Below are positions 1 to 64,000 of a DNA stretch of 64,000 nt, piece after piece. How positions within the stretch are numbered: the first letter of the stretch is position 1; each line of letters begins with the position of its first letter. This DNA comes from Actinomarinicola tropica (GTDB taxonomy: Bacteria > Actinomycetota > Acidimicrobiia > Acidimicrobiales > SKKL01), in contig NZ_CP045851.1 in the NCBI RefSeq assembly GCF_009650215.1, positions 1,527,189 through 1,591,188 of the forward strand. The letters are read 5' to 3'. The notes beneath the pieces are model-generated. The model ran no database searches, was not told the DNA's origin, and was given only the letters and a program-made list of their open reading frames with translations. The translations under genes and the position numbers were made by a program.

Positions 1-117
1 GATCCGTTCGCCGCAGGGGACGAACCGTTCGGTCTGGCGTGTCGCGTGTACCAGACCCCCGGTGGCCCGGCCGGCTCCCCGACCCCCGATCAGATCGAGG
101 CGGCCCTGGATGGGTGA
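1..117 (+). CDS. C-terminal end of an unidentified protein (5' partial)
   Basis: The first frame is open from base 1 to a TGA at 115-117 and gives 38 residues ending in TPDQIEAALDG. Codon use is strongly G/C at third positions, as in the neighbours, so this is very likely the end of a real gene whose start lies outside the window. I do not recognise the family from this tail. The stop lies 8 bp inside the next gene, which starts at 110, so the two are probably translationally coupled. The neighbours (a Cys-Cys membrane protein and a MerA-like flavoprotein) suggest a metal or redox role, but nothing in the tail itself shows that. Confidence 0.5.
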   Translation, partial: DPFAAGDEPFGLACRVYQTPGGPAGSPTPDQIEAALDG

Positions 118-358
118 CCGCAAGCTGCTACCGGTTGCCGTCGCCAGCGCCATTGTGTGCTGCGGCGCGATGGCGCTGATCGTCGGGCTCGTCGGGGGTG
201 TTGCGTGGACCGCGATCGGTCGGGTCACGGTGCTCTCGGTCGCGGGTCTGGGCCTCGTGGTGGCGATCGCGTGGTCGCTCGACCGCCGCCGGCACCGTCC
301 CGATCGCACCTGCAAATCCGAAGAGGGACCGGCGCACCGAGATCGAGCGGTGCGATGA
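110..358 (+). CDS. Small two-TM membrane protein with vicinal cysteines, MerF/MerT-like
   Basis: This 82-residue protein starts at the ATG at 110, overlaps the upstream stop, and has its own stop overlapping the next ATG (ATGA at 355-358). It has two hydrophobic segments (about residues 6-30 and 36-58) followed by a basic, Arg-rich tail. The first segment contains Cys17-Cys18. Mercuric-ion importers of the MerT, MerC and MerF families carry such a Cys pair in their first membrane helix. With a MerA-like flavoprotein directly downstream, a role in metal uptake is a reasonable inference, but similarity beyond topology and the Cys pair cannot be judged by eye. It could also be an unrelated small membrane protein. 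Confidence 0.55.
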   Translation: MGDRKLLPVAVASAIVCCGAMALIVGLVGGVAWTAIGRVTVLSVAGLGLVVAIAWSLDRRRHRPDRTCKSEEGPAHRDRAVR

Positions 359-1707
359 CCGACACCTACGACCTGATCGTCATCGGCGCGGGCATGGGCG
401 GCGTCGCCGCCGCGAACAAGTGCGCCTCGCAAGGGTGGAAGGTCGCCATCGTCGACGAACTCCCCTACGGGGGCACCTGCGCGCTGCGGGGCTGTGACCC
501 CAAGAAGATCCTGCGCCGCGGCGCCGAGATCATCGACAGCGCTCGCCTCATGACCGGCAAGGGCATCGACACCAACGGCATGCACATCAACTGGACCGAC
601 CTGATGAAGTACAAACGCGGCTTCACCGACCCGGTCCCCGCCAACATGGAAGCCGAGCTCACCCGCAACGGAGTCGAGACGCTGCACGGCACCGCGCGCT
701 TCGAGGACCAGAACAGACTCTCCGTCGACGACCTGGCCTACGAGTCGGCCCACTTCCTGATCGCCACCGGCGCCCGCCCCCGACCCCTGGACTTACCCGG
801 CCACGAGCACCTGATCGACAGCACCGCCTTCCTCGAACTCGAAGACCTCCCCCGCCGCGTGCTGTTCGTCGGCGGCGGGTTCGTCTCCTTCGAGTTCGCC
901 CACATCGCCGCCCGGGCCGGCGCCCGACCGGTGATCATCGACCGCGGTGCCCGCCCGCTCAAGGGGTTCGACCCCGACCTGGTCGACCTCCTCGTGGCTC
1001 GAAGCTCTGATGCCGGCATCGAAGTACGCACGGAAACGACCATCACCGCCATCGACCAGGTCGGCTCCGGCTACCACGTCGCCCTCGAGACCGCCGGCAA
1101 CCGGGCCGAGATCGAGGTCGATCTCGTCGTCCATGGCGCCGGGCGCATCCCCCAGCTGTCCAAGCTCGCGCTCGACGCCGCCAACGTCGCCCACGACACC
1201 GAAGGCGTGACCGTCGCCGGGCACCTCCAGAGCACCACCAACCCGGCCGTCTACGCCGCCGGCGACGCCGCCGACACCCCCGGCGTCCCACTGACACCGG
1301 TGGCAGTGTTCGAGGGCAAGGTCGCCGCCTCCAACATGCTCAAGGGAACCACCACGACCCCGGACTACGCCGGCGTGCCCACGGCTGTGTTCACCATCCC
1401 CGAACTCGTCCGCGTCGGGCTCCTCGAAGACGAAGCAACAGCAGCCGGCATCGACGTCGATGTCCGCTACAACGACACCAGCGGCTGGTACTCCAACTAC
1501 CGGATCGGTGAGACGACCGCCGCCACCAAGATCCTCGTCGACACCAGCAACGACACGATCGTCGGTGCTCACATGCTCGGGCCCGAGTACGGCGAGCTGA
1601 TCAACGTCTTCAGCCTCGCCATCAAACTCGGCCTCACCACCCGCCAGCTGAAGTCGATGACAGCCGCCTACCCCACCGTCGGGTCAGACCTCGGCTCGAT
1701 GCTCTGA
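355..1707 (+). CDS. FAD-dependent pyridine nucleotide-disulfide oxidoreductase (MerA/glutathione reductase-like)
   Basis: The product has 450 residues. Near the N terminus it has the FAD-binding motif GAGMGG and the redox-active disulfide Cys42-x4-Cys47 in GGTCALRGCDPKK. A central NAD(P)-binding GGGFVSFE motif, a second FAD contact (YAAGDAA) and a C-terminal dimerisation domain follow. In glutathione reductases the dimerisation domain carries a catalytic His in HPT; here the sequence is YPT, and mercuric reductases also have Tyr at that place. However, the C-terminal Cys-Cys pair that delivers Hg(II) in MerA is missing (the protein ends GSDLGSML), as is the N-terminal metal-binding domain. 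The safest call is a disulfide reductase of unknown substrate. It is coupled to the Cys-Cys membrane protein by an ATGA overlap. Confidence 0.85.
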   Translation: MTDTYDLIVIGAGMGGVAAANKCASQGWKVAIVDELPYGGTCALRGCDPKKILRRGAEIIDSARLMTGKGIDTNGMHINWTDLMKYKRGFTDPVPANMEAELTRNGVETLHGTARFEDQNRLSVDDLAYESAHFLIATGARPRPLDLPGHEHLIDSTAFLELEDLPRRVLFVGGGFVSFEFAHIAARAGARPVIIDRGARPLKGFDPDLVDLLVARSSDAGIEVRTETTITAIDQVGSGYHVALETAGNRAEIEVDLVVHGAGRIPQLSKLALDAANVAHDTEGVTVAGHLQSTTNPAVYAAGDAADTPGVPLTPVAVFEGKVAASNMLKGTTTTPDYAGVPTAVFTIPELVRVGLLEDEATAAGIDVDVRYNDTSGWYSNYRIGETTAATKILVDTSNDTIVGAHMLGPEYGELINVFSLAIKLGLTTRQLKSMTAAYPTVGSDLGSML

Positions 1708-1777
1708 CCGGCGCCACACCCGGTTCACCGGACGGGCCCGGGTCACGTCTCGGCCCGCGTCCGTCTCGCCCGACCTC

Positions 1778-2974
1778 TTGACCGTGCTCACACTTCTTCG
1801 CACCAACGGCGAGTTCCGACGCCTCTTCATGGCCCATTCAGTATCCCGGGCCGGCGACGCGTTCAACACCGTCGCGCTCGTCGTCCTCGTATTCGACCTG
1901 ACCGGAACCGGCCTCGGTGTCGCCGGGGCGGTGATGTTCGAGGTGCTGCCCGTCCTTCTGCTGGGTCCCGTCGCCGGGCTCGCTGCCGACCGTCTGCCCC
2001 GACGCCGCCTCATGGTCGGCGCCGACGCAGTCCGCACCGCGGTCGCGCTCGTCCTGGTCGCCTTCGCCCCGTCCGTCGGCGTGGCCTACGCCGTCGCGTT
2101 CGGACTGTCCGCCGGCGCAGTCCTGTTCAACCCCGCGGCCGGTTCGTTGCTGCCCGAGGTCGTCGACGAAGACGACGTCGTCACGGCCAACAGTGCGATG
2201 TGGACCACCTCGGTCACCGCGCAGATCGCCCTGGCCCCGCTGGCCGGGTTCGTCATCGCCGCGTGGGGCGTCGAGGTCGCCTTCGCCGTCAACGCCGCCA
2301 CCTTCGCCATCTCGGGGCTCCTGCTCATCGGACTGCAGGCCGGACGGACGCCCGCCGACATCGCCGTCCGAGGCTGGGCCGGCGTCCTCGCCGGCGTGCA
2401 GACCGTGCGAGCCGACCCGCTCCTGACGCGCCTGGCCATCGTGCAGGTCCTCGCATCGCTGTCCGCTGGGGCCACGAGCGGGCTGCTCGTCGTGCTCGCC
2501 GACCGATGGCTCGGCGTCGGTGCGGGCGGGTTCGGGACGCTGCTCGCGGCGATCGGAGCCGGAGCCGCGGCCGGCCCGCTCCTGTTGCGCCGCTTCATCA
2601 CCGCCAGTGACAAGCGCTGGCTGTTCGGCCCCTTCGCCGTTCGCGGCGGCGTCGACCTCACCCTGGCCGCGGTCGCCAACCCCATCGTTGCCGGCGGCGC
2701 GCTCGTCGCGTACGGCATGTCGACGAGCACTGGCATGGTCGCCTACCAGTCCACCCTCCAGACGCTCGTGCCCGCCGAAACCCGCGGGCGGGCGTTCGCG
2801 TTCTACGACGTGTTGTGGAACTCGGCCCGTCTGCTGTCCCTCGCTGTCGGCGGCGTGCTCGTCGACATCATCGACATCCGGCTCGTCTACGTCGTGTCCG
2901 CCGGACTCCTCTTCGCCGCAGCAGCCGTCGGGCTCACCACCCACATCCCGACCCAGCCCGGAACCGATGACTGA
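1778..2974 (+). CDS. MFS transporter, DHA3/macrolide-exporter-like
   Basis: About 398 residues with some 10-12 hydrophobic segments and the loop motif RLPRRRLMVGAD after the second helix, as in the MFS_3 drug-exporter group. The first recognisable residues are LLRTNGEFRRLF, typical of this group. The start is uncertain: TTG at 1778 opens the frame and GTG at 1784 is equally possible; neither has a clear ribosome-binding site. It lies 70 bp after the flavoprotein gene on the same strand and may be co-transcribed with it. Its substrate cannot be deduced. Confidence 0.8.
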   Translation: MTVLTLLRTNGEFRRLFMAHSVSRAGDAFNTVALVVLVFDLTGTGLGVAGAVMFEVLPVLLLGPVAGLAADRLPRRRLMVGADAVRTAVALVLVAFAPSVGVAYAVAFGLSAGAVLFNPAAGSLLPEVVDEDDVVTANSAMWTTSVTAQIALAPLAGFVIAAWGVEVAFAVNAATFAISGLLLIGLQAGRTPADIAVRGWAGVLAGVQTVRADPLLTRLAIVQVLASLSAGATSGLLVVLADRWLGVGAGGFGTLLAAIGAGAAAGPLLLRRFITASDKRWLFGPFAVRGGVDLTLAAVANPIVAGGALVAYGMSTSTGMVAYQSTLQTLVPAETRGRAFAFYDVLWNSARLLSLAVGGVLVDIIDIRLVYVVSAGLLFAAAAVGLTTHIPTQPGTDD

Positions 2975-3358
2975 CCCCGGACGTGCCAAAGTGGGACTCA
3001 CCCGCTTGCCGATACGAGGCAGAACCCGGAGACTCCGGCTCGGCTCAGATCCGTCTAGGCCCTTGCCACTCGCCGAACGCCGAGCATCCCTCCGGACAAG
3101 GCGTCGGTCCTGGCTGCTGCGATGATCCCGCCTTGAACATGCCCGCGCTGGGCGTCCACGCTCGAGCCTAAGACGATTGAACAGTCGGGTGTCATGTCGG
3201 CGGGACCGGACATCAAAGCGCCTCCTACCGCTCAGCCATAAACAGATGGGGCATGTCACCGAGGTGCCGATTGGGGGCGCCCGAACTTCCGGGGGAAGGA
3301 CGCAGTGTCAACCTCTGTTCCCTGCGTGCTGCAGAACTCGAGCGGGAGCTGATGCCGC
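2975..3358 (+). other. Gene-poor intergenic stretch, no gene supported
   Basis: These 384 bases separate the mer-like/MFS group from the convergent exchanger gene. Base composition is visibly less G/C-biased than in flanking genes. The short open frames here lack a ribosome-binding site and any familiar motif. I see no tRNA fragment, direct repeat or transposase remnant. The change in composition may mark the edge of an acquired segment. Confidence 0.4.
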
Positions 3359-4915
3359 TCAGCCCGCCAGGAGCTGGGCCGCCAGGATCTTCGCGATCAT
3401 CGCCACGGGGAAAACCATGGCGTAGCCGAGGTTGACCCGGTCGTCGCCCCGCGTCCGGTCGTCGGCGAAGGCCAGCACGGCGGGCTGGGTCTGGAGCCCG
3501 GCGAGCAGACCTGCGGCGCCGGGAGGTGCCATCCCCGCGACGCGGGCCGCGAGCCACCCGCCCGCCGCGACCACCACGGTGGTGGCTGCTCCGAGCGCCA
3601 CCACCTCGACGCCGGAGAGCGACGCCACCTCGTCGGCGAACGCCGCGCCCGACGTCGTCCCCACCGTCGCGAAGAACAGCAGCGCGCCGAACTGGCGGAG
3701 GACCGCACCGACGCCGTAGGGGAGCGTCCAGGTGACCCGGCCGGTGCGGCCGAGCGCGCCGAGGAGGAGGCCGACGACGAGCGGACCGCCGGCGGCCCCG
3801 AGGCGCAGGTCGCCGCCGGGGAGGGGGAGAGGGATCTCGCCGACGAGCAAACCGAGCCCGATCCCGATGCCGAGCGTGGCGCCGTCGACCTCGGCGAGCC
3901 CCCGCTCGCTGTCGCCGAGGAACGCCGCGACCTCGTCGAGCCGGTCCCTCGACGCGACGACGCGGACGCGGTCGCCCGGGCGGAGGACCAGCGCCGGGTC
4001 GGCGACGAGGTCCGCGTCGCCGCGGCGGACGCGCGTGATGACCGCACCGAACCGCCCCACCAGGTCGAGGGACCCGATCGATCGACCGGTGGCGCGCCGG
4101 TCCGACACCGCGATGCGTCGGTAGTCGAGCGTGCGACGGTCGAGAGGCAGGTGGATGTCGGCGCGCGGGCCGAGGGCGAGAACGAGGGCGCGCAGCTGCT
4201 CGTCGTGGCCGATGGCGACGACCAGGTCGCCCCGACGAGGACGGACGTCGTCGCTGCCGATGTGGATCCGCCCGCCGATCCGGACCCGCCCGAAGGCGAC
4301 CCCCGGGATGCGCTCGCGCAGCTCGCCGAGGGACGGCACCTCGTCGCGGTCGACCCGGAGCGTCCATGCGACGACCGCGCCGGGACCCGCGTCGGGGCGG
4401 TGGCGGCGCAGCGTCAGCTGGGCGGCGACGAGCATGACGACGACACCGAGCGGATACGTCAGCGAGTACCCGACGGTGGCCGAGGGGTCGCCCGGTCGCA
4501 GCTGCTCGGTCGCGGCGGCGAGTGCCGGCGTGTTGGTCGTCGCCCCGGCGAACAACCCCGCTCGGCCGCCGGGGGCGAGGTCGAGGAGCTCGCCCCCGGC
4601 CCATGCCGCCCCTGCCGCGGTCGTGACGACGACGGCGACGACCGCGCCCGCCGCGAGGCTCCGGCGGTCGGCGGCGACCCGGAGCGAGGGGCCGGCGTCG
4701 AGCCCGACCAGGTAGGTGAAGAAGACCAGGCCGATGGTGAGGACCACCGGTGGCACGACCAGGCGCTCGTCGTAGGCCGAGGCGGCCAAGCCCACGAAGA
4801 GCGCAGCGGCGGGGCCGAGGGAGAAGCCCGCGACCCGCAGGGCGCCGAGGAGCCCGCCGGCGCCGACGACGAGGGCGAGCAGCAGGACGGGGTTGTCGGC
4901 GAGCAGGTCGACCAC
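3359..4915 (-). CDS. AspT/YidE-type antiporter with two TrkA-C domains
   Basis: With a GTG start at 4915 the product has 518 residues. It contains two halves of about five hydrophobic helices each (residues ~5-165 and ~365-515), the aspartate:alanine exchanger (AspT/YidE/YbjL) duplication. Between them lie two soluble RCK_C/TrkA_C-like domains, recognisable by RRGDLVVAIG and RPGDRVRVVAS. Such proteins exchange organic acids or amino acids; the substrate is unknown. The frame stays open upstream, but the GTG sits just before the first hydrophobic helix and leaves about 70 bp between it and the divergent gene starting at 4986. The first half contains FTYLVGLDAGPS, characteristic of the family. 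Confidence 0.8.
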   Translation of the reverse strand: MVDLLADNPVLLLALVVGAGGLLGALRVAGFSLGPAAALFVGLAASAYDERLVVPPVVLTIGLVFFTYLVGLDAGPSLRVAADRRSLAAGAVVAVVVTTAAGAAWAGGELLDLAPGGRAGLFAGATTNTPALAAATEQLRPGDPSATVGYSLTYPLGVVVMLVAAQLTLRRHRPDAGPGAVVAWTLRVDRDEVPSLGELRERIPGVAFGRVRIGGRIHIGSDDVRPRRGDLVVAIGHDEQLRALVLALGPRADIHLPLDRRTLDYRRIAVSDRRATGRSIGSLDLVGRFGAVITRVRRGDADLVADPALVLRPGDRVRVVASRDRLDEVAAFLGDSERGLAEVDGATLGIGIGLGLLVGEIPLPLPGGDLRLGAAGGPLVVGLLLGALGRTGRVTWTLPYGVGAVLRQFGALLFFATVGTTSGAAFADEVASLSGVEVVALGAATTVVVAAGGWLAARVAGMAPPGAAGLLAGLQTQPAVLAFADDRTRGDDRVNLGYAMVFPVAMIAKILAAQLLAG

Positions 4916-4985
4916 GGCGCCTCCACCGGTGACCGGCGCGGATCGCCGGCTGCCGACAGTGTGGACCGGCGTTACGCTCGACCGC

Positions 4986-6509
4986 GTGACGATCCACCGC
5001 GCCCCCGGCGGATCCCCGCGACGGCGGCGAGCTGCCGTCGCCCTCGTCGTGGCGATCTGCGCGTCCGTCCTCACCGGGCCGCCCGCCGGCGCCGCGTTCC
5101 CCGACGTGCCCCCGGGCGCGTTCTACTCGGACGGCGTGGCGTGGCTGGAGGCGGCGGGTCACACCACCGGCGTCGGATCGACCGGCCTGTTCCTCCCGGA
5201 CCGAGTCGTGACCCGGGCCGAGGCGGCGACGTTCCTGTGGCGGATCGAGGGGTCGCCGCCGGCACCGCTGTCGGGCTTCGCCGACGTTCCCACGGGGGCC
5301 TACTACGCCCGTGCCGTCGGCTGGCTGCGCCAGGCCGGTCTCACGACCGGCGTCGGCGGGTCCAACCTCTACGCCCCGAACGCCCCGGTGACGCGGGCCG
5401 AGCTGACGACGCTGCTGTGGCGCCACGCCGAACGTCCGGCCGGATCGCCCACGCCCTTCCCCGACGTCCAGCCGCGCGCCTTCTACACCCAGGCCGTCGA
5501 GTGGATGGTGCAGACGCGCCTCACCACGGGCGTCGGCTGCACCGGCCTGTTCCAGCCCCACGCCGGGCTCACCCGCGGCACGCTCGCCACGTTCCTCCAC
5601 CGCTACGCAGGGCTCGTCGGCATCCGGCCCGGCGGCTACACGCCACCGCCCCCGGCACGCTGCGCGCCGTCGATCTCGGTCACCACCGTGATGAGCGGGT
5701 TGCAGGTGCCGTGGGGCGTCGACACCGCACCGGACGACACCCTCGTCGTCACCGAGCGACCGGGCCGTCTGCGGGTCCGGCTGCCGAACGGCGTGCAGCG
5801 GCAGCTGGCGGCGAACTTCGGCGATCTGCGGGTCTCCGGTGAGACCGGCCTCATGGGCGTCGTCGTCGATCCCGACTTCGCGACCAACCGCCGCATCTAC
5901 ACGTGCCAGGGGCACACGAGCGGCGACGTCCGCGTCTACCCGTGGACGATCGACCCCGGCTGGACCACGGCCACCCGCCAGCCGGTGCTCGTGTCGGGCA
6001 TGCCGGGCAGCTCGAGCGGCCGCCACGGCGGCTGCCAGCTCGAGATCGCCCCCGACGGGCGCCTCCTCATCGGCACCGGCGACGCGGCGCAGGGCACGAA
6101 CCCCCAGGACGTGACGTCCCTCGGCGGCAAGGTGCTGCGCGTCGATCGAGCCACCGGCGAGGGGGCGGCGGGCAACCCGTTCCTCGGCAGCGCCAACGCC
6201 GACACCCGGCGCATCTACACCTACGGCCATCGCAACGTGCAGGGCCTCGCGCTGCGCCCCGGGTCCGGTCAGATCTTCTCGGTGGAGCACGGCCCCACCC
6301 GCGACGACGAGATCAACCTGCTCCAGGCCGGCGTCAACTACGGCTGGAACCCGGTCCCCGGCTACAACGAGAGCGTGCCGATGACCCACGCCGGGGCGCG
6401 GCCCGCGGTCTGGTCGTCGGGAGCTCTGACGCTCGCCACCTCCGGCGCCGACTTCCTGCGCGGCTCCCGCTGGGGGAGCTGGGGGGTCGGTTGGCCGTCG
6501 CCTCGCTGA
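4986..6509 (+). CDS. SLH-domain, PQQ-dependent-sugar-dehydrogenase-like protein, frameshifted near the 3' end
   Basis: GTG start followed by a signal peptide (basic N terminus, VALVVAICASVL, cleavage near PPAGAAF). Three S-layer-homology repeats of about 60 residues follow, each with F[PA]DV, an AV.W / GLTTGVG core and TRAE or TRGT. After a Pro-rich linker comes a glucose/sorbosone dehydrogenase beta-propeller (VPWGVDTAPDDTLVVTERPGRL, GGKVLRVDR, YGHRNVQGLA, EHGPTRDDEINLL). This would be a surface-anchored sugar oxidase using PQQ. The frame is lost at a run of six G at 6481-6486 and stops at 6509; the last ~65 residues of the propeller continue in the next frame to 6694. The break could be a sequencing error or a real mutation. 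Confidence 0.8.
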   Translation: MTIHRAPGGSPRRRRAAVALVVAICASVLTGPPAGAAFPDVPPGAFYSDGVAWLEAAGHTTGVGSTGLFLPDRVVTRAEAATFLWRIEGSPPAPLSGFADVPTGAYYARAVGWLRQAGLTTGVGGSNLYAPNAPVTRAELTTLLWRHAERPAGSPTPFPDVQPRAFYTQAVEWMVQTRLTTGVGCTGLFQPHAGLTRGTLATFLHRYAGLVGIRPGGYTPPPPARCAPSISVTTVMSGLQVPWGVDTAPDDTLVVTERPGRLRVRLPNGVQRQLAANFGDLRVSGETGLMGVVVDPDFATNRRIYTCQGHTSGDVRVYPWTIDPGWTTATRQPVLVSGMPGSSSGRHGGCQLEIAPDGRLLIGTGDAAQGTNPQDVTSLGGKVLRVDRATGEGAAGNPFLGSANADTRRIYTYGHRNVQGLALRPGSGQIFSVEHGPTRDDEINLLQAGVNYGWNPVPGYNESVPMTHAGARPAVWSSGALTLATSGADFLRGSRWGSWGVGWPSPR

Positions 6510-6694
6510 AGGACAGCACGCTGCGGCTCTTCACGTTCGCCCCCGACGGTCGTGTCGTCGGGCAGGAGATCGTGCCCCAGCTGAACGGCACGTTCGGCCG
6601 CTTGAGGGCGGTCGACCAGGCGCCCGACGGCAGCCTCTACGTGACGACCTCCAACGGCAGCGGCGACCGGGTGCTCCGCATCACCGCCGGCTGA
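6487..6694 (+). pseudogene. Displaced C-terminal end of the PQQ sugar dehydrogenase-like gene
   Basis: In the second forward frame the bases after the G run encode GRLAVASLKDSTLRLF and then DQAPDGSLYVTTSN and DRVLRITAG before TGA at 6692-6694. These are the normal closing blades and C terminus of the glucose/sorbosone dehydrogenase family and continue directly from the upstream frame if one G is added to the run at 6481-6486. It has no start codon or ribosome-binding site of its own. Confidence 0.8.
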
Positions 6695-6697
6695 CGA

Positions 6698-8611
6698 TCA
6701 GCTCCCGCCCGCGAGCACGTCCTCGCACCAGTCGAAGCTGCCGTCCTCCTGGCGACCGCCGCAGCTGCGGCCGAACTCCTCGTACTCGGAGCCGACGGGC
6801 GACTCCATGTAGAGGTCGTCGCACGCCGCGCCGTCACCGGCCTCGCACTCCTCCCACAGCACGTCGAGCGACGGATCGTCGCCGTAGGTGTCGGGGAGCG
6901 CCGCCGCGTCGTCCGTGGAGCCGGAGCCCTCGTCGGCGGAGCTGTCGCTCTGGTCGCTGCCGGCGCGCGCTTCGCAGGTGCCGCCGCCCTCGGCGGGGAG
7001 CGTGTCGCCGCAGGTCTCCGCGATCCGCTCCTCCTCCGAGTCGATGGGGGAGGACCACCACAGGTCGTCGCAGGCGCCCATGTCGCCGCCCTGGCAGGCG
7101 TCGACGAGATCCCCGAGGTCGGTCGTCTCGATGGGGCCGCCGATCTCCTCGAACATCTCGGTGGACGAACCGAACAGAGCATCCTCGTCGAGCCCGAGCT
7201 CACCGAACATCGACTCGAACTGCTCCTCGAACCACTGCGCGAGCGACCCGTCCTCGGCGGAGTCGATCAGTCGCTCGATGTGCTCGCGGTCGATGACCCG
7301 CATCACGGCGAGGACGACCTCGGAGTACGAGCGGACGGGGGCCACGTACCAGCCGCCCGGGCCCTCGGCGACGACGAGGCCGACCTCGTCCATCTCGTCG
7401 AGCATCGCCTGGACGTCGCCGATCGGCGTGTCCGTGAGGTCGATCGAGGACTCCGGCGCGTCGGCGGTGCAGACCTCCTCGGTCTCGCCGTCGACGGTGA
7501 TGACGGTGCAGTCCCCGTCGAAGGACATCGAGACCTCTTCGCCGTCGGCGGTGGCACGCAGCGAGAAGGTGGCCGCGGTGACCACCGCGAACCCGTCGCG
7601 CTCGACGATGTCGTAGTCGAGGTCCTCGATCTCGATGTCGAGGCCGGCCTCGGCCACCATCTCGTCGATCGCGGCCTGTCCCTCGTCGAGGAACATCGGG
7701 GCGTAGCGCTGGAGCGCGCTGGCCTCGTCGGGGTGGAGCCGGGCGATCATGCCCTCGAGGTCGAGGTCGGCGATCGACGCCATGAGGCCGTCGACGGCCT
7801 CCTCGGGGGAGTCGGCGCCGATCGGCTGCACGGCCTCGTCGGGCGGCGGCAGCTGCACTCCGGCATCGGCGCGGGCGGCCTCGGCGATCGTGTAGGTGCC
7901 GCTGACGTACCAGCGTCCGTCCTCGCGGACGGCGGTGATCATCACGTCCTCGAACCCCTCGCGGGCCGGCTCGCTGTCGAGCTCGGACATGTCCTCGCCC
8001 TCGAGGGCGCGCTCCTCGAGCAGGGACCCGACGGGCAGCTCCTCGCCCTGGAGGCTCGCGACCATCGTGCCGGAGGCGAACACGTTCACGACGTCCTCGG
8101 CTGCCTCCTCGGTGCGCAGCTCGAGGTCCTCGACCTCGAGGTCGATCCCGCCGACGTCGGACGTGTCGAGCGACTCGTCGAGCACGCCCCAGCGTCGGAG
8201 GTGGTCGACGCCCTCGAGCATCGGGTCGACGAAGGTGCGCCGCTCACCCGGCAGGACGATCTCGGCCATGCCGACGAGGTCCTCGTCGGCCATCGAGTCG
8301 AACAAGCCCGACACCGCGGCCTCGGGGCTGTCCGCACCGCCGTCGGCGCTGGCCAGCTGGGTGACGGCGAACGCGCCGGCGGCGACGACGAGCACGGCCG
8401 CGGCCACCCCGCCGAGGAGCTTGCGTCGGCCCCCACCGCCGTCGGGCGCGGCGTCGGTGGCGAGCGGTGCCGGCTCGGCGGGGGACGCAGGTGCGTCCGC
8501 GGGGGTGGTCGCCACGAGCGGCGCCGTGTGCTCCGTCCACTGGGCGCCGTCCCAGTAGCGCTGGGTCCCCTCCGCGTTGGGGTCGGGGTACCAGCCGGCG
8601 GGGGTGGTCAT
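6698..8611 (-). CDS. DUF2510 membrane-anchored protein with acidic extracellular region
   Basis: 637 residues. The N terminus is a DUF2510 module (GWYPDPN, RYWDG, QWTEHT), usual in actinobacterial membrane proteins. An Ala/Pro-rich linker, the membrane helix LLGGVAAAVLVVAAGAFAV (about residues 64-83) and a long, very acidic outer region follow. The outer part has two similar halves beginning GADSPEAAVSGLFDSM and GADSPEEAVDGLMASI, which look like duplicated lipoprotein-like domains. The tail has paired cysteines in a twice-repeated pattern (DACQGGDMGACDDLWW and ECEAGDGAACDDLYM) likely to form disulfides. Molecular function unknown. Its start overlaps the stop of the upstream membrane protein gene (ATGA), and it converges on the sugar dehydrogenase fragment 3 bp away. 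Confidence 0.75.
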   Translation of the reverse strand: MTTPAGWYPDPNAEGTQRYWDGAQWTEHTAPLVATTPADAPASPAEPAPLATDAAPDGGGGRRKLLGGVAAAVLVVAAGAFAVTQLASADGGADSPEAAVSGLFDSMADEDLVGMAEIVLPGERRTFVDPMLEGVDHLRRWGVLDESLDTSDVGGIDLEVEDLELRTEEAAEDVVNVFASGTMVASLQGEELPVGSLLEERALEGEDMSELDSEPAREGFEDVMITAVREDGRWYVSGTYTIAEAARADAGVQLPPPDEAVQPIGADSPEEAVDGLMASIADLDLEGMIARLHPDEASALQRYAPMFLDEGQAAIDEMVAEAGLDIEIEDLDYDIVERDGFAVVTAATFSLRATADGEEVSMSFDGDCTVITVDGETEEVCTADAPESSIDLTDTPIGDVQAMLDEMDEVGLVVAEGPGGWYVAPVRSYSEVVLAVMRVIDREHIERLIDSAEDGSLAQWFEEQFESMFGELGLDEDALFGSSTEMFEEIGGPIETTDLGDLVDACQGGDMGACDDLWWSSPIDSEEERIAETCGDTLPAEGGGTCEARAGSDQSDSSADEGSGSTDDAAALPDTYGDDPSLDVLWEECEAGDGAACDDLYMESPVGSEYEEFGRSCGGRQEDGSFDWCEDVLAGGS

Positions 8612-9105
8612 CGCTGCGCTCTCCGGTGGTCGTCGACGGGGTCGGGCGGAGTGCGCGCCTGGAGGAGCTCGTGTCCGCCAGAGCCGCTACCCGCTCGGTC
8701 GGGCCAGAGTAGTTCGACCAGCGCGGTCAGGACGAGGAGCGCGCCGCCGGCCACTGCGAGCGTGCGCCCATCGCCGAGCGGCAGCGCCACGTCCCGGGTG
8801 GCGGCGACCCCGCCGACGACGTAGGCCGCCGCGGCGAGGGAGCTGACGTGCGCCACGACGTGTCGACCGGCCCAGCGGGCGAGCGCGGTGAGCGCGACGG
8901 CGAGCGGCACGACGACCACGGGCGCGACCATCCACGGCTCGAGCAGCTCGAGGCGGTGAGCCACCTCCCGCAGCTCGTAGGCGTTGAGGGTGCGCTCGCC
9001 GCTGTGCACCCACGGGCGGAACGTGGCGACGAGGAGCAGGGCGCTCGCCCCGAGGTGGAGGACCCCGGTCTGCCCGCGCAGCGCCCTCGTCGCCGACCTC
9101 ACCAT
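8608..9105 (-). CDS. Four-TM membrane protein of unknown function
   Basis: With ATG at 9105 the product has 165 residues and about four hydrophobic segments: HLGASALLLVATF, WMVAPVVVVPLAVALTAL, a middle Ala-rich helix, and LAVAGGALLVLTALVELLW. The frame is open further upstream, but that part is Arg/Cys-rich and would run into the divergent promoter region. It overlaps the DUF2510 gene by 4 bp, so the two are probably made together. I do not recognise the family. Confidence 0.6.
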   Translation of the reverse strand: MVRSATRALRGQTGVLHLGASALLLVATFRPWVHSGERTLNAYELREVAHRLELLEPWMVAPVVVVPLAVALTALARWAGRHVVAHVSSLAAAAYVVGGVAATRDVALPLGDGRTLAVAGGALLVLTALVELLWPDRAGSGSGGHELLQARTPPDPVDDHRRAQR

Positions 9106-9184
9106 CCCCGCAGTGAACCACGCCCGCCCAGCCCCGCGGCCGCACCACTGGTCCCGACCGTGGCAGGTCGGGACCAAAATGCCC

Positions 9185-9198
9185 TGGAAGCGGTTCCA
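9185..9198. promoter_or_regulatory. LacI-family operator O1
   Basis: TGGAAGCGGTTCCA is a LacI/GalR-type near-palindrome with a central CG. It is the exact reverse complement of the second site at 9238-9251. The two centres are 53 bp apart, close to five helical turns, which would suit binding by a tetramer or two dimers on one face. Confidence 0.8.
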
Positions 9199-9220
9199 GC
9201 ATCCGCGGTTCGATCGGTGT

Positions 9221-9226
9221 TACCGT
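9221..9226 (+). promoter_or_regulatory. Candidate -10 element of the lacI/sugar operon
   Basis: TACCGT fits the actinobacterial TANNNT pattern and lies between the two LacI operators. Transcription would start about 7 nt later, just before the downstream operator. No strong -35 is visible, so this is a weak call. Confidence 0.35.
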
Positions 9227-9237
9227 CGACACGTGGG

Positions 9238-9251
9238 TGGAACCGCTTCCA
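9238..9251. promoter_or_regulatory. LacI-family operator O2
   Basis: TGGAACCGCTTCCA is the exact inverse of O1 and lies 23 bp upstream of the lacI start, where a bound repressor would block transcription initiation or early elongation. Confidence 0.8.
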
Positions 9252-9274
9252 CTCGTCGCGACCGTGGGGGCCGC

Positions 9275-10282
9275 ATGGTGACGATCCGAGAGGTGGCAGC
9301 GCACGCAGGTGTCGGCGCCGGCACCGTCTCGCGCGTCCTCAACGACAGCGGCCACGTCAGCCCCGCCACGCGGGCCCGGGTTCTCGACGCCATCGAGGCG
9401 CTCCACTACCGGCCGAACCCGCTCGCCCGGGGCCTGTCCCGCGGCCGCGGCCAGACGATCGGCGTCATCGTCCCGTTCTTCACCCAGGCGTCGGCGATCG
9501 AGCGGCTCCGCGGCGTGGTGGCCGCGCTCGACGGGAGCCCCTACGACCTCGTCCTCTTCGACGTCGAGTCGCCCACCCACCGAGCCGAGCACATGGCCAC
9601 CCTCACCCGCCAGCGCGCCGACGGGCTCCTCGTCATGACGCTCCCCGTGCGCGCCGACGACCTCCACCGCCTGGCCGACACCGGCATGGCGATCGTGCTG
9701 GTCGACTCCAGCCACGACGGCTTCCCGGCCGTCGTCACCGACGACGTCGCCGGCGGACGCATGGCCGCCGAGCACCTGCTGGCCCTCGGCCACCGCGACA
9801 TCGGCTTCATCGGCGACGCGCCGGACAACCCGTTCGGCTTCACCTCCTCGGCGCAGCGGGAGCTCGGCTTCCGCCAGGCGCACGACGACGCCGAGCGCGT
9901 CGTCCGCGAGGACCTCGTGCACCACGGCGCGCACCAGCGCGACGTGGGCTACGCACTCGCCGGCCGCATGCTGGCCGGCGACGAACCCCCCACCGCCATC
10001 GTCTGCTGCTCGGACATGCAGGCGGTCGGTGCGATGGAGGCCGCCCGCGACACCGGGCTCTCCGTCCCCGACGACGTGTCGGTCGTGGGGTTCGACGACA
10101 TCGAGCTCGCAGCCCACGTCGGGCTCACCACGGTGCGGCAGCCGCTGTACCGCAGCGGTGAGCTCGGCGCTCGGCTGCTACTCGAGGCACTCGGGGCACA
10201 TCCCCCCGAGCCCGGTGTCCACGAGCTCGACCTCGAGCTCGTGACCCGGACCAGTACGGCTCCGCCGGGCGTCCGGCGGTGA
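9275..10282 (+). CDS. LacI-family transcriptional regulator of the glucoside operon
   Basis: 335 residues. The N terminus is a classic LacI helix-turn-helix (TIREVAAHAGVGAGTVSRVL) followed by the hinge helix YRPNPLARGL. A periplasmic-binding-protein-like effector domain follows (TIGVIVPFF, DGLLVMTLP, GHRDIGFIG, CSDMQAVGAMEAA, VSVVGFDDIELA). ATG at 9275 is chosen because it places the HTH at the very N terminus; GTG at 9278 is an alternative. Two mirror-image operators lie just upstream, so it very likely represses itself and the operon that follows (binding protein, permeases, glucosidases). The inducer is probably a glucoside or the disaccharide imported by that operon. Confidence 0.92.
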   Translation: MVTIREVAAHAGVGAGTVSRVLNDSGHVSPATRARVLDAIEALHYRPNPLARGLSRGRGQTIGVIVPFFTQASAIERLRGVVAALDGSPYDLVLFDVESPTHRAEHMATLTRQRADGLLVMTLPVRADDLHRLADTGMAIVLVDSSHDGFPAVVTDDVAGGRMAAEHLLALGHRDIGFIGDAPDNPFGFTSSAQRELGFRQAHDDAERVVREDLVHHGAHQRDVGYALAGRMLAGDEPPTAIVCCSDMQAVGAMEAARDTGLSVPDDVSVVGFDDIELAAHVGLTTVRQPLYRSGELGARLLLEALGAHPPEPGVHELDLELVTRTSTAPPGVRR

Positions 10283-10361
10283 GGGTGACAGGAGGTCGGG
10301 CGTGCACCGACGACCCCGGTCCCCTCGGGCCGGACGACCAACGAGAGACAAGGGGAGACAC

Positions 10362-11723
10362 ATGAAGCGACTGTTGCGACTGCTTGCGTACGCCGTCCTC
10401 TTCACCGGGGTCCTCGCCGCGTGCGGCGACGACGACGGTGACGATGCCGGCGGCGGCGGTGACACCAACGGCGGTGGATCGTCGGAGATCGACACGAGCA
10501 TGCTCGCGGCGGTCGACGACGCCTGGCCGGCCGAGGCCGAGGAGGTCGAGGTCGAGCCGGTCGCGGAGTCGGAGAACACCGGCACCGTCAGCGTCTTCGG
10601 GGCCATGGAGCCCGAGGAGGCCGAGGCTCTGCAGACGATCATCGACGACATGATCAACGCCGACGCCGAGTACACCGCCGAGCTGGAGCCGTCCTCGGAG
10701 TTCGAGGAGCAGGCTCAGATCCGCGTCGAGGGCGGGAACCCGTCCGACGTGATGCTCTACCCGCAGCCGGGCGCGGTCATCGAGCTCGCCCGCTCCGGTG
10801 ACGCCGTGGCCCTCGAGGACCTCGGCTTCGACATCGACGAGCTGAACGACCGGTTCGGCGAGTACTTCATGTCGCTCGGCGAGTACAACGGCAAGCACTA
10901 CGGCCTGCCCACCAACATCAACCTGAAGTCGATGGTGTGGTACCCGGTCGACGACTTCGAGGAGGCCGGCTACGAGGTGCCCGAGACCTGGGACGACCTC
11001 ATCGCCCTCTCCGACCAGATCGTCGAGGACGGCGGCACGCCGTGGTGCATCGGCTTCGAGTCGGGCGGCGCCACCGGTTGGCCGGCGACCGACTGGATGG
11101 AGGACATCATGCTCCGCACCGCGGGGCCCGACGCCTACGACCAGTGGGTGGCAGGTGAGCTGTCCTTCGACAGCGAGGAGGTGAGCCGGGCGGCCGAGCT
11201 GTTCGGCGAGATCCTCTTCACCGACGGCTACGTCCTCGGCGGTGCCGAGAACACCACCAGCCTCGCCTTCGGCGACGCGCCGGCTCCGATGTTCGACGAG
11301 GAGCCGGGGTGCTACCTGCACCGCCAGGCCAGCTTCATCAACGCGTTCTTCCCGGAGGACGCCGAGGCCGGCACGGACTACGACTGGTTCCCCTTCCCGC
11401 CCATCGACCAGGAGGGCACCCTCTTCGCCGGTGAGCTGGCGGTGGCGTTCCGCAACGCCCCCGAGGTCCGCGAGTTCCTCGACGCCTTCTCGGGCACCGA
11501 GGTCCAGTGCGAGCAGGGTGCCGTCCAGGCCAGCTCGCGCATCTCGCCGAACATCGAGGTCGGCGCCGACTGCTACGCCAACGACCTGCTGGCCGGGGCC
11601 GCTGACGTCTTGACGACCGCCCTCGAGGAGGGCAACGGTCGCTTCGACGCCTCCGACCTCATGCCGGCTGCGGTCGGCTCCAACGCGTTCTGGACCGCGA
11701 TGATCCAGTTCGTGCAGCAGTAG
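10362..11723 (+). CDS. ABC sugar transporter, substrate-binding lipoprotein
   Basis: 453 residues starting at ATG 10362 behind an AAGGGGAGA ribosome-binding site. A lipoprotein signal peptide ends in the lipobox LAAC, followed by an acidic, Gly-rich linker. The rest is a family 1 solute-binding protein (IRVEGGNPSDVMLYPQPG, YGLPTNINLKSMVWYP, WDDLIALSDQI). The protein would capture an oligosaccharide, probably an alpha- or beta-glucoside, outside the membrane and pass it to the two permeases downstream. No ATPase gene is present in the operon, so an MsiK-type shared ATPase encoded elsewhere would be needed; this is usual in actinobacteria. Confidence 0.9.
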   Translation: MKRLLRLLAYAVLFTGVLAACGDDDGDDAGGGGDTNGGGSSEIDTSMLAAVDDAWPAEAEEVEVEPVAESENTGTVSVFGAMEPEEAEALQTIIDDMINADAEYTAELEPSSEFEEQAQIRVEGGNPSDVMLYPQPGAVIELARSGDAVALEDLGFDIDELNDRFGEYFMSLGEYNGKHYGLPTNINLKSMVWYPVDDFEEAGYEVPETWDDLIALSDQIVEDGGTPWCIGFESGGATGWPATDWMEDIMLRTAGPDAYDQWVAGELSFDSEEVSRAAELFGEILFTDGYVLGGAENTTSLAFGDAPAPMFDEEPGCYLHRQASFINAFFPEDAEAGTDYDWFPFPPIDQEGTLFAGELAVAFRNAPEVREFLDAFSGTEVQCEQGAVQASSRISPNIEVGADCYANDLLAGAADVLTTALEEGNGRFDASDLMPAAVGSNAFWTAMIQFVQQ

Positions 11724-11736
11724 TTCCCTCGAGAGT

Positions 11737-11770
11737 TGGAGGAGCGGGCCGACGGCGGCCCGCTCCTCTA
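11737..11770 (+). terminator. Strong hairpin between binding-protein and permease genes (attenuator or mRNA stabiliser)
   Basis: GAGGAGCGGGCC at 11739-11750 pairs perfectly with GGCCCGCTCCTC at 11757-11768 around a six-base loop; a G-T and a T-A pair extend the stem to 14. There is no long T run. Hairpins at this place in ABC operons usually cause partial termination or protect the upstream mRNA, giving more binding protein than permease. Confidence 0.65.
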
Positions 11771-11805
11771 ACCTCACTGCCAGCCGACCCGGACGAGGGG
11801 GGTAG

Positions 11806-13011
11806 ATGGCCGAGACCACCGGTCAGGAACGCAGGGGGACCGAGGGGGGGGACGCCGACGACGCCGTCGACGAGCCCGTTCCCTCCACGCCCATCATCGA
11901 GGTCGGCGGTCCACCGCTCGCGGCGGGGCCCGGCGCAGCGACGCACCTCGCGCGGGCGGCCATCGCCGTCGTCGTGCTCGTGCTGCTCTTCGTCGGCACG
12001 CTCGCCACGATCGAGCTGCTGAGCGACCAGGAGGCCAACCGCTTCACCGTCGTCGGCGTGGCGCTGCTCGTCGGCGTCGTCGGGGTGTTCGCCGTCTACT
12101 GGATGATGGACACGGCGGTCGACTGGCTGCCGCGCGACTGGCGAGAGACGGTGCGCCCGTACGTCTTCATCGCCCCGGCGATGCTCGCGCTCGGCGTCTT
12201 CCTCATCTATCCGGTCTTCAACACGCTGTACCTGAGCCTGCGCGACTCGCGGGGTGAGTCGTGGGTGGGGCTCGAGAACTTCGAGTTCGTCTTCACCGAC
12301 GACTCCATGCTCCGGTCGATCCGCAACTCCCTCGGCTGGATCATCATCGTGCCGCTCGTCGCGGTCACGATCGGCCTGATCTTCGCCACGCTGGCCGATC
12401 GCCTCCCGCGGGGCGAGGCCGCCGCCAAGTCGCTGATCTTCCTCCCGATGGCGATCTCGTTCGTGGGCGCAGCCGTCGTGTGGCAGTTCGTCTACAACTT
12501 CCGACCCCAGGGCTTCGGCTCGAACATCGGGTTGATGAACGCCCTCTGGGGGATGTTCGGCAACGATCCCGTGGCCTGGCTCAGCCAGAAACCGTGGAAC
12601 AACCTCATGTTGATGATGATCATGGTCTGGATGCAGACCGGCTTCGCCATGGTCGTCCTCTCCGCTGCGATCAAGGCGGTGCCCGACGAGATCAAGGAGG
12701 CGGCCCGCATCGACGGGGCCAACGAGCTCCAGGTCTTCCGTCGGATCGTCGTGCCGAGCATCCTCCCGACGATCGTCGTCGTCACCACCTACATGGTCAT
12801 CAACGCCCTGAAGGTGTTCGACATCGTCTTCGTGATGGGCAGCGCCGAGGCGAACGGCACCGAGGTCATCGCCGAGCGGATGATCCGCTGGTTCTTCCTC
12901 GGCAACCACAGCGGTCGGGGCGCCGCCATCGCCGTCATCCTCTTCGTGGCGGTCGTGCCGGTGATGATCTGGAACATCAAGCAGTTCCGCGCGCAGGAGG
13001 CCATGCGATGA
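11806..13011 (+). CDS. ABC sugar transporter permease, MalF type
   Basis: 401 residues with a hydrophilic N terminus of about 45 residues followed by about eight hydrophobic segments. The cytoplasmic EAA loop is EAARIDGANELQVFRRIVVP, which docks the ATPase. It carries the usual start of this family, YVFIAPAMLALGVFLIYPVFNTLYLS. Its stop overlaps the start of the partner permease by ATGA. It forms the membrane channel with the next gene product. Confidence 0.9.
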   Translation: MAETTGQERRGTEGGDADDAVDEPVPSTPIIEVGGPPLAAGPGAATHLARAAIAVVVLVLLFVGTLATIELLSDQEANRFTVVGVALLVGVVGVFAVYWMMDTAVDWLPRDWRETVRPYVFIAPAMLALGVFLIYPVFNTLYLSLRDSRGESWVGLENFEFVFTDDSMLRSIRNSLGWIIIVPLVAVTIGLIFATLADRLPRGEAAAKSLIFLPMAISFVGAAVVWQFVYNFRPQGFGSNIGLMNALWGMFGNDPVAWLSQKPWNNLMLMMIMVWMQTGFAMVVLSAAIKAVPDEIKEAARIDGANELQVFRRIVVPSILPTIVVVTTYMVINALKVFDIVFVMGSAEANGTEVIAERMIRWFFLGNHSGRGAAIAVILFVAVVPVMIWNIKQFRAQEAMR

Positions 13012-13985
13012 GCACCGTCGATGCCGTCGACACCGTCGAGCCCCTCGCCGAGGACGCCGTCCCGCCGACCGGCAGGCGGAAGCGCCGCAGCTCGTCACCC
13101 CTGGGCGAGCGGCGCGGCACGCCGCTCGTCGTCATCGCCGTGGTCGCGATGGTCGTCCTGTGGTCCATCCCGACGGTCGGGGTGCTCATCTCGTCGTTCC
13201 GTCCCGCGGCCGACGTCAACTCCTCGGGCTGGTGGACCGTCCTCACGAGCTTCTGGCAGCCCGACGAGTGGACCCTCGACAACTACTCCACCGCGCTGGA
13301 GAGCCGGGGCTTCGGCAACGCCTTCATGAACAGCTTGGCGGTGGCGATCCCGTCGACGATCATCCCGATCACGATCGCCGCGTTCGCGGCGTACGCCTTC
13401 TCCTGGATGGAGTTCAAGGGCCGCCAGGTGATGTTCGTGATGGTGGTCGGCCTGATGGTCGTGCCCCTCCAGATGGCGCTGATCCCCGTGCTCCGCCTCT
13501 ACACCGGCGGCGCGGCGATCGGTCCGGTGCCGCTCTTCCCGGACCTCGACCTCGGCGGCACGTTCCTCGGCATCTGGTTGGCCCACACCGCGTTCGGCCT
13601 GCCGCTCGCCACGTACCTGCTGCGCAACTACATCGGGTCCCTGCCGTCCTCGATCATCGAGTCGGCGAAGATCGACGGTGCCGACCACTTCACGATCTTC
13701 TGGCGCCTCATCGTCCCGCTGTCGGTCCCGGCCCTCGCCGCGTTCGCCATCTTCCAGTTCATGTGGGTCTGGAACGACCTGCTCGTCGCCTACGTGTTCC
13801 TCGGCGGCACGCGCTCCAACCGGGTGCTCACGCTGGCCCTGCAGGAGCTCGCCGGCTCGCGCGGCCAGAACTGGCACCTGCTCACCTCGGCGGCGTTCAT
13901 CTCGATGAGCCTCCCGCTCGTCGTGTTCTTCTCGCTCCAGCGCTACTTCGTGCGCGGCCTCACCGCCGGGTCGGTCAAGGGGTGA
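13008..13985 (+). CDS. ABC sugar transporter permease, MalG type
   Basis: 325 residues with six predicted membrane helices and the EAA motif ESAKIDGADHFTIFWRLIVP. The C terminus FFSLQRYFVRGLTAGSVKG is characteristic of the MalG group. The gene overlaps the preceding permease by ATGA and the following glucosidase by GTGA, so the three are translationally coupled. Confidence 0.92.
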   Translation: MSTVDAVDTVEPLAEDAVPPTGRRKRRSSSPLGERRGTPLVVIAVVAMVVLWSIPTVGVLISSFRPAADVNSSGWWTVLTSFWQPDEWTLDNYSTALESRGFGNAFMNSLAVAIPSTIIPITIAAFAAYAFSWMEFKGRQVMFVMVVGLMVVPLQMALIPVLRLYTGGAAIGPVPLFPDLDLGGTFLGIWLAHTAFGLPLATYLLRNYIGSLPSSIIESAKIDGADHFTIFWRLIVPLSVPALAAFAIFQFMWVWNDLLVAYVFLGGTRSNRVLTLALQELAGSRGQNWHLLTSAAFISMSLPLVVFFSLQRYFVRGLTAGSVKG

Positions 13986-15397
13986 CGGCGGCGGACGAGC
14001 CCCGCCCGCCGATCCCGACCTTCCCCGACGGCTTCCTCTGGGGTGCCGCGACCTCGTCGTACCAGATCGAGGGCGGCGTCGACCTCGACGGGCGCGGGCC
14101 GTCCATCTGGGACACCTTCGCCCGGCGGCCCGGCGCGATCGCCGACGGGACCGACGGCTCGGTGGCGGTCGAGCACCGCACGAGGATGCGCGACGACGTG
14201 CGGCTGATGGCCGAGCTCGGGTTGGGTGCCTACCGGTTCTCGATCGCGTGGCCCCGGGTGCAGCCCGAGGGCAAGGGCGCGGTGTCGACCTCGGGGCTCG
14301 ACTTCTACCGCGACCTCGTCGAGGCCCTGCTCGAGGTGGGGATCGTCCCCGTCGCCACGCTCTACCACTGGGACCTGCCCCAGGCGCTGGAGGACGCCGG
14401 CGGCTGGCCGGCGCGCGACACCGCCGGTCGCTTCGCCGACTACGCCGAGGTGGTCGGCGACGCCCTCGGCGACCGCGTCGCTCGGTGGTCGACCGTGAAC
14501 GAGCCCTGGTGCTCGGCCATGCTGGGCTACGCAGCTGGCGTGCACGCCCCCGGCCGCACCGATCCCGCCGCCGCGGTCGCGGCGGCGCACCACCTGCTGC
14601 TCGGCCACGGCATGGGGGTCGACGCCCTCCGGGCCACGGTCACGGCCGCTGACCCGGAGATCGGCATCACCCTCAACCCGTACCCGGTGCACCCGGCCGG
14701 GGAGTCGGAGCTCGATCGCGACGCGGCGCGCCGCGTCGACGGCATCGCCAACCGCATCTGGTACGACCCGATCCTGCGGGGCGCGTACCCCGAGGACGTG
14801 CTCGACGACCTGCGCGCCGTGTCCGACCTGGCGCACATCCGCGACGGCGACCTCGACGTCATCAGCCGGCCCATCGACGCCATGGGCCTCAACTACTACC
14901 GCCGCCACCACGTGCGGCACCGCCGGGGTGCTTCGGCCTCCCCGTCGCCGTGGCCCGGCTCGCCCGACGTCGAGGCCGTCGACCCCGGCCGCCCGGTCAC
15001 GGATCTGGGGTGGGCCATCGAGCCCGACGGGCTCACGGAGACGCTGGTGGACCTGTGGCGCGACTACGACGCCCCGCCCCTCTACGTCCACGAGAACGGC
15101 GCGGCGTTCGCCGACGTCGTCGGCCCGGACGGCATCGTGCACGACGCCGACCGCATCGACTTCCTCGACGGGCACCTGCGGGCCTGCGCCGCGGCGATCG
15201 ACGAGGGCGTCGACCTCCGCGGCTACTTCGCCTGGTCGCTGCTCGACAACTACGAGTGGGCCGAGGGGTACCGCAAGCGCTTCGGCGTCGTCCACGTCGA
15301 CTACGACACCCAGGTGCGCACCCCGAAGGACAGCGGCCGCTGGTACGCCGAGGTCCTGCGCACCTCTCGCGAGGCGGCGCGACGGTCCGGGGGTTGA
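13982..15397 (+). CDS. Glycoside hydrolase family 1 beta-glucosidase
   Basis: 471 residues from the GTG at 13982, which overlaps the permease stop. The N-terminal GH1 signature FPDGFLWGAATSSYQIEGG is present. The acid/base is Glu174 in TVNEPW and the nucleophile Glu371 in YVHENG. The C-terminal aglycone/fold motif WSLLDNYEWAEGYRKRFG is intact. There is no signal peptide, so it acts in the cytoplasm on imported beta-glucosides such as cellobiose, releasing glucose. A beta-glycosidase and an alpha-glycosidase (next gene) in one operon is a little unusual and leaves the imported sugar uncertain. Confidence 0.92.
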   Translation: MTAADEPRPPIPTFPDGFLWGAATSSYQIEGGVDLDGRGPSIWDTFARRPGAIADGTDGSVAVEHRTRMRDDVRLMAELGLGAYRFSIAWPRVQPEGKGAVSTSGLDFYRDLVEALLEVGIVPVATLYHWDLPQALEDAGGWPARDTAGRFADYAEVVGDALGDRVARWSTVNEPWCSAMLGYAAGVHAPGRTDPAAAVAAAHHLLLGHGMGVDALRATVTAADPEIGITLNPYPVHPAGESELDRDAARRVDGIANRIWYDPILRGAYPEDVLDDLRAVSDLAHIRDGDLDVISRPIDAMGLNYYRRHHVRHRRGASASPSPWPGSPDVEAVDPGRPVTDLGWAIEPDGLTETLVDLWRDYDAPPLYVHENGAAFADVVGPDGIVHDADRIDFLDGHLRACAAAIDEGVDLRGYFAWSLLDNYEWAEGYRKRFGVVHVDYDTQVRTPKDSGRWYAEVLRTSREAARRSGG

Positions 15398-15426
15398 CGC
15401 CACCGCCGCACGGTTAGCGTCAGGAG

Positions 15427-16971
15427 ATGGCCGAGCTTCGTGACGACCCGCGCTGGTGGACCGAGGCGGTCGTCTACCAGATCTACCCCCGCTCCTTCCG
15501 TGACGGGAACGGCGACGGCATCGGGGACCTGCCCGGCATCATCGAGGGGCTCGACCACGTCGCCGAGCTCGGCGTCGACGCCATCTGGCTGTCGCCGATC
15601 TATCGCTCGCCGATGGCCGACTTCGGCTACGACGTGGCCGACCACACCGACGTCGACCCCGTCTTCGGCACGCTCGACGACGCCGACCGCCTGATCGCCC
15701 GGGCCCACGAGCTCGGCCTGCGGGTGCTGCTCGACTGGGTGCCCAACCACACCTCGGACCAGCACCCCTGGTTCCAGGCGTCGCGCTCGTCGCGGGACGA
15801 CCCTCGGCGCGACTGGTACGTGTGGCGCGACCCGGCTCCCGACGGCGGTCCGCCCAACAACTGGATCTCCGCCTTCAAGGGCGTCCCCGCCTGGACGCTC
15901 GACGAGGCCACCGGCCAGTACTACCTGCACTCGTTCCTCGCGGAGCAGCCCGACCTCAACTGGTCGAACCCCGAGGTCGAGGCGGCGATGCACGACACGC
16001 TGCGGTTCTGGCTCGACCGTGGCGTGGACGGCTTCCGCGCCGACGTCGTGCACCTGATCGGCAAGGGCGAGGAGCTGGCCGACCTGCCCGAGCGCAAGGC
16101 CTCCAACCTCGTCGTCAGCATCGACGAGCCCTTCACCCACGAGCTGCTGCGGCGCATCCGGGCCCTCCTCGACAGCTACCCGCAGCACCCGATGATGGTG
16201 GGGGAGGTCTACCTCCTGAAGCCCGGCCAGACCGTCGGCTACCTCGGCGACGACGACGAGCTGCACCTCACGTTCGACTTCCGCACGCTGCACACCGCCT
16301 GGGACGCCGGGGCCCTGCGCTCGGTGATCACGACGGTGCAGTCGGAGTTCGCCCCGCCGCTGTGGCCCACCTGGGTGCTCTCGAACCACGACCGACCCCG
16401 GCACCGCAGCCGGTACGGCTCGCTCGAGCGGGCCCGCGCCGCGGCGGTGCTGACGGCCACCGTGCGGGGCACGCCGTTCATCTACGCAGGGGAGGAGCTC
16501 GGGCTCGAGGACGCGGAGATCCCCGCCGACCGTGTCGTCGACCCCGACGGCCGCGACGGCGAGCGGGCCCCCATCCCGTGGACGACCGAGCCGGACCACG
16601 GCTGGGGTCCCGACCCCTGGTTGCCCTTCCCTCCCGACTCCGGCGACCTCTCGGTCGAGGCCCAGGTCGCCGACCCGAGGTCCACCCTCCACCTGTACCG
16701 GGAGCTGCTCGGCCTCCGCCGAGCCGAGGCGACGTTGCGGCGCGGGACGATGCACGTCCTCGGCCCCGATCCCGAGCGCCCCGAGGTGCTCGAGCTCCAT
16801 CGGCAGCTGGAGGGCGAGACGATCGCTGTCGCCGTGAACCTGGGCGAGGGCCCGGTGACGATCGAGCGGCCCGGCACCCTCCTCGCCTCCAGCCGCCCCG
16901 AACGGGAGCGAGACGTCGACTTCGACGGTCACCTCGACGTCGACGAGGCGGTCGTCGTCCGCACCACCTGA
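15427..16971 (+). CDS. Glycoside hydrolase family 13 alpha-glucosidase
   Basis: 514 residues. All GH13 landmarks are visible: WWTEAVVYQIYPRSF, region I DWVPNHTS, nucleophile Asp206 in GFRADVVHL, acid/base Glu260 in MVGEVYLL and transition-state Asp322 in VLSNHDRPR. It resembles the oligo-1,6-glucosidase/alpha-glucosidase group (GDGIGDLPGI loop) and lacks a signal peptide, so it is intracellular. It lies 29 bp after the beta-glucosidase gene and is the last gene of the LacI-controlled operon. Likely substrates are maltose, isomaltose, sucrose or trehalose-like sugars. Confidence 0.9.
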   Translation: MAELRDDPRWWTEAVVYQIYPRSFRDGNGDGIGDLPGIIEGLDHVAELGVDAIWLSPIYRSPMADFGYDVADHTDVDPVFGTLDDADRLIARAHELGLRVLLDWVPNHTSDQHPWFQASRSSRDDPRRDWYVWRDPAPDGGPPNNWISAFKGVPAWTLDEATGQYYLHSFLAEQPDLNWSNPEVEAAMHDTLRFWLDRGVDGFRADVVHLIGKGEELADLPERKASNLVVSIDEPFTHELLRRIRALLDSYPQHPMMVGEVYLLKPGQTVGYLGDDDELHLTFDFRTLHTAWDAGALRSVITTVQSEFAPPLWPTWVLSNHDRPRHRSRYGSLERARAAAVLTATVRGTPFIYAGEELGLEDAEIPADRVVDPDGRDGERAPIPWTTEPDHGWGPDPWLPFPPDSGDLSVEAQVADPRSTLHLYRELLGLRRAEATLRRGTMHVLGPDPERPEVLELHRQLEGETIAVAVNLGEGPVTIERPGTLLASSRPERERDVDFDGHLDVDEAVVVRTT

Positions 16972-17070
16972 CGGGACCCTTGCGCGACCCTCGACTCGGG
17001 GGAAGACTCACCACGCCGAGCGATCGGCGTCCGGGGGGACCGACAAGGGGACAACCAGGGGAGGAAGCAG

Positions 17071-18309
17071 ATGAGGTTCGTGACGCGCGTGCGCGCCCTC
17101 GCCGCCGTGCTCGGAGTGGTCGCGGCCACCGTGGCGGTGGCAGCCGGTCCGGTCGACGCACAGGCGGCCGGCGACGGCCCGGTGCCGGGGGAACCGTGGG
17201 TCGTGACGCTCGGCGACTCGGCGATCTCGGGTGAGGCCGGACGCTGGGCGGGCAACACCAACCAGGCGTCGAGCCGCGTCGACGCCGGCGGAGCCGGTGC
17301 GTACGACGAAGGCCAGGGGAGCGAGCCGATCCCTGGCTGCCACCGGTCGACGGCGGCCGAGGCCCACATCGGCGTCGACGCGTCGGGCGACCCCGTGCGG
17401 TCGCTGAACCTGGCGTGCTCCGGGGCTCGCACCTACTCCTTCGTCAGCGACTCCGGCGACTGGAAGCCGGGGCTCGACTTCCACAACCAAGGGGGGCGCA
17501 AGGGTCAGGCGCAGATGCTGCAGGAGTTCGCGTCGACCCACGACGTCGAGGCGGTCACCGTGCTCATCGGCGCCAACAACTTCGGGTTCCGCGACATCGT
17601 CGTCCAGTGCGTCGCCAACTGGCTGACGTCGCCGTCGTGGTGGAAGAACTACTGCCACGACGACGCGTCGATCAGGAACCGGTTCACCGCGAGCGCCGTC
17701 GAGGCCCGCACGAACGAGGTGGCCGGCGCGATCGCCAACGTGCGCCAGGCGATGACGAACGCCGGCTACACCGACGGCGACTACACGATCATCGTCCAGA
17801 CGTACTCCTCGCCGGTCCCTCGTGGCTCGCAGTTCCGCTACCCGGAGTCGGGGTGGACCCGCCAGTCGATCGGTGGGTGCGGCATCTGGAACCGCGACGC
17901 CGACTGGGCGAACGACACGGCGGTCGTGAGGATGAACCAGGCGGCTCGGAACGGGGCGGCGCGCAGCGGCGCACCGAACATCGTCGTGCTCGAGATGAAG
18001 GACGCGCTCAACGGACGCCGCCTGTGCGAGAACACGGTCGGCCTCCTCGAGGAACGGGGGATCGCCAGCTGGCAGTCCCCGGGGGCCGTCGACCAGACGG
18101 AGTGGGTGAGCCAGATCCGCACCGTGACGACCCTGGTGGGCCCGTACCAGCTGCAGGAGTCGCTGCACCCGAGCTGGTGGGGCCAGCTCGCCCTGCGCAA
18201 CTGCCTGCGCCAGGCCTACGGCGACGGCGACGCGACCGTGAGGGGCGGGACCTGCGTCCGCGGCAACGGGTTGAACGCACGCGGGGAGCCGAACATGGTG
18301 CTCCAATGA
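17071..18309 (+). CDS. Secreted SGNH/GDSL-family hydrolase
   Basis: 412 residues with a clear Sec signal peptide (VRALAAVLGVVAATVAVAA, cleavage near VDAQA). SGNH motifs are visible: block I GDSAISGE with nucleophile Ser50, the Gly of block II in the LNLACSGA region, block III GANN and block V HPSWWGQ with the catalytic His. Several cysteines suggest disulfides. It should be an extracellular esterase or lipase; the substrate is not predictable. A GGGGAGGAAG ribosome-binding site precedes the ATG. A 7-bp hairpin at 17013-17030 lies upstream, after the glucosidase operon. Confidence 0.82.
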   Translation: MRFVTRVRALAAVLGVVAATVAVAAGPVDAQAAGDGPVPGEPWVVTLGDSAISGEAGRWAGNTNQASSRVDAGGAGAYDEGQGSEPIPGCHRSTAAEAHIGVDASGDPVRSLNLACSGARTYSFVSDSGDWKPGLDFHNQGGRKGQAQMLQEFASTHDVEAVTVLIGANNFGFRDIVVQCVANWLTSPSWWKNYCHDDASIRNRFTASAVEARTNEVAGAIANVRQAMTNAGYTDGDYTIIVQTYSSPVPRGSQFRYPESGWTRQSIGGCGIWNRDADWANDTAVVRMNQAARNGAARSGAPNIVVLEMKDALNGRRLCENTVGLLEERGIASWQSPGAVDQTEWVSQIRTVTTLVGPYQLQESLHPSWWGQLALRNCLRQAYGDGDATVRGGTCVRGNGLNARGEPNMVLQ

Positions 18310-18313
18310 GGGG

Positions 18314-19089
18314 ATGATCGACCTCACCCACCTCTTCGACCTCGACGGTCGGGTCGCGGTGGTCACCGGCGCGTCGTCGGGCCTGGGCGAGCGCTTCGCC
18401 CGGGTCCTGCACGCCGCCGGGGCCACCGTGGTCGTCGGCGCCCGTCGGGCGGACCGGCTCGACGCCCTCGCGGACGACCTCGGCGAGCGCGTCGTCGCCG
18501 TCCCGGTCGACGTGTCCACCCCGGACGGGCGTGAGGAGCTCGTCGACGCCGCGGTCGACCAGTGCGGGACGATCGACGTCCTGGTCAACAACGCCGGCAT
18601 CGGTCGCACGGCCCCGGCCGAGGACGAGCCCCTCGACGACTGGTCCGACGTGCTCGAGGTCAACCTCACCGCGGTCTTCCACCTGAGCCAGCTGGCGGGC
18701 CGCACGATGCTCGAGTCGGGCGCCGGGTCGATCGTGAACGTGGCGTCGATCCTCGGCCTCGTCGCGTCGGCGCCCATCACGCAGGCGTCGTACGTGGCGA
18801 GCAAGGGTGGGGTGGTGGCCCTCACCAAGGAGCTCGGGTGCCAGTGGGCGCGGCGCGGCGCGGCGTGAGGGTCAACGCCCTCGCGCCGGGTTGGTTCCCG
18901 TCGGAGATGACCGACGAGTCGATGATGCGGGACGAGAGCTCGATGACGTTCATCCGCCGGAACTGCCCGGCCGGACGCGTGGGCGAGCCGCACGAGCTCG
19001 ACGGGGCGCTGCTGTTCCTCGCGTCCGATGCCTCGACCTACCTGGCGGGACAGACCATCGCGGTCGACGGGGGGTGGACGGCGCGTTGA
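18314..19089 (+). pseudogene. Short-chain dehydrogenase/reductase, frameshifted by a CGGCG repeat
   Basis: The first part (ATG 18314 to TGA 18868) has the cofactor motif TGASSGLG, NNAG, the catalytic Ser in IVNVASILG, and Tyr/Lys in SYVASKGG. The C-terminal part continues in another frame from about 18866 to 19089 (RVNALAPGWFPSEM, TYLAGQTIAVDGGWTA). The break is at three copies of CGGCG (18851-18865). Removing one 5-bp copy restores ARRGVRVNALAPGWF and a 256-residue protein, the normal SDR length. It may be a slippage mutation or an assembly error. The repaired enzyme would be an NAD(P)-dependent oxidoreductase, like gluconate or 3-oxoacyl reductases. Confidence 0.85.
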
Positions 19090-19409
19090 GCCTCCACCGC
19101 GGTCATCTCCCCCCGGACGCCGACGGGCCCGACGACGGCGAGGTCCACGTCGACCTCGCGTCCACCGCGGCGTTCCGCGTCGAGCACATCAGCAGCGGAC
19201 GCGTCTCGACCCCTGTGGAGTTCCTCCAGCTCGGCGACGAGTGGGTGGTGGTGCTGGAGGGCTCGGCGATCCTCGAGATCGACGAGGAGCGCGTCGAGCT
19301 CGGCCCCGGCGACTGGGTGCTCGTGCCGGGCAGCCGCCCGCACCGGCTGCTGCGCGTCGAGCCGGGCACCCGGTGGCTCGCCGTGCACGGCACGACGCCA
19401 CCGACGTAG
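19086..19409 (+). CDS. Cupin-domain protein
   Basis: 107 residues from a TTG at 19086 that overlaps the SDR stop (TTGA). A single cupin barrel is visible: VEFLQLGDEWVVVLEGSAIL, then EIDEERVELGPGDWVLVPGSRPHRLL, with the second cupin box G-D-x5-PG-x3-H. The first cupin box lacks the usual HxH pair, so metal binding may be incomplete. Possible roles are sugar or acid isomerase or a small-molecule sensor. The start codon is uncertain; no ATG is available between the SDR stop and the domain. Confidence 0.7.
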   Translation: MSLHRGHLPPDADGPDDGEVHVDLASTAAFRVEHISSGRVSTPVEFLQLGDEWVVVLEGSAILEIDEERVELGPGDWVLVPGSRPHRLLRVEPGTRWLAVHGTTPPT

Positions 19410-19416
19410 CCACCGG

Positions 19417-19809
19417 TCAGCTGGTGGCGTCCGGCGACTCGAGGAGCTCGAGCGTGTAGCCGTCGGGGTCCTTCGCGAAGCCGACGACGGCGCCGCCGAG
19501 CTGCGGGACGGGCGCCGGCTCCCGCTCGATCGGGAGCCCCTCGGCGCGGATCCGGTCCGCGGCCGCCACCGGGTCGTCGAGGTACAGCACCAGCTTCACC
19601 GGCAGGTCGCGCGTCGTCGGGTCGGACCCGTCCGTGTAGCGCATGAGGACGACGGCCGCGCCCCGGCGTCCCCAGCCGACGACGGCCTCGTCCATGTGGG
19701 GGAGCTCGAAGGTCGTCAGCACCGTCATGCCGAGGACCCGGGTGTAGAAGTCGACGGATCGGTCGAGGTCGCTGACGGCGATCCCCACCGCGCCCATGTG
19801 GTTGGTCAT
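19417..19809 (-). CDS. VOC/glyoxalase-superfamily protein
   Basis: 130 residues. It follows the glyoxalase/bleomycin-resistance/dioxygenase fold: HMGAVGIAVSDLDRSVDFYTRVLGM at the start and FAKDPDGYTLELLE at the end, with His4 and a C-terminal Glu as likely metal ligands. Proteins of this length are lactoylglutathione-lyase-like or small-molecule-binding. It converges with the cupin gene 7 bp away and is divergent from the GntR regulator, sharing a 114-bp region. Confidence 0.82.
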   Translation of the reverse strand: MTNHMGAVGIAVSDLDRSVDFYTRVLGMTVLTTFELPHMDEAVVGWGRRGAAVVLMRYTDGSDPTTRDLPVKLVLYLDDPVAAADRIRAEGLPIEREPAPVPQLGGAVVGFAKDPDGYTLELLESPDATS

Positions 19810-19862
19810 CGCCCGATCATGGTCGATCGGGGGACCGGCGCGTCAGCCGGGCGAGATCGGCA

Positions 19863-19903
19863 CGTAACCGACTGCTCACGTACAGGACGCGGTCGGGTAA
19901 CCG
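19863..19903 (+). promoter_or_regulatory. Composite regulatory motif, copy 1 (upstream of gntR)
   Basis: CGTAACCG at 19863-19870, GCTCAC at 19874-19879 and GGGTAACCG at 19895-19903, ending 20 bp before the gntR start. The same elements with identical spacing lie before the ABC operon (22653-22693), and a weaker copy lies before the amidase (20771-20811). It is a candidate operator or promoter for the GntR regulator. Confidence 0.6.
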
Positions 19904-19923
19904 CGCCGACCGATGCTGCCAGC

Positions 19924-20775
19924 ATGAGCCGGAGCTGCAGCGACGAGGCCCGAGCACCCCACCGGCGTCGCCGGTCCGACGACGCCCGCCAGGTGGCCGA
20001 CCTGCTGCGGGCCCAGATCCTCCAGGGGCTGCACGGCGAGGGCCCGCTGCCCATGGAGGACCACCTGGTGCGGGCCCACGGGGTGAGCCGCAACGCGGTG
20101 CGCGAGGCCCTCGACCTCCTGCGCGCCGAGGGACTCGTCGAGCGGCGTCAGGGGGCGGGGACGTTCGTCGTGGCCCGGAAGGCCATGCACGACTTCGACC
20201 GCCTGCGCTCGATCGCCGACTCCGTGCAGGCCACGGGGGAGCCGCGCTTCGAGACGATCACCGCACAGCTGCTGCCCGCACCCTCGACGGTCGCCACGGC
20301 CCTCGCCGTCGGCGACGGTGAGCCGGCGGTGCTCCTCGAGCGGCTGATGGTGGTCGACGGGACACCGCTGTCGATCCGCTCCAGCTGGATGCCGGGGTCC
20401 CTCGCCGAGCCCCTGCTCGGGTGCGAGCTCGACCGGCTGCACTACTACCGCCTGGTCCGGAGCGTCCTCGGGATCGAGCTGACCCGCGGGCACCTCGTCA
20501 TCGAGGCCGTCGTGGCCGGCGCAGGAGCGGCGTCGTTGCTCGGTGTCCCCGACGGCGCTCCGCTCTTCCTCATGGAGCGCACGAGCTACCTCGCCGACGG
20601 CCGGCCGTTCGAGTTCGGCTTCACGCGCAGCCGGGCCGATCGCGTCGCGCTCGTCGCCGACATGCAGATCGCCGACACCGGTGATCCGTCCCCGTCGGGG
20701 AGGTGGCGGAACCGTCCGACCGGGACGGTCGACCCCACCGGGGACGGGGCGCCGCAGGCCGCGCAGCCGGCGTAA
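19924..20775 (+). CDS. GntR-family regulator, HutC/UTRA subfamily
   Basis: 283 residues from ATG 19924. The N-terminal winged helix has QVADLLRAQILQG, VSRNAVREALDLLRAEGLVERRQGAGTFVV. A UTRA effector domain follows (VATALAVGDGEPAVLLERLMVVDGTPL, YLADGRPFEFGFTRSRADR). HutC-type regulators sense a small metabolite linked to the pathway they control. The next genes are an amidase and an ABC importer, and motif copies precede all three units, so it probably controls this amide-uptake locus and itself. The C-terminal ~30 residues are a Pro/Thr-rich extension outside the domain. Confidence 0.9.
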   Translation: MSRSCSDEARAPHRRRRSDDARQVADLLRAQILQGLHGEGPLPMEDHLVRAHGVSRNAVREALDLLRAEGLVERRQGAGTFVVARKAMHDFDRLRSIADSVQATGEPRFETITAQLLPAPSTVATALAVGDGEPAVLLERLMVVDGTPLSIRSSWMPGSLAEPLLGCELDRLHYYRLVRSVLGIELTRGHLVIEAVVAGAGAASLLGVPDGAPLFLMERTSYLADGRPFEFGFTRSRADRVALVADMQIADTGDPSPSGRWRNRPTGTVDPTGDGAPQAAQPA

Positions 20776-20811
20776 CCGAGCGCACATCGGACCGACTCGC
20801 AGCGGTCATCG
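20771..20811 (+). promoter_or_regulatory. Composite regulatory motif, copy 3 (weaker; upstream of amidase)
   Basis: CGTAACCG at 20771-20778 overlaps the gntR stop codon. GCACAT stands in place of GCTCAC, and CGGTCATCG (20803-20811) in place of the second GGGTAACCG. Spacing is the same as in the other two copies. Confidence 0.45.
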
Positions 20812-20857
20812 CTCGTCGGGATGCTCGGCACCACCCGTCTCGTCGAGAGGACAGGAC

Positions 20858-22426
20858 ATGCACACACCACCTGACCAGGAGGAGGTCGTCGCCGTCGCGC
20901 GCTCGATCGGCTTCCACCTGACCGAAGAGGATGCCCCGCTCTACCAGCGGGAGGTCGCGGCGCAGCTGGCCGCGATGGACCAGTTCCTCCAGGCCCGGAT
21001 GCCGGAGCGCACCCTCCCGGTGACCTACGCGGCCCGCGAGCCCGGGTACCGACCCGGCGCCGACGAGGACCCGCTCAACGCCTGGATGTGGCGGTGCGAG
21101 ATCGCGGGAGCGGACGACGGTCCGCTCGCCGGGCGGAAGGTCTCGTTCAAGGACCACGTCGCCGTCGCCGGGATCCCGATGACGATCGGAGCCCACGCGC
21201 TCGAGGGGTTCGTCCCCGACTTCGACGCCACGATCGTGACCCGCTCGCTCGCCGCCGGTGCCACGGTGACCGGCAAGAACGTGATGAACGGCTTGACCGG
21301 CGGCTTCGGCTTCGGTGGCGGCATCGGCGACTACGGCCGGACGAAGAACCCCCACGACCACGACCACGTGCCCGGCGGTTCGTCCGGAGGGTCGGCCGCC
21401 GCGGTGGCCGCCGGCGAGGTCGACATCTCCTTCGGCGGCGACCAGGGAGGCTCCATCCGCATCCCGGCCGCCTGGTCGGGGACGGTCGGGTTGAAGCCGA
21501 CGTTCGGTCTCGTCTCCCACTTCGGGCTCGGGTTCGGTTCGGACCAGAGCATCGACTTCACCGGACCGATGTCGCGCACGATGGAGGACGCCGCCGCCGC
21601 CCTCGACGCGGTCGCCGGACACGACGGGCTCGATCCGCGCCAGGGGCGCGAGATCCCCGACGGCTACGACAGCCTCGCCACGCTCCACGACGGCGTGTCC
21701 GGGCTGCGGGTCGCCGTGCTCGACGAGGCCTTCATCGACAGCGAACCCGGCGTCCACGACGGCGTGATGGCGGCGGTCGAGGTGCTGGGCGAGGCCGGCG
21801 CCGTGATCTCCAAGGTCTCGATCCCCGAGCACCTCGTGGCCCCTGCCGTGCAGGCGGCGTTCGGCCCCGAGGGCTCGAAGGCCGTGTTCGACACCGGCTT
21901 CTACGGCCTCTTCGCGAAGAGCTACTACCCGGAGAACCTGCTCGCCGCCGTCAACCGCGTCTGGCAGGAGCAGCTCGACGTCATCAACCCCCGCACCAAG
22001 CTCAGCTACATCACCGCGGAGATGAGCAAGCGCCGGTTCCACGGGAGGGTGTACGCCAAGGCGCAGAACGTGCGAGCGGCGATCACCGCCGCCTACGACG
22101 CGGTGCTGGCCGAGGTGGACGTGCTCGTGATGCCGACGTGCATCACCACCGCCCCTCGGTACGACGCACCGACGAGCTGGGCCGCCGCCCTCGAGGAGAA
22201 CCTGTCGATGGGCCGGGGCGCCGACCGGCATCCGTGGACGGCGAACACCCAGCCCTTCAACCTGACGGGTCACCCGGCCCTCGCGGTGCCCTGCGGGAAG
22301 AGCGACGGGCTGCCGGTGAGCATGCAGCTCGTGGGCCGTCCCCTGGACGACGCGCTCCTGCTCCGCGCCGGCTACGCCTACCAGCAGTCGGTCGACTGGA
22401 CGGAGGTCATCGGCCTCGGCCGCTGA
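20858..22426 (+). CDS. Amidase of the nitrile-pathway (Rhodococcus AmdA-like) type
   Basis: 522 residues, the length of this subfamily. The amidase-signature triad is complete: Lys98 (VSFKDHVAVAG), cis-Ser175 (PGGSSGGS) and nucleophile Ser199 (GGDQGGSIRIPAA). Segments such as EGFVPDFDATIVTRSLAAGATVTGK and SGTVGLKPTFGLVSHFG match what I know of amidases paired with nitrile hydratase, which turn aliphatic or aryl amides into acids and ammonia. No nitrile hydratase gene is in the window. It follows the GntR gene by 82 bp and has its own motif copy upstream. Cytoplasmic; no signal peptide. Confidence 0.9.
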   Translation: MHTPPDQEEVVAVARSIGFHLTEEDAPLYQREVAAQLAAMDQFLQARMPERTLPVTYAAREPGYRPGADEDPLNAWMWRCEIAGADDGPLAGRKVSFKDHVAVAGIPMTIGAHALEGFVPDFDATIVTRSLAAGATVTGKNVMNGLTGGFGFGGGIGDYGRTKNPHDHDHVPGGSSGGSAAAVAAGEVDISFGGDQGGSIRIPAAWSGTVGLKPTFGLVSHFGLGFGSDQSIDFTGPMSRTMEDAAAALDAVAGHDGLDPRQGREIPDGYDSLATLHDGVSGLRVAVLDEAFIDSEPGVHDGVMAAVEVLGEAGAVISKVSIPEHLVAPAVQAAFGPEGSKAVFDTGFYGLFAKSYYPENLLAAVNRVWQEQLDVINPRTKLSYITAEMSKRRFHGRVYAKAQNVRAAITAAYDAVLAEVDVLVMPTCITTAPRYDAPTSWAAALEENLSMGRGADRHPWTANTQPFNLTGHPALAVPCGKSDGLPVSMQLVGRPLDDALLLRAGYAYQQSVDWTEVIGLGR

Positions 22427-22757
22427 CGCGCCACCAGGCGCGCTCGACCGCGGACCGCCGACCTGACGGCGGCCCGCGGCGGGCAGCGAACCCAGCCCCC
22501 GCACGCACGACGCACGGGTCGTGGGGCGGGGGCTGGTGCGCGTCCGGGACCTCGGCGGGTGGAGCTGGCGGACCGGCACCGACGTGGAGGGGCGGGCGGC
22601 GAAACACCGCTGTTCCCCTTGCGCGTCGGGCCCTGCGCCTGCGCGGAGGTGGCGTAACCGGCCGCTCACACCACGGTCGTCGCCGGGAAACCGAGCCTCG
22701 TCATCGTGCCCACATCCAGCACCGGGACCCGTCCCGCGACGACAGGAGAGAGGCACA
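22427..22757 (+). other. 331-bp intergenic region with a long hairpin and a regulatory motif
   Basis: No gene is supported here. The 5' part holds an inverted repeat: CCAGCCCCCGC at 22492-22502 pairs with GCGGGGGCTGG at 22526-22536, with an inner ACGAC/GTCGT pairing, a possible terminator for the amidase transcript (no T run). The 3' part holds the composite motif at 22653-22693. The rest is not readable to me. Confidence 0.5.
22653..22693 (+). promoter_or_regulatory. Composite regulatory motif, copy 2 (upstream of ABC operon)
   Basis: CGTAACCG at 22653-22660, GCTCAC at 22664-22669 and GGGAAACCG at 22685-22693, the same order and exact spacing as before gntR. It lies 64 bp upstream of the first ABC gene. 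Confidence 0.6.
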
Positions 22758-23846
22758 ATGACGACCACCCACGAGGAGCGGCGCTCCGACCTCGAGCTCA
22801 TGCAGGCCCAGCTCGACGCCGACCGGCGTGCGGCCGTCCCCGCCCTCGACGTCCGGGGGTTGAGCACGACCTTCCGGACCCGCGGCGGCGGGTTGACCGC
22901 GGTCAACGACGTGTCGTTCCGACTCGGCAAGGGTCGTGTCCTCGCCGTCATCGGCGAGTCGGGGAGCGGCAAGAGCGCGATGCTCCGGTCGATCCTCGGG
23001 ATCCAGCCGGCATCGGCCCAGATCACCGGCGAGGTGTACCTCGACGGCACGAGCCTGCTCGACCTCCCCGCCAAGGCCCGGGCCGCCACGCGGGGCCGCG
23101 ACGTGTCGATGGTCTTCCAGGACCCGCTGACCGCGCTCGACCCCGTGTACACGATCGAGGCCCAGCTGGTGGAGACGCTCCGCCGCCACCTCGGCCTCTC
23201 GAGGGCCCAGGCCCGACGGCAGGCGGTCGAGCTGCTCGACCGGGTCCAGATCCCCTCGCCCGCGGAGCGGGTGAAGGCGTACCCGTTCGAGCTGAGCGGC
23301 GGCATGCGCCAGCGCGTCGTCATCGCCATGGCGCTCGCGTGCAACCCCAAGGTGCTGCTCGCCGACGAGCCCACCACCGCCCTCGACGTCACCGTGCAGG
23401 CCCGCATCCTCGACCTCTTCCGTGAGATCCAGGCGGAGAGCGACATGGGCGTCGTCATCGTCACCCACGACCTCGCGGTCGCCGCCGAGGTCGCTGACGA
23501 CGTGGTCGTCATGTACGCCGGCCGCGTGGTCGAGCAGGGGCCGGCCGAGGAGGTCCTGCTCGCCCCCGAGCACCCCTACACACGCGGTCTGCTCGAGGCC
23601 AACGTCCGACCGGGGCAGCGCACACGGCCCCGGGCCATCCCCGGGTCGCCGCCGAGCCTGGCCCGACTCCCCGAGGGCTGCGCCTTCGCCCCGCGCTGCG
23701 ACGCCGCCACCGAGGAGTGCTGGGACCGCCGTCCCGAGCTCATCCCGCTCGATCGCGTGCGCGCGAGCCGCTGCCACCTGTCCGCCCGTCCCACCACCGA
23801 CACCACCGTCGCCGTCCCCCAGGAGGCCACCCATGCCGTCAGCTGA
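22758..23846 (+). CDS. Oligopeptide-type ABC transporter ATPase, OppD/DppD
   Basis: 362 residues. Walker A GESGSGKS, Q-loop FQDPLTALDP, signature LSGGMRQR, Walker B VLLADEPTTALD and the switch His in VIVTHDL are all intact. The C-terminal oligopeptide-transporter extension has the Cys cluster CAFAPRC...CWD...CHL known from DppD/OppD, which can bind an Fe-S cluster. An AGGAGAGAGG ribosome-binding site lies before ATG 22758. It powers the importer encoded by the following four genes and overlaps the binding-protein gene by 14 bp. Confidence 0.93.
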   Translation: MTTTHEERRSDLELMQAQLDADRRAAVPALDVRGLSTTFRTRGGGLTAVNDVSFRLGKGRVLAVIGESGSGKSAMLRSILGIQPASAQITGEVYLDGTSLLDLPAKARAATRGRDVSMVFQDPLTALDPVYTIEAQLVETLRRHLGLSRAQARRQAVELLDRVQIPSPAERVKAYPFELSGGMRQRVVIAMALACNPKVLLADEPTTALDVTVQARILDLFREIQAESDMGVVIVTHDLAVAAEVADDVVVMYAGRVVEQGPAEEVLLAPEHPYTRGLLEANVRPGQRTRPRAIPGSPPSLARLPEGCAFAPRCDAATEECWDRRPELIPLDRVRASRCHLSARPTTDTTVAVPQEATHAVS

Positions 23847-25512
23847 GCGTCGTGTCCCTCTCCCCGCCGCGCGGCGACGCCGGCGCTCCCTCCTCGTCCC
23901 GCTGGTGCTGCTCCTCGCCCTGCTGGCCGCGTCGTGCGCCAGCGGCGGCGACAGCGGCAACGGCGCCGCCGGCGCCAGCGGTACGAGCGGCGGGGGCGAG
24001 GGCGGCGGTGTCCTGCGCATCGCCATGTCCGCCGGCAACGTCCCGTTCCCCTCGACGCCCCCCAACGAGGGCTACGAGGGCTACCGGTTCGTCGGCAACA
24101 ACATCTACGACGCCCTGACCCGCTTCGACCTCGACCAGGCCGAGACGATCCCGACGGCCCAGCCGTCGCTCGCCGAGTCCTGGGAGGTGTCGGAGGACCA
24201 GCTCACCTGGACCTTCCACCTGCGGGAGGGGGTGACGTTCCACGACGGCACGCCCTTCGACGCCGAGGCCGCCGTGTTCCAGTTCGACCGGATCAACGAC
24301 CCCGACTTCGAGCACTACGACGCGATCAACGCGCCCCGGTACGGCAACTACATGCGGTTCGTCGAGTCGTGGGAGGCGGTCGACCCGCAGACCTTCACCG
24401 TGACGACCTCCGAGCCCTACGCCTGGCTCGCCGAGGACCTCGCCCACGTCTTCTTCCCGAGCCCGACGGTGGTCCAGGAGGTCGGCAACGACGCCTACAA
24501 CCAGCACGCCACCGGCACCGGCCCGTTCGTGATGACCCGCTACGTCGACGGCGAGGTCATGGAGCTGACGGCCAACGAGGACTACTGGGGCGGGCGTCCG
24601 CTGCTCGACCAGATCGTCCTGTACCCGAAGCCCGAGCCGGCCGCCCGGCTCTCGGCGCTGCAGTCCGGCGAGGTCGACTGGGCCGAGGTCCCCGCTCCCG
24701 ACGCCATCGAGCAGTTGGAGGCCGAGGGCTTCGCCGTCCACCTCGGCAAGTACCCGCACGGGATCATGCCCCGGTTCAACATGTTCCGCGAGCCCTTCGC
24801 CGACAACCTCGCCCTGCGCCAGGCGCTGAACTACGCACTCGACCGAGAGGGGATCGCCGCCCTCATCAACGACGTCGGCTACCCGGCGAGCCAGTTCGTC
24901 TACGAGGGCCACCCCGACTTCGTCGACGACCACCCCGGTTACTCCTACGACCCGGAGCGGGCCCGCGAGCTCCTCGCCGAGGCCGGCTACGAGCCGGGCG
25001 AGCTCGAGCTGACGATGGCGTACCCGACCGGAGGGTCCGGGAACATGTTCCCCGGCCCGATGATGGAGAAGCTCCAGGCCGACTTCGAGGCGATCGGCGT
25101 CGGCGTCGAGCTCATGCCCCTCGAGTGGAACACGATCATCACGATCCTCTACGAGGGCATGGACCAACCGGCCTGGTCCGACATCGACATCATGTTCATC
25201 TCGCCGGCGGCGGGTCAGGTGTCGTCCGGCTACGGCTCGGCGTTCCTCTGCGAGCGACCCGGCGGGCTCCCGAACGCGACCGGCAACTGCACGCCGGGCG
25301 TCGACGAGGCCTACGCCGCGGCGATGGCGAGCTTCGACCCCGAGGAGTCCCACGCCCACCTGCGGGACATGATGCGCCTCGCCCTCGACGACGCCATGTT
25401 CCTCTACTGGGTGCACGACCTGAACCTGCGGGTGATGTCGCCCGAGGTGCAGGGCTACGTGCACGCCCAGTCGTGGTGGACGGACTTCACGATCATCTCG
25501 ATGGAGGGCTGA
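23833..25512 (+). CDS. Oligopeptide-type ABC transporter substrate-binding lipoprotein
   Basis: 559 residues. An Arg-rich N terminus is followed by the lipoprotein signal LLVPLVLLLALLAASC with a lipobox Cys, a Gly/Ser linker and then a family 5 extracellular solute-binding protein (LAESWEVSEDQLTWTFHLR, VTFHDGTPFDAEAAVF, GTGPFVMTRY, ALNYALDREGIAALI). Family 5 proteins bind peptides, nickel, glutathione or opine-like compounds. Because amidases flank it, the cargo is probably an amide-bonded molecule, but that is inference from context. The start codon lies inside the upstream ATPase gene. Confidence 0.92.
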   Translation: MPSAERRVPLPAARRRRRSLLVPLVLLLALLAASCASGGDSGNGAAGASGTSGGGEGGGVLRIAMSAGNVPFPSTPPNEGYEGYRFVGNNIYDALTRFDLDQAETIPTAQPSLAESWEVSEDQLTWTFHLREGVTFHDGTPFDAEAAVFQFDRINDPDFEHYDAINAPRYGNYMRFVESWEAVDPQTFTVTTSEPYAWLAEDLAHVFFPSPTVVQEVGNDAYNQHATGTGPFVMTRYVDGEVMELTANEDYWGGRPLLDQIVLYPKPEPAARLSALQSGEVDWAEVPAPDAIEQLEAEGFAVHLGKYPHGIMPRFNMFREPFADNLALRQALNYALDREGIAALINDVGYPASQFVYEGHPDFVDDHPGYSYDPERARELLAEAGYEPGELELTMAYPTGGSGNMFPGPMMEKLQADFEAIGVGVELMPLEWNTIITILYEGMDQPAWSDIDIMFISPAAGQVSSGYGSAFLCERPGGLPNATGNCTPGVDEAYAAAMASFDPEESHAHLRDMMRLALDDAMFLYWVHDLNLRVMSPEVQGYVHAQSWWTDFTIISMEG

Positions 25513-25515
25513 GCG

Positions 25516-26460
25516 ATGCTGAACATCGTCCTCCGTCGCCTGGGCATGGCGGTCCCGATCCTCTTCGGGGTCACCGTGATCATCTTCCTCCTGATGACGG
25601 TCCTGCCGGGCGACCCGGCGGCGGCCTTCCTCTCCGAGGACGCGAGCGCGGCGGAGCGGGCGGCGGTCCGCGCCGAGCTCGGCCTCGACGACCCGCTGCC
25701 CGTCCGCTACATGGACTGGTTGAGCGACGCCGTCCGGGGTGACCTCGGCTACTCGCCCCACCGTCGTGCCGAGGTGACCACCCTCCTCGGTGCGGCGTGG
25801 GGGAACACGGTGATCCTCGCCGCCTACTCGGCCGTGTTCGGCCTGGTGGGCGGCGTGGCCGCCGGGTTCGTCGCCGGCGTGCGGCGCGGGAAGCTGACCG
25901 ACCGCCTGATCTCGGTGTTCAGCCTCGTCGGGCTGAGCGTCCCGTCGTTCTTCCTGGCGATCGTCATGCTCATCGTGTTCGCCGCCCGGCTCCGTTGGCT
26001 GCCGTCGGGCGGCACCGGGCTCGACCAGGACCAGGTGACGTTCTTCAAGCACCTGACGATGCCGGTGATCGCCGGCTCGCTCGCCACCCTCGGCATCACC
26101 GCCCGGGTGACGAGGGCGGCGATCGTCGAGACCTACGCCGCGGACTTCGTGCAGACGCTCCGCGCCAAGGGCCTCGGCAACCTGTCGATCCTCCGGCACG
26201 TCTTCAAGAACGCCATCTCCCCGGTGCTCACGACGTCGGGCCTCCAGATCGGCTACCTCCTCGGCGGCTCGGTGCTCATCGAGACGATCTTCCAGTGGCC
26301 GGGCATGGGGATGCTCGTCTTCAACGCCATCTCCGCCCGGGACCTGCTGGTCGTCCAGGGGGCGACCCTCGTGATCGCCTTGACCTTCGTCCTCGTCAAC
26401 CTCGCCGTGGACCTCGTCCAGGCGACGATCGACCCCCGCCTGCGGCGGGCGGTCGCCTAG
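25516..26460 (+). CDS. Oligopeptide-type ABC transporter permease, DppB
   Basis: 314 residues with six predicted membrane helices. The start MLNIVLRRLGMAVPILFGVTVIIFLL is the standard DppB opening. The EAA-type loop is VQTLRAKGLGNLSILRHVFKNA, and ETIFQWPGMG lies near the C terminus. It forms the pore with DppC. The gene follows the binding-protein stop by 3 bp. Confidence 0.93.
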   Translation: MLNIVLRRLGMAVPILFGVTVIIFLLMTVLPGDPAAAFLSEDASAAERAAVRAELGLDDPLPVRYMDWLSDAVRGDLGYSPHRRAEVTTLLGAAWGNTVILAAYSAVFGLVGGVAAGFVAGVRRGKLTDRLISVFSLVGLSVPSFFLAIVMLIVFAARLRWLPSGGTGLDQDQVTFFKHLTMPVIAGSLATLGITARVTRAAIVETYAADFVQTLRAKGLGNLSILRHVFKNAISPVLTTSGLQIGYLLGGSVLIETIFQWPGMGMLVFNAISARDLLVVQGATLVIALTFVLVNLAVDLVQATIDPRLRRAVA

Positions 26461-26469
26461 GAGGCACCG

Positions 26470-27402
26470 ATGTCGGATGCAACGATCGTCGAGCCCGGCT
26501 CGCCGACCGGCGCCGCGGCCCGGCGCGACGCCTGGTACGCCGCGGAGCTCGGTGTCGAGGCCCGCTCGTTCTGGGCCGAGACCCGTCGGCGCTTCCTGGC
26601 GAACAAGGTCGGGGTCGCCGCGGCACTCGTCCTGCTCGTGCTCGTCGTGACGTCGTTCGCGGCGCCGCTGCTGAGCAGCCACGACCCGCTCGTCGGCGAC
26701 GCGACGAACCGCCTCCAGCCCGTCCTCTCCGACGGGCACCTCCTCGGCACCGACGAGCAGGGGCGCGACATGCTCTCCCGCCTGCTCCACGGCGGCCGCC
26801 TGTCGCTGACCGCGGCGTTCGTCCCGACGATCGCCGCGACGGTCATCGGGACCGTGATCGGCGCATGGGCCGGCTTCGTGCGCGGCGCGGTCGGCTCGCT
26901 GCTGATGCGGGTGATGGACATGCTCTACGCCTTCCCGGCGATCCTGCTGGCCATCGCGGTCGGCGCCTCGCTCGGACCGGGTCTCGCCAACGCCATCGTG
27001 GCGGTGACGATCGTGTTCATCCCGCCGATCGCCCGGGTGGCCGAGTCCTCGGCCCGCACCGTGGCGACCCAGGAGTACATGGAGGCCGCCCGGCTGAGCG
27101 GCGCCGGGCGCTTCACGCTCGTCCGTACGCAGCTCCTGCCGAACGTGCTCAACCACATCATCGTCTACGCCTCGGGGCTCGTCGGCGTGGCGATGATCAT
27201 CGCCGCCAGCCTCAGCTTCCTCGGCCTCGGCTCCCAGCCGCCGACGCCGGAGTGGGGCTACATGCTCAACAGCCTGCGCGGCTCGATCTACGTCGCCGCC
27301 GGGGTCGCCGTCCTCCCCGGGGTCCTCATCTTCGTGACCTCGGTGGCCTTCAACCTCGCCAGCGACGCGCTGCGCGAGGCCATGGACGCCCGCCTCGACT
27401 GA
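26470..27402 (+). CDS. Oligopeptide-type ABC transporter permease, DppC
   Basis: 310 residues. A hydrophilic N terminus ends in FWAETRRRFLANKVGVAAALVLLVLV, followed by HLLGTDEQGRDMLSRLLHGGR, a DppC hallmark, and the loop YMEAARLSGAGRFTLVRTQLLP. About six helices are visible. Its TGA overlaps a possible upstream ATG of the next ATPase gene. Confidence 0.93.
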   Translation: MSDATIVEPGSPTGAAARRDAWYAAELGVEARSFWAETRRRFLANKVGVAAALVLLVLVVTSFAAPLLSSHDPLVGDATNRLQPVLSDGHLLGTDEQGRDMLSRLLHGGRLSLTAAFVPTIAATVIGTVIGAWAGFVRGAVGSLLMRVMDMLYAFPAILLAIAVGASLGPGLANAIVAVTIVFIPPIARVAESSARTVATQEYMEAARLSGAGRFTLVRTQLLPNVLNHIIVYASGLVGVAMIIAASLSFLGLGSQPPTPEWGYMLNSLRGSIYVAAGVAVLPGVLIFVTSVAFNLASDALREAMDARLD

Positions 27403-27434
27403 TGCCCGTCCCCACCGAACCACGAGGAGGCGCG

Positions 27435-28520
27435 ATGCCTGCCCCCACGACCGACGTCGAGCCGACGGCCCCGACGCCCGACGCGCCGACCGAGCCGGCG
27501 GTCCTGCTCGAGCTCGAGCAGGTCTCGAAGACGTTCCCGGTGAAGATCGGGATGCGGAAGCGGAGCGTGTCGGCCGTCGACGGGGTCGACCTGCTGGTGC
27601 GGGAGGGGTCCACCGTCGGCATCGTCGGCGAGTCCGGCTGCGGCAAGTCGACCCTGGCCCGCCTGATCGTCGGGCTCGTCCCGCACGACGACGGCACGAT
27701 CCGCTTCGCGGGCCAGGCGCTCGGGAGCAAGGGCCGCCGCCCCCGCTCGGTCGTCGAGCAGATGCAGATGGTCTTCCAGGACCCGTACTCCGCGCTCAAC
27801 CCCAAGGCGACGATCGGCGAGTCGATCGCCTTCCCCCTGCGGGTCCAAGGGGTGCCGACCGCGGAGATCCAGGAGCGCGTCGGCACCGTGCTCACCGACG
27901 TCGGCCTGCACCCGAACTACGCGACGCACTACCCGCACCAGCTGAGCGGCGGGCAGCGGCAGCGGGTCAACATCGCTCGGGCCCTGGCGCTGCACCCGCG
28001 GCTCGTCGTCCTCGACGAGGCGGTCTCGGCCCTCGACAAGTCGATCCAGGCCCAGATCCTCAACCTGCTCGACGACCTCCAGGAGGCCTACGGCCTCACC
28101 TACGTCTTCATCAGCCACGACCTGAACGTCGTGGAGTGGTCGAGCGACGAGGTGGCCGTGATGTACCTCGGGCGGGTCGTCGAGACCTGTCCGGCCGAGG
28201 ACCTCTACCGACGCCCGCTGCACCCCTACACGCAGGGCCTGCTCGCATCGATCCCGAAGCTCGACCCCCGCGAGCGCGCGGCGGACGCCGGTCGCATCGA
28301 CGGCGAGATGCCGAGCCCGCTCGACCCGCCGAGCGGGTGCCGCTTCCGCACCCGCTGCCCGTCGGCGCACGAGAGGTGCGCGCAGGAGGCGCCTGTCCTG
28401 GCCGAGGTCGAGCCGGGGCACCGCGTCGCCTGCCACCTGCACACCGGCGCCGACGTCCCGGTCGAGGCGCCGTCCCTCCGTTCCACGCCGACCCCGCCCA
28501 CCACCACAGAAGGAGCATGA
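27435..28520 (+). CDS. Oligopeptide-type ABC transporter ATPase, OppF/DppF
   Basis: 361 residues. Walker A GESGCGKS, Q-loop FQDPYSALNPKATIGE, signature LSGGQRQR, Walker B LVVLDEAVSALD and switch His in FISHDL are intact. A C-terminal Cys cluster (CRFRTRCPSAHERC) closes the protein. ATG at 27435 is chosen because GAGGAGG stands at 27423-27429 with ideal spacing. An ATG at 27402 overlapping the DppC stop would add 11 residues. It completes the five-part importer. Confidence 0.92.
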   Translation: MPAPTTDVEPTAPTPDAPTEPAVLLELEQVSKTFPVKIGMRKRSVSAVDGVDLLVREGSTVGIVGESGCGKSTLARLIVGLVPHDDGTIRFAGQALGSKGRRPRSVVEQMQMVFQDPYSALNPKATIGESIAFPLRVQGVPTAEIQERVGTVLTDVGLHPNYATHYPHQLSGGQRQRVNIARALALHPRLVVLDEAVSALDKSIQAQILNLLDDLQEAYGLTYVFISHDLNVVEWSSDEVAVMYLGRVVETCPAEDLYRRPLHPYTQGLLASIPKLDPRERAADAGRIDGEMPSPLDPPSGCRFRTRCPSAHERCAQEAPVLAEVEPGHRVACHLHTGADVPVEAPSLRSTPTPPTTTEGA

Positions 28521-28521
28521 G

Positions 28522-28713
28522 ATGACCCTCGACACCGCTGCGACCACCGTGAAGGTCCTCCTCGACGCCGCGGGCCTGAAGGTCTCCGACGAGGAGTTCC
28601 TCCGGTTCGCCACGGTCTACCCGACGATCCGGGCCCAGGCCGACGGCCTCTACCTGCCCGAGCTCGAGGACGAGGACCCGGCACTCGGGTTCGACCCGAC
28701 CGTCGCCGTCTGA
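28522..28713 (+). CDS. Small GatC/AtzG-like amidase-associated protein
   Basis: 63 residues starting at ATG 28522 just after the ATPase stop, with AGGAG upstream. A predicted helical N terminus (VKVLLDAAGLKVSDEEFLRF) is followed by an acidic tail LPELEDEDPALGFDPTVAV. This layout resembles AtzG, the small partner of the amidase AtzE in cyanuric-acid breakdown, and GatC of the Asp/Glu-tRNA amidotransferase, whose extended tails wrap the amidase subunit. It sits directly upstream of two amidase genes, so it is most likely their accessory subunit. The match rests on size, the Asp/Pro-rich tail and position, not on an alignment. Confidence 0.65.
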   Translation: MTLDTAATTVKVLLDAAGLKVSDEEFLRFATVYPTIRAQADGLYLPELEDEDPALGFDPTVAV

Positions 28714-28773
28714 TCGGCCGCACCCACGCACGCACGGACACGCACACACGAGACACGAGAGACGAGGAGACAC

Positions 28774-30192
28774 ATGACGGTCGAGGTGCCGCTCACCATC
28801 CAGGACGCCGCCGCCGCGCTGCGCGACGGCTCGCTGAGCTCGGTCGGGTTGACCGAGACGCTGCTCGAGCGGATCGAGCAGACCCAGGACACGCTCGGCG
28901 CGTTCGTCACCGACCTGCGCGATCAGGCGCTCGACGCCGCGTCGGTCGCCGACGCCGAGCTGGCCGCCGGGGTCGACAAGGGGGTCCTGCACGGCGTCCC
29001 CCTCGCGATCAAGGACATCATCGCGGTCGCCGGCGCACCCACGACGGCGAACAGCCGGATCCTCGATCCGGAGTGGGGCGGTGACGCCGACGCTCCGGTG
29101 GCCGCTCGGCTGCGTGAGGCGGGCGCGGTGTTCATCGGCAAGGCCACCACCAGCGAGTTCGCCCTCGGCGCGCCGGACCCCGAGAAGGGGTTCCCGATCC
29201 CGCGCAACCCGTGGAACCTGGAGCACACGCCGGCGGGGTCGAGCTCGGGCACCGGCATCGCCGTCGCCGCGGGTCTCGCCCTCGGGGGCCTCGGCACCGA
29301 CACCGGCGGCTCGGTGCGTGGCCCCGCCTGCGTGAACGGCCACACCGGGCTCAAGGTGACGTTCGGTCGGGTCCCGAAGAGCGGCGTCGTGCCCCTCGGG
29401 TACACGCTCGACAGCGTCGGACCGATGGCCCGCAGCGCGTGGGACTGCGCCGCGCTCCTCGAGGTGATCGCCGGGCACCACCCGAGCGACCGCTTCGCCG
29501 CCGACGTCCCGGTGCCGGCCTACACCGAGCTGCTGACCGGCTCGGCCGAGGGGATGCGCATCGGCGTGCCCCGCGACTACTTCTTCGACGCCGAGGGCCT
29601 CGACGACGAGGTCCGCGACAGCGTGCTCGCGGCGATCGACGTGCTGCGCGACGGCGGTGCCGAGGTCGTCGACGTGGACCTCCCGTACGCCAAGGAGGCG
29701 AAGGAGGCCAACACCCAGATCATGGTGGCGGAGGCCTTCGCCTACCACCGGACGAACCTCGCCGAGCGCTGGACGACCTACGGCGCGAAGACCCGTCCGC
29801 TCCTCGCCCGCGGCGCGTTCTACTCGGCGGGAGACCACGTCCAGGCGCTGCGGTTCCGCACCTGGTTCCGCCGCACCGTCGCCGAGGTGATGTCCGACGT
29901 CGACGTGCTGATCACCCCGAGCGCCCCGACGCCGCCGGAGCGCATCGACGAGATGGACATGGACCGCCGGCTCGCCGGGCCGTCGTTCACCGGGCAGTGG
30001 AACCTCACCGGTCAGCCCGCCGCGGCCGTCCCCGTCGGCTTCTCCGCGACCGGGTTGCCGCTCTCGATGCAGGTGGTCGGCAAGCCGTTCGCCGAGGCGA
30101 CGGTCCTCGGCGTGGCCCACGCCTACCAGCAGGTGACCCGCCACCACCTGGCCGTCCCCGCGCTGCCGGCTCCCGCGGTGGTGGCGGCATGA
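28774..30192 (+). CDS. Amidase-signature hydrolase, first of a tandem pair
   Basis: 472 residues with a complete Ser-cisSer-Lys triad: Lys80 (PLAIKDIIAVAG), cis-Ser156 (PAGSSSGTG) and Ser180 (DTGGSVRGPA). It begins MTVEVPLTIQDAAAALRDGS, almost the same as the next gene. The family includes GatA, AtzE and allophanate or carboxybiuret hydrolases and cleaves C-N amide bonds. It has no GatB partner here, so it is not the tRNA enzyme. The leader at 28714-28773 is an odd CACG/ACAC/GAGA-rich stretch ending in GAGGAGA before the ATG. Cytoplasmic. Confidence 0.88.
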   Translation: MTVEVPLTIQDAAAALRDGSLSSVGLTETLLERIEQTQDTLGAFVTDLRDQALDAASVADAELAAGVDKGVLHGVPLAIKDIIAVAGAPTTANSRILDPEWGGDADAPVAARLREAGAVFIGKATTSEFALGAPDPEKGFPIPRNPWNLEHTPAGSSSGTGIAVAAGLALGGLGTDTGGSVRGPACVNGHTGLKVTFGRVPKSGVVPLGYTLDSVGPMARSAWDCAALLEVIAGHHPSDRFAADVPVPAYTELLTGSAEGMRIGVPRDYFFDAEGLDDEVRDSVLAAIDVLRDGGAEVVDVDLPYAKEAKEANTQIMVAEAFAYHRTNLAERWTTYGAKTRPLLARGAFYSAGDHVQALRFRTWFRRTVAEVMSDVDVLITPSAPTPPERIDEMDMDRRLAGPSFTGQWNLTGQPAAAVPVGFSATGLPLSMQVVGKPFAEATVLGVAHAYQQVTRHHLAVPALPAPAVVAA

Positions 30193-31619
30193 GCGAGGTG
30201 CCCCTGACCATCCAGGACGCGGCGACGGCCCTCCGGGACGGCTCGCTCACCGCGGTGACCCTGACCGAGGCGGTCCTCGCCCGCGTGGACGAGCGCAACG
30301 ACGAGCTCGGCGCCTACGTGACGGTGTGCCACGACTCGGCCCGCGCCGCTGCGGCGCAGGCCGACGCCGACCTGGCGGCGGGGATCGACCGTGGCCCCCT
30401 CCAGGGCATCCCTCTGGGCATCAAGGACATCATCGCCACGGCGGACGCGCCGACCACCGCCAACAGCCGGGTGCTGGCCGACGACTGGGGCGCGGGTGTG
30501 GACGCCCCCGTCACCGCCCGCCTGCGCGGCGCAGGTGCGGTGCTCGTCGGCAAGACGACCACCATGGAGTTCGCGTTCGGGCTCCCCGATCCGGACAAGG
30601 GCTTCCTCGTCCCCCGCAACCCGTGGGACCTCGAGCGGACCCCGGGCGGGTCGAGCTCCGGCACGGGGGTCGCCGTGGCGGCCGGGCTCGCCCTCGGCGG
30701 CCTCGGGACCGACACCGGCGGCTCGGTGCGCTTCCCCGCCTCGATGAACGGCCACACCGGGCTGAAGGTGACGTTCGGCCGGGTCCCGAAGAGCGGCGTC
30801 GTGCCCCTCGGCTTCACGCTCGACAGCGTCGGGCCGATGGCCCGCAGCGCGTGGGACTGCGCGGCGATGCTCCAGGTGATGGCGGGACACGATCCGTCGG
30901 ATCGCTTCGCCGCCGACGTCGAGGTCCCCGACTACCTCGCCGCCCTCGACGGGTCGGTCGAGGGGCTCCGGATCGGTGTCCCGATGCCCTACTTCTTCGA
31001 CGCCGACGGCCTGGACGACGAGGTCCGGGCTGGGGCGCTCGACGCCGTGGACGCGCTGCGCGCTGCGGGCGCGACGATCGTCGAGACCGAGGTTCCCGGC
31101 GCGCGGGAGGCGAAGGAGGCCAACGCCCTCGTGCTCGTGGGCGAGGCGTTCGCCTACCACCGCCAGAACCTCGTCACGCGCTGGGAGGACTACGGCCGGC
31201 ACACCCGGATGGCCCTCGGGCGCGGCGCCCTCCTCGGCGCGGCCGACCACGTGCAGGCCAACCGCTTCCGCACCTGGTTCCGCCGCCAGGTGGCGGCGGT
31301 GCTCGCCGACGTCGACGTCCTCCTCGTGCCCGGCTGGCCCACGCCGGCGCTGCGGGCCGACGACATGAGCCCGGAGCGCATGGTCTCCAGCCCCTCGTTC
31401 ACCGGCCAGTGGAACCTGACCGGGCTCCCCGGGCTGACGCTGCCGTCGGGGTTCTCGAGCGAGGGCTTGCCGCTGTCGATCCAGCTCGTCGGTCCGGCGT
31501 TCTCCGAGGACCTGCTGTGCCGGGTCGGCGACGCCTACCAGCGGGCGACGGACTGGCACCTCCGCGTCCCCCCGTCGGCCGCTCGCCCCGTCGCGGGGTC
31601 CGTCGCGGTGGGGAGGTGA
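30189..31619 (+). CDS. Amidase-signature hydrolase, second of a tandem pair
   Basis: 476 residues, coupled to the first amidase by an ATGA overlap. The triad is Lys79, Ser155 and Ser179. Long stretches are identical to the first copy (for example GHTGLKVTFGRVPKSGVVPLG), which shows gene duplication. The copies differ near the active site: GGSVRFPASMNGH here, GGSVRGPACVNGH in copy 1. They also differ in C-terminal segments that shape substrate binding (LLVPGWPTPALRADD versus LITPSAPTPPERIDE). This suggests divergence towards two related substrates or a heteromer. Confidence 0.88.
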   Translation: MSEVPLTIQDAATALRDGSLTAVTLTEAVLARVDERNDELGAYVTVCHDSARAAAAQADADLAAGIDRGPLQGIPLGIKDIIATADAPTTANSRVLADDWGAGVDAPVTARLRGAGAVLVGKTTTMEFAFGLPDPDKGFLVPRNPWDLERTPGGSSSGTGVAVAAGLALGGLGTDTGGSVRFPASMNGHTGLKVTFGRVPKSGVVPLGFTLDSVGPMARSAWDCAAMLQVMAGHDPSDRFAADVEVPDYLAALDGSVEGLRIGVPMPYFFDADGLDDEVRAGALDAVDALRAAGATIVETEVPGAREAKEANALVLVGEAFAYHRQNLVTRWEDYGRHTRMALGRGALLGAADHVQANRFRTWFRRQVAAVLADVDVLLVPGWPTPALRADDMSPERMVSSPSFTGQWNLTGLPGLTLPSGFSSEGLPLSIQLVGPAFSEDLLCRVGDAYQRATDWHLRVPPSAARPVAGSVAVGR

Positions 31620-32893
31620 GCCGGCCGAGCTCGGCGCCTGCGACACCCACCACGTCCCCGGCGGTCGCCCACGGCGCACCGTCCGCCGAGGAGGCGCCGC
31701 GGCCCCCGGGTCGACGGGTCTTCTCGGCGGGGTGGTTCTACGCCACGATCGCCGCCGGGAGCATCGGCATGGCGATGACGGCGCCGATCACCGCCCTCTA
31801 CGCCCGGGCGCTCGGCGCGTCGGAGGGCCTGGCGGCGCTGATCGTCTCCACGATGGCGCTGTCGTTCCTGTGCCTCGACCTCGTCGCCAGCCGCGTCGTG
31901 CCGCGCGTCGACGCCCGGTCGGCGCTGATCGGCGGGTACCTCGTCTTCGGCGTGGGGTCGTTCCTGTCGGCCGTGGCGCCCAACCTCGCCGTCATGACCG
32001 GGGCGCGGATCCTCCAGGGCTTCGCCGTGGCGTTCCCCATGGGGGCGGGGTTCCACATGGCGCTCCGGATCGCCGAGCGGGGGCGGGAGGGCCGCGAGCT
32101 CGCCCGGTTCAACTCGAGCTCGTTCATCGGCATGGCCGTCGGCCCGCTGCTCGTCGGCGCCGTCGCGGGGATCGCCGGCGGCACCACCGGGATGAGGTGG
32201 GGCTTCGCGGTGTGCGGGGTCGTGAACGTCCTCACCGCGCTCGTCGCGTGGTGGGCGCTGCCCTCGATCCCGTCGGGGGAGCGGCCCGAGCTCGGCCTGC
32301 CCGCCCGGGAGGTCTTCGAGGGCCGTCGCACCCGGCTCGCCCTCCTCGCTGCCGGCCTCGGGTTCGGCCTGCGCTCCCTGGCCGGGATGACGCTCCTGCC
32401 GCTGCTCGGCGAGGACATCGGAGCGGGTGTCTCCGGCGTCGCGCTCGCGACGATGTTCATGTCCGTGTCCGAGCTCGTCGGGATCCAGGCGAGCGGGCGG
32501 CTGGCGGACAGCCGGGGCCGCCGTCCCGTCGTCGTCGGCGCTGCCGCGGCGTCGGTCCTCGTCCTCCTCGGGATCGTGCTCGGGCCCTCGGTCGGTGCAT
32601 ATCTCGCCCTCAGCGCGGCGCTCGGCGTCGTGATGTCGGCGCTGCGCGTCGTCCCCGCGGCGATGGTCGTCGACGTGGCGCGCGACGACGAGAACGCCGC
32701 GATGGGCTGGCGCATCGCGTCGGACGTGAGCCAGCTCGTCGGCGCGGTGGTGACCGGCTCGATCATCAGCGTCGTCGGCATCTACGGCGGGTTCGCCTAT
32801 GCGGCGGCCGTGGCCGCGGCCGTGGGCCTGCTGGCGGTCGTGATCGGCGAGACCCGGCGTCCGCCGATCGCCGCCCGGGAGGTGCCGTCGTGA
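31616..32893 (+). CDS. MFS transporter, 12-TM type
   Basis: 425 residues from the GTG at 31616 overlapping the amidase stop. After a 35-residue Pro-rich leader about 12 hydrophobic helices follow. Motif A-like RVDARSALIGGYLVFGVGS and, in the second half, ASGRLADSRGRRPVVVG are visible. It resembles sugar/drug efflux carriers. Coupling to the amidases suggests export of a product or uptake of a substrate of this pathway. Confidence 0.82.
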   Translation: MSRPSSAPATPTTSPAVAHGAPSAEEAPRPPGRRVFSAGWFYATIAAGSIGMAMTAPITALYARALGASEGLAALIVSTMALSFLCLDLVASRVVPRVDARSALIGGYLVFGVGSFLSAVAPNLAVMTGARILQGFAVAFPMGAGFHMALRIAERGREGRELARFNSSSFIGMAVGPLLVGAVAGIAGGTTGMRWGFAVCGVVNVLTALVAWWALPSIPSGERPELGLPAREVFEGRRTRLALLAAGLGFGLRSLAGMTLLPLLGEDIGAGVSGVALATMFMSVSELVGIQASGRLADSRGRRPVVVGAAAASVLVLLGIVLGPSVGAYLALSAALGVVMSALRVVPAAMVVDVARDDENAAMGWRIASDVSQLVGAVVTGSIISVVGIYGGFAYAAAVAAAVGLLAVVIGETRRPPIAAREVPS

Positions 32894-34356
32894 GCATCCT
32901 CGACCGGCGGGGCGCGCTCGAGCCCTCCCCGCGCGAGCGGCGCAGCGGCGGGCCCCGCGAGCTGTTCGTGCTCGTCGCGCTGTCGCTCCTGATGGCATCG
33001 ATGCAGTTCGCGATGCTCAGCGTCGCCCTGCCGGACACGGTCAGCGACCTCGACGCGTCGGTCCGATGGGCGTCATGGGCGCTGTCGGGCTTCACGATGG
33101 CCCAGGCGGTCGCGCTCCCGCTGCTCGGGCGACTGAGCGACTCCCTCGGTCGGCGGGCCGTGTTCATCGGCGGTCTCGGCACCTTTGGGCTGGCGTCGCT
33201 GGCGAGCGCCCTGGCGCCGAACCTGGCCGTGCTCGTCGCCGCCCGCGTCGTCCAGGGGGCCGCGGCGGGGAGCATCCTGCCCTCGGCCTACGGCGTCGTC
33301 GGCGACGCGTTCGCGGGGCCGAGCCGGACGAAGGTGCTCGGGCTGATCTCGTCGGTGATGCCCGTGGGGGCGATCGTCGGCCCGAACCTCGGCGGCTGGA
33401 TCGTCGAGGTCTGGGGGTGGCGGGGGACCTTCCTCGTCAACGTGCCCCTCGCGCTCGTCGCGGTGACGTGGGGGTGGCGTCGGATCCCCGGCGCGTCCCG
33501 GCGCCCCGGCCGCCAGGAGGTGGACCTCGTCGGCGCCGGGCTCCTCTCGCTGGCGGTCACGCTGGTCATGGTGGGCCTCACCCAGCTCGGGGACGCGTCG
33601 GGTGCCGGGGTGCCGATGATCGCCGCGGCGGGGCTGGCGGTGGGCGTGGCCGTCGGCGTCGGGTTCGTGCGCCACGAGCTGCGCGTGGCCGTCCCGCTCG
33701 TCGACGTGCGGCTCCTCCGTCGGCGCGAGTTCGCGTACCTGAACGGCCTCAACTTCCTCTACGGCGTGTGCGTGTTCGGCATGGTCTCGTTCATCCCGCT
33801 GTACGTGCAGGAGAAGTACGCGCTGTCGCCCTCGGAGGCGGGCGTGCTCCTCACGCCACGAGCCCTGGCGATGATCGCGATGTCGGTCGCCGCGAGCATG
33901 GTGCTCGACGCCTCGGGGTTCCGGCGCCCGATCGTGCTCGGTCTCGGCGCTCTCGCGCTCTCCGCCGGCACGCTGGCGTCCGGCACGTCCTTCGGCGCGC
34001 CGGGGACGGGCCAGCTCGTGGCGCTGGCCGGGGTGATCGCCGTGCTCGGGGCGGGCCTCGGCGTCGCCGGCCCGTCGGTCAACCAGTCCGGGCTGGACCT
34101 CGTGCCCGACCAGGTCGCGGCCATCACCGGCCTCCGTGGCATGTTCCGCGCCCTCGGCGGCGTCGTCGGGACGGCGGCCATGGCGGCGATGGCGTCGCGG
34201 GCCGCCACCCCGGCGGTCGGGCTCGAGCACTCGTTCGTCGGCCTCGTCGGGCTCGCCGGTGTGGGGGCGGCGATGGTGCGTGGCATCCCGGACCGTCCGG
34301 TCTCGGCGGGGGTCGTCGAGGCCGTCCCGACCCGCGCCCTGCCCGAGGGACGATGA
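32890..34356 (+). CDS. MFS transporter, DHA2 (14-TM) family
   Basis: 488 residues from the GTG at 32890, overlapping the previous stop (GTGA). The number of helices (about 14) and motifs GRLSDSLGRRAVFIGGLGTFG, RVVQGAAAGSILPSAYGVV and GPNLGGWIVEVWGWRGTFLVNVP are those of the EmrB/QacA drug-exporter group. It ends the run of coupled genes begun by the amidases. Two MFS genes in a row may give separate import and export functions. Confidence 0.85.
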   Translation: MSILDRRGALEPSPRERRSGGPRELFVLVALSLLMASMQFAMLSVALPDTVSDLDASVRWASWALSGFTMAQAVALPLLGRLSDSLGRRAVFIGGLGTFGLASLASALAPNLAVLVAARVVQGAAAGSILPSAYGVVGDAFAGPSRTKVLGLISSVMPVGAIVGPNLGGWIVEVWGWRGTFLVNVPLALVAVTWGWRRIPGASRRPGRQEVDLVGAGLLSLAVTLVMVGLTQLGDASGAGVPMIAAAGLAVGVAVGVGFVRHELRVAVPLVDVRLLRRREFAYLNGLNFLYGVCVFGMVSFIPLYVQEKYALSPSEAGVLLTPRALAMIAMSVAASMVLDASGFRRPIVLGLGALALSAGTLASGTSFGAPGTGQLVALAGVIAVLGAGLGVAGPSVNQSGLDLVPDQVAAITGLRGMFRALGGVVGTAAMAAMASRAATPAVGLEHSFVGLVGLAGVGAAMVRGIPDRPVSAGVVEAVPTRALPEGR

Positions 34357-34363
34357 TGGAGGC

Positions 34364-35452
34364 GTGCGGATCCTCGTCGTGACCTGGGACGGTGGCGGCA
34401 ACGTCCCACCGGCGCTCGAGCTGGGTCGGCGTGCCGTCGAGATGGGCCACCACGTCGACGTGCTCGGCCCTCCAGGCCTCGCCGGGCGCGTCGCGGCGGC
34501 CGGGCTCGGGTTCGTGGCGCGGCAGGCGGCGCGCGAGTGGGACCCGCTCGAGATGGCCCTCGGCGCACGGTCGGCGATCGAGGCGTCCGACGCCGACGTG
34601 GTCGTCGTCGACTACATGCTGCCGCCGGTGCTCTGCGCCGCCGTGGCCATCGAGCGCCCGGTGGTCGCGCTCGTCCACACGTTGCACGCCACCCTGCTCG
34701 TGGACGGGGCGCCGGCACCGATGTCGATGGCGATGACCCGCGACGGCCTCGACCTCGTCCGCTTCGAGCTCGGCCTGCCGGGGGTGCAGCGGCTCGGCGA
34801 CGTCCTCGACGAGGTGGACGCCGTCGTGGTGGCCACGCTGCCGGAGCTGGACAGCAGCGTGCGGCCGGTCGTCGACGGGGTCCGCTACGTCGGGCCGATC
34901 CTCGAGGGGCCGGGCCCCGACGCCGGCTGGAGGCCCCCGTGGGGCACCGGTGCCCGGGACCGTCCCGCCGTGCTCGTCACGATGGGCACCACGCCGATGG
35001 ACGAGGGGCCGGTGGTCGAGCGGGTGGCCGCGGGTGCGCACGCCGCCGGTGCCGAGGTCCTCGTGCTCCTCGGCGAGCACCTCGACCCCGCCGGGCTCGA
35101 CCTCCCCCCGGGTGTGTCGGTGTCCCGGCACGTCCGCCACGCCGCCGTGCTGCCCCACGTCGACGTCGTCGTCAGCCACGGCGGGCTCGGCACCGTGGGC
35201 GCGACGCTGGCCCACGGTCGCCCGATGGTCAACGTGCCGCTCGGGCGCGAGCAGCCGGAGAACGCCCGGGCCGTGGCCCACGTCGGCGCCGGTCGCGTGG
35301 TCGAGCCGGCCGCCTCGGTCGGAGAGGTGGCGGAGGTGATCGGCGACGTGCTGGCGACGCCGGCAGTGCGGGCGGCGGCCGGGCGGCTGGCCGAGGCGAT
35401 CGCCTCCTGCTCCCGGTCGGCACCGGTCGACGCGGTGCTCGAGGCGCTCTGA
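34364..35452 (+). CDS. Glycosyltransferase of the UGT/MGT type (GT1-like)
   Basis: 362 residues. The start is the GTG at 34364, with GATGGAGG just upstream, so that the protein opens with VRILVVTWDGGGNVPPALELGRRAVEMGHHV, the usual start of this family. The C-terminal nucleotide-sugar site is HVDVVVSHGGLGTVGATLAHGRPMV followed by PLGREQPENA. Members glycosylate macrolides, lipids or other small molecules. It lies 7 bp after the MFS gene and may share its transcript, but a role in the amide pathway is not evident. Confidence 0.85.
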   Translation: MRILVVTWDGGGNVPPALELGRRAVEMGHHVDVLGPPGLAGRVAAAGLGFVARQAAREWDPLEMALGARSAIEASDADVVVVDYMLPPVLCAAVAIERPVVALVHTLHATLLVDGAPAPMSMAMTRDGLDLVRFELGLPGVQRLGDVLDEVDAVVVATLPELDSSVRPVVDGVRYVGPILEGPGPDAGWRPPWGTGARDRPAVLVTMGTTPMDEGPVVERVAAGAHAAGAEVLVLLGEHLDPAGLDLPPGVSVSRHVRHAAVLPHVDVVVSHGGLGTVGATLAHGRPMVNVPLGREQPENARAVAHVGAGRVVEPAASVGEVAEVIGDVLATPAVRAAAGRLAEAIASCSRSAPVDAVLEAL

Positions 35453-35464
35453 GGGTCCACGAGA

Positions 35465-35487
35465 CTGTCACACCCCCTTCGTAGGGT
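35465..35487 (+). promoter_or_regulatory. Candidate DNA-damage (RecA-NDp/PafBC-type) promoter of the sbcDC-like operon
   Basis: CTGTCACAC at 35465-35473, eight bases, then TAGGGT at 35482-35487. The known actinobacterial consensus is TTGTCRGTG-N8-TANNNT; the TGTCA core, the spacing and the -10 agree, while the last three bases of the first block differ. The ATG at 35494 lies 7 nt after the -10, so the mRNA would be leaderless. Confidence 0.55.
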
Positions 35488-35493
35488 TTGGGC

Positions 35494-36678
35494 ATGGACG
35501 AGCCCGCCCTCACCCCCGGCCCTGCAGACCCTGCGCCGCAGGGCAAGGGCGCGGCCTGCGTGCGGTTCGTCCACAGCGCCGACTGGCAGCTCGGCATGAC
35601 CCGCCACTTCCTCGACGAGGAGGCACAGGCCCAGTTCGACCAGGCCCGCATCGACGCCATCGCGCGGATGGGGGAGGTGGCCCGGGCCCAGGGCGCCGAG
35701 TTCGTCGTGGTCAGCGGCGACGTGTTCGAGACCAACCACGTGGCCCGCCGCGTCGTCGTGCGGGCGCTGGAGGCGATGGCGGCGGCGGAGGTCCCGTTCT
35801 TCCTCCTCCCCGGCAACCACGACCCGCTCGACGCCTCGTCGGTCATGCGCTCGGCCACCTTCCGCGCCCACCGGCCGGCCAACGTCCACGTCCTCGACGG
35901 CGGCGTCGTCCAGGTGCGCCCGGGTGTGGAGGTGGTCGCCGCACCCTGGACCACCAAGCGCCCGCTCGGGGACCTCTGCCGGGCGGCGTGCCAGGGGCTG
36001 GCGCCCGACGGCGCCGTGCGGGTCCTCGTCGGCCACGGGGCGGTCGACGTCCTCTCACCCGACGCCGCCGACCCCGCCCTCGTCCGCCTCGCCGACCTCG
36101 AGGCCGCGCTCGACGCCGGGGTGATCCACTACGTCGCCCTCGGCGACCGCCACAGCACCACGTCGGTCGGGCGTTCCGGCCGCGTCTGGTACGCCGGGGC
36201 TCCGGAGCCCACGGCCTACGACGAGGTCGACCCCGGCAACGTCCTGGTCGTGGAGCTCGACGCGGGGCACGTGGCGGTCGAGCCGGTCCAGGTGGGCACG
36301 TGGCGCTTCCTGCGCCACGCCGCCTCGCTCGACGGCCCCGACGACGTCGACGTGCTGGCCCGGTGGCTGGGGGCGCTCCCGGGCAAGGAACGCACGATCG
36401 TCAAGCTCTCGTTCGTCGGCACGCTGTCGCTCGCTGCGGCGTCCCGCCTCGACGAGGTGCTCGACCACCACCGCGACCTGTTCGCTGCGCTGGAGACCTG
36501 GGAGCGCCGCACCGACCTGGCGGTCCTCCCCGACGCCGCCGACCTCGACGACCTCGGCCTCGCCGGCTACGCGGCCCAGGCCCTGGCCGACCTCCAGCAG
36601 GTCGCGGCCACCGACGCCGACCCGACGGCGGCGCGCGACGCGCTGGGGCTCCTCTACCGACTGGCCAGGCCGGCATGA
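35494..36678 (+). CDS. SbcD/Mre11-like metallophosphoesterase (DNA repair nuclease subunit)
   Basis: 394 residues. Motifs: FVHSADWQLGMTRHFL, VVSGDVFETN, LPGNHDPL, VLVGHGAVD and ALGDRHSTT. Two usual metal ligands look replaced: the His of DWHLG is Gln, and the first His of the last GHxH motif is Asp. These variants may be normal in an actinobacterial branch. With the SbcC-like partner it should cut or resect DNA ends, hairpins or protein-blocked ends. The ATG at 35494 fits a leaderless start; the conserved domain begins about 20 residues later. It overlaps the partner gene by ATGA. Confidence 0.85.
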   Translation: MDEPALTPGPADPAPQGKGAACVRFVHSADWQLGMTRHFLDEEAQAQFDQARIDAIARMGEVARAQGAEFVVVSGDVFETNHVARRVVVRALEAMAAAEVPFFLLPGNHDPLDASSVMRSATFRAHRPANVHVLDGGVVQVRPGVEVVAAPWTTKRPLGDLCRAACQGLAPDGAVRVLVGHGAVDVLSPDAADPALVRLADLEAALDAGVIHYVALGDRHSTTSVGRSGRVWYAGAPEPTAYDEVDPGNVLVVELDAGHVAVEPVQVGTWRFLRHAASLDGPDDVDVLARWLGALPGKERTIVKLSFVGTLSLAAASRLDEVLDHHRDLFAALETWERRTDLAVLPDAADLDDLGLAGYAAQALADLQQVAATDADPTAARDALGLLYRLARPA

Positions 36679-39299
36679 GGATCCATCGCATCCGCCTCCA
36701 GGACTTCCGCGGCGTCGCCGATCGCGAGATCCACTTCGCCCTCGACGGCGTCACCATCGTCGAGGGGCCGAACGAGGCCGGCAAGACGAGCGTCGCGGAG
36801 GCCATCGACCTCGTGCTCGGCGTGCCCGACTCGTCGGCGGCCCAGCGGGTGAAGGCGGTGCGTCCCGTCGGCCGCGACGTCGGGCCCCGCGTGGAGATCG
36901 AGCTGTCGACCGGCCCGTACCACCTGGTCCTCGCCAAGCGGTGGCTCCAGCAGCGGGAGACCACGCTGCGCATCACCGCGCCGCGCCTCGAGCAGCTCGT
37001 CGGGCGGGAGGCGCACGAGCGGGTGGAGGAGATCCTCGCCGAGACCCTCGACGCCGACCTCTGGACGGCGCTCCGCCTCCAGCAGGGGCGCGAGCTGGCG
37101 CAGGCGTCGTTCGACACCCCGAGCCTCGCCCGCGCGCTGGACCTGGCGTCGGGCGGCTCCTCGGCCGGCGCCCGCGAGGACGACCTCCTCGTCCGCATCC
37201 ACGCCGAGCGCGAGCTCTACTGGACCGCCGGCGGCAAGCCCCGAGTCGACCGCGTCGAGCGCGCCGCGGCCGTCGCCGCGGCCGGGGACCGCGTCGCCCT
37301 GCTCGAGCAGCGGCTGGCGGAGGTCGACGCCCAGACCGAGCGCGTCGGCACCCTGGGCCGCCAGCTCGTCGACCTCGAGCAGCAGCGCACCGCGTGCCGT
37401 GCCGAGCACGAGGTCGCCGACGAGGCGTGGCGCGGCGCCGAGGCCGCCCAGCGGGACGTCGAGCGGGCCGAGCAGGTCCACCGCGCGGCGTCGGCTCGTC
37501 GCACCCTGGCCGCCGACGCCCTCGCCCGGCGCGACGAGCTCGTCGACGACCTCGCCGCCGCCGCCACCGAGCTCGAGAAGCTGATCGCCGAGCGTGAGCG
37601 CACCGCCCCCGGGCTGGAGGCCGCGGCGGCGCGGGCCGATCGCGCCGCCGCCGATGCCGCTGCGCTCGAGGCCGAGCTGTCGCGAGCACGCGGCGGGCTC
37701 GAGTCGGCACGTGCCGACGTCGCCGCGCTCCGGGCGCTCGACGAGCTCGTCGAGTGGCGGGGCCGGCACGAGCGCATCGTCGCGGCGGAGTCCGCGATGG
37801 CCGAGGCGCGGTCCGTGCTCGCCGCGCACCCGGTCACCGAGGACGCCGTGGAGGCCATCGAGCAGGCGCACCTGCGGCTGGCGGCGGCCGAGGCCCGCCT
37901 CCAGGTCGCCGGTGCCCGCATCACCGCCGTCGTGCACGCCCCGGTCGACCTGCGGGTGGACGGGACGAGCGAGGCGGTCTTCGTCGGCGACGAGCGGTCG
38001 TGGATCGTCAGCGACCGCCGGACCATCGACGTCGACGACCGGGTGTCGTTCGTCGTCGAGCCCGGCGACGGCGCCCGCGACCTCGCGCGTGGCGTGGACC
38101 ACGCCCGCGACGAGCTGGTCGACCTGTGCCGCCTGGCCGGCGTCGCGTCCCACGCCGAGGCCCGCGCCCAGCTCGACCAGCGACGGCAGGCGCAGCTGGC
38201 GCTCGACGCCGCGCGTCGCGAGCTCGACCGGGACCTCGGCGACCTCACACCGGCCCTCGTGGCCCGCCGGATCGACGAGCTCGAGGCGGCAGCGTCCGCG
38301 GCGTCCGACCTCGACCGCATCGGCGCACCGGGCACCTCCTCGGCCGCCAGGGCGGCGCTCGACGACGCCGAGCGGGCCGTGCGCCGGCTCGAGGCCTCCC
38401 GCGACGAGCACCTCGCCGAGGAGCGGGCCCATCGCGCCGCGCTCGAGGAGGCCCGTCTCGAGGACCGCGTGCTCGATGCCCGCATCGACCAGGCTCGCGA
38501 CGCCGCGGCGCGGCTCGGCGAGCGGCTCGAGGCGGCGCGCGCCGCAGCCCCCGACGACGAGCTGCGGGCCGCGCTCGCCCAGGCGACGGCCGCCACCGAC
38601 GACGCCGCGGCGGAGGAGCGCCGCCTGGCCGCGGCGCTCGCCGCCCTGGAGCCCGATGGCCTGCGCCTGCGGCTCGACAACGCGCGCTCGGCGCTCGACC
38701 GGGTCGAGGCCACGATCTCGGCGGCCGAGGACGAGCGGACACGGCTCGTCGCGGCGCTCGAGGTCCACGGCGACCAGGGCCTCGCCTCGGAGCTCGACGC
38801 CGCCCGCACGGCGTTCGAGCACCTGCGTCGCGAGCACGAGCGGCACGAGGCGCGCGCCGAGGCCGCCCGCCTGCTCGCCGACACGTTCGACGCCCGGCGC
38901 ACCGAGGCCCGACAGCGGTACGTGGAGCCCTTCCGGTTGCAGATCGAGCGCCTCGGGCGGATCGTGTTCGGGGCCGACGTCCAGATCGAGCTCGACGACG
39001 AGCTCCGCATCGCCCGCCGAGTGCTCGGCGGGACCGCCCTCGACTTCGACCAGCTGAGCGTCGGGGCGCGCGAGCAGCTGGGGCTCCTCTCACGCCTCGC
39101 CTGCGCGTCGATCGTCAGTGCCGACGGCGGCGCCCCGGTGATCTTCGACGACGTGCTCGGCTACACCGACCCGGAGCGGCTCCGGACCATGGGCACGGCC
39201 ATCGCCGCCGCCAGCTCCGGCTGCCAGGTCATCATCCTCACCTGCACCCCCGGCCGGTACGCCCACGTGGGCGACGCCAGGGTCGTCTCGCTCAGCTGA
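36675..39299 (+). CDS. SbcC/Rad50-like SMC-type ATPase with unusual hook region
   Basis: 874 residues. Walker A is GPNEAGKT (31-38), the signature LSVGAREQLG is near 794 and Walker B VIFDDVLGY near 822. Between them lie two long Ala/Arg/Glu-rich coiled coils (about 190-410 and 480-755). Rad50 and SbcC normally have a Cys-x-x-Cys zinc hook at the coiled-coil tip. Here the tip (about 417-470) is a beta-rich segment, VHAPVDLRVDG to RVSFVVEPGDG, without any CxxC. This is closer to YhaN-type or other SMC-like ATPases. It would act with the preceding metallophosphoesterase on damaged DNA. Confidence 0.85.
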   Translation: MRIHRIRLQDFRGVADREIHFALDGVTIVEGPNEAGKTSVAEAIDLVLGVPDSSAAQRVKAVRPVGRDVGPRVEIELSTGPYHLVLAKRWLQQRETTLRITAPRLEQLVGREAHERVEEILAETLDADLWTALRLQQGRELAQASFDTPSLARALDLASGGSSAGAREDDLLVRIHAERELYWTAGGKPRVDRVERAAAVAAAGDRVALLEQRLAEVDAQTERVGTLGRQLVDLEQQRTACRAEHEVADEAWRGAEAAQRDVERAEQVHRAASARRTLAADALARRDELVDDLAAAATELEKLIAERERTAPGLEAAAARADRAAADAAALEAELSRARGGLESARADVAALRALDELVEWRGRHERIVAAESAMAEARSVLAAHPVTEDAVEAIEQAHLRLAAAEARLQVAGARITAVVHAPVDLRVDGTSEAVFVGDERSWIVSDRRTIDVDDRVSFVVEPGDGARDLARGVDHARDELVDLCRLAGVASHAEARAQLDQRRQAQLALDAARRELDRDLGDLTPALVARRIDELEAAASAASDLDRIGAPGTSSAARAALDDAERAVRRLEASRDEHLAEERAHRAALEEARLEDRVLDARIDQARDAAARLGERLEAARAAAPDDELRAALAQATAATDDAAAEERRLAAALAALEPDGLRLRLDNARSALDRVEATISAAEDERTRLVAALEVHGDQGLASELDAARTAFEHLRREHERHEARAEAARLLADTFDARRTEARQRYVEPFRLQIERLGRIVFGADVQIELDDELRIARRVLGGTALDFDQLSVGAREQLGLLSRLACASIVSADGGAPVIFDDVLGYTDPERLRTMGTAIAAASSGCQVIILTCTPGRYAHVGDARVVSLS

Positions 39300-39996
39300 C
39301 GGTGCGGTAGCGGTGGGGCGGACGACCTGGACCCGGCCAGTCGTCGGCGGCGCCCAGGTTCCGGACCTCGCCCGCCTCGACCATCGCCTCGAGCGCCTTG
39401 CGCACCGTGGCCGGGCTGCCGCCGACGCGGTCGCGCAGGTCGGCGATCGTGAAGGGGCCGTCGAAGCTGCGCGCGCCGGCCCGGATGTCCTCCACCGAGG
39501 CACGGGGCGCACGACGCCCCGTCGCCCGGCCGGGACGGTCCACGGTGCCGACCTCCGCACGCCGGCCCATCGGCGCGCCGACGTCGAAGCCGGCGTGGCG
39601 CAGGTCCTCCGCGGGGACCCCGAGCTCGAGGAACGCCTCGGGCACGATCCCCTGGGCATCGGCCCACCGGCGTGCCACGGCCAGGAACTCCCGGCGCAGC
39701 GACGAGCCGTCGACCTGGCGGGCCCGGTGCAGGTCGCTCGCCAGGTGGATCTTCTCGATCGGGTCCGACGCGTCGGCGATCTTCCGCTCGAGCTCGGCGA
39801 TGAGCGCCTCGTCCCGCACGCTGCCCGGGTCGGTGATCCACGAGAGGTAGCGGCGCACGGCGTCCTCCGCCGGATCGCCCGCCTCGGTGGCGGCATCGGC
39901 GGCGTCGGCAGAGGCCTGGGCCTCGGCCGCCTCGCTCGCCCCGTCGGGGTCGCGGCGCGGCCCCGCCTGATCGTCCCAGTCGTCCCACTCGTCCAT
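39292..39996 (-). CDS. Conserved hypothetical protein with C-terminal winged-helix region
   Basis: 234 residues, starting MDEWDDWDDQAGP with an acidic, Ala-rich disordered leader. A middle helical domain (EDAVRRYLSWITDPGSVRDEALIAELERKI, EKIHLASDLHRAR, FLAVARRWADAQGIVPEAFLELGVPAEDLR) is followed by a linker and a winged-helix-like C terminus (FTIADLRDRVGGSPATVRKALEAMVEAGEVRNLG). That end suggests DNA binding. I recall similar proteins in actinobacteria without an assigned function. Its last 8 bp overlap the end of the SbcC-like gene on the other strand. Confidence 0.7.
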   Translation of the reverse strand: MDEWDDWDDQAGPRRDPDGASEAAEAQASADAADAATEAGDPAEDAVRRYLSWITDPGSVRDEALIAELERKIADASDPIEKIHLASDLHRARQVDGSSLRREFLAVARRWADAQGIVPEAFLELGVPAEDLRHAGFDVGAPMGRRAEVGTVDRPGRATGRRAPRASVEDIRAGARSFDGPFTIADLRDRVGGSPATVRKALEAMVEAGEVRNLGAADDWPGPGRPPHRYRTVS

Positions 39997-40026
39997 GACG
40001 CTGGACCGTATCGCCGCTGCCGCCCG

Positions 40027-40398
40027 TCAGCCCGCCGGGAAGGCCGTCGTCGACATGAGCGCGTTCTCGGCCTGGCGGGAGTCGAGGCGGGTGTGCTGCA
40101 CCACGATCGGCTCGTCCGACTCGATCACCGACGCGTAGTCGGTGGCGCGGGGCACTGGCTCGGGGTCGGTGAGCTGGTCGAACCGCACGTGCACCGTGCG
40201 GCGGGCGGGCACCGTCACCGCGTAGGGGCCCGCAGGCTCGCGGTCGGTGAACAGCACGTGGATCTCCACGTGGGCGTCGCGGTCGCCGGTGTTCACCATG
40301 CACGCCGTCTCGTGGCTGGCCAGCTCCTCGGGCCCGGTGCTGCGATCGGGGATCCACCCCTCGGCGATGACCCACCTGCGGTGCCCGAGTGCCTCCAC
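40027..40398 (-). CDS. Sensory-rhodopsin-transducer (ASRT/DUF1362) family protein
   Basis: 123 residues, matching the ~125 of the Anabaena sensory rhodopsin transducer along its whole length: RRWVIAEGWIP, GPEELASHETACMVNTGD, AHVEIHVLFTDREPAGPY, TVPARRTVHVRFDQL, DYASVIESDEPIVVQHTRL and DSRQAENALMSTTAF. The start is GTG at 40398, eight bases after a GAGGAGG ribosome-binding site; ATG at 40437 is an upstream alternative. In Anabaena this soluble tetramer couples to a photoreceptor, but relatives are common in genomes without rhodopsins and may bind small ligands or DNA. No rhodopsin gene occurs in the window. Divergent from pirin. Confidence 0.9.
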   Translation of the reverse strand: MEALGHRRWVIAEGWIPDRSTGPEELASHETACMVNTGDRDAHVEIHVLFTDREPAGPYAVTVPARRTVHVRFDQLTDPEPVPRATDYASVIESDEPIVVQHTRLDSRQAENALMSTTAFPAG

Positions 40399-40483
40399 GT
40401 CCGTCCTCCTCGTCGACGACGGCCCTCCGCTACCCATCGCCCCCGTGGCCGACACGCCGGGAATGCCAGCGACCTCCACGCGG

Positions 40484-40512
40484 TTGGAACCGGGGCAGTT
40501 CAAGATTGAACT
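40484..40512 (+). promoter_or_regulatory. Pirin promoter with overlapping palindromic operator
   Basis: TTGGAA (40484-40489) and TGAACT (40507-40512) are 17 bp apart and could be -35 and -10. The perfect inverted repeat AGTTCAAGATTGAACT (40497-40512; 7-bp arms, 2-bp spacer) covers the -10 region. Its A/T-rich form resembles MarR/OhrR-type operators. The cognate regulator is not in the window. Confidence 0.6.
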
Positions 40513-40531
40513 GAACCCCCTGGAGGTCGTC

Positions 40532-41482
40532 ATGCCTGCTGTCACCGCCGACACCCTGACCCTGCCCCGGCTCCGCACCCCGGCACCCGACGCCGTCGAC
40601 CGGCCGGTGGTGTCGGTCACCACCGCGCCGGCGGGCTTCGAGGGCGAGGGCTTCCCCGTCCGCCGCGCCTTCGCCGGCGTCGACCGCCGCCTCCTCGACC
40701 CGTTCGTCCACATGGACCAGATGGGCGAGGTCGACTACGCCCCCATGGAGCCGAAGGGCACCGACTGGCACCCGCACCGCGGCTTCGAGACCGTCACCTA
40801 CATGATCGACGGCGCGTTCCAGCACGAGGACTCCCACGGCGGGGGTGGCCTGATCACCGACGGCGCCACCCAGTGGATGACCGCCGGCTCCGGCATCCTC
40901 CACATCGAGACGCCGCCCGCCGAGGTCGTGATGAAGGGCGGGATGTTCCACGGCGTGCAGCTGTGGGTGAACCTCCCCGCCGCCGACAAGATGCGCTCCC
41001 CCCGCTACCAGAACCTCGAGGCCGACCAGGTCGTGCTCCTGTCCTCGGACGACGGCGGGGCGCTCGTGCGGCTCATCGCCGGGGAGGTCGACGGGCACGC
41101 CGGCCCGGGGGCCACCCACACGCCGATCGTCGTGGCCCACGCCACGGTGCAGCCGGGCGCCCGCCTGGTCGTGCCGTGGAACCCGCGGTTCAACGCACTG
41201 GCGTACGCCCTGTCCGGCTCGGGCACCGTCGGCGCCGAGACGGCGCCGATCCGCACCGGCCAGCTCGCCGTCCTCGGGCGTGGCGACACGGCGACGTTCC
41301 ACGCCGGCTCCGAGCCGCTCGACCTCTACCTGCTGGGCGGGCAGCCGATCGGCGAGCCCGTCGTCCAGTACGGCCCGTTCGTGATGAACACCGAGGCCGA
41401 GGTGCGACAGGCCATGGAGGACGTGCACCGCGGCGCCTTCGGTCGGGTGCCGGCCCACGGCCTGCGTCCCTTCCGCGGCTGA
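40532..41482 (+). CDS. Pirin family protein (bicupin)
   Basis: 316 residues. The N-terminal cupin has the metal motif HPHRGFETVTYMIDG and a further His/Glu pair in GSGILHIETPP. A second cupin-like half (VVPWNPRFNALAYALSGSGTVG) and the family C-terminal motif FVMNTEAEVRQAMEDVHRGAFG follow. Bacterial pirins act as quercetinase-type dioxygenases or stress-linked regulators of metabolism. The ribosome-binding site is CTGGAGG before ATG 40532. A palindromic operator lies 20 bp upstream, so expression is probably inducible. Confidence 0.92.
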   Translation: MPAVTADTLTLPRLRTPAPDAVDRPVVSVTTAPAGFEGEGFPVRRAFAGVDRRLLDPFVHMDQMGEVDYAPMEPKGTDWHPHRGFETVTYMIDGAFQHEDSHGGGGLITDGATQWMTAGSGILHIETPPAEVVMKGGMFHGVQLWVNLPAADKMRSPRYQNLEADQVVLLSSDDGGALVRLIAGEVDGHAGPGATHTPIVVAHATVQPGARLVVPWNPRFNALAYALSGSGTVGAETAPIRTGQLAVLGRGDTATFHAGSEPLDLYLLGGQPIGEPVVQYGPFVMNTEAEVRQAMEDVHRGAFGRVPAHGLRPFRG

Positions 41483-41485
41483 TCC

Positions 41486-42397
41486 TCAGGGCCGCGTCGG
41501 CAGCTGGACGACGTCGAGGTCCCGGGCCACGACGACGTCGTCGTGGAACCGACGGGCCTCGACGCCGAAGGGCTCGAGGTCGGGGTAGCGCTGCGAGAAG
41601 TGCGTGAGCACGAGGCGCCGTGCCCCGGCCTCGGCCGCCACCCGACCGGCCTGCGCGGCGGTGAGGTGCCCCGCGGCCACGGCCAGGTCCTCCTCGCCCG
41701 AGAGGAACGTCGATTCGCAGAGCAGCAGGTCGACGCCGTCGGCGAGCGCCAGGGCCCCGTCGCACCACGCCGTGTCCATGACGACCGCCACCGAACGGCC
41801 ACGCCGCGGCTCGCTGATCTCCTCGAGCGCCACGGTGCGGCCGTCGACCTCGATCCGACCCGCGGTCTGCAGGCGCCCGATGTCGGGCCCGCTCAACCCG
41901 AGCGCCGCGGCCCGCTCGGGCAGGATCCGACGGTGGTCGGGCTCGTCGAGGCGCCAGCCGAGCGCGTCGACCCGGTGGTGCAGCGGCTCGTGGCGCAGGA
42001 CGTAGCGCTCGGCGATGGCGGCGACCCCCGAGCCCTCGGCCGGGTGGCGCCGGATCGGGACGAGGAACTCCCCGAGCGTCGCGCCGAGGAGGTGGCCGAG
42101 GACGTGCTCGCCGCTCGCCGGGTAGTGGAGGTCGACCCCGTGGCGGACCTGGTCGAGCTCGAGCCGGTTGAGGACGCCGGGCAGGCCGAAGGTGTGGTCG
42201 CCGTGGAAGTGCGTGAGGCAGATCCGGTGGATCGACGAGGCGGACCGCCCGGCCCGGGCCAGCTGGCGCTGCGTGCCCTCGCCCGGGTCGAACAGGACGG
42301 ACTCGGGGCCCCAGCGCAGCAGGTAGCCGTTGTGATTCCGCTCGGGGGTCGGGGTCTGGCTCGCCGTCCCGAGGATCACCAGCTCGACGTCCGACAT
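41486..42397 (-). CDS. rnz: Ribonuclease Z (tRNA 3' endonuclease)
   Basis: 303 residues, the short bacterial form. Motifs: ILGTASQTPTPERN, LLRWGPESVLFDPGEGTQRQL, the zinc motif THFHGDHTFGLPG, VVMDTAWCDG with the bridging Asp, CESTFL, GHLTAAQAGRVA and LTHFSQRY. It trims the 3' end of tRNA precursors. A TACAAA -10-like hexamer lies 7 nt before the ATG (42405-42410, minus strand), so the mRNA may be leaderless. Convergent with pirin, 3 bp apart. Confidence 0.95.
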   Translation of the reverse strand: MSDVELVILGTASQTPTPERNHNGYLLRWGPESVLFDPGEGTQRQLARAGRSASSIHRICLTHFHGDHTFGLPGVLNRLELDQVRHGVDLHYPASGEHVLGHLLGATLGEFLVPIRRHPAEGSGVAAIAERYVLRHEPLHHRVDALGWRLDEPDHRRILPERAAALGLSGPDIGRLQTAGRIEVDGRTVALEEISEPRRGRSVAVVMDTAWCDGALALADGVDLLLCESTFLSGEEDLAVAAGHLTAAQAGRVAAEAGARRLVLTHFSQRYPDLEPFGVEARRFHDDVVVARDLDVVQLPTRP

Positions 42398-42433
42398 GGC
42401 ACCGTTTGTAGCGGCTGGCGGCAGGGCCGGACG

Positions 42434-43084
42434 TCAGGCGTCGTCCGGGTCCGCGGACCAGTCCCGGTCGGGGGCGAGGTAGATGAGGGGCACGCTCGCC
42501 ACGCTCACCGCAGCCTTCACGGTCAGGTTGACGAGGAAGACGTCCCACACCGCCTCCCACGGCAGGGTGAGCGCGTGGTCCGTGAGCCCCGGGAGGGCCC
42601 CGAACGCCACGACGGCGAAGATGACGTTGTCGAGGGGCACGCTCACCGCGTTGCTGGTGAGGACCCTGGCCCACTGGTGCCGGGCGGTCACCCGCCGGAC
42701 GAACCAGTGGTACACCTCGGTGTCGGCGAGCTCGCTCACGACCTCGGCGACGATCGAGGCGATCGTGATGCGCCACAGCGGCGCGAGGACCGCCTCGAAC
42801 TCGGCGCCCAGCGCGAACGACGGGTCCGACGGCGCACCGGCCACCCACTGCAGGTAGAGGGCCATGAACAGGTTGACCGCAGCGGCGGTCACGACGAGCG
42901 TGCGCGCCGCCCGACGACCGAGCGTCTTGTGCACGACGTCGCGCACGGTGAACGTGATCGGGTAGATCCAGGTGCCCATGTCGACGGCGCGCCCGGCGAC
43001 CTGGCCGATCTTCAGGCTGGCTACGTCGGCGATCACCTGGGCGCCCACGTAGGCGCCCACGGCGGCGACGGCGACACGGGACAC
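42434..43084 (-). CDS. VUT/YhhQ family transporter (queuosine-precursor type)
   Basis: 216 residues with about six membrane helices. The YhhQ-family pattern is visible: YPITFTVRDVVHKTLG, IASIVAEVVSELADTEVYHWF and SNAVSVPLDNVIFAVVAF. Family members import 7-deazaguanine precursors of queuosine, but related VUT proteins may carry other cargo. The likely start is GTG at 43084. No queuosine-synthesis gene is nearby; the tRNA-processing gene rnz is the adjacent downstream gene. Confidence 0.8.
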   Translation of the reverse strand: MSRVAVAAVGAYVGAQVIADVASLKIGQVAGRAVDMGTWIYPITFTVRDVVHKTLGRRAARTLVVTAAAVNLFMALYLQWVAGAPSDPSFALGAEFEAVLAPLWRITIASIVAEVVSELADTEVYHWFVRRVTARHQWARVLTSNAVSVPLDNVIFAVVAFGALPGLTDHALTLPWEAVWDVFLVNLTVKAAVSVASVPLIYLAPDRDWSADPDDA

Positions 43085-43223
43085 GGGGGACGGCAGCGCC
43101 GACGTCGAGACGGGGCGCGTCGAGGCAGGGGTGGCGGGCAGGGTGGCCTCCGGTTTTGGTCAGGCGGGTGGTCCGGTACCGCCGGGCGGGTGGGGCGTCC
43201 AGGATCGCGCGCCCTGGCGCGGG

Positions 43224-44015
43224 TCAGCGATGCTCGTCGAACCAGGCCCGCAGGACGCCGCGGTACGCGGCATCGAAGCGGTCGTAGTCGCCGCGCAGGC
43301 CGTCGCCCGGCCACCCCGCCGGGCGCAGGTCGCGGGGGAGCAGCGGATCGGCCTGGAAGTGGCGGAGGACAGCGGCGCTGAGGACGAAGCCCGCCGCGAG
43401 GGCCGTGCGGTCGCCGGCCTCGAGGACCGGCGTCACGTCGGCGAGCTGGGACCGCAGGTCGTCGGCTGTCGCCGACCAGCTCCCGAGGTCCCAGAGCCGG
43501 GCGGCGAGCGCGGCGGGTCCGTCGGGGTGGGCGCGCATCCACACCAGCGTCGGGTCGGCCGCCAGGGCCGGCGGGACGTCGCCCAGGTTGGCGGGACGGA
43601 GCCAGACGCCCTCGCGCAGCTCGGCGAGGCGAGCATCGACCAGGGCGACGCGCAGCGCGGCGCGCTCGTCGGCCGGACGCCGTCCCTCGACGACGACCAC
43701 TGCCTGGAGCCAGGCGTCGCCGACCTCCCAGGGCTCGGTGGCGCCGCGGCGGCTGCGGGCCTGGCGCGCCTGGCGCTGGAGGAGGCGGGGTGCCGCGATC
43801 TCGTACCGGCCGTCGTCGGCTCGCAGCTCGCCCGCCGCCACCATGCGCGACAGGGCGGTGCGCGTCGTGCCCTCGCTGATCCCGAACAGCTCGGTGGTGC
43901 CGACGAGCAGGGAGACGGGGAGCCGGGGCGGGTCGGTGCCGAGCAGGACCGAGAGGAGGACCGAGCGTGCGGTCAGCGCACGGCGCGCGCCGTCTGCCCC
44001 GTCCGTCCTCGTCAC
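43224..44015 (-). CDS. PaaX-family transcriptional regulator
   Basis: 263 residues with GTG 44015 behind AGGGGAGGAC. The N-terminal winged helix reads ARSVLLSVLLG, LVGTTELFGISEGTTRTALSRMVAAGELRADDGRYEI, and the rest follows PaaX (RLWDLGSWSATADDLRSQLADVTPVL, ADPLLPRDLRPAGWPGD). PaaX represses phenylacetate genes via phenylacetyl-CoA, but no such genes occur here. It is divergent from the desaturase gene with only 65 bp between, so it may control that gene and itself. ATG at 44051 is an alternative start but would overlap the desaturase promoter. Confidence 0.85.
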   Translation of the reverse strand: MTRTDGADGARRALTARSVLLSVLLGTDPPRLPVSLLVGTTELFGISEGTTRTALSRMVAAGELRADDGRYEIAAPRLLQRQARQARSRRGATEPWEVGDAWLQAVVVVEGRRPADERAALRVALVDARLAELREGVWLRPANLGDVPPALAADPTLVWMRAHPDGPAALAARLWDLGSWSATADDLRSQLADVTPVLEAGDRTALAAGFVLSAAVLRHFQADPLLPRDLRPAGWPGDGLRGDYDRFDAAYRGVLRAWFDEHR

Positions 44016-44044
44016 GTCGTCCTCCCCTCTGGCATTACGAACTC

Positions 44045-44074
44045 TCGACATGTGCAGCAGATGCGTACTACGCT
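44045..44074 (+). promoter_or_regulatory. Candidate leaderless promoter of the desaturase gene
   Basis: TCGACA at 44045-44050 and TACGCT (TANNNT) at 44069-44074 are 18 bp apart. The start ATG at 44081 lies exactly where transcription would begin, and no ribosome-binding site is present. Confidence 0.45.
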
Positions 44075-44080
44075 GGCGCC

Positions 44081-45052
44081 ATGGCCGCAACGATGGTGCC
44101 ACCCCCGTCCCGCCTGCCCGATGTCCTGCCGACCGAGCGGCTCACCGCGTCGGCGATGCCGGTCCCCGAGCTGCGCGCCGAGCTGCGACGCATCGACGAC
44201 CTGCGCAACGTGGGCAGCGTCGCGCTGTGTTGGGCCCAGGCGGCGGCGATCGTCGGCGCAGCCGTGTGGCTCGCGCACCCCGTGGGCTACCTGGTGGCCG
44301 TCGTCGCGATGGGCGCCACGTTCGCCCGCTTCGCGATCCTCGCCCACGAGGCCGCGCACAAGCTGCTGTTCACGAACAAGCGGGTGAACGACGTCGTCGG
44401 CCGCTGGCTGCTCGCCTATCCGGCGTTCGTCCCGCTCGAGGCCTACCGCCGGAGCCACTTCGCCCACCACAAGGAGGAGTTCGGTCCGAACGAGCCGGAC
44501 ATGGGGCTCTACGTGGGCTACCCGATCAGCCGGGCGAGCTTCCGCCGCAAGCTGGTGCGCGACGCCGTCGGCATCTCGGGGTGGAAGAACCTGAAGCCGC
44601 TGCTGAAGGCGCTCGGCTCGGCGACCGCTCGCCCCGTGGCCGCCCGGATCCTCGGGGTCCAGCTGGTGCTCCTCCTCGCCGCCACCGCGCTCGGACGCCC
44701 CGAGCTCTACCTCGGCCTCTGGCTCCTTCCGTGGATGACGTCGTGGCGGGTCGTCAACCGCCTGCGCGCCGTCGCCGAGCACGGCGGCATGGAGCGCAGC
44801 ACGGACCGACGCCGCACGACGCACCACGTCCGCCAGTCGTGGCTGGGCAACGCCACGATTGTGCCGTTCAACACCGGATGGCACCTGGCACACCACGTCG
44901 ACATGGGGGTGCCGTGGCGCAACCTCCCCGCGCTCCACCGCGAGCTCGTCGCCGCCGGCTGGGTCACCGCCGACCTCGAGTACCCGAGCTACCGGGCCCT
45001 GTGGCGGGCGCTGGCGTCGGGCGAGGAGCGCCGGGCCGAGGCGGTCACGTGA
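44081..45052 (+). CDS. Membrane fatty acid desaturase
   Basis: 323 residues with three His boxes of the acyl-lipid desaturase/hydroxylase family: HEAAH (in AILAHEAAHKLLF), HFAHH (RRSHFAHHKEEF) and HLAHHV (GWHLAHHVDMGVPW). Hydrophobic segments lie around 50-90 and 200-235. The boxes bind a di-iron centre that introduces a double bond into fatty acyl chains, or acts on carotenoid-like or sphingolipid-like substrates. Divergent from the PaaX regulator. Confidence 0.88.
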   Translation: MAATMVPPPSRLPDVLPTERLTASAMPVPELRAELRRIDDLRNVGSVALCWAQAAAIVGAAVWLAHPVGYLVAVVAMGATFARFAILAHEAAHKLLFTNKRVNDVVGRWLLAYPAFVPLEAYRRSHFAHHKEEFGPNEPDMGLYVGYPISRASFRRKLVRDAVGISGWKNLKPLLKALGSATARPVAARILGVQLVLLLAATALGRPELYLGLWLLPWMTSWRVVNRLRAVAEHGGMERSTDRRRTTHHVRQSWLGNATIVPFNTGWHLAHHVDMGVPWRNLPALHRELVAAGWVTADLEYPSYRALWRALASGEERRAEAVT

Positions 45053-45070
45053 CCGTCAGCTGACGTTCAC
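45049..45070. promoter_or_regulatory. 22-bp near-perfect palindrome, possible operator
   Basis: Half-sites GTGACCGTCAG and CTGACGTTCAC pair at 10 of 11 positions around an AGCT centre. It overlaps the desaturase stop codon and lies about 80 bp before the ACT-domain gene. It may be an operator for the downstream gene or a hairpin at the end of the desaturase mRNA. Confidence 0.5.
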
Positions 45071-45152
45071 GGCGCGGACCGGACGGCGGAACCGGGCGGC
45101 AACGTCCGGGTGCGAGGGTGAGCTCACGCGGGACCTGACTCGTGGAGGACCC

Positions 45153-45812
45153 ATGTCGAGCACCTACTGGCGCTTCCGGATCGCGATCTCCGACCACCCC
45201 GGCGGCATGGCGGAGGTGGCCGCCGCGGTCGGCGACCTCGGCGTCGACGTCCTCGACGTGGACGTCCACCGGCTCGACGTCACCTCCGGTGAGGTGCGGG
45301 GCGAGCTCGACCTCGTCGTCGACGACCTCGTGGTGGAGCTGCCGTTCTGGGTCGAGCCGACCATGGTCGAGCGGGCGCTCCTGCACGCCGGCGCCCGCTC
45401 CGTCCGCGGTCGGCGGGTCGACCCTCACGATCTCGTCGACGCCCGGGCGCGCGCACTCGTCCTCGCGGCCGGGCTCGTGCGGGCCATCGACGAGGGTGAC
45501 GCCGTGCGGGCCGCGCTGCGTGCCGTCGTCGACTGCGACCGGGTGTGGTGGGCGCCGCCCGGCGACGTCGCCGACCCCATCGTGGTGGCCGAGGCGAGGC
45601 GCACCGGCCAGGTGGCGACGGGTCGCGAGTGGCTGCTGCGACGCGGACCGCTGCGGGAACCGGCGTGGGTCGTCGCGGTGCCGGCGGGCGAGGGCGTCGT
45701 GGTCGCGGTGCAGACGTGCGGGCCGTTCACCGCCACCCAGATCGCCCGTGCCCGCGCCGTCGTCGACCTGGTCGCCGCGGTGCGCGACGCCAGCGGGGCC
45801 GCCGCCGGGTGA
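45153..45812 (+). CDS. ACT-domain protein of unknown function
   Basis: 219 residues from ATG 45153 with GTGGAGGA upstream. The first 80 residues form an ACT-like domain (YWRFRIAISDHPGGMAEVAAAVGDLGVDVLDVDVHRLD), which commonly binds amino acids. The C-terminal part (DCDRVWWAPPGD, REWLLRRGPLREPAWVVAVPAGEGVVVAVQ, FTATQIARARAVVDLV) resembles a GAF-like ligand-sensing fold. No catalytic domain is present, so it is probably a sensor or regulator. Confidence 0.7.
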   Translation: MSSTYWRFRIAISDHPGGMAEVAAAVGDLGVDVLDVDVHRLDVTSGEVRGELDLVVDDLVVELPFWVEPTMVERALLHAGARSVRGRRVDPHDLVDARARALVLAAGLVRAIDEGDAVRAALRAVVDCDRVWWAPPGDVADPIVVAEARRTGQVATGREWLLRRGPLREPAWVVAVPAGEGVVVAVQTCGPFTATQIARARAVVDLVAAVRDASGAAAG

Positions 45813-45898
45813 CGTCCCTCGCCGGCGCCTCTCCCGCCGCTTGGTAGACAGGTCGTCAGCGGCCGACGGTCGGCCGGCGGGGAACGAGGGGACGGCAC

Positions 45899-46627
45899 AT
45901 GGACGCACTCGCGGCGGCGCAGGCCAGCGCACCGGCGATCAGCACGATCACCAGCCACTTCATGCTGGCCGGGACGACGTACAAGAGGGGAGCGGAGCTC
46001 GGGTTCGAGGGCCTCGACTTCTACGTCACCGGCCGCGGCGGCGTGCTCGGCGACGTCGACGCCGGGGTCGTCGCCGCGGCGTTCGTCGTCTTCGAGCCGG
46101 CGAACGTGCGGACGCAGTGGGAGAAGGGGACGGCGGTGATGTCGCCGCGCGACGCGGCACGGGCGTTCGCCGCGTGCGCAGCCGACTGGGCCGCAGCGCA
46201 CGTGCCCGACGACCTGGACGCCGCGCGCCTCGCCCTCCTCGCCCAGCAGGTGGCCACGTCGGCGCGCGTCGCCGGCGCACCGGTCCTCGCCGGCTGGCGC
46301 ACGCTGGACGCCCCGACCGACCCCGCGGGAGCGGCCGTCCACCACCTCAACGCGCTGCGCGAGCTGCGGTTCGGACTCCACGCCGCCTGCCTGCTCGGTG
46401 CCGGCTTGTCGCCGGTCGAGGCGGTGGCGGTGAAGAGCCCGGGGATGGCCCCGATCTACGGCTGGTCCGAGCTGCCGCCGGTCGACGACGCGCTCCACGA
46501 GCGCTGGGCGCAGGCGGAGGCGAACACCGACCGGGCGATCGCCCACGCCTTCGAGCCGCTCACCGAGGTCGAGCGCGCCGAGCTCGTCGAGCTGGCCGGC
46601 GCCCTCCACGCCGCCACCTCGGCCTGA
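45899..46627 (+). CDS. SCO6745-family conserved protein
   Basis: 242 residues. Features of the actinobacterial SCO6745 family are visible: TSHFMLAGTTYKRGAELGFEGLDFYVTGRGGVLGDVDAGVVAAAFVVFEP, AVHHLNALRELRFGLHAACLLGAGLSPVEA and a C-terminal helical part. The protein is soluble, Ala-rich and mostly helical. Its function is unknown. Confidence 0.75.
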   Translation: MDALAAAQASAPAISTITSHFMLAGTTYKRGAELGFEGLDFYVTGRGGVLGDVDAGVVAAAFVVFEPANVRTQWEKGTAVMSPRDAARAFAACAADWAAAHVPDDLDAARLALLAQQVATSARVAGAPVLAGWRTLDAPTDPAGAAVHHLNALRELRFGLHAACLLGAGLSPVEAVAVKSPGMAPIYGWSELPPVDDALHERWAQAEANTDRAIAHAFEPLTEVERAELVELAGALHAATSA

Positions 46628-46641
46628 CCCGCAGCCGTCGG

Positions 46642-49600
46642 CTACGCCTGACCGGCGGCCGCGGCGAGAGCCGCGCGCACGCGCTTGTCGCTCACCGGTT
46701 CGGTGGTGCCGAGGTGCTGGGCGAAGCTGGCGACCCGCAGCTCCTGGAGCATCCAGGTGGCACGGTCGAGCTCGGGCGAGGCGGGGACGCGCTCGGCCAG
46801 GGCGTCCAGCTCCTGTTCGAGCCGACGTACCGCCACCATGCGCTCCTGGTCCTTGCGCAGCCCGTCGGGGAGCTTGTCGAGCCGGTGCTCGATCGCCCGC
46901 AGGTACCGGCGCAGGTCGGCCACCCGTGGCGCACCGATCGAGGTGAGGACGGACGGGTAGACCAGCCGACCGAGCTGCTCGCGCACGTCGGCGACCGACG
47001 GCGCCAGCGCCTTCTGGTCCATCTCGTCGAGGCGCGGGACGATCCGCCCGATGAGGTCGAGCACGTCGACCGCGACGGGCGCCACGTCGACCAGCACCTT
47101 CGGCAGCTGCTCGGCGGTCGCGGCGCGGAGCCGACGCCACCCCTCTTCGGTCCAGGACGGTCCGCCCTGCTCGTCGAGGATGCCGTCGACCGCGGCGCCC
47201 ACCACGTCGAGGGCCCAGTCCTGCTCCGAGCGCCACGGCGAGACGGCGAGCGCCAGACGCGACCGGTTGGTCAGCATCCGCGTGACCGCGCGGACGACGG
47301 CGGGGACCGAGCGTCCCAGCAGCGCGCGCGTGCCGACCCACATCGCCTCCCACTGCTCGTCCTGGCTGGGGAGGAGGCGCACGGCGACGGTGTCGCCCTC
47401 GTCGACGAGGGCCGGGTAGGCCCGCACCACGTGGCCGGCCCCGGTCGTGTCGATCACGGAGGGGAGATCACCGCCCGGCCAGTCGGTGAGGCCGGTCCGC
47501 TCGATGGACGGACCGGACTGCGAGATGGCCGTGCGCACCTGGCGATCGAGCAGGTCGCCGAGGGCCTCGACGCTCTTGCCCTGGGCGATCGGTCGGCCCG
47601 CCTCGTCCACGACGCGCACGGTCGGACGCAGGTGGTCCGGCACCTTGTCGAGGTCGAAGTCCTCGGGGGTGACCTCCACGCCGGTGGTGCGCCGCAGCTC
47701 GCGGGCCAGCGCGCGCAGCAGGCCGTCCCCTGCGGCGGTGTCGAGGTGGTCGAGCACCGCGGCCACCGTGTCGGGCACGGGGACGAGGCTCCGACGGATC
47801 GACTTCGGCAGTGACCGCACGAGTGCGTCGACGAGAAGGGGGCGGACGCCCGGGACGCTCCACTCGAACGCGTCGGGGTCGATCTGGTTCAGCGCGGCGA
47901 GCGGGACCTCGATGACCGCGCCGTCGGTCAGCGAGGACGGGTCGAACTCGTAGGCGACGTCGAGGGTGAGGTCGCCGTGGCGCCACTCGTCGGGGAAGTC
48001 GTCGGGATCGGGCGCGTCGGACCCCGAGACGAGGACGTCGAGGGGGACGTCCAGCAGGTCCGGGGTGTCCCGCCGGGCGCCCTTCCACCACTTGTCGAAG
48101 GAGCGAACCGACACCACGTGGTCGGGCACCCGCTCGTCGAACCAGTCGAACAGCGCCTCGTCGGGGAGGAGCAGGTCGCGCCGGGCGCGAGCCTCGAGGT
48201 CGTGGACCTCCTCGACCCGGGCGCGGTTGCGCTCGACGAAGCGGTGGTGCGTGGTCCACTCGCCGTGCACGAGGGCGTGCCAGATCACGAGCTCACGGGC
48301 CCGCTCCGGGTCGACGCGGGCGAGGTTGGTCGTGCGACCGGCGACGACGGGCAGCCCGAAGAGCGTGACGCGCTCGGTGGTCGAGGCGGCCCCGCGCTCG
48401 GCGTCCCACCACGGCTCGCCGTAGCTCCGCTTCACGAGGTGGGCGCCGGCCGACTCGAGCCACTCCGGCTGGATGCGGGCGACCATCCGGCCCCACATCC
48501 GGTTGGTCTCGACGAGCTCGCCGGCCATCACCCAACGGGGTCGGGCCCGGCTCAGCACCGACCCGGGGGCGATCGCGAAGGTGGCGCCGCGGGCTCCCCG
48601 GTAGTCGCGCGTGTCGCCGATGCGCATGCCGACGTGGGAGAGGAGCCCGGTGAGGAGCGCCTGGTGGATCGTCGCGGCGCTCGGCTCCTCGCCGCCGTGG
48701 CGCATCCGCATCCCCATCTGGCCGCAGACCTGGCGCAGCTGGGCGTAGACGTCCTGCCACTCGCGGACGCGCATGACGTTCAGGTGCTCGGCCTTCAGCT
48801 GCTTGCGCCACTGGTTCGACGAGCGGTCCCGCCGCACCTCGCGCACGTGCTCCCACAGGGCGAGCAGCGAGAGGAAGTCCGAGTCGGGGTGGGCGAAGCG
48901 GGCGTGGAGCTGCGCGGCCTCCTGCTCCTTCCCGCTCGGGCGCTCGCGGGGGTCGATGATCGAGAGCCCGGCGGCGATCACGGCGACCTCGTGGAGGCAG
49001 CCGGACTCGTGGGCGGCGAGGACCATGCGACCGAGGCGGGGGTCGAGGGGGAGACGAGCCAGTTGCCGGCCGAGCGGGGTGAGCCAGCGTCGCGTCCCCT
49101 CGTGCTCGGGGTCGACCGCGCCGAGCTCGACGAGGAGCGCGATGCCGTCGCGCACCGCGCGCGCATCGGGCGGGTCCACGAACGGGAACCGCTCGATCTC
49201 GCCCAGTCCGATGGCGGCCATCTGGAGGATGACCGACGCCAGGTTGGTGCGCTGGATCTCGGGTTCGGTGAACCGCGGCCGCGCGTCGTAGCTCTCCTCG
49301 CTGTAGAGCCGGATGCAGGTGCCCGGCCCGATGCGGCCGCACCGGCCGGCCCGCTGGTCGGCCGAGGCCTGGGAGACGTCCTCGATCGGGAGGCGCTGCA
49401 CCTTCGTGCGGTGGTTGAAGCGTGAGATGCGGGCGTTGCCGGGATCGACGACCGAGCGGATGCCGGGGACGGTGAGGGAGGTCTCGGCCACGTTGGTGGC
49501 GAGGACGATGCGCCGCCCGGTGTGGGGTGCGAACACGCGGTGCTGCTCGGCCGCCGACAGCCGCGCGTAGAGGGGGAGGATCTCGGTGTCGGGGAACGCC

Positions 49601-50388
49601 CGGTCGCGGAGGGCGTCGGCGGCGTCGCGGATGTCACGCTCGCCGGCGCAGAAGACGAGCACGTCGCCCGGCCCCTCACGGCGCAGCTCCTCGACGGCGT
49701 CGACGATCCCCTGGGGCTGGTCGCGCACCTCGGCCTCGACGTCGTCGGGGTCCTCGAGCGGCCGGTAGCGGATCTCGACGGGGTAGGTGCGGCCCGACAC
49801 CTCGACGATGGGTGCCCCGCCGAAGTGCTGCGAGAAGCGCTCGGTGTCGATCGTGGCCGAGGTGATGACGACCTTCAGGTCGGGTCGGCGGGGGAGGAGC
49901 TGGCGGAGGTAGCCGAGCAGGAAGTCGATGTTGAGGCTGCGCTCGTGGGCCTCGTCCACGATGATCGTGTCGTAGCGCCGCAGGTCCCTGTCCCGCTGGA
50001 TCTCGGCGAGCAGGATGCCGTCGGTCATCAGCTTCAGCAGGGTGTCGGGTCCGACCTCGTCGGTGAACCGCACGGCGTAGCCGACGAGACCGCCGACCTC
50101 GGTCCCGAGCTCCTCGGCCATCCGCTCGGCGATCGACCGGGCGGCGATGCGGCGGGGCTGGGTGTGGGCGATCAGTCCCTCGACGCCGCGACCGAGCTCG
50201 AGGCACAGCTTGGGCAGCTGCGTGGACTTGCCCGACCCCGTCTCCCCGGCGACGACGACGACCTGGTTGTCGCGCAGCGCGTCGAGGAGGTCCCCTCGGC
50301 GCTGCGAGATCGGCAGCTCCTCGGGGTAGCGCGGCGTCGGCAGCAGGGCGCGCCGCCGCTCGATCTCGGCGGGGTCGAGTCGGGACAT
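46642..50388 (-). CDS. hrpA: ATP-dependent RNA helicase HrpA
   Basis: 1248 residues, full length for HrpA. DEAH-box motifs: GETGSGKST (I), TQPRRIAARS (Ia), DEAH (II), SATID (III), and in the second RecA domain TNVAETSLTVPGIRSVVDPG and QRAGRCGRIGPG (V-VI). The helicase-associated winged-helix/ratchet region, an OB-like fold and the long C-terminal DUF3418 region specific to HrpA follow. It acts on RNA or stalled ribosomes and mRNA processing. It converges with the SCO6745 gene 14 bp away. Confidence 0.95.
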   Translation of the reverse strand: MSRLDPAEIERRRALLPTPRYPEELPISQRRGDLLDALRDNQVVVVAGETGSGKSTQLPKLCLELGRGVEGLIAHTQPRRIAARSIAERMAEELGTEVGGLVGYAVRFTDEVGPDTLLKLMTDGILLAEIQRDRDLRRYDTIIVDEAHERSLNIDFLLGYLRQLLPRRPDLKVVITSATIDTERFSQHFGGAPIVEVSGRTYPVEIRYRPLEDPDDVEAEVRDQPQGIVDAVEELRREGPGDVLVFCAGERDIRDAADALRDRAFPDTEILPLYARLSAAEQHRVFAPHTGRRIVLATNVAETSLTVPGIRSVVDPGNARISRFNHRTKVQRLPIEDVSQASADQRAGRCGRIGPGTCIRLYSEESYDARPRFTEPEIQRTNLASVILQMAAIGLGEIERFPFVDPPDARAVRDGIALLVELGAVDPEHEGTRRWLTPLGRQLARLPLDPRLGRMVLAAHESGCLHEVAVIAAGLSIIDPRERPSGKEQEAAQLHARFAHPDSDFLSLLALWEHVREVRRDRSSNQWRKQLKAEHLNVMRVREWQDVYAQLRQVCGQMGMRMRHGGEEPSAATIHQALLTGLLSHVGMRIGDTRDYRGARGATFAIAPGSVLSRARPRWVMAGELVETNRMWGRMVARIQPEWLESAGAHLVKRSYGEPWWDAERGAASTTERVTLFGLPVVAGRTTNLARVDPERARELVIWHALVHGEWTTHHRFVERNRARVEEVHDLEARARRDLLLPDEALFDWFDERVPDHVVSVRSFDKWWKGARRDTPDLLDVPLDVLVSGSDAPDPDDFPDEWRHGDLTLDVAYEFDPSSLTDGAVIEVPLAALNQIDPDAFEWSVPGVRPLLVDALVRSLPKSIRRSLVPVPDTVAAVLDHLDTAAGDGLLRALARELRRTTGVEVTPEDFDLDKVPDHLRPTVRVVDEAGRPIAQGKSVEALGDLLDRQVRTAISQSGPSIERTGLTDWPGGDLPSVIDTTGAGHVVRAYPALVDEGDTVAVRLLPSQDEQWEAMWVGTRALLGRSVPAVVRAVTRMLTNRSRLALAVSPWRSEQDWALDVVGAAVDGILDEQGGPSWTEEGWRRLRAATAEQLPKVLVDVAPVAVDVLDLIGRIVPRLDEMDQKALAPSVADVREQLGRLVYPSVLTSIGAPRVADLRRYLRAIEHRLDKLPDGLRKDQERMVAVRRLEQELDALAERVPASPELDRATWMLQELRVASFAQHLGTTEPVSDKRVRAALAAAAGQA

Positions 50389-50413
50389 GGCCCCGACAGT
50401 CTGGCGTCCGGGT

Positions 50414-51277
50414 TCAGCGCTGCGGCGCGACGGGGTCCAGCGCGTTGCTGCGGGCGAACGCCTCGGGCCCGAGGCGCCGGGAGATCCGGCCGACGTAGAC
50501 CACCCCGACGACCAGGCCGGCGGCGGCGATGGCCGTCGCTGCGGTGAACACGTCGTAGGCCCCGAGCAGGTCGTCCGGAGCTCCGGACTCCACCGCCTCG
50601 TTCACGTTCGACACGGCGACGCGCGCCAGCACGGTCCCGGCGACGTGGCCGATCCACCAGAGCCAACCGACGAGGGACACTCGTACCGACTGCCAGCGCC
50701 GGACGATGCCGCCGTCACGCGGTGCGTGGGCGATGCGCTCGATCTCGCCGATGACCAGCTTCGGCAGGATGAGGTTGGCGACGGGGATGAACCACGCGCC
50801 GATGGTCCAACCCCTGCCGTACTTCCGCTCGAAGGGCCGCAGGCGGTCCGAGGCGGTGTGGGCACGCCAGGACCAGACGATGAAGAGGACCGTCACCGCG
50901 ATCCCGATCCAGAACGTGGCGTTCGCAGCGCTGACCATCCGTTCCTCGACGTCGACCCAGTCGAGGAGGCCTGCGTTCGTGGAGGAGGTGAGGTAGTCGT
51001 CGGCCGCCGACCTCGTCTGCACCACGAGCACCGCGACGAGCAGGTTGAGCGCCGCCATCACCGCGAACCCGGCCTGGGCCACCACGGCGAGCACCGGGCT
51101 CAGCGCCGGTCCGGGGAGCGACGCCGTCATGCCGACGTGCTGCTGCGGTGCCGCCGGCGCGGCGCCCACCTGCGCCGCTGTCTCCTGGTCCATCGGCACG
51201 CCCGGCTGCGCCGTCGGCGGGTACCACCGCCCGTCGGACGCGAGCCACCAGCCCGGTCCCTGTGACACGTCGCTCAT
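50414..51277 (-). CDS. DUF4328 membrane protein with N-terminal DUF2510-like module
   Basis: 287 residues. The opening GWWLASDGRWYPP is the short DUF2510/SHOCT-like motif found in actinobacterial membrane proteins. About six hydrophobic segments form a DUF4328 domain (WIGIAVTVLFIVWSWRAHTA, LRPFERKYGRGWTIGAWFIPVANLILPKLVIGEI, LVGWLWWIGHV). Function unknown. It follows the HrpA gene on the same strand, 25 bp upstream of it. Confidence 0.85.
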   Translation of the reverse strand: MSDVSQGPGWWLASDGRWYPPTAQPGVPMDQETAAQVGAAPAAPQQHVGMTASLPGPALSPVLAVVAQAGFAVMAALNLLVAVLVVQTRSAADDYLTSSTNAGLLDWVDVEERMVSAANATFWIGIAVTVLFIVWSWRAHTASDRLRPFERKYGRGWTIGAWFIPVANLILPKLVIGEIERIAHAPRDGGIVRRWQSVRVSLVGWLWWIGHVAGTVLARVAVSNVNEAVESGAPDDLLGAYDVFTAATAIAAAGLVVGVVYVGRISRRLGPEAFARSNALDPVAPQR

Positions 51278-51314
51278 CTCGCCCGCTCCGCCTCTCCCAC
51301 GTCGTCGGTCGTGG

Positions 51315-51944
51315 TCAGTCCAGCAGATCCGTGACCCGATCGAGGAGATCCTCGTAGGTGTCGAGGGCCGGGAGCTCGGGGAACTCGGCGACGACGTTGG
51401 CCGGGGCGTGGAAGAGGAAGCCGTGGTCGGCAGCGCGCAGCATCGATGTGTCGTTGTAGGAGTCGCCGGCGGCGATCACGCGGTAGCCGAGCCCCTGGAA
51501 CGCCTCGACGGCCCGGCGCTTCGGGTCCTCGATGCGCAGCCGGTAGCCGGTGATGCGGTCGTCGGCGACGAGCAGCCGGTGGCACATCAGCGCGGGCCAG
51601 TCGAGCTGCCGCATCAGCGGTCGGGCGAACTCCTCGAAGGTGTCGGAGAGGATCACGACCTGGGTGCGCTCACGCAGGGCGGCCAGGAACTCGACCGCCC
51701 CCGCCAACGGCGCGAGGCCGGCGATGACGTCCTCGATCTTCGAGAGGGACAGCCCGTGCTCGTCGAGCAGGTCGAGCCGGTACCGCATGAGCACGTCGTA
51801 GTCCGGTTCGTCGCGCGTCGTGCGCCGGAGCGCGTCGATGCCGGTGCGCTCGGCGACGGCGATCCAGATCTCGGGGACGAGCACCCCTTCGAGGTCGAGC
51901 GTGACGATCGTCTGCCTGTGGGACATCTCCGCAGTATCGGTCAC
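51315..51944 (-). CDS. thrH: ThrH-type phosphoserine phosphatase/homoserine phosphotransferase
   Basis: 209 residues that align end to end with Pseudomonas Thr[97 protein letters not shown] and [16 protein letters not shown]. The HAD nucleophile is the first Asp of DLEGV. It dephosphorylates phosphoserine or moves the phosphate to homoserine. GTG 51944 overlaps the upstream stop (GTGA); ATG at 51926 is an alternative start with a better-looking N terminus. Confidence 0.9.
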
Positions 51945-52780
51945 CGGGGCCCCACCACCGGGTTCTCCAGCGTGCCCACGCCGTCGATCTCGATGCGGAC
52001 GACGTCGCCGTCTCGCAGCCAGATCTGCGGGTCACGGGCCACGCCGACGCCGGCGGGCGTGCCGGTGGCGATGACATCGCCCACCTCGAGCGTGCAGACG
52101 GTGGAGAGCAGCTCGATCTGCTCCCAGCAGTTCGTGATCATCTGCGCCGTGTCGCCGTCCTGGAGCAGCTCGTCGTTGACCCACGTGCGCAGCGAGCGCC
52201 CGTGGGGGTCGCCGAGCTCGTCGGCGGTGACGATCCACGGGCCGATCGGGCCGTGGGTGTCGAACGACTTGCCGAGGGTCATCGTCGGCGACCGCTGCTG
52301 CCAGTCCCGCACCGAGACGTCGTTGACGACGACGTAGCCGGCGACGACCGAGGCGGCGTCGGCCGCGCCGACGTCTCGGCACCGGCGGCCGATGACCATG
52401 CCGAGCTCCCCCTCGTAGTCGACCTGGTGGCTCACGCGGGGCACCTCGATCGGCTCGCCCGGGCCGACGACGCACGTCGACTGCTTGTTGAAGAAGAGCG
52501 GGAGCTCGGGCCGGGACCTGCCGGTCTCGGCGACGTGCTCGGCGTAGTTCAGCCCGATGGCGAGGAACTTCGGGGGGCGGGGGACGGGCGCGAGGAGGTG
52601 GGCGCCGTCGAGGGGGATCGAGCCGCCGCCGCGCTCGTCGACGAGGGCGGCGCGCTCGTCCGGCGAGGCGGTGAGCGCGAGCTCGAGCTCGTCGGGGGCG
52701 AGCAGGACGACGCGGTCGTCGTCGACGGGGACGAGCCCGGGGAGGTCGCCGTCGGGGGTGCGGACGCGCACGATCTTCAT
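51941..52780 (-). CDS. Fumarylacetoacetate hydrolase family protein
   Basis: 279 residues. The FAH fold is clear: [32 protein letters not shown], the metal-binding [11 protein letters not shown] with Glu ligands, [14 protein letters not shown] and [13 protein letters not shown]. Members include acylpyruvases, 2-keto-3-deoxy-acid hydrolases and oxaloacetate decarboxylases. It is coupled to thrH downstream by a GTGA overlap and lies 25 bp after the end of the dienelactone hydrolase gene. Confidence 0.9.
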
Positions 52781-52805
52781 GGGCCGATCATCGCCGCTCG
52801 CCCGC

Positions 52806-53474
52806 TCAGCGGTCGAGGTGGTGGCGGAGGAACCGGACGGTCCGTTCCCACGCGAGTGCGGCAGCGCCCGGGTCGTAGGCCGCCGGCCGGTCCTCCTCAG
52901 CGAACCAGTGGCCGGTGCCCGCGTAGCGGTGGAACTCGACCGCCTTGCCGACCAGGTGGAGGTGCGCCTCGAGCTCGACCACCTCGTCGTCGCTCACGAG
53001 CTCGTCGCGCTCGGCGAAGTGGCCGAGGAACGCGCTCGTCGCGTCGTCGAGCGGGATGCCCTGCGTGCCGTAGTAGGCGACGCTGGCGCCGACGTGCTCC
53101 GGGGCGCGCGCCGCGAGCCACAGGCCCCAGGACGCACCCATCGAGAAGCCGACGACGCCGATCGGCCCGTCGTCGGTGATCGGCAGGTCGCGCAGGGCGC
53201 CGGCCGACGACAGGACGAGGTCGGCGGCCCGGTCGACGTCCATCTGGGCGAGCAGCTGCTCGGCCTCGTCGGGACGGTCCGCCGATTCGCCGGCGTACAG
53301 GTCGGGTGCGAGCGCGACGAAGCCCTCGTCGGCGAGCCGGTCGCACCACTGGCGGACGAAGGTCGTCAGCCCCCACCAGGAGTGCAGCACCAGCACGCCG
53401 GGGCCGGTGCCGGCGTCGGGGGCGACCACGTAGGCGCTGCCGGCGCGGCGGCGAGGGGCGGAGTCGTCGGTCAT
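52806..53474 (-). CDS. Dienelactone hydrolase family protein
   Basis: 222 residues from ATG 53474, which overlaps the CoA-transferase stop (ATGA). Alpha/beta-hydrolase features: VLVLHSWWGLTTFVRQWCDRLADEGFVALAPDLYAG, nucleophile elbow VGFSMGASW, SVAYYGTQG and the His in YAGTGHWF. Classical dienelactone hydrolase uses Cys in the elbow (GxCxG); here it is Ser, so this is a DLH-like esterase. Substrate unknown. Confidence 0.85.
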   Translation of the reverse strand: MTDDSAPRRRAGSAYVVAPDAGTGPGVLVLHSWWGLTTFVRQWCDRLADEGFVALAPDLYAGESADRPDEAEQLLAQMDVDRAADLVLSSAGALRDLPITDDGPIGVVGFSMGASWGLWLAARAPEHVGASVAYYGTQGIPLDDATSAFLGHFAERDELVSDDEVVELEAHLHLVGKAVEFHRYAGTGHWFAEEDRPAAYDPGAAALAWERTVRFLRHHLDR

Positions 53475-54847
53475 CGCCTCGACGCTAGGGGTCCTGCCGG
53501 GATGTCCCACCGGCCGGGCCACCCGTCCACGTCGCGCGGCGCCGGCACGCCCCACCCCGGGCCCCATCCCGTCTCCCGCCGCTCGACGTCGTCGTCGCCC
53601 CACGACGGCGGCTCGAGCCCGATCCCGTCGGGGTCGGGCATCGCGCGCAGGTGGTTGGCGACGCCGACGAGCGACGTGCGCAGGTCGACGGCCGGACCGC
53701 CGGCGGCGCCGTCGGCCAGGGCCAGGAGGATGCCGGCGGCGAGCACGTGGCCGGCGCCGTGGTCGAGGGCCTGGGCGGGGAGCGGCACCGGGTGCTCGGC
53801 GCCCGTGGCGACCATGCCGGCGTGGGCGATGCCGACGCTCATCTGCACCAGGCTGTCGAAGCCGCGCCGGTCGGCCCACGGGCCGTCCCAGCCGTAGGCG
53901 TCGAGCGCGGCGACGACGAGGCCCGGGCGTCGCTCCCGCCACCACGCGGGTCCGAGTCCGAGGTCGTCGAGCGCGCCGGGCCGGAGGCCGTGGACCACGA
54001 CGTCGGCGCCGGCGACGAGGCGACCGAGGTGCTCCTGGTCCGACTCCTGGGTCAGGTCGAGCGCCAGCCGGCGCTTGCCGATCGTCGTCTCGGGGAGGAG
54101 GGCGCCGACCTCGGCGAAGCCGGGCGGGTCGACGCGGATGACCTCGGCGCCGTGGGCGGCGAGCAGGCGGGTGCAGACCGGTCCGGCGATGACCCTGGTG
54201 AGGTCGACGACGCGGACGCCGGCGAGCGGTCGACCGTCGGGTGCGGGGAACGGGCGGCCCGGCCCCTCGAAGGTCGCGTCGCGACGCAGCAGGGGTTCGT
54301 GGACAGCGACGGCGCCGTGCGGGTGCGTGCTCCAGGTGTCGGAGGACCGGAGGGCGGCGGCACACCCCCCGGCGGCGACCACCGCCGACTCGATCTCCTC
54401 GGCCGGCCGTTCGCCGACGGTCCGGGCCACGATGTCCCTCTCGGCGTCGTCGGGCAGGCCCAGCGCCGAGAGCGCGGCGCCGCGGTGCCACGGGTAGTTG
54501 GCGTGCAGCCGCACCCACCCGTCGGCGGCGGCGTGGTCACCGCTGATCGGGTCCCAGAGGTCGGGCAGTGACCAGCCCTCGGGGCGGAAGAGGCGCTCCG
54601 ACAGGAAGGTCGCCGCCGCACGTCGCGTGTCGACGCGCACGGGGGGCGGGGCACCGGCGCCCCGGGCGGCCAGCACCTCGCCGACGGCGAGCGCGACGGC
54701 CGCGGCGCAGGCGCCGGCGAACCCCGTCACGTCCACGATCGAGGGCAGGACCCGTCGGTCGCCGACCACCTCGAGCCGCTCGAGCGCATCCTCGGCCCCG
54801 CCGAGCGCGCCCCACAGGCGCCCCGCCACCGTCGTCAGGTCGTCCAC
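53471..54847 (-). CDS. Class III CoA-transferase (CaiB/BaiF family)
   Basis: 458 residues from GTG 54847. An N-terminal ~200-residue section precedes the typical CaiB start LAGVRVVDLTRVIAGPVCTRLLAAHGAEVIRVDPP. ETTIGKRRLALDLTQESDQEHLGRLVAGADVVVHGLRPG and RRGFDSLVQMSVGIAHAG with the likely catalytic Asp follow. Family III enzymes move CoA between organic acids. The N-terminal half looks like a duplicated, degenerate CoA-transferase half (FLSERLFRPEGWSLPDLWDPISGDHAAADGWVRLHANYP). With the DLH and FAH genes it suggests carboxylic-acid breakdown, but no clear pathway. Confidence 0.85.
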   Translation of the reverse strand: MDDLTTVAGRLWGALGGAEDALERLEVVGDRRVLPSIVDVTGFAGACAAAVALAVGEVLAARGAGAPPPVRVDTRRAAATFLSERLFRPEGWSLPDLWDPISGDHAAADGWVRLHANYPWHRGAALSALGLPDDAERDIVARTVGERPAEEIESAVVAAGGCAAALRSSDTWSTHPHGAVAVHEPLLRRDATFEGPGRPFPAPDGRPLAGVRVVDLTRVIAGPVCTRLLAAHGAEVIRVDPPGFAEVGALLPETTIGKRRLALDLTQESDQEHLGRLVAGADVVVHGLRPGALDDLGLGPAWWRERRPGLVVAALDAYGWDGPWADRRGFDSLVQMSVGIAHAGMVATGAEHPVPLPAQALDHGAGHVLAAGILLALADGAAGGPAVDLRTSLVGVANHLRAMPDPDGIGLEPPSWGDDDVERRETGWGPGWGVPAPRDVDGWPGRWDIPAGPLASRR

Positions 54848-54893
54848 GTTTGGAGCATGCCACGGGCCCGGCAGGAGCCGGCGCCCGGACGGA

Positions 54894-55769
54894 TCAGGGC
54901 GACGCGGAGGCGGAGGTGCTCGCCCCGTCGTCGACCGCGACGAGCGAGGTGACGTCGCCCGTGCCGCCATCGGGAGCGGGGGAGGCGAAGGTGAACAGCA
55001 GGGCGAAGAGAGCGGTCACCGCGGTGAGGGCCAGGACCCCGAGGCGTCGCGGGGTGGCCGAGCGGGGCGAGAGCGGGGCGGCCAGGGTCGTGAGGCCGGC
55101 CACGGTGCGGGGTACGGCGGTCGTCGGGGCGTCGGTCGGCCCCTCGTCCTCGGGGAAGAGGGGCACGACGACGCCCTCGTCCTCGTCCACGAGCCCGGCG
55201 AGGTCGGCTGCGCTCGCCGAGGGGTGCTGACGGCTCGACGCCTCGAGTCGACCGGCGGCCGTCGCCGCGTCGAGCCGGGCCTCCGAGCGGTCGGCGAGCA
55301 TGCCCATGAGCACCTGGGCGCCGGCGGGTGGGACCGCGCTGTCGGCGTCGAGGGCCGTCACCCGCTGCCGGTCGGTCCGGTGGCCGAGGAGGCCGAGCAG
55401 GCACACGGCGAGGGCGTAGACGTCCGACGCCGGGACCGGGGCCTCGCCGGCCCGCACCTCCGGAGCCAGTCGCACGTGGCCGGGGGTCGGGAGGTGCGTC
55501 GCGGTGTCGGCGTCGACGAGCCAGGTGCGTCCGTCGGCGAACGCCACGACCGTGTCGGGCCGGATCGCTCCGTGGAGTCGTCCCGCGGCGTGCAGCTCGG
55601 CGAGCTCGGCGGCGACGCTGGCACCGATCCGGGCGACCGTCGACCACGGCAGGGGGGCCACGTCGGCCAGGTCTCGCAGGGACCGGCCGCCCCGCCACCC
55701 GGCGTGGGCGTCGGCGTCGGCCGGGTCGATGGGATCGGGGTCTGCGGTGTCGACGATGAGCTGGGCCAC
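54894..55769 (-). CDS. Truncated pseudokinase with C-terminal membrane helix
   Basis: 291 residues from GTG 55769 (AGGACGG upstream). The region 42-125 matches the C-lobe of Ser/Thr protein kinases: ELAELHAAGRLHGAIRPDTVV, WLVDADTAT, RLAPEVRAGEAPVPASDVYALAVCLLGLL. The Gly-rich loop and catalytic Lys of the N-lobe are absent. The HRD Asp is Ala (HGAIRPDT), the Asn after it is Thr, and DFG is DAD. It cannot be an active kinase. A linker and a single helix (LGVLALTAVTALFALLFTFA, about 245-265) anchor it, with a short acidic tail outside. It may act as a scaffold or sensor. Confidence 0.75.
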   Translation of the reverse strand: MAQLIVDTADPDPIDPADADAHAGWRGGRSLRDLADVAPLPWSTVARIGASVAAELAELHAAGRLHGAIRPDTVVAFADGRTWLVDADTATHLPTPGHVRLAPEVRAGEAPVPASDVYALAVCLLGLLGHRTDRQRVTALDADSAVPPAGAQVLMGMLADRSEARLDAATAAGRLEASSRQHPSASAADLAGLVDEDEGVVVPLFPEDEGPTDAPTTAVPRTVAGLTTLAAPLSPRSATPRRLGVLALTAVTALFALLFTFASPAPDGGTGDVTSLVAVDDGASTSASASP

Positions 55770-55964
55770 GGGTGTCCGTCCTGAGGTGCGTCGGGGTGTC
55801 GGGGTGGGGGTTCGGGTGCTCACGCTGCGTGGCTCAGCGTGCGCACGGCCGCCCGTACCCGGCCGTCCGACCCGGCCAAACCCGCCACCGGGCGCGGGAG
55901 CATCTCGTGGTGGTCGCACCAGCGGGCTGGCGGGATCCACCCCGCGGCGCCTAGCACGTGCTCC

Positions 55965-56672
55965 ATGCCCACCGCGCCGCCACTCATCCTCATCCCGCCG
56001 TCGGAGGGGAAGGCTCCCGGCGGCGGGGGTCCCACCTGGCGGCGGGGCCAGCAGCGGGACGGCGCGCTCGACCGCCACCGGGCCGCCATCCTCCCGATCG
56101 CACGCCGTGCGGGTGCGGTGGCGCCCCGTGCCGCCACCATGCCGGCGATCGACCGCTTCACCGGCGTCCTCTACCGCGAGCTCGACTGGCACCGGCTCCC
56201 GACGGCGGCACGGCGCCGCGGCGAGGACCAGGTCCGCATCGTCTCCGGCCTCCTCGGGTTGGTCGCCCCGGACGACCCGGTGCCCGACCACCGGCTGAAG
56301 ATGTCGGCGAACCTCCCCGGGACGGGCCGGCTCTCGACGTGGTGGCGGCCCCGCCTCGCACCGGTGCTGGGGGACCTGGCGGCGGGTCGCGTGGTGTGGG
56401 ACCTGCTGCCCCAGGAGCACGCCGCGGCGTGCGACTGGTCAGCGGCGGTACCGCACCGGCGTGTGACCGTGCGCTTCGTCGACGGATCGGGCCGGACGGT
56501 CTCGCACTGGAACAAGCTGCTGAAGGGCGCCCTCGTGCGCTGGCTGCTCGTCGAGCGGCCCCGGGACGTCGACGCGCTCGGCGACTTCGAGCACCCGGCG
56601 GGCTACCGCCTCGACCCGGCCGCCTCCGTGCTCGATGCTCCCGACGCCACGGTCGTGCTGCGTGAGCGGTGA
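55965..56672 (+). CDS. yaaA: YaaA/DUF328 family peroxide-stress protein
   Basis: 235 residues from ATG 55965. Family motifs: ILIPPSEGKAPGG, AIDRFTGVLYRELDW, LKMSANLPGTGRLSTWWRP, VWDLLPQEHAAACDW and HWNKLLKGALVRWLL. In E. coli YaaA lowers free iron and protects against hydrogen peroxide and binds DNA. Divergent from the pseudokinase gene with 195 bp between. Slightly shorter than the ~250 residues of E. coli YaaA. Confidence 0.88.
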   Translation: MPTAPPLILIPPSEGKAPGGGGPTWRRGQQRDGALDRHRAAILPIARRAGAVAPRAATMPAIDRFTGVLYRELDWHRLPTAARRRGEDQVRIVSGLLGLVAPDDPVPDHRLKMSANLPGTGRLSTWWRPRLAPVLGDLAAGRVVWDLLPQEHAAACDWSAAVPHRRVTVRFVDGSGRTVSHWNKLLKGALVRWLLVERPRDVDALGDFEHPAGYRLDPAASVLDAPDATVVLRER

Positions 56673-56736
56673 CGTCTGTGTCGTCGCCACCCCGCCGGGG
56701 TAGCCGCCGAGGCGACCACGGACCCGGGAGGATCGA

Positions 56737-57096
56737 GTGAGCACCGCGATGGAGCGCATCCAGGACGAGATCGGGGAGCGGTTCGGCGACGCCGGGCCGT
56801 CGACGGGGGAGCAGGTCCTCTGGAAGGCCATGACGCTCGGATCCGGCGTCCTCGCGGCGCTGGTGGCGCGCCGCGTCGTCGGTGCGATCTGGACACGGAT
56901 CAAGGGCGCGGACGAGCCGACCGACCCGGCCGACCGCAACACCTCGTGGACGAACGCGATCCAGTGGGCCGTGGCCTCGGGCGTCGGTGCCGGTGTGGCG
57001 CGCGTCCTCGCGCAGCGGGCCGCGGCCCGGGCGTGGGAGTCGGCCACCGGAGCCACGCCGCCCGCGGGCGGCGCGGAGTCGGCGCTGGAGCGCTAG
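56737..57096 (+). CDS. DUF4235 small membrane protein
   Basis: 119 residues. The DUF4235 pattern is WKAMTLGSGVLAALVARRVVGAIWTRIKG ... TSWTNAIQWAVASGVGAGVARVLAQRAAARAWE, with two short hydrophobic helices. GTG at 56737 has GGGAGGATC upstream; ATG at 56749 is an alternative start. Function unknown; common in actinobacteria. It converges with the sigma-factor partner gene 18 bp away. Confidence 0.85.
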   Translation: MSTAMERIQDEIGERFGDAGPSTGEQVLWKAMTLGSGVLAALVARRVVGAIWTRIKGADEPTDPADRNTSWTNAIQWAVASGVGAGVARVLAQRAAARAWESATGATPPAGGAESALER

Positions 57097-57114
57097 CGGG
57101 CGGAGGTCCCGTCC

Positions 57115-57579
57115 TCAGACGGAGAACCACTGGGTGGTGACCGCGCCGTCCGGTGCCGTGACCTGCAGGCGCAGGGTCCCCGGCGGCACGTCGGGGAAGG
57201 TGAAGTGCCCGATGGGGTCGGCTCGTGTCGTGCGCTCGGTGCCGTCCGGCCGCACGAGCGTGACCTCGAGCGGACGGGTGGGGACGAGCTGCCCGACGAG
57301 CTGGTCGCCCTCGACCTCGACCTCGATGGTGAGCTCGCGGCTCTCGAACGACAGCTGCCGCGGCCACGCCATGCCCCGGACGCCGAGCGGCTCGAGCGCC
57401 GAGTCGACGCGCAGCTCGGCGAGCTCGGCGTCGATGGTCCGCCACGTCCAGGCGGCGCGCGCGGCGGCGATGGCGGAGGCCGACGGGGGATCGTGGGCGT
57501 CGAGGGTCCGGCCGAGCTCGGCGAGCAGCTCGGCGTCGGGATCGGCCGGGTCGACGGGGACGTCCGGTCGGTCGGTCAT
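57115..57579 (-). CDS. Small sigma-factor-linked protein with carboxypeptidase-regulatory-like beta domain
   Basis: 154 residues from ATG 57579 behind AGGAGGA; it overlaps the sigma-factor stop by ATGA. The acidic N-terminal half is helical (PDAELLAELGRTLDAHDPPSASAIAAARAAWTWRTIDAELAEL). The C-terminal half is a beta-sandwich-like segment (PLEVTLVRPDGTERTTRADPIGHFTFPDVPPGTLRLQVTAPDG) as in carboxypeptidase-regulatory/CNA-B-like domains. It has no zinc-binding HxxxCxxC motif and no membrane helix, so it is not a standard anti-sigma factor. Its coupling to the sigma factor still suggests that it modulates or senses for it. Confidence 0.7.
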   Translation of the reverse strand: MTDRPDVPVDPADPDAELLAELGRTLDAHDPPSASAIAAARAAWTWRTIDAELAELRVDSALEPLGVRGMAWPRQLSFESRELTIEVEVEGDQLVGQLVPTRPLEVTLVRPDGTERTTRADPIGHFTFPDVPPGTLRLQVTAPDGAVTTQWFSV

Positions 57580-58127
57580 CGGTCCTCCTGGAGCGATCGG
57601 ATGCCCGCGGTGGCCCTGAGCTTCTGGAGGCACCGGGCCCTCGTGGGTCCGATGCTGCCGATGGGCATGTCCATGAGCTCGCTGATCGTGTCGTAGGGGA
57701 TCGGGGGGTCCGCGAGGAGGAGGCGGAGCAGGCGCTGGCAGCGTGCCGGCAGCGTGTTGAAGGCGTCCCAGAGCGCCGCGTCGCGCTCGGCGTCCTCGAG
57801 CGGCTGACCGAACGGTTCCTCGACCGCGGGTGGATCGACCTCGTCGTCGAGGTGCTCGCGCTGGGCGAGCCGCACGGCGCGGAGGCACTCGTTGCGGGCG
57901 GTGCGGGCGAGCCACCCCGCCAGGCTCTCCGGCTGGCGGATCCGGTCGAGGTGCTCGGCGAGGCGGAGCCAGGTGGTCTGGTACGCGTCCTCGACGACGG
58001 CGTCGGGGAGGCGGAACGTGCGCACGACGTGCCAGACGAGTCCGGCGTAGCGGTCGACGAGCGACGACCACGCGGTCTCGTCGCCGCGGGATGCGGCAGC
58101 GACCAGGGCGGTGAGGTCGTCCGACAC
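57576..58127 (-). CDS. ECF-type RNA polymerase sigma factor
   Basis: 183 residues from GTG 58127. Region 2 reads ETAWSSLVDRYAGLVWHVVRTFRLPDAVVEDAYQTTWLRLAEHLDRIRQPESLAGWLARTARNECLRAVR. Region 4 reads LWDAFNTLPARCQRLLRLLLADPPIPYDTISELMDMPIGSIGPTRARCLQKLR, a normal sigma HTH with GSIGPTR. ATG at 58193 would add 22 Arg/Pro-rich residues. It lies downstream of the subtilase on the same strand and upstream of its coupled small partner. A GAGGTATCAGG motif stands in its upstream region. Predicted to switch on this locus or a wider regulon. Confidence 0.9.
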   Translation of the reverse strand: MSDDLTALVAAASRGDETAWSSLVDRYAGLVWHVVRTFRLPDAVVEDAYQTTWLRLAEHLDRIRQPESLAGWLARTARNECLRAVRLAQREHLDDEVDPPAVEEPFGQPLEDAERDAALWDAFNTLPARCQRLLRLLLADPPIPYDTISELMDMPIGSIGPTRARCLQKLRATAGIRSLQEDR

Positions 58128-58219
58128 CGTCCGGATCCTAGGGGCGCGGCGCGCCGCCGGTGCCGGACGCGTGGGCTGGGCGACGAGCTCCATGACCGAC
58201 CAGAGCGCGGACCAGCCGC

Positions 58220-58230
58220 CCTGATACCTC
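58220..58230 (-). promoter_or_regulatory. GAGGTATCAGG motif upstream of the sigma-factor gene
   Basis: Read on the minus strand, the 11-mer GAGGTATCAGG is identical to the one before the SARP gene (62428-62438). A related CGTATCAAGGC lies in the subtilase/CHAT intergenic region. It could be an operator or part of a promoter for a shared regulator. Confidence 0.45.
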
Positions 58231-58244
58231 CCGGTGCGGTCGGC

Positions 58245-59648
58245 TCAGGCCAGGTTGACGACGGTGCCGAGGCCCTGGATCCGCAGCAGCGAGGGGTCGT
58301 CGACCACGCGGCGCACCGCCTCCGACGCGTCGCAGCCCGTGGCCATCCGGGCGGCGATGGCCGCGGCCACCGCCGGAGCGGCGAACGACGTCCCGCTCCA
58401 CCGCGCCCATCCCTCGAACGCCGCCCCGTCCTCGTCCTCGGGCAGGCTCGACGGGTCGCCGCCCTTCGGGACGAAGAAGCGGGAGACGACGTCGACCCCC
58501 GGTGCGCAGGCCCGGACCCACCGGCCGACGTTGGTGAACGGCGCCGGCCCGTACGGTCCGATCGCCCCCACCGAGACGAGGTCGGGGAGCGCGGCGGGCC
58601 AGCTCGGACGGCACGACGCCTCGTTGCCCGCCGACGCCACGACGACCGAACCGTGGGCGACGACCCGGGCGAGGGACTCGGAGAGGGCCAGCGGCGGCTC
58701 GTCGTCCTCGGTGTAGCCACCGAACGACAGGTTGAGGATCTCGGGCAGGTCGCCCGGGTCGATGGCATCGATCGCCGCCGCGATGTCGGCGTCGTCGCCG
58801 TGGCCGAACGTCGAGAGGACGCGGTCGACCGCGACCGGCGAGCGTGGCGCCAGACGCTCGACGATGCCGGCGATGAAGGTGCCGTGGCCCGCAGCGGGGT
58901 CGATGGCGAGGTCGCCGTCCTCGTCGGGGTGGTCGACGTCGTCGGTGCGGAGCGGCTGGACCGACCCGACGAACGCCGGCCGGAAGTCCCCGGCGGCGAG
59001 CCCGGTGTCGAGCACGAGCACCCGGGGGCCGTCCTGGGTGCCGCTCGCCGTCAGGGTGCTCGGCGCGGTGCACGCCCGGGCGTTGGTGGCGACAGGAGCC
59101 TCCTCCGGTGCGACGACGGGCATCGGGCTGGCGAAGCAGCTGCAGTGCGGGCACCCGCCCTGCCCGTGCGCGAGCAGGGCGGGGTTGGCGAGGAGCGCGG
59201 GGTTGGCGAGGAGCGCGGGGTTGGCGAGGAGCGCGGGGTTGGCGAGGAGCGCGGGGTTGGCGAGGAGCGCGGGGTTGGCGAGGAGCGCGGGGTTGGCGAG
59301 CAGGGCCGGGTTGGCGAGGAGCGCCGGGTTGGCGAGCAGCGCGGGGTTGGCGAGCACGCCGGTCGCCGCGAAGAACACGTGGTTGGGCTGGGCGGCGACC
59401 CCTTCCCGCCGCAGGGCGCGGGCCAGCCCGACGACGTCGTCGACGCCGGCCAGCAGCGTGAGCGATCCCACCTCGCGGACCCGCTCGGCCCGACCGCCGC
59501 CCAGCTCGACCACGCGGTCGAGCTCGCGGGTCGAGACGAGGAGCTCGCCCGGTCGGTGGACGAAGGGTCGGCCCGCGCTGTCGGCGCTGAACGCCACCTT
59601 GCCCAGCCACGGTCCCTGCAGCAGCTCCCTGCGCTCGCCGTCGTACAT
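58245..59648 (-). CDS. S8 family subtilase with N-terminal domain, LANPAL repeats and CxxCxC motif
   Basis: 467 residues from ATG 59648 behind GAGGAGAG. No signal peptide is visible, so it is probably cytoplasmic. Residues 30-95 resemble a subtilase prodomain ([10 protein letters not shown]). Residues 99-158 are ten copies of LANPAL. Cys166-Cys169-Cys171 (CPHCSC) follow, then the catalytic domain with Asp214 (VLVLDTGL), His255 (GHGTFIAG), Asn342 (ASAGNEAS) and Ser421 (SGTSFAAP). All catalytic residues are present. Divergent from the TPR-CHAT gene, with 121 bp between, and followed by the ECF sigma gene. Its target is unknown. Confidence 0.9.
59175..59354 (-). repeat. Ten tandem 18-bp repeats inside the subtilase gene
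   Basis: Unit CTCGCCAACCCCGCGCTC on the minus strand, encoding LANPAL, repeated ten times without interruption (180 bp) in frame. Central units are identical; the outer ones differ by one or two silent bases. Copy number could change without breaking the frame. Confidence 0.97.
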
Positions 59649-59733
59649 GGTGCTCTCCTCGCCTGGTCGTGAGGAGGGGCGTCGTCGCCCCCGCCCGTGC
59701 AGCCGATGCGATCCGATCGACCCGTCGGTGCCT

Positions 59734-59739
59734 TGATAC
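59734..59739 (-). promoter_or_regulatory. GTATCA core in the subtilase/CHAT intergenic region
   Basis: On the minus strand the context is TCGTATCAAGGCACC, 86 bp before the subtilase start, similar to the GAGGTATCAGG sites before the sigma factor and SARP genes. On the plus strand the same bases give TTGATA, a possible -35 for the CHAT gene. Confidence 0.35.
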
Positions 59740-59769
59740 GACAAAGTTGGGTCCGATGCACGGGTTCGG

Positions 59770-62427
59770 GTGGTCGACGTCGGGAGCGGAGGGGTGACGC
59801 TGGGGCGTGCCGCGGCGCTGCTCGAGGCGGTGCAGGCAGATCCCCGCCGGACGGCCGACGCGGCGCGCGACCTCGTGGACGACGGCTCGGCGACGCCGCT
59901 CGAGCGCATCGGGGCGCTGTGGGCGCTCGGTCGGGCGCTGTCGGAGCTGGACGAGGTCGAGGCGGCCTGCCGCACGCTCGGCGAGGCGGCCGACGCCGCC
60001 GACGGCGCCGCGGAGGGCGCCCTCGCCGCCGAGATCCGGGTCAGTCGCTCGGTGTGCCTGCTCACCGCGGGCGATGCGGAGGCGGCCCGCGCCGAGCTCG
60101 ACCTCGCCGAGGAGCAGATCCCGCCGGGTGGGCCGACCGGTCGGCTGGTCATGCAGCGCGGGTTGCTCGAGATCTACGGCGGTCGGCTCGCGTCGGCGCT
60201 CGAGGCGCTCGACCGCGCGCTCCCCATGCTCGTCGACGCCGGCGATGACCTCGCCCGGTGCCGCCTCCTGTCCAACCGCGGCGTCATCCTCGCCTTCCTC
60301 GGGCAGCTCGACCGGGCCCAGGACGACCTCGACGAGTGCCAGTCGCTCGCCACGCGCCTCGGCCAGGACATGGCGGCCGCGGCAGCGCTCCACAACCTCG
60401 GGTTCGTGCGCGGTCGGCGCGGCGACGTGCCCCGGGCCCTCGACGACCTGCGGACCGCCCGCCGGGCCTACGAGGCGCTCGGCGCGGCCCGACTCGTCGC
60501 CACCCTCGATGCCGACCTGGGAGCGGTGCTCCTCACCGGTGGTCTGGCGGAGGAGGCTGCGGAAGCGGCTGCTCGCGCCGTCGACGCCGCGTCTGCGGCC
60601 GGGAACCGGCTGACGGAGGCCGAGGCGCGCCTGCTCCTCGCCGAGGCGTCGCTCGCCGCGGGGCGGACGGCCAGCGCACGCCGGGCGGCGCAGGAGGCCG
60701 CCGACACGTTCCGCGCCGCGGGGCGGGACCCCTGGGCCACGATCGCCGACCACCTGGTGCTGCGGGCCGACGTCGCCGGCGGAGCGGTGGGACCCGACGA
60801 CCTCGACGCCGTGCTCGGGGTGGCCGAGCAGCTCGACGCGCACGGCTGGACGGTCGAGGCGGCGGGCGCACGTGCCCTCGTCGGGCGCCTCGGCATCGCG
60901 CTCGGGCGTGTCGAGCTGGCGCGGCGCGCGCTGGAGCGGTCGGCGGCCGACCGTTGCCAGGGCCCCGCGGCGCTGCGAGCGAGCGCGTGGCTCGCCACCG
61001 CGATGCTCCGTGCCGAGGACGGCGACCGTGCCGGCGCCCGTCGGGCGCTGGCCGCTGGGATGCGGGTCATCGCCGCGCACCAGGCTGCCCTCGGCTCGAC
61101 GGAGCTGCGGGTGCACGCCGCGGCGCAGGGCCGGGAGCTGGCCGGTCTCGGGCTCCGCCTCGCCGTCGAGGATGGCTCGCCGGAGGACCTGCTGCGCTGG
61201 GCGGAGCGCTGGCGGGCCCGGGCCCTGAGCCTCCCGCCGGTCCGACCCCCTCGGGACGGGCGCCTCGCAGCACTCCTCGACGACCTGCGGGCCCTCGACG
61301 CCGCGCACCGGGAGCTGCTGCTCGGCGGCGCGGAGGTCGACGACGCCGAGCGCGCTCGGCGGATCGAGCTCGAGGACGAGGTCCGCGCGGTGAGTCGCAG
61401 CCTCTCGGGCTCGGGTGCGGCCAGCGAGCGGCTCGACCTCGGGGGTCTTCGCGCCCAGCTCGGCGCGACCGGTGCCCAGCTGGTCGAGCTCGTGGAGGTC
61501 GACGGTGAGCTGCACGCCGTGGTCGCCGAGGCCGATCCGGCGACGTGGCGGTGGTGCGCCCTCGGTCCGGTCGCGGAGCTCTCGGCGCAGGTCGCGCAGG
61601 CGCTCGCGTCGATCCGTCGCCTGGCCGTCGCCCGTTCGTCGCCGCGCGCCCTCGCGGCAGCGGTCGAGGCCCTCGGCGCGCTGGGGCGAGCGGTCGACCA
61701 GCGCGTGGTGGCACCGCTCGGCCTGGCGCCCGACGGGCCCGTCGTCATCGTGCCGACCGGCGTCCTCCAGCGGTTCCCGTGGTCGGTCGTGCCCTCCCTC
61801 ACCGCTCGGCCCGTCGTCGTCGCCCCCAGCGCCGCGCTGTGGGTGCGCGCCGCCCGGCCCGCCGTCGACGGTCGGGTCGTCCTCGTGGGTGGTCCCGACC
61901 TCGAGCACGTCGAGCGGGAGCTCGAGCTCCTCTCCGAGGTCCACCCCGACGCCCTGGTGCTCGGTCCCGAGGACTGCCGCGCCGGCCGCGTGCTCGACGC
62001 CGCCTCCGGCGCCCGGATGGTCCACCTCGCCGCCCACGGGACGCTCCGCTCCGACAGCCCGCTGTTCACGTCCCTCCAGCTCGCGGACGGGCCGCTCACG
62101 GTGTACGACCTCGAGCACCTCGAGGACCCGCCCCGCACCGTCGTCCTGCCGGCGTGCGACGCCGGCGCCTCGACCGTCGCCACCGGCGACGAGCTGATCG
62201 GATCGGCCGTCGGCCTGCTGTCGATGGGCGTCAGCCAGGTGGTGGCACCGCTGACGATGGTGCCCGACGAGGCGACGGTCGACCTCGTCGTCGACCTCCA
62301 CCGGGCGGTGGCGGGCGGACTGGACGTGCCGCACGCCCTCGCTGCGGCGCGGACCGCGGCCCTGGCGCGGGGCGGTCCGCAGGACGTCGCCGCCGCCCAC
62401 GCCTTCGTCGTCCTCGGCGGGTCCTGA
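59770..62427 (+). CDS. TPR-CHAT domain protein (caspase-like peptidase)
   Basis: 885 residues from GTG 59770. The N-terminal ~480 residues are helical TPR-like repeats ([59 protein letters not shown]). The C-terminal CHAT caspase-like domain has a catalytic His756 ([22 protein letters not shown]) and Cys796 ([11 protein letters not shown]), plus [23 protein letters not shown] proteases act in gasdermin, type III-E CRISPR and other conflict systems, where TPRs sense a partner. It is divergent from the subtilase and followed by the SARP-type gene after 37 bp. GTG at 59794 is an alternative start. Confidence 0.9.
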
Positions 62428-62438
62428 GAGGTATCAGG
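62428..62438 (+). promoter_or_regulatory. GAGGTATCAGG motif upstream of the SARP gene
   Basis: Directly follows the CHAT stop codon and ends 26 bp before the SARP ATG. It matches all 11 bases of the site before the sigma-factor gene. Confidence 0.45.
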
Positions 62439-62464
62439 CTCGGGCATCGCGGCTCTCGACGAGC

Positions 62465-63172
62465 ATGACGACGACGCTGCAGCTGCTCGGCGGGTTCGAG
62501 GTGCGAGCCGGCGGGGTCCGCGTGGACCTGCCGGCGGCGGGCGAGCGCCTGGTGGCGCTCCTCGCGCTGCGCCGGGGGCCCCAGACGAGGGACGTGGTCG
62601 CACGTGCGGTGTGGCCGGCGACCACCCCCTCGCCCGGGGCCCGCCTCCTCGACACCCTGCTCGGCCGGCTGTCCGACCAGGTCCGGCAGGGCATCGACGT
62701 CGACCCTCACGGATCCCTCTCGCTGGGGTCCGGGTGGGACGTCGACCTCGACCAGGCGCTCGACGCCGCGCGCCGGCTGCACGTGGACCCGACCCCGGTC
62801 GGCGCCGACCTCGTCGTCTTCCGCCTCGACCTGCTGCCGGGGTGGTTCGAGCCCTGGCTCGACGAGGTCCAGGCCCGGTACCGCCGGCTGCGGATGTCGG
62901 TGCTGCGGCGGGTCGGGCGCCACCAGCTCGACGTCGGCGACGTGGACGACGCCGCGGACATCGCCCTCGAGCTCCTGGCGGACGATCCCTGCAACGAGGA
63001 GGCGCAGCTGCTCCTCGTCGAGGCCCTGCTGGCCCGGGGGGACCACGCGCTGGCGCGTCGGACCCTCGACCGCTTCCGGCGACGCCTGCGCTACGAGCTC
63101 GGCGTCGAGCCGACGGCGGGGATGCGGGCGGCGATCGCCCGCGCGGAGCACCCGGCACGCGGCGGCGTCTGA
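62465..63172 (+). CDS. SARP/BTAD-type transcriptional regulator
   Basis: 235 residues. The N-terminal OmpR-like winged helix reads LQLLGGFEVRAGGVRVDLPAAGERLVALLALRRGPQTRDVVARAVWP, and the C-terminal half is a bacterial transcriptional activator domain (VFRLDLLPGWFEPWLDEVQARYRRLRMSVLRRVGRHQLDVGDVDDAADIALELLADDPCNEEAQLLLVEALLARGDHALA, LGVEPTAGM). SARP proteins activate secondary-metabolite or conflict operons by binding direct repeats. The position behind the CHAT gene suggests local control. Confidence 0.87.
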   Translation: MTTTLQLLGGFEVRAGGVRVDLPAAGERLVALLALRRGPQTRDVVARAVWPATTPSPGARLLDTLLGRLSDQVRQGIDVDPHGSLSLGSGWDVDLDQALDAARRLHVDPTPVGADLVVFRLDLLPGWFEPWLDEVQARYRRLRMSVLRRVGRHQLDVGDVDDAADIALELLADDPCNEEAQLLLVEALLARGDHALARRTLDRFRRRLRYELGVEPTAGMRAAIARAEHPARGGV

Positions 63173-63210
63173 TCGACCAGCACCGTGGCGGTCGGTGACA
63201 CACTGCGGAT

Positions 63211-64000
63211 GTGATCGTCGACTGCGCCGAGTACGACCAGGGGGCACGCCGACCGGGCCGGGCGTCGTTGAGCGACCTGGGCCAGCGCGAGCGGGGCGAC
63301 GGTCGGTTCGTGTGGCTCGGCCTCTTCGAGCCCACCGCAGAGGAGTTCTCCGAGGTGATGGACGCCCTCGGTCTGCACCCCCTCGCATCCGAGGACGCGG
63401 TCGAGGCGCACCAGCGCCCGAAGCTCGAGATCTACGACGGCACGCTCTTCCTCGTGCTGAAGACCGCCCGCTACGACGATCCCACCGAGACCGTCGAGTT
63501 CGGGGAGCTGCTGATCTTCGTCGGCGCGGACTTCATCGTCGTGGTGCGCCACGGTGCCGCCAGCGCCCTCGCCGAGGTGCGCGCCGAGCTCGAGGCCGAC
63601 CCCGAACGCCTCGCGCTCGGACCGGCGGCGGTGCTCCACGGGATCCTCGACCGGGTGGTCGACGACTACGCGCCGGTCATGGCCGGCATCGACGACGACA
63701 TCGGCGAGGTCGAGGCGGCGGTGTTCTCCGACACCCCGACGAACCCCGTGGAGCGCATCTACAAGCTCAAGCGCGAGGTGCTCGGCGTCCACCGGGCCCT
63801 CGGTCCGCTGGTCGACCCCCTCCATCGCCTGTCGAGCCAGCCGCTGCCGACGGTGCCGCCGGCGGTGCGCTCCTACTTCCGCGACGTCGAGGACCACCTC
63901 GTCCGCGTCACCGAGCAGAACGAGACGAACCGCGACCTGCTCACGAGCGTCCTCGAAGCGAACCTGACCCGGGTCAGCGTCCGCCAGAACGAGGACATGC
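63211..64000 (+). CDS. corA: CorA-type magnesium transporter (3' truncated by window end)
   Basis: 263 residues are visible from GTG 63211. The N-terminal cytoplasmic domain of CorA is clear: VWLGLFEPTAEEFSEVMDALGLHPLASEDAVEAHQRPKLEIYDGTLFLVLKTARY, ELLIFVGADFIVVVRHG, LDRVVDDYAPVMAGIDDDIGEVEAAVF, then the long stalk helix (YKLKREVLGVHRALGPLVDPLHRL, EDHLVRVTEQNETNRDLLTSVLEANLTRVSVRQNEDM). The two membrane helices and GMN motif lie beyond the window. It would form a pentameric Mg2+ or Co2+ channel. Confidence 0.92.
   Translation, partial: MIVDCAEYDQGARRPGRASLSDLGQRERGDGRFVWLGLFEPTAEEFSEVMDALGLHPLASEDAVEAHQRPKLEIYDGTLFLVLKTARYDDPTETVEFGELLIFVGADFIVVVRHGAASALAEVRAELEADPERLALGPAAVLHGILDRVVDDYAPVMAGIDDDIGEVEAAVFSDTPTNPVERIYKLKREVLGVHRALGPLVDPLHRLSSQPLPTVPPAVRSYFRDVEDHLVRVTEQNETNRDLLTSVLEANLTRVSVRQNEDM

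Follow-up and report, generated by a model that had tools for sequence, protein, structure and literature searches.

A tandem short-motif array in the zymogen linker of a bacterial subtilase clade

Introduction

What could ten perfect copies of a six-residue unit do inside a protease? The question is raised by a subtilase gene in a stretch of 64,000 nucleotides from Actinomarinicola tropica (in the following, "the window" denotes this whole stretch), in which the unit LANPAL is repeated between the prodomain and the catalytic domain of the encoded enzyme. An initial annotation, made from the letters of the DNA, proposed that the repeat could be a length-tuned linker, an assembly surface, or a series of sites at which the neighbouring CHAT protease cuts. 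A literature search, which covered few subscription papers, returned no description of the array strings or of the gene module in which they occur.

Results

Anatomy of the subtilase and its array

The gene (Table 1) starts with an ATG at position 59648, preceded by GAGGAG. Its product belongs to peptidase family S8: in addition to the match to PF00082, the residues of the Asp, His, Ser triad and the oxyanion Asn (D214, H255, N342 and S421) are invariant in both family alignments. The protein does not qualify as a T7SS mycosin, its score with TIGR03921 being 68.6 bits against an NCBIfam equivalog cut-off of 278.75. An AlphaFold model of the window subtilase (26 sequences) has an overall pLDDT of 79 and predicts the prodomain and the enzyme with confidence, the prodomain with a pLDDT of 84-96 across aa 21-89 and a confident domain up to about aa 93; across aa 97-186 pLDDT is mostly below 50. 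A foldseek search with this model matched subtilisins, among them, at full length and over 478 columns, pro-subtilisin E in its unautoprocessed form (3whi), and model and match together point to an N-terminal prodomain as in extracellular subtilisins. The window subtilase has no separate Pfam match to an inhibitor domain. The prodomain ends at aa 98, a position that we take to correspond to the tail in subtilisin prodomains. Visual inspection of the 467 residues gives no evidence of a signal peptide.

Table 1. Features of the subtilase locus, with positions in the window.
Feature	Position	Strand	Evidence and remarks
Small Ig-like/CarboxypepD_reg-like protein gene	57115..57579	-	CarboxypepD_reg E 3.7e-7, just below curated cut-off
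ECF-type sigma factor gene	57576..58193	-	Pfam Sigma70_r2, NCBIfam sigma70-ECF; conserved neighbour
Subtilase (S8) gene, 467 aa	58245..59648	-	ORF and start; Pfam PF00082; conserved catalytic residues; AlphaFold
S8 catalytic domain, aa 206-433	58350..59033	-	Pfam PF00082 E 7e-19; foldseek
Post-array linker with Cys cluster GCPHCSC, aa 159-205	59034..59174	-	Sequence; low pLDDT to about aa 186
LANPAL tandem array, aa 99-158	59175..59354	-	Ten 18-bp units, predicted disordered
Prodomain, aa 1-98	59355..59648	-	pLDDT; conservation in homologues; pro-subtilisin E match
TPR-CHAT protease gene, 885 aa	59770..62427	+	Pfam CHAT E 2.6e-29, TPR_12; divergent neighbour

The LANPAL units fill their interval exactly and in frame, and all ten are identical at the protein level. 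The first description of the repeat, as ten perfect copies of an 18-bp unit between prodomain and catalytic domain, is thus confirmed by the gene sequence and by TRF (10.3 copies x 18 bp, 94% matches, score 321), with exact coordinates and with flanks defined by Pfam and AlphaFold. The runner-up tandem array in the window reaches a TRF score of 80. Units 4-9 are identical at the DNA level; the remaining four carry changes solely at synonymous third positions. A degenerate codon pattern for ANPALLA has ten matches in the whole 3.7-Mb genome, all of them at the array, and the reversed pattern, used as a control, has none; we therefore rejected the idea that LANPAL is a motif common to other proteins of this genome. 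No comparable array was found in the CHAT, ECF and Ig-like partner proteins, and an array match assigned to the CHAT gene of one locus (L110) was discarded, as the matching portion of this stop-to-stop frame lies across the S8 array.

The array itself is predicted to be disordered, with pLDDT values of about 30-54 in each of two members that have unrelated units. On paper LANPAL fits the pattern of a hexapeptide left-handed beta-helix; this and other folded solenoids were rejected, as neither of the two AlphaFold models contains an ordered array. More than half of the arrayed S8 proteins have a Cys-rich stretch next to the array, on its N- or C-terminal side (GCPHCSC at aa 165-171 in the window), which is a possible metal or redox site.

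Distribution and units of the array family

The family was gathered from searches among the window's relatives, its order and phylum, three selected groups and the class of G446. Of the 29 rows labelled as array-bearing in the catalytic-domain tree (45 rows), one (L148) ends at the array, which leaves 28 that were read; a further array-bearing locus (L123) lies outside the tree. All 28 readable clade members, from two bacterial classes, carry a tandem array between prodomain and S8 domain, and no loss was seen among members whose sequence reaches the array site. The 29 array rows fall on one side of a single branch, corresponding to one change, in 94% of bootstraps. Support for the array-clade branch is 93/64, and with an SH-aLRT of only 64 and a bootstrap that is not fully settled, one origin of the arrays is likely, not certain. 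All arrays fall in one clade of subtilase zymogens that look intracellular, and they occupy a fixed site. Homologues with the same gene set and no array exist, all of them outside this clade; the finding that the initial annotation named as a refutation, a missing or unrelated array in orthologues of identical gene order, did not occur inside it.

The units found at this site are diverse. Besides LANPAL they comprise FANPIT, TPVYA, GSPLY, GSPVGW, NPNYLG, SPVYG, HPASFA, NPVYA, NPASFG, INPAE, NPHPTG, NPASYA, SPHPVG, NPGYQG, NPAYQA, NPAYQG, NPAYQS, PNYAA, TPNTF, TPYPGG, NPYPGA, NPFPST and TPYPST, as well as DPMRFA and PMSFSG, which recur at wider intervals. The usual period in the clade is 5 or 6 residues. 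Pro is present in each of the 28 units compared; the residue ahead of it is N, S, T, H, D or A throughout and N, S or T in 24, and all six-residue units (21/21) end in a small residue (A, G, S or T). Array length ranges from about 17 to 78 aa, and arrays of three to four copies occur. Copy number varies, as had been supposed, without loss of the gene: FANPIT occurs four times in the window's own genus, compared with ten copies of LANPAL, HPASFA six and nine times inside one genus, and 9 to 15 perfect units are found across five species of another; elsewhere there are ten copies of NPVYA.

At three loci (L147 in G781, L148 in G785 and L100 in G044) a contig ends at the array or its expected site, or an N gap lies inside; arrays evidently break assemblies, and copy numbers from drafts are minimum values. 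The S8 gene of L112 (G320) has fifteen TPYPGG units, and an extra C in a C run inside unit 10 shifts the frame, either a sequencing error or a gene-silencing slip. Repeat-only matches in G034, G067 and G123 proved to be frames rich in similar residues and devoid of an S8 domain, and were not retained as homologues. A duplicated prodomain tail is a tempting source of the unit in L098 (FFANPIT), but does not hold as a general origin. In L132 (G588) an array-less S8 of the same module has a twin-arginine-like signal at its start (SRRRILALSALAAAA), unlike the arrayed members.

Selection and turnover of the units

For units found by exact match and counted between the first and last match, a procedure that omits degenerate end units and so tends towards a low nonsynonymous count, 26 arrays hold 163 synonymous and 9 nonsynonymous codon differences from the consensus of the respective array. 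Codon structure leads to an expectation of about 45 synonymous differences (26%; binomial P ~2e-82, a value that treats unit differences as independent, which inherited ones are not). The window array alone contributes 7 synonymous differences and no nonsynonymous one. The adjoining linker served as a control: it differs between the window subtilase and its paired congener by 30 nonsynonymous and 14 synonymous changes, and in six pairs of congeners it changes more freely than the array. The ratio of 163:9 indicates that the amino acids of the unit are selected, and on this sequence evidence the array is a genuine feature of the zymogen linker, shared across the family and kept by selection.

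At fourfold-degenerate sites, units differ from each other by 0.33 on average, compared with 0.39-0.57 between congeneric catalytic domains. Such divergence, combined with almost no amino-acid change, implies that most arrays have had time to drift and are preserved by selection at the protein level. The G320 array and units 4-9 of the window are nearly uniform in DNA. The recent expansion that had been read from near-identical DNA stands for these six window units, but not for most arrays of the family.

Both the distance between units and their period show a weak correlation with the distance between catalytic domains (rho 0.24 and 0.27, respectively; 25 rows, 2 and 10 of 1000 permutations), so that units are inherited and gradually replaced. 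The catalytic domains of G009 and G781 are 97.4% identical, and their units are TPYPGG and NPYPGA.

Genomic neighbourhood

Subtilase, TPR-CHAT, ECF sigma and Ig-like genes form a module that recurs throughout the phylum with more than one arrangement of its genes (window 57115-62427; loci L098-L137), and the three partner genes are present at most of the subtilase loci. The CHAT gene accompanies the subtilase at 22 of 24 arrayed and 16 of 17 array-less loci, some of the absences being contig ends; the AHG and AC motifs of its catalytic dyad are present in the window, and the dyad is intact in nearly all loci. In L100 the arrayed S8 has no CHAT, ECF sigma or Ig-like gene within about 8 kb. The Ig-like gene starts inside the sigma gene, with a 4-bp overlap. 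Its product, a conserved neighbour, matches a biofilm surface protein in the PDB (E 1e-5) and is a candidate anti-sigma factor or protease inhibitor. A possible parallel is the Ig-fold protein IPI of B. subtilis, a reported inhibitor of an intracellular subtilisin (PMC3901451). A gene for a BTAD-domain regulator (62465-63172, plus strand) adjoins the CHAT gene in the window and stands beside the module in 0 of 40 other loci. When four neighbouring genes were scanned with PADLOC-DB, the subtilase alone was matched, to generic models.

Between the CHAT proteins of G009 and G782 (L103, L144) the TPR half evolves faster, with a conservation of 0.45-0.76 as against 0.84-0.95 in most of the CHAT half; the S8 catalytic domains of these genomes are 94% identical. 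A coupling of unit change to change in the TPR half was considered and is not claimed, since the pair G009/G320, which shares its unit, shows the same trend.

Discussion

What the array does is a matter of graded probability. Our tentative preference, still short of an even chance, goes to a disordered multi-copy motif whose repeated docking at a protease groove would control inhibition or activation. The array would tether the prodomain, whose tail should occupy the active-site cleft, and would offer many copies of a Pro-kinked peptide, [N/S/T]-P-x-hydrophobic-small, to a groove, either the cleft of the subtilase itself, in cis or in trans, or that of the neighbouring TPR-CHAT. Repeated weak binding may keep the zymogen shut, or docked to its partner, as long as the sigma/CHAT module is idle; once this is triggered, a cut in the linker would free the catalytic domain. 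Gain or loss of units would alter the local concentration and not the binding rule, leaving copy number free to vary, and each unit would have to fit the groove, hence selection within the array. The location of the array, preceded by a well-folded prodomain and followed by the catalytic domain, the clade on a single branch, the ratio of 163:9, the conserved Pro and the disorder predicted in two members all argue for this reading. A precedent is the Pro-kinked LIPY/F motif of intracellular subtilisins, which blocks the subtilisin active site (PMC6220982), and inhibition of this kind may by analogy be a model for how the array works. Against the docking reading, however, none of the 28 units conforms to the LIPY/F pattern [LVI]-[IFLV]-P-[YFH] of the same paper, and array ends bear degenerate units. 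TPYPGG and NPYPGA on catalytic domains that are 97% identical imply that any groove must tolerate such changes, and array-less homologues with the same neighbours show that the module can function without an array.

A rival proposal is that the array is a passive flexible spacer, in which repeats born by slippage are tolerated and length matters, if anything does. Its predicted disorder, which also agrees with the linker of the initial annotation, its variable length and the fact that 18-bp and 15-bp units expand without frameshift fit this idea; a purely passive spacer sits poorly with 163:9 between units next to a freely changing adjoining linker, with Pro in every unit and with the absence of array loss in the clade, and we regard it as unlikely. 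The suggested string of CHAT cleavage sites would amount to a protease cascade, in which TPR-CHAT, once triggered, would release the catalytic domain from its prodomain by cutting within the array. The CHAT gene with its intact dyad is adjacent in most arrayed loci, S8 and CHAT distances are correlated in the array clade (rho 0.68), and the TPR-CHAT protein Csx29 cuts a flexible loop of its partner (PMC10028731). The correlation, however, is expected from common inheritance and is about equal for the ECF and Ig-like proteins. The CHAT gene is found just as regularly beside array-less S8 genes, the arrayed L100 has none nearby, and Pro, the sole constant residue of the units, usually hinders cleavage, all of which makes the cascade improbable in our view.

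A step from Tyr, Phe or Leu to Ala or Gly is favourable for subtilisin-type specificity. The subtilase might cut its own array in cis or trans as an activation segment, with a hydrophobic P1 and a small P1'. Many units offer this step (NPVY-A, NPASF-G, NPALL-A) and the array lies at the classical maturation junction, but TPYPGG, NPFPST, NPHPTG and INPAE lack it and maturation does not need repeated sites; self-cleavage, too, has little probability. An assembly segment, close to the assembly surface proposed initially, is slightly less probable still: turn-forming Pro and aromatic or hydrophobic stickers would gather zymogens so that they activate each other by proximity. The regular alternation of Asn/Ser/Thr-Pro and hydrophobic with small residues is consistent with such a role, as are units alike within a protein and different between species, as homotypic matching would require, but two AlphaFold models predict no folded repeat and some arrays have as few as three or four copies. 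That the array is a precursor of many peptide copies within the protease, cut upon activation into 5- or 6-residue peptides which the TPR part of CHAT would read as a lineage-specific signal, would likewise explain units alike within a protein and different between lineages, and strikes us as very improbable.

If the docking reading is true, a whole bacterial subtilase clade controls itself via a tandem array in its activation linker. The repeat is under selection for unit identity, yet the unit is replaced between lineages, a combination that can be studied in the laboratory. More than 20 natural array types, all carried by a single enzyme scaffold and related by known changes of copy number and unit, constitute a series suited to testing disordered repeat linkers in zymogen control.

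Comparison with known systems

In fold and sequence the arrayed proteins match pro-subtilisin E/BPN', with a prodomain followed by an S8 catalytic domain. They differ in the lack of an evident signal peptide and in the array of 17-78 residues, often accompanied by a Cys cluster, that separates the prodomain from the enzyme. Intracellular subtilisins (PMC6220982) likewise have no signal peptide and a Pro-containing segment ahead of the S8 domain; theirs, in contrast, is a single short motif without a folded prodomain. Craspase combines the type III-E Cas7-11 with the TPR-CHAT protein Csx29, Csx30 and CASP-sigma, and its CHAT protease cleaves a sigma inhibitor (PMC10028731). The likeness of the module described here rests on its gene set, a TPR-CHAT gene beside an ECF sigma and a small partner, an arrangement also found in the window, where TPR-CHAT occurs next to the ECF sigma gene; the module differs by including an S8 subtilase. 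Multi-copy arrays of short motifs that are kept alike within a protein are familiar from the CTD of RNA polymerase II and from the malarial NANP repeats. These share with the subtilase arrays short, Pro-containing, disordered units and a conserved unit at variable copy number, whereas the array described here lies inside a protease zymogen and its unit is replaced between lineages.
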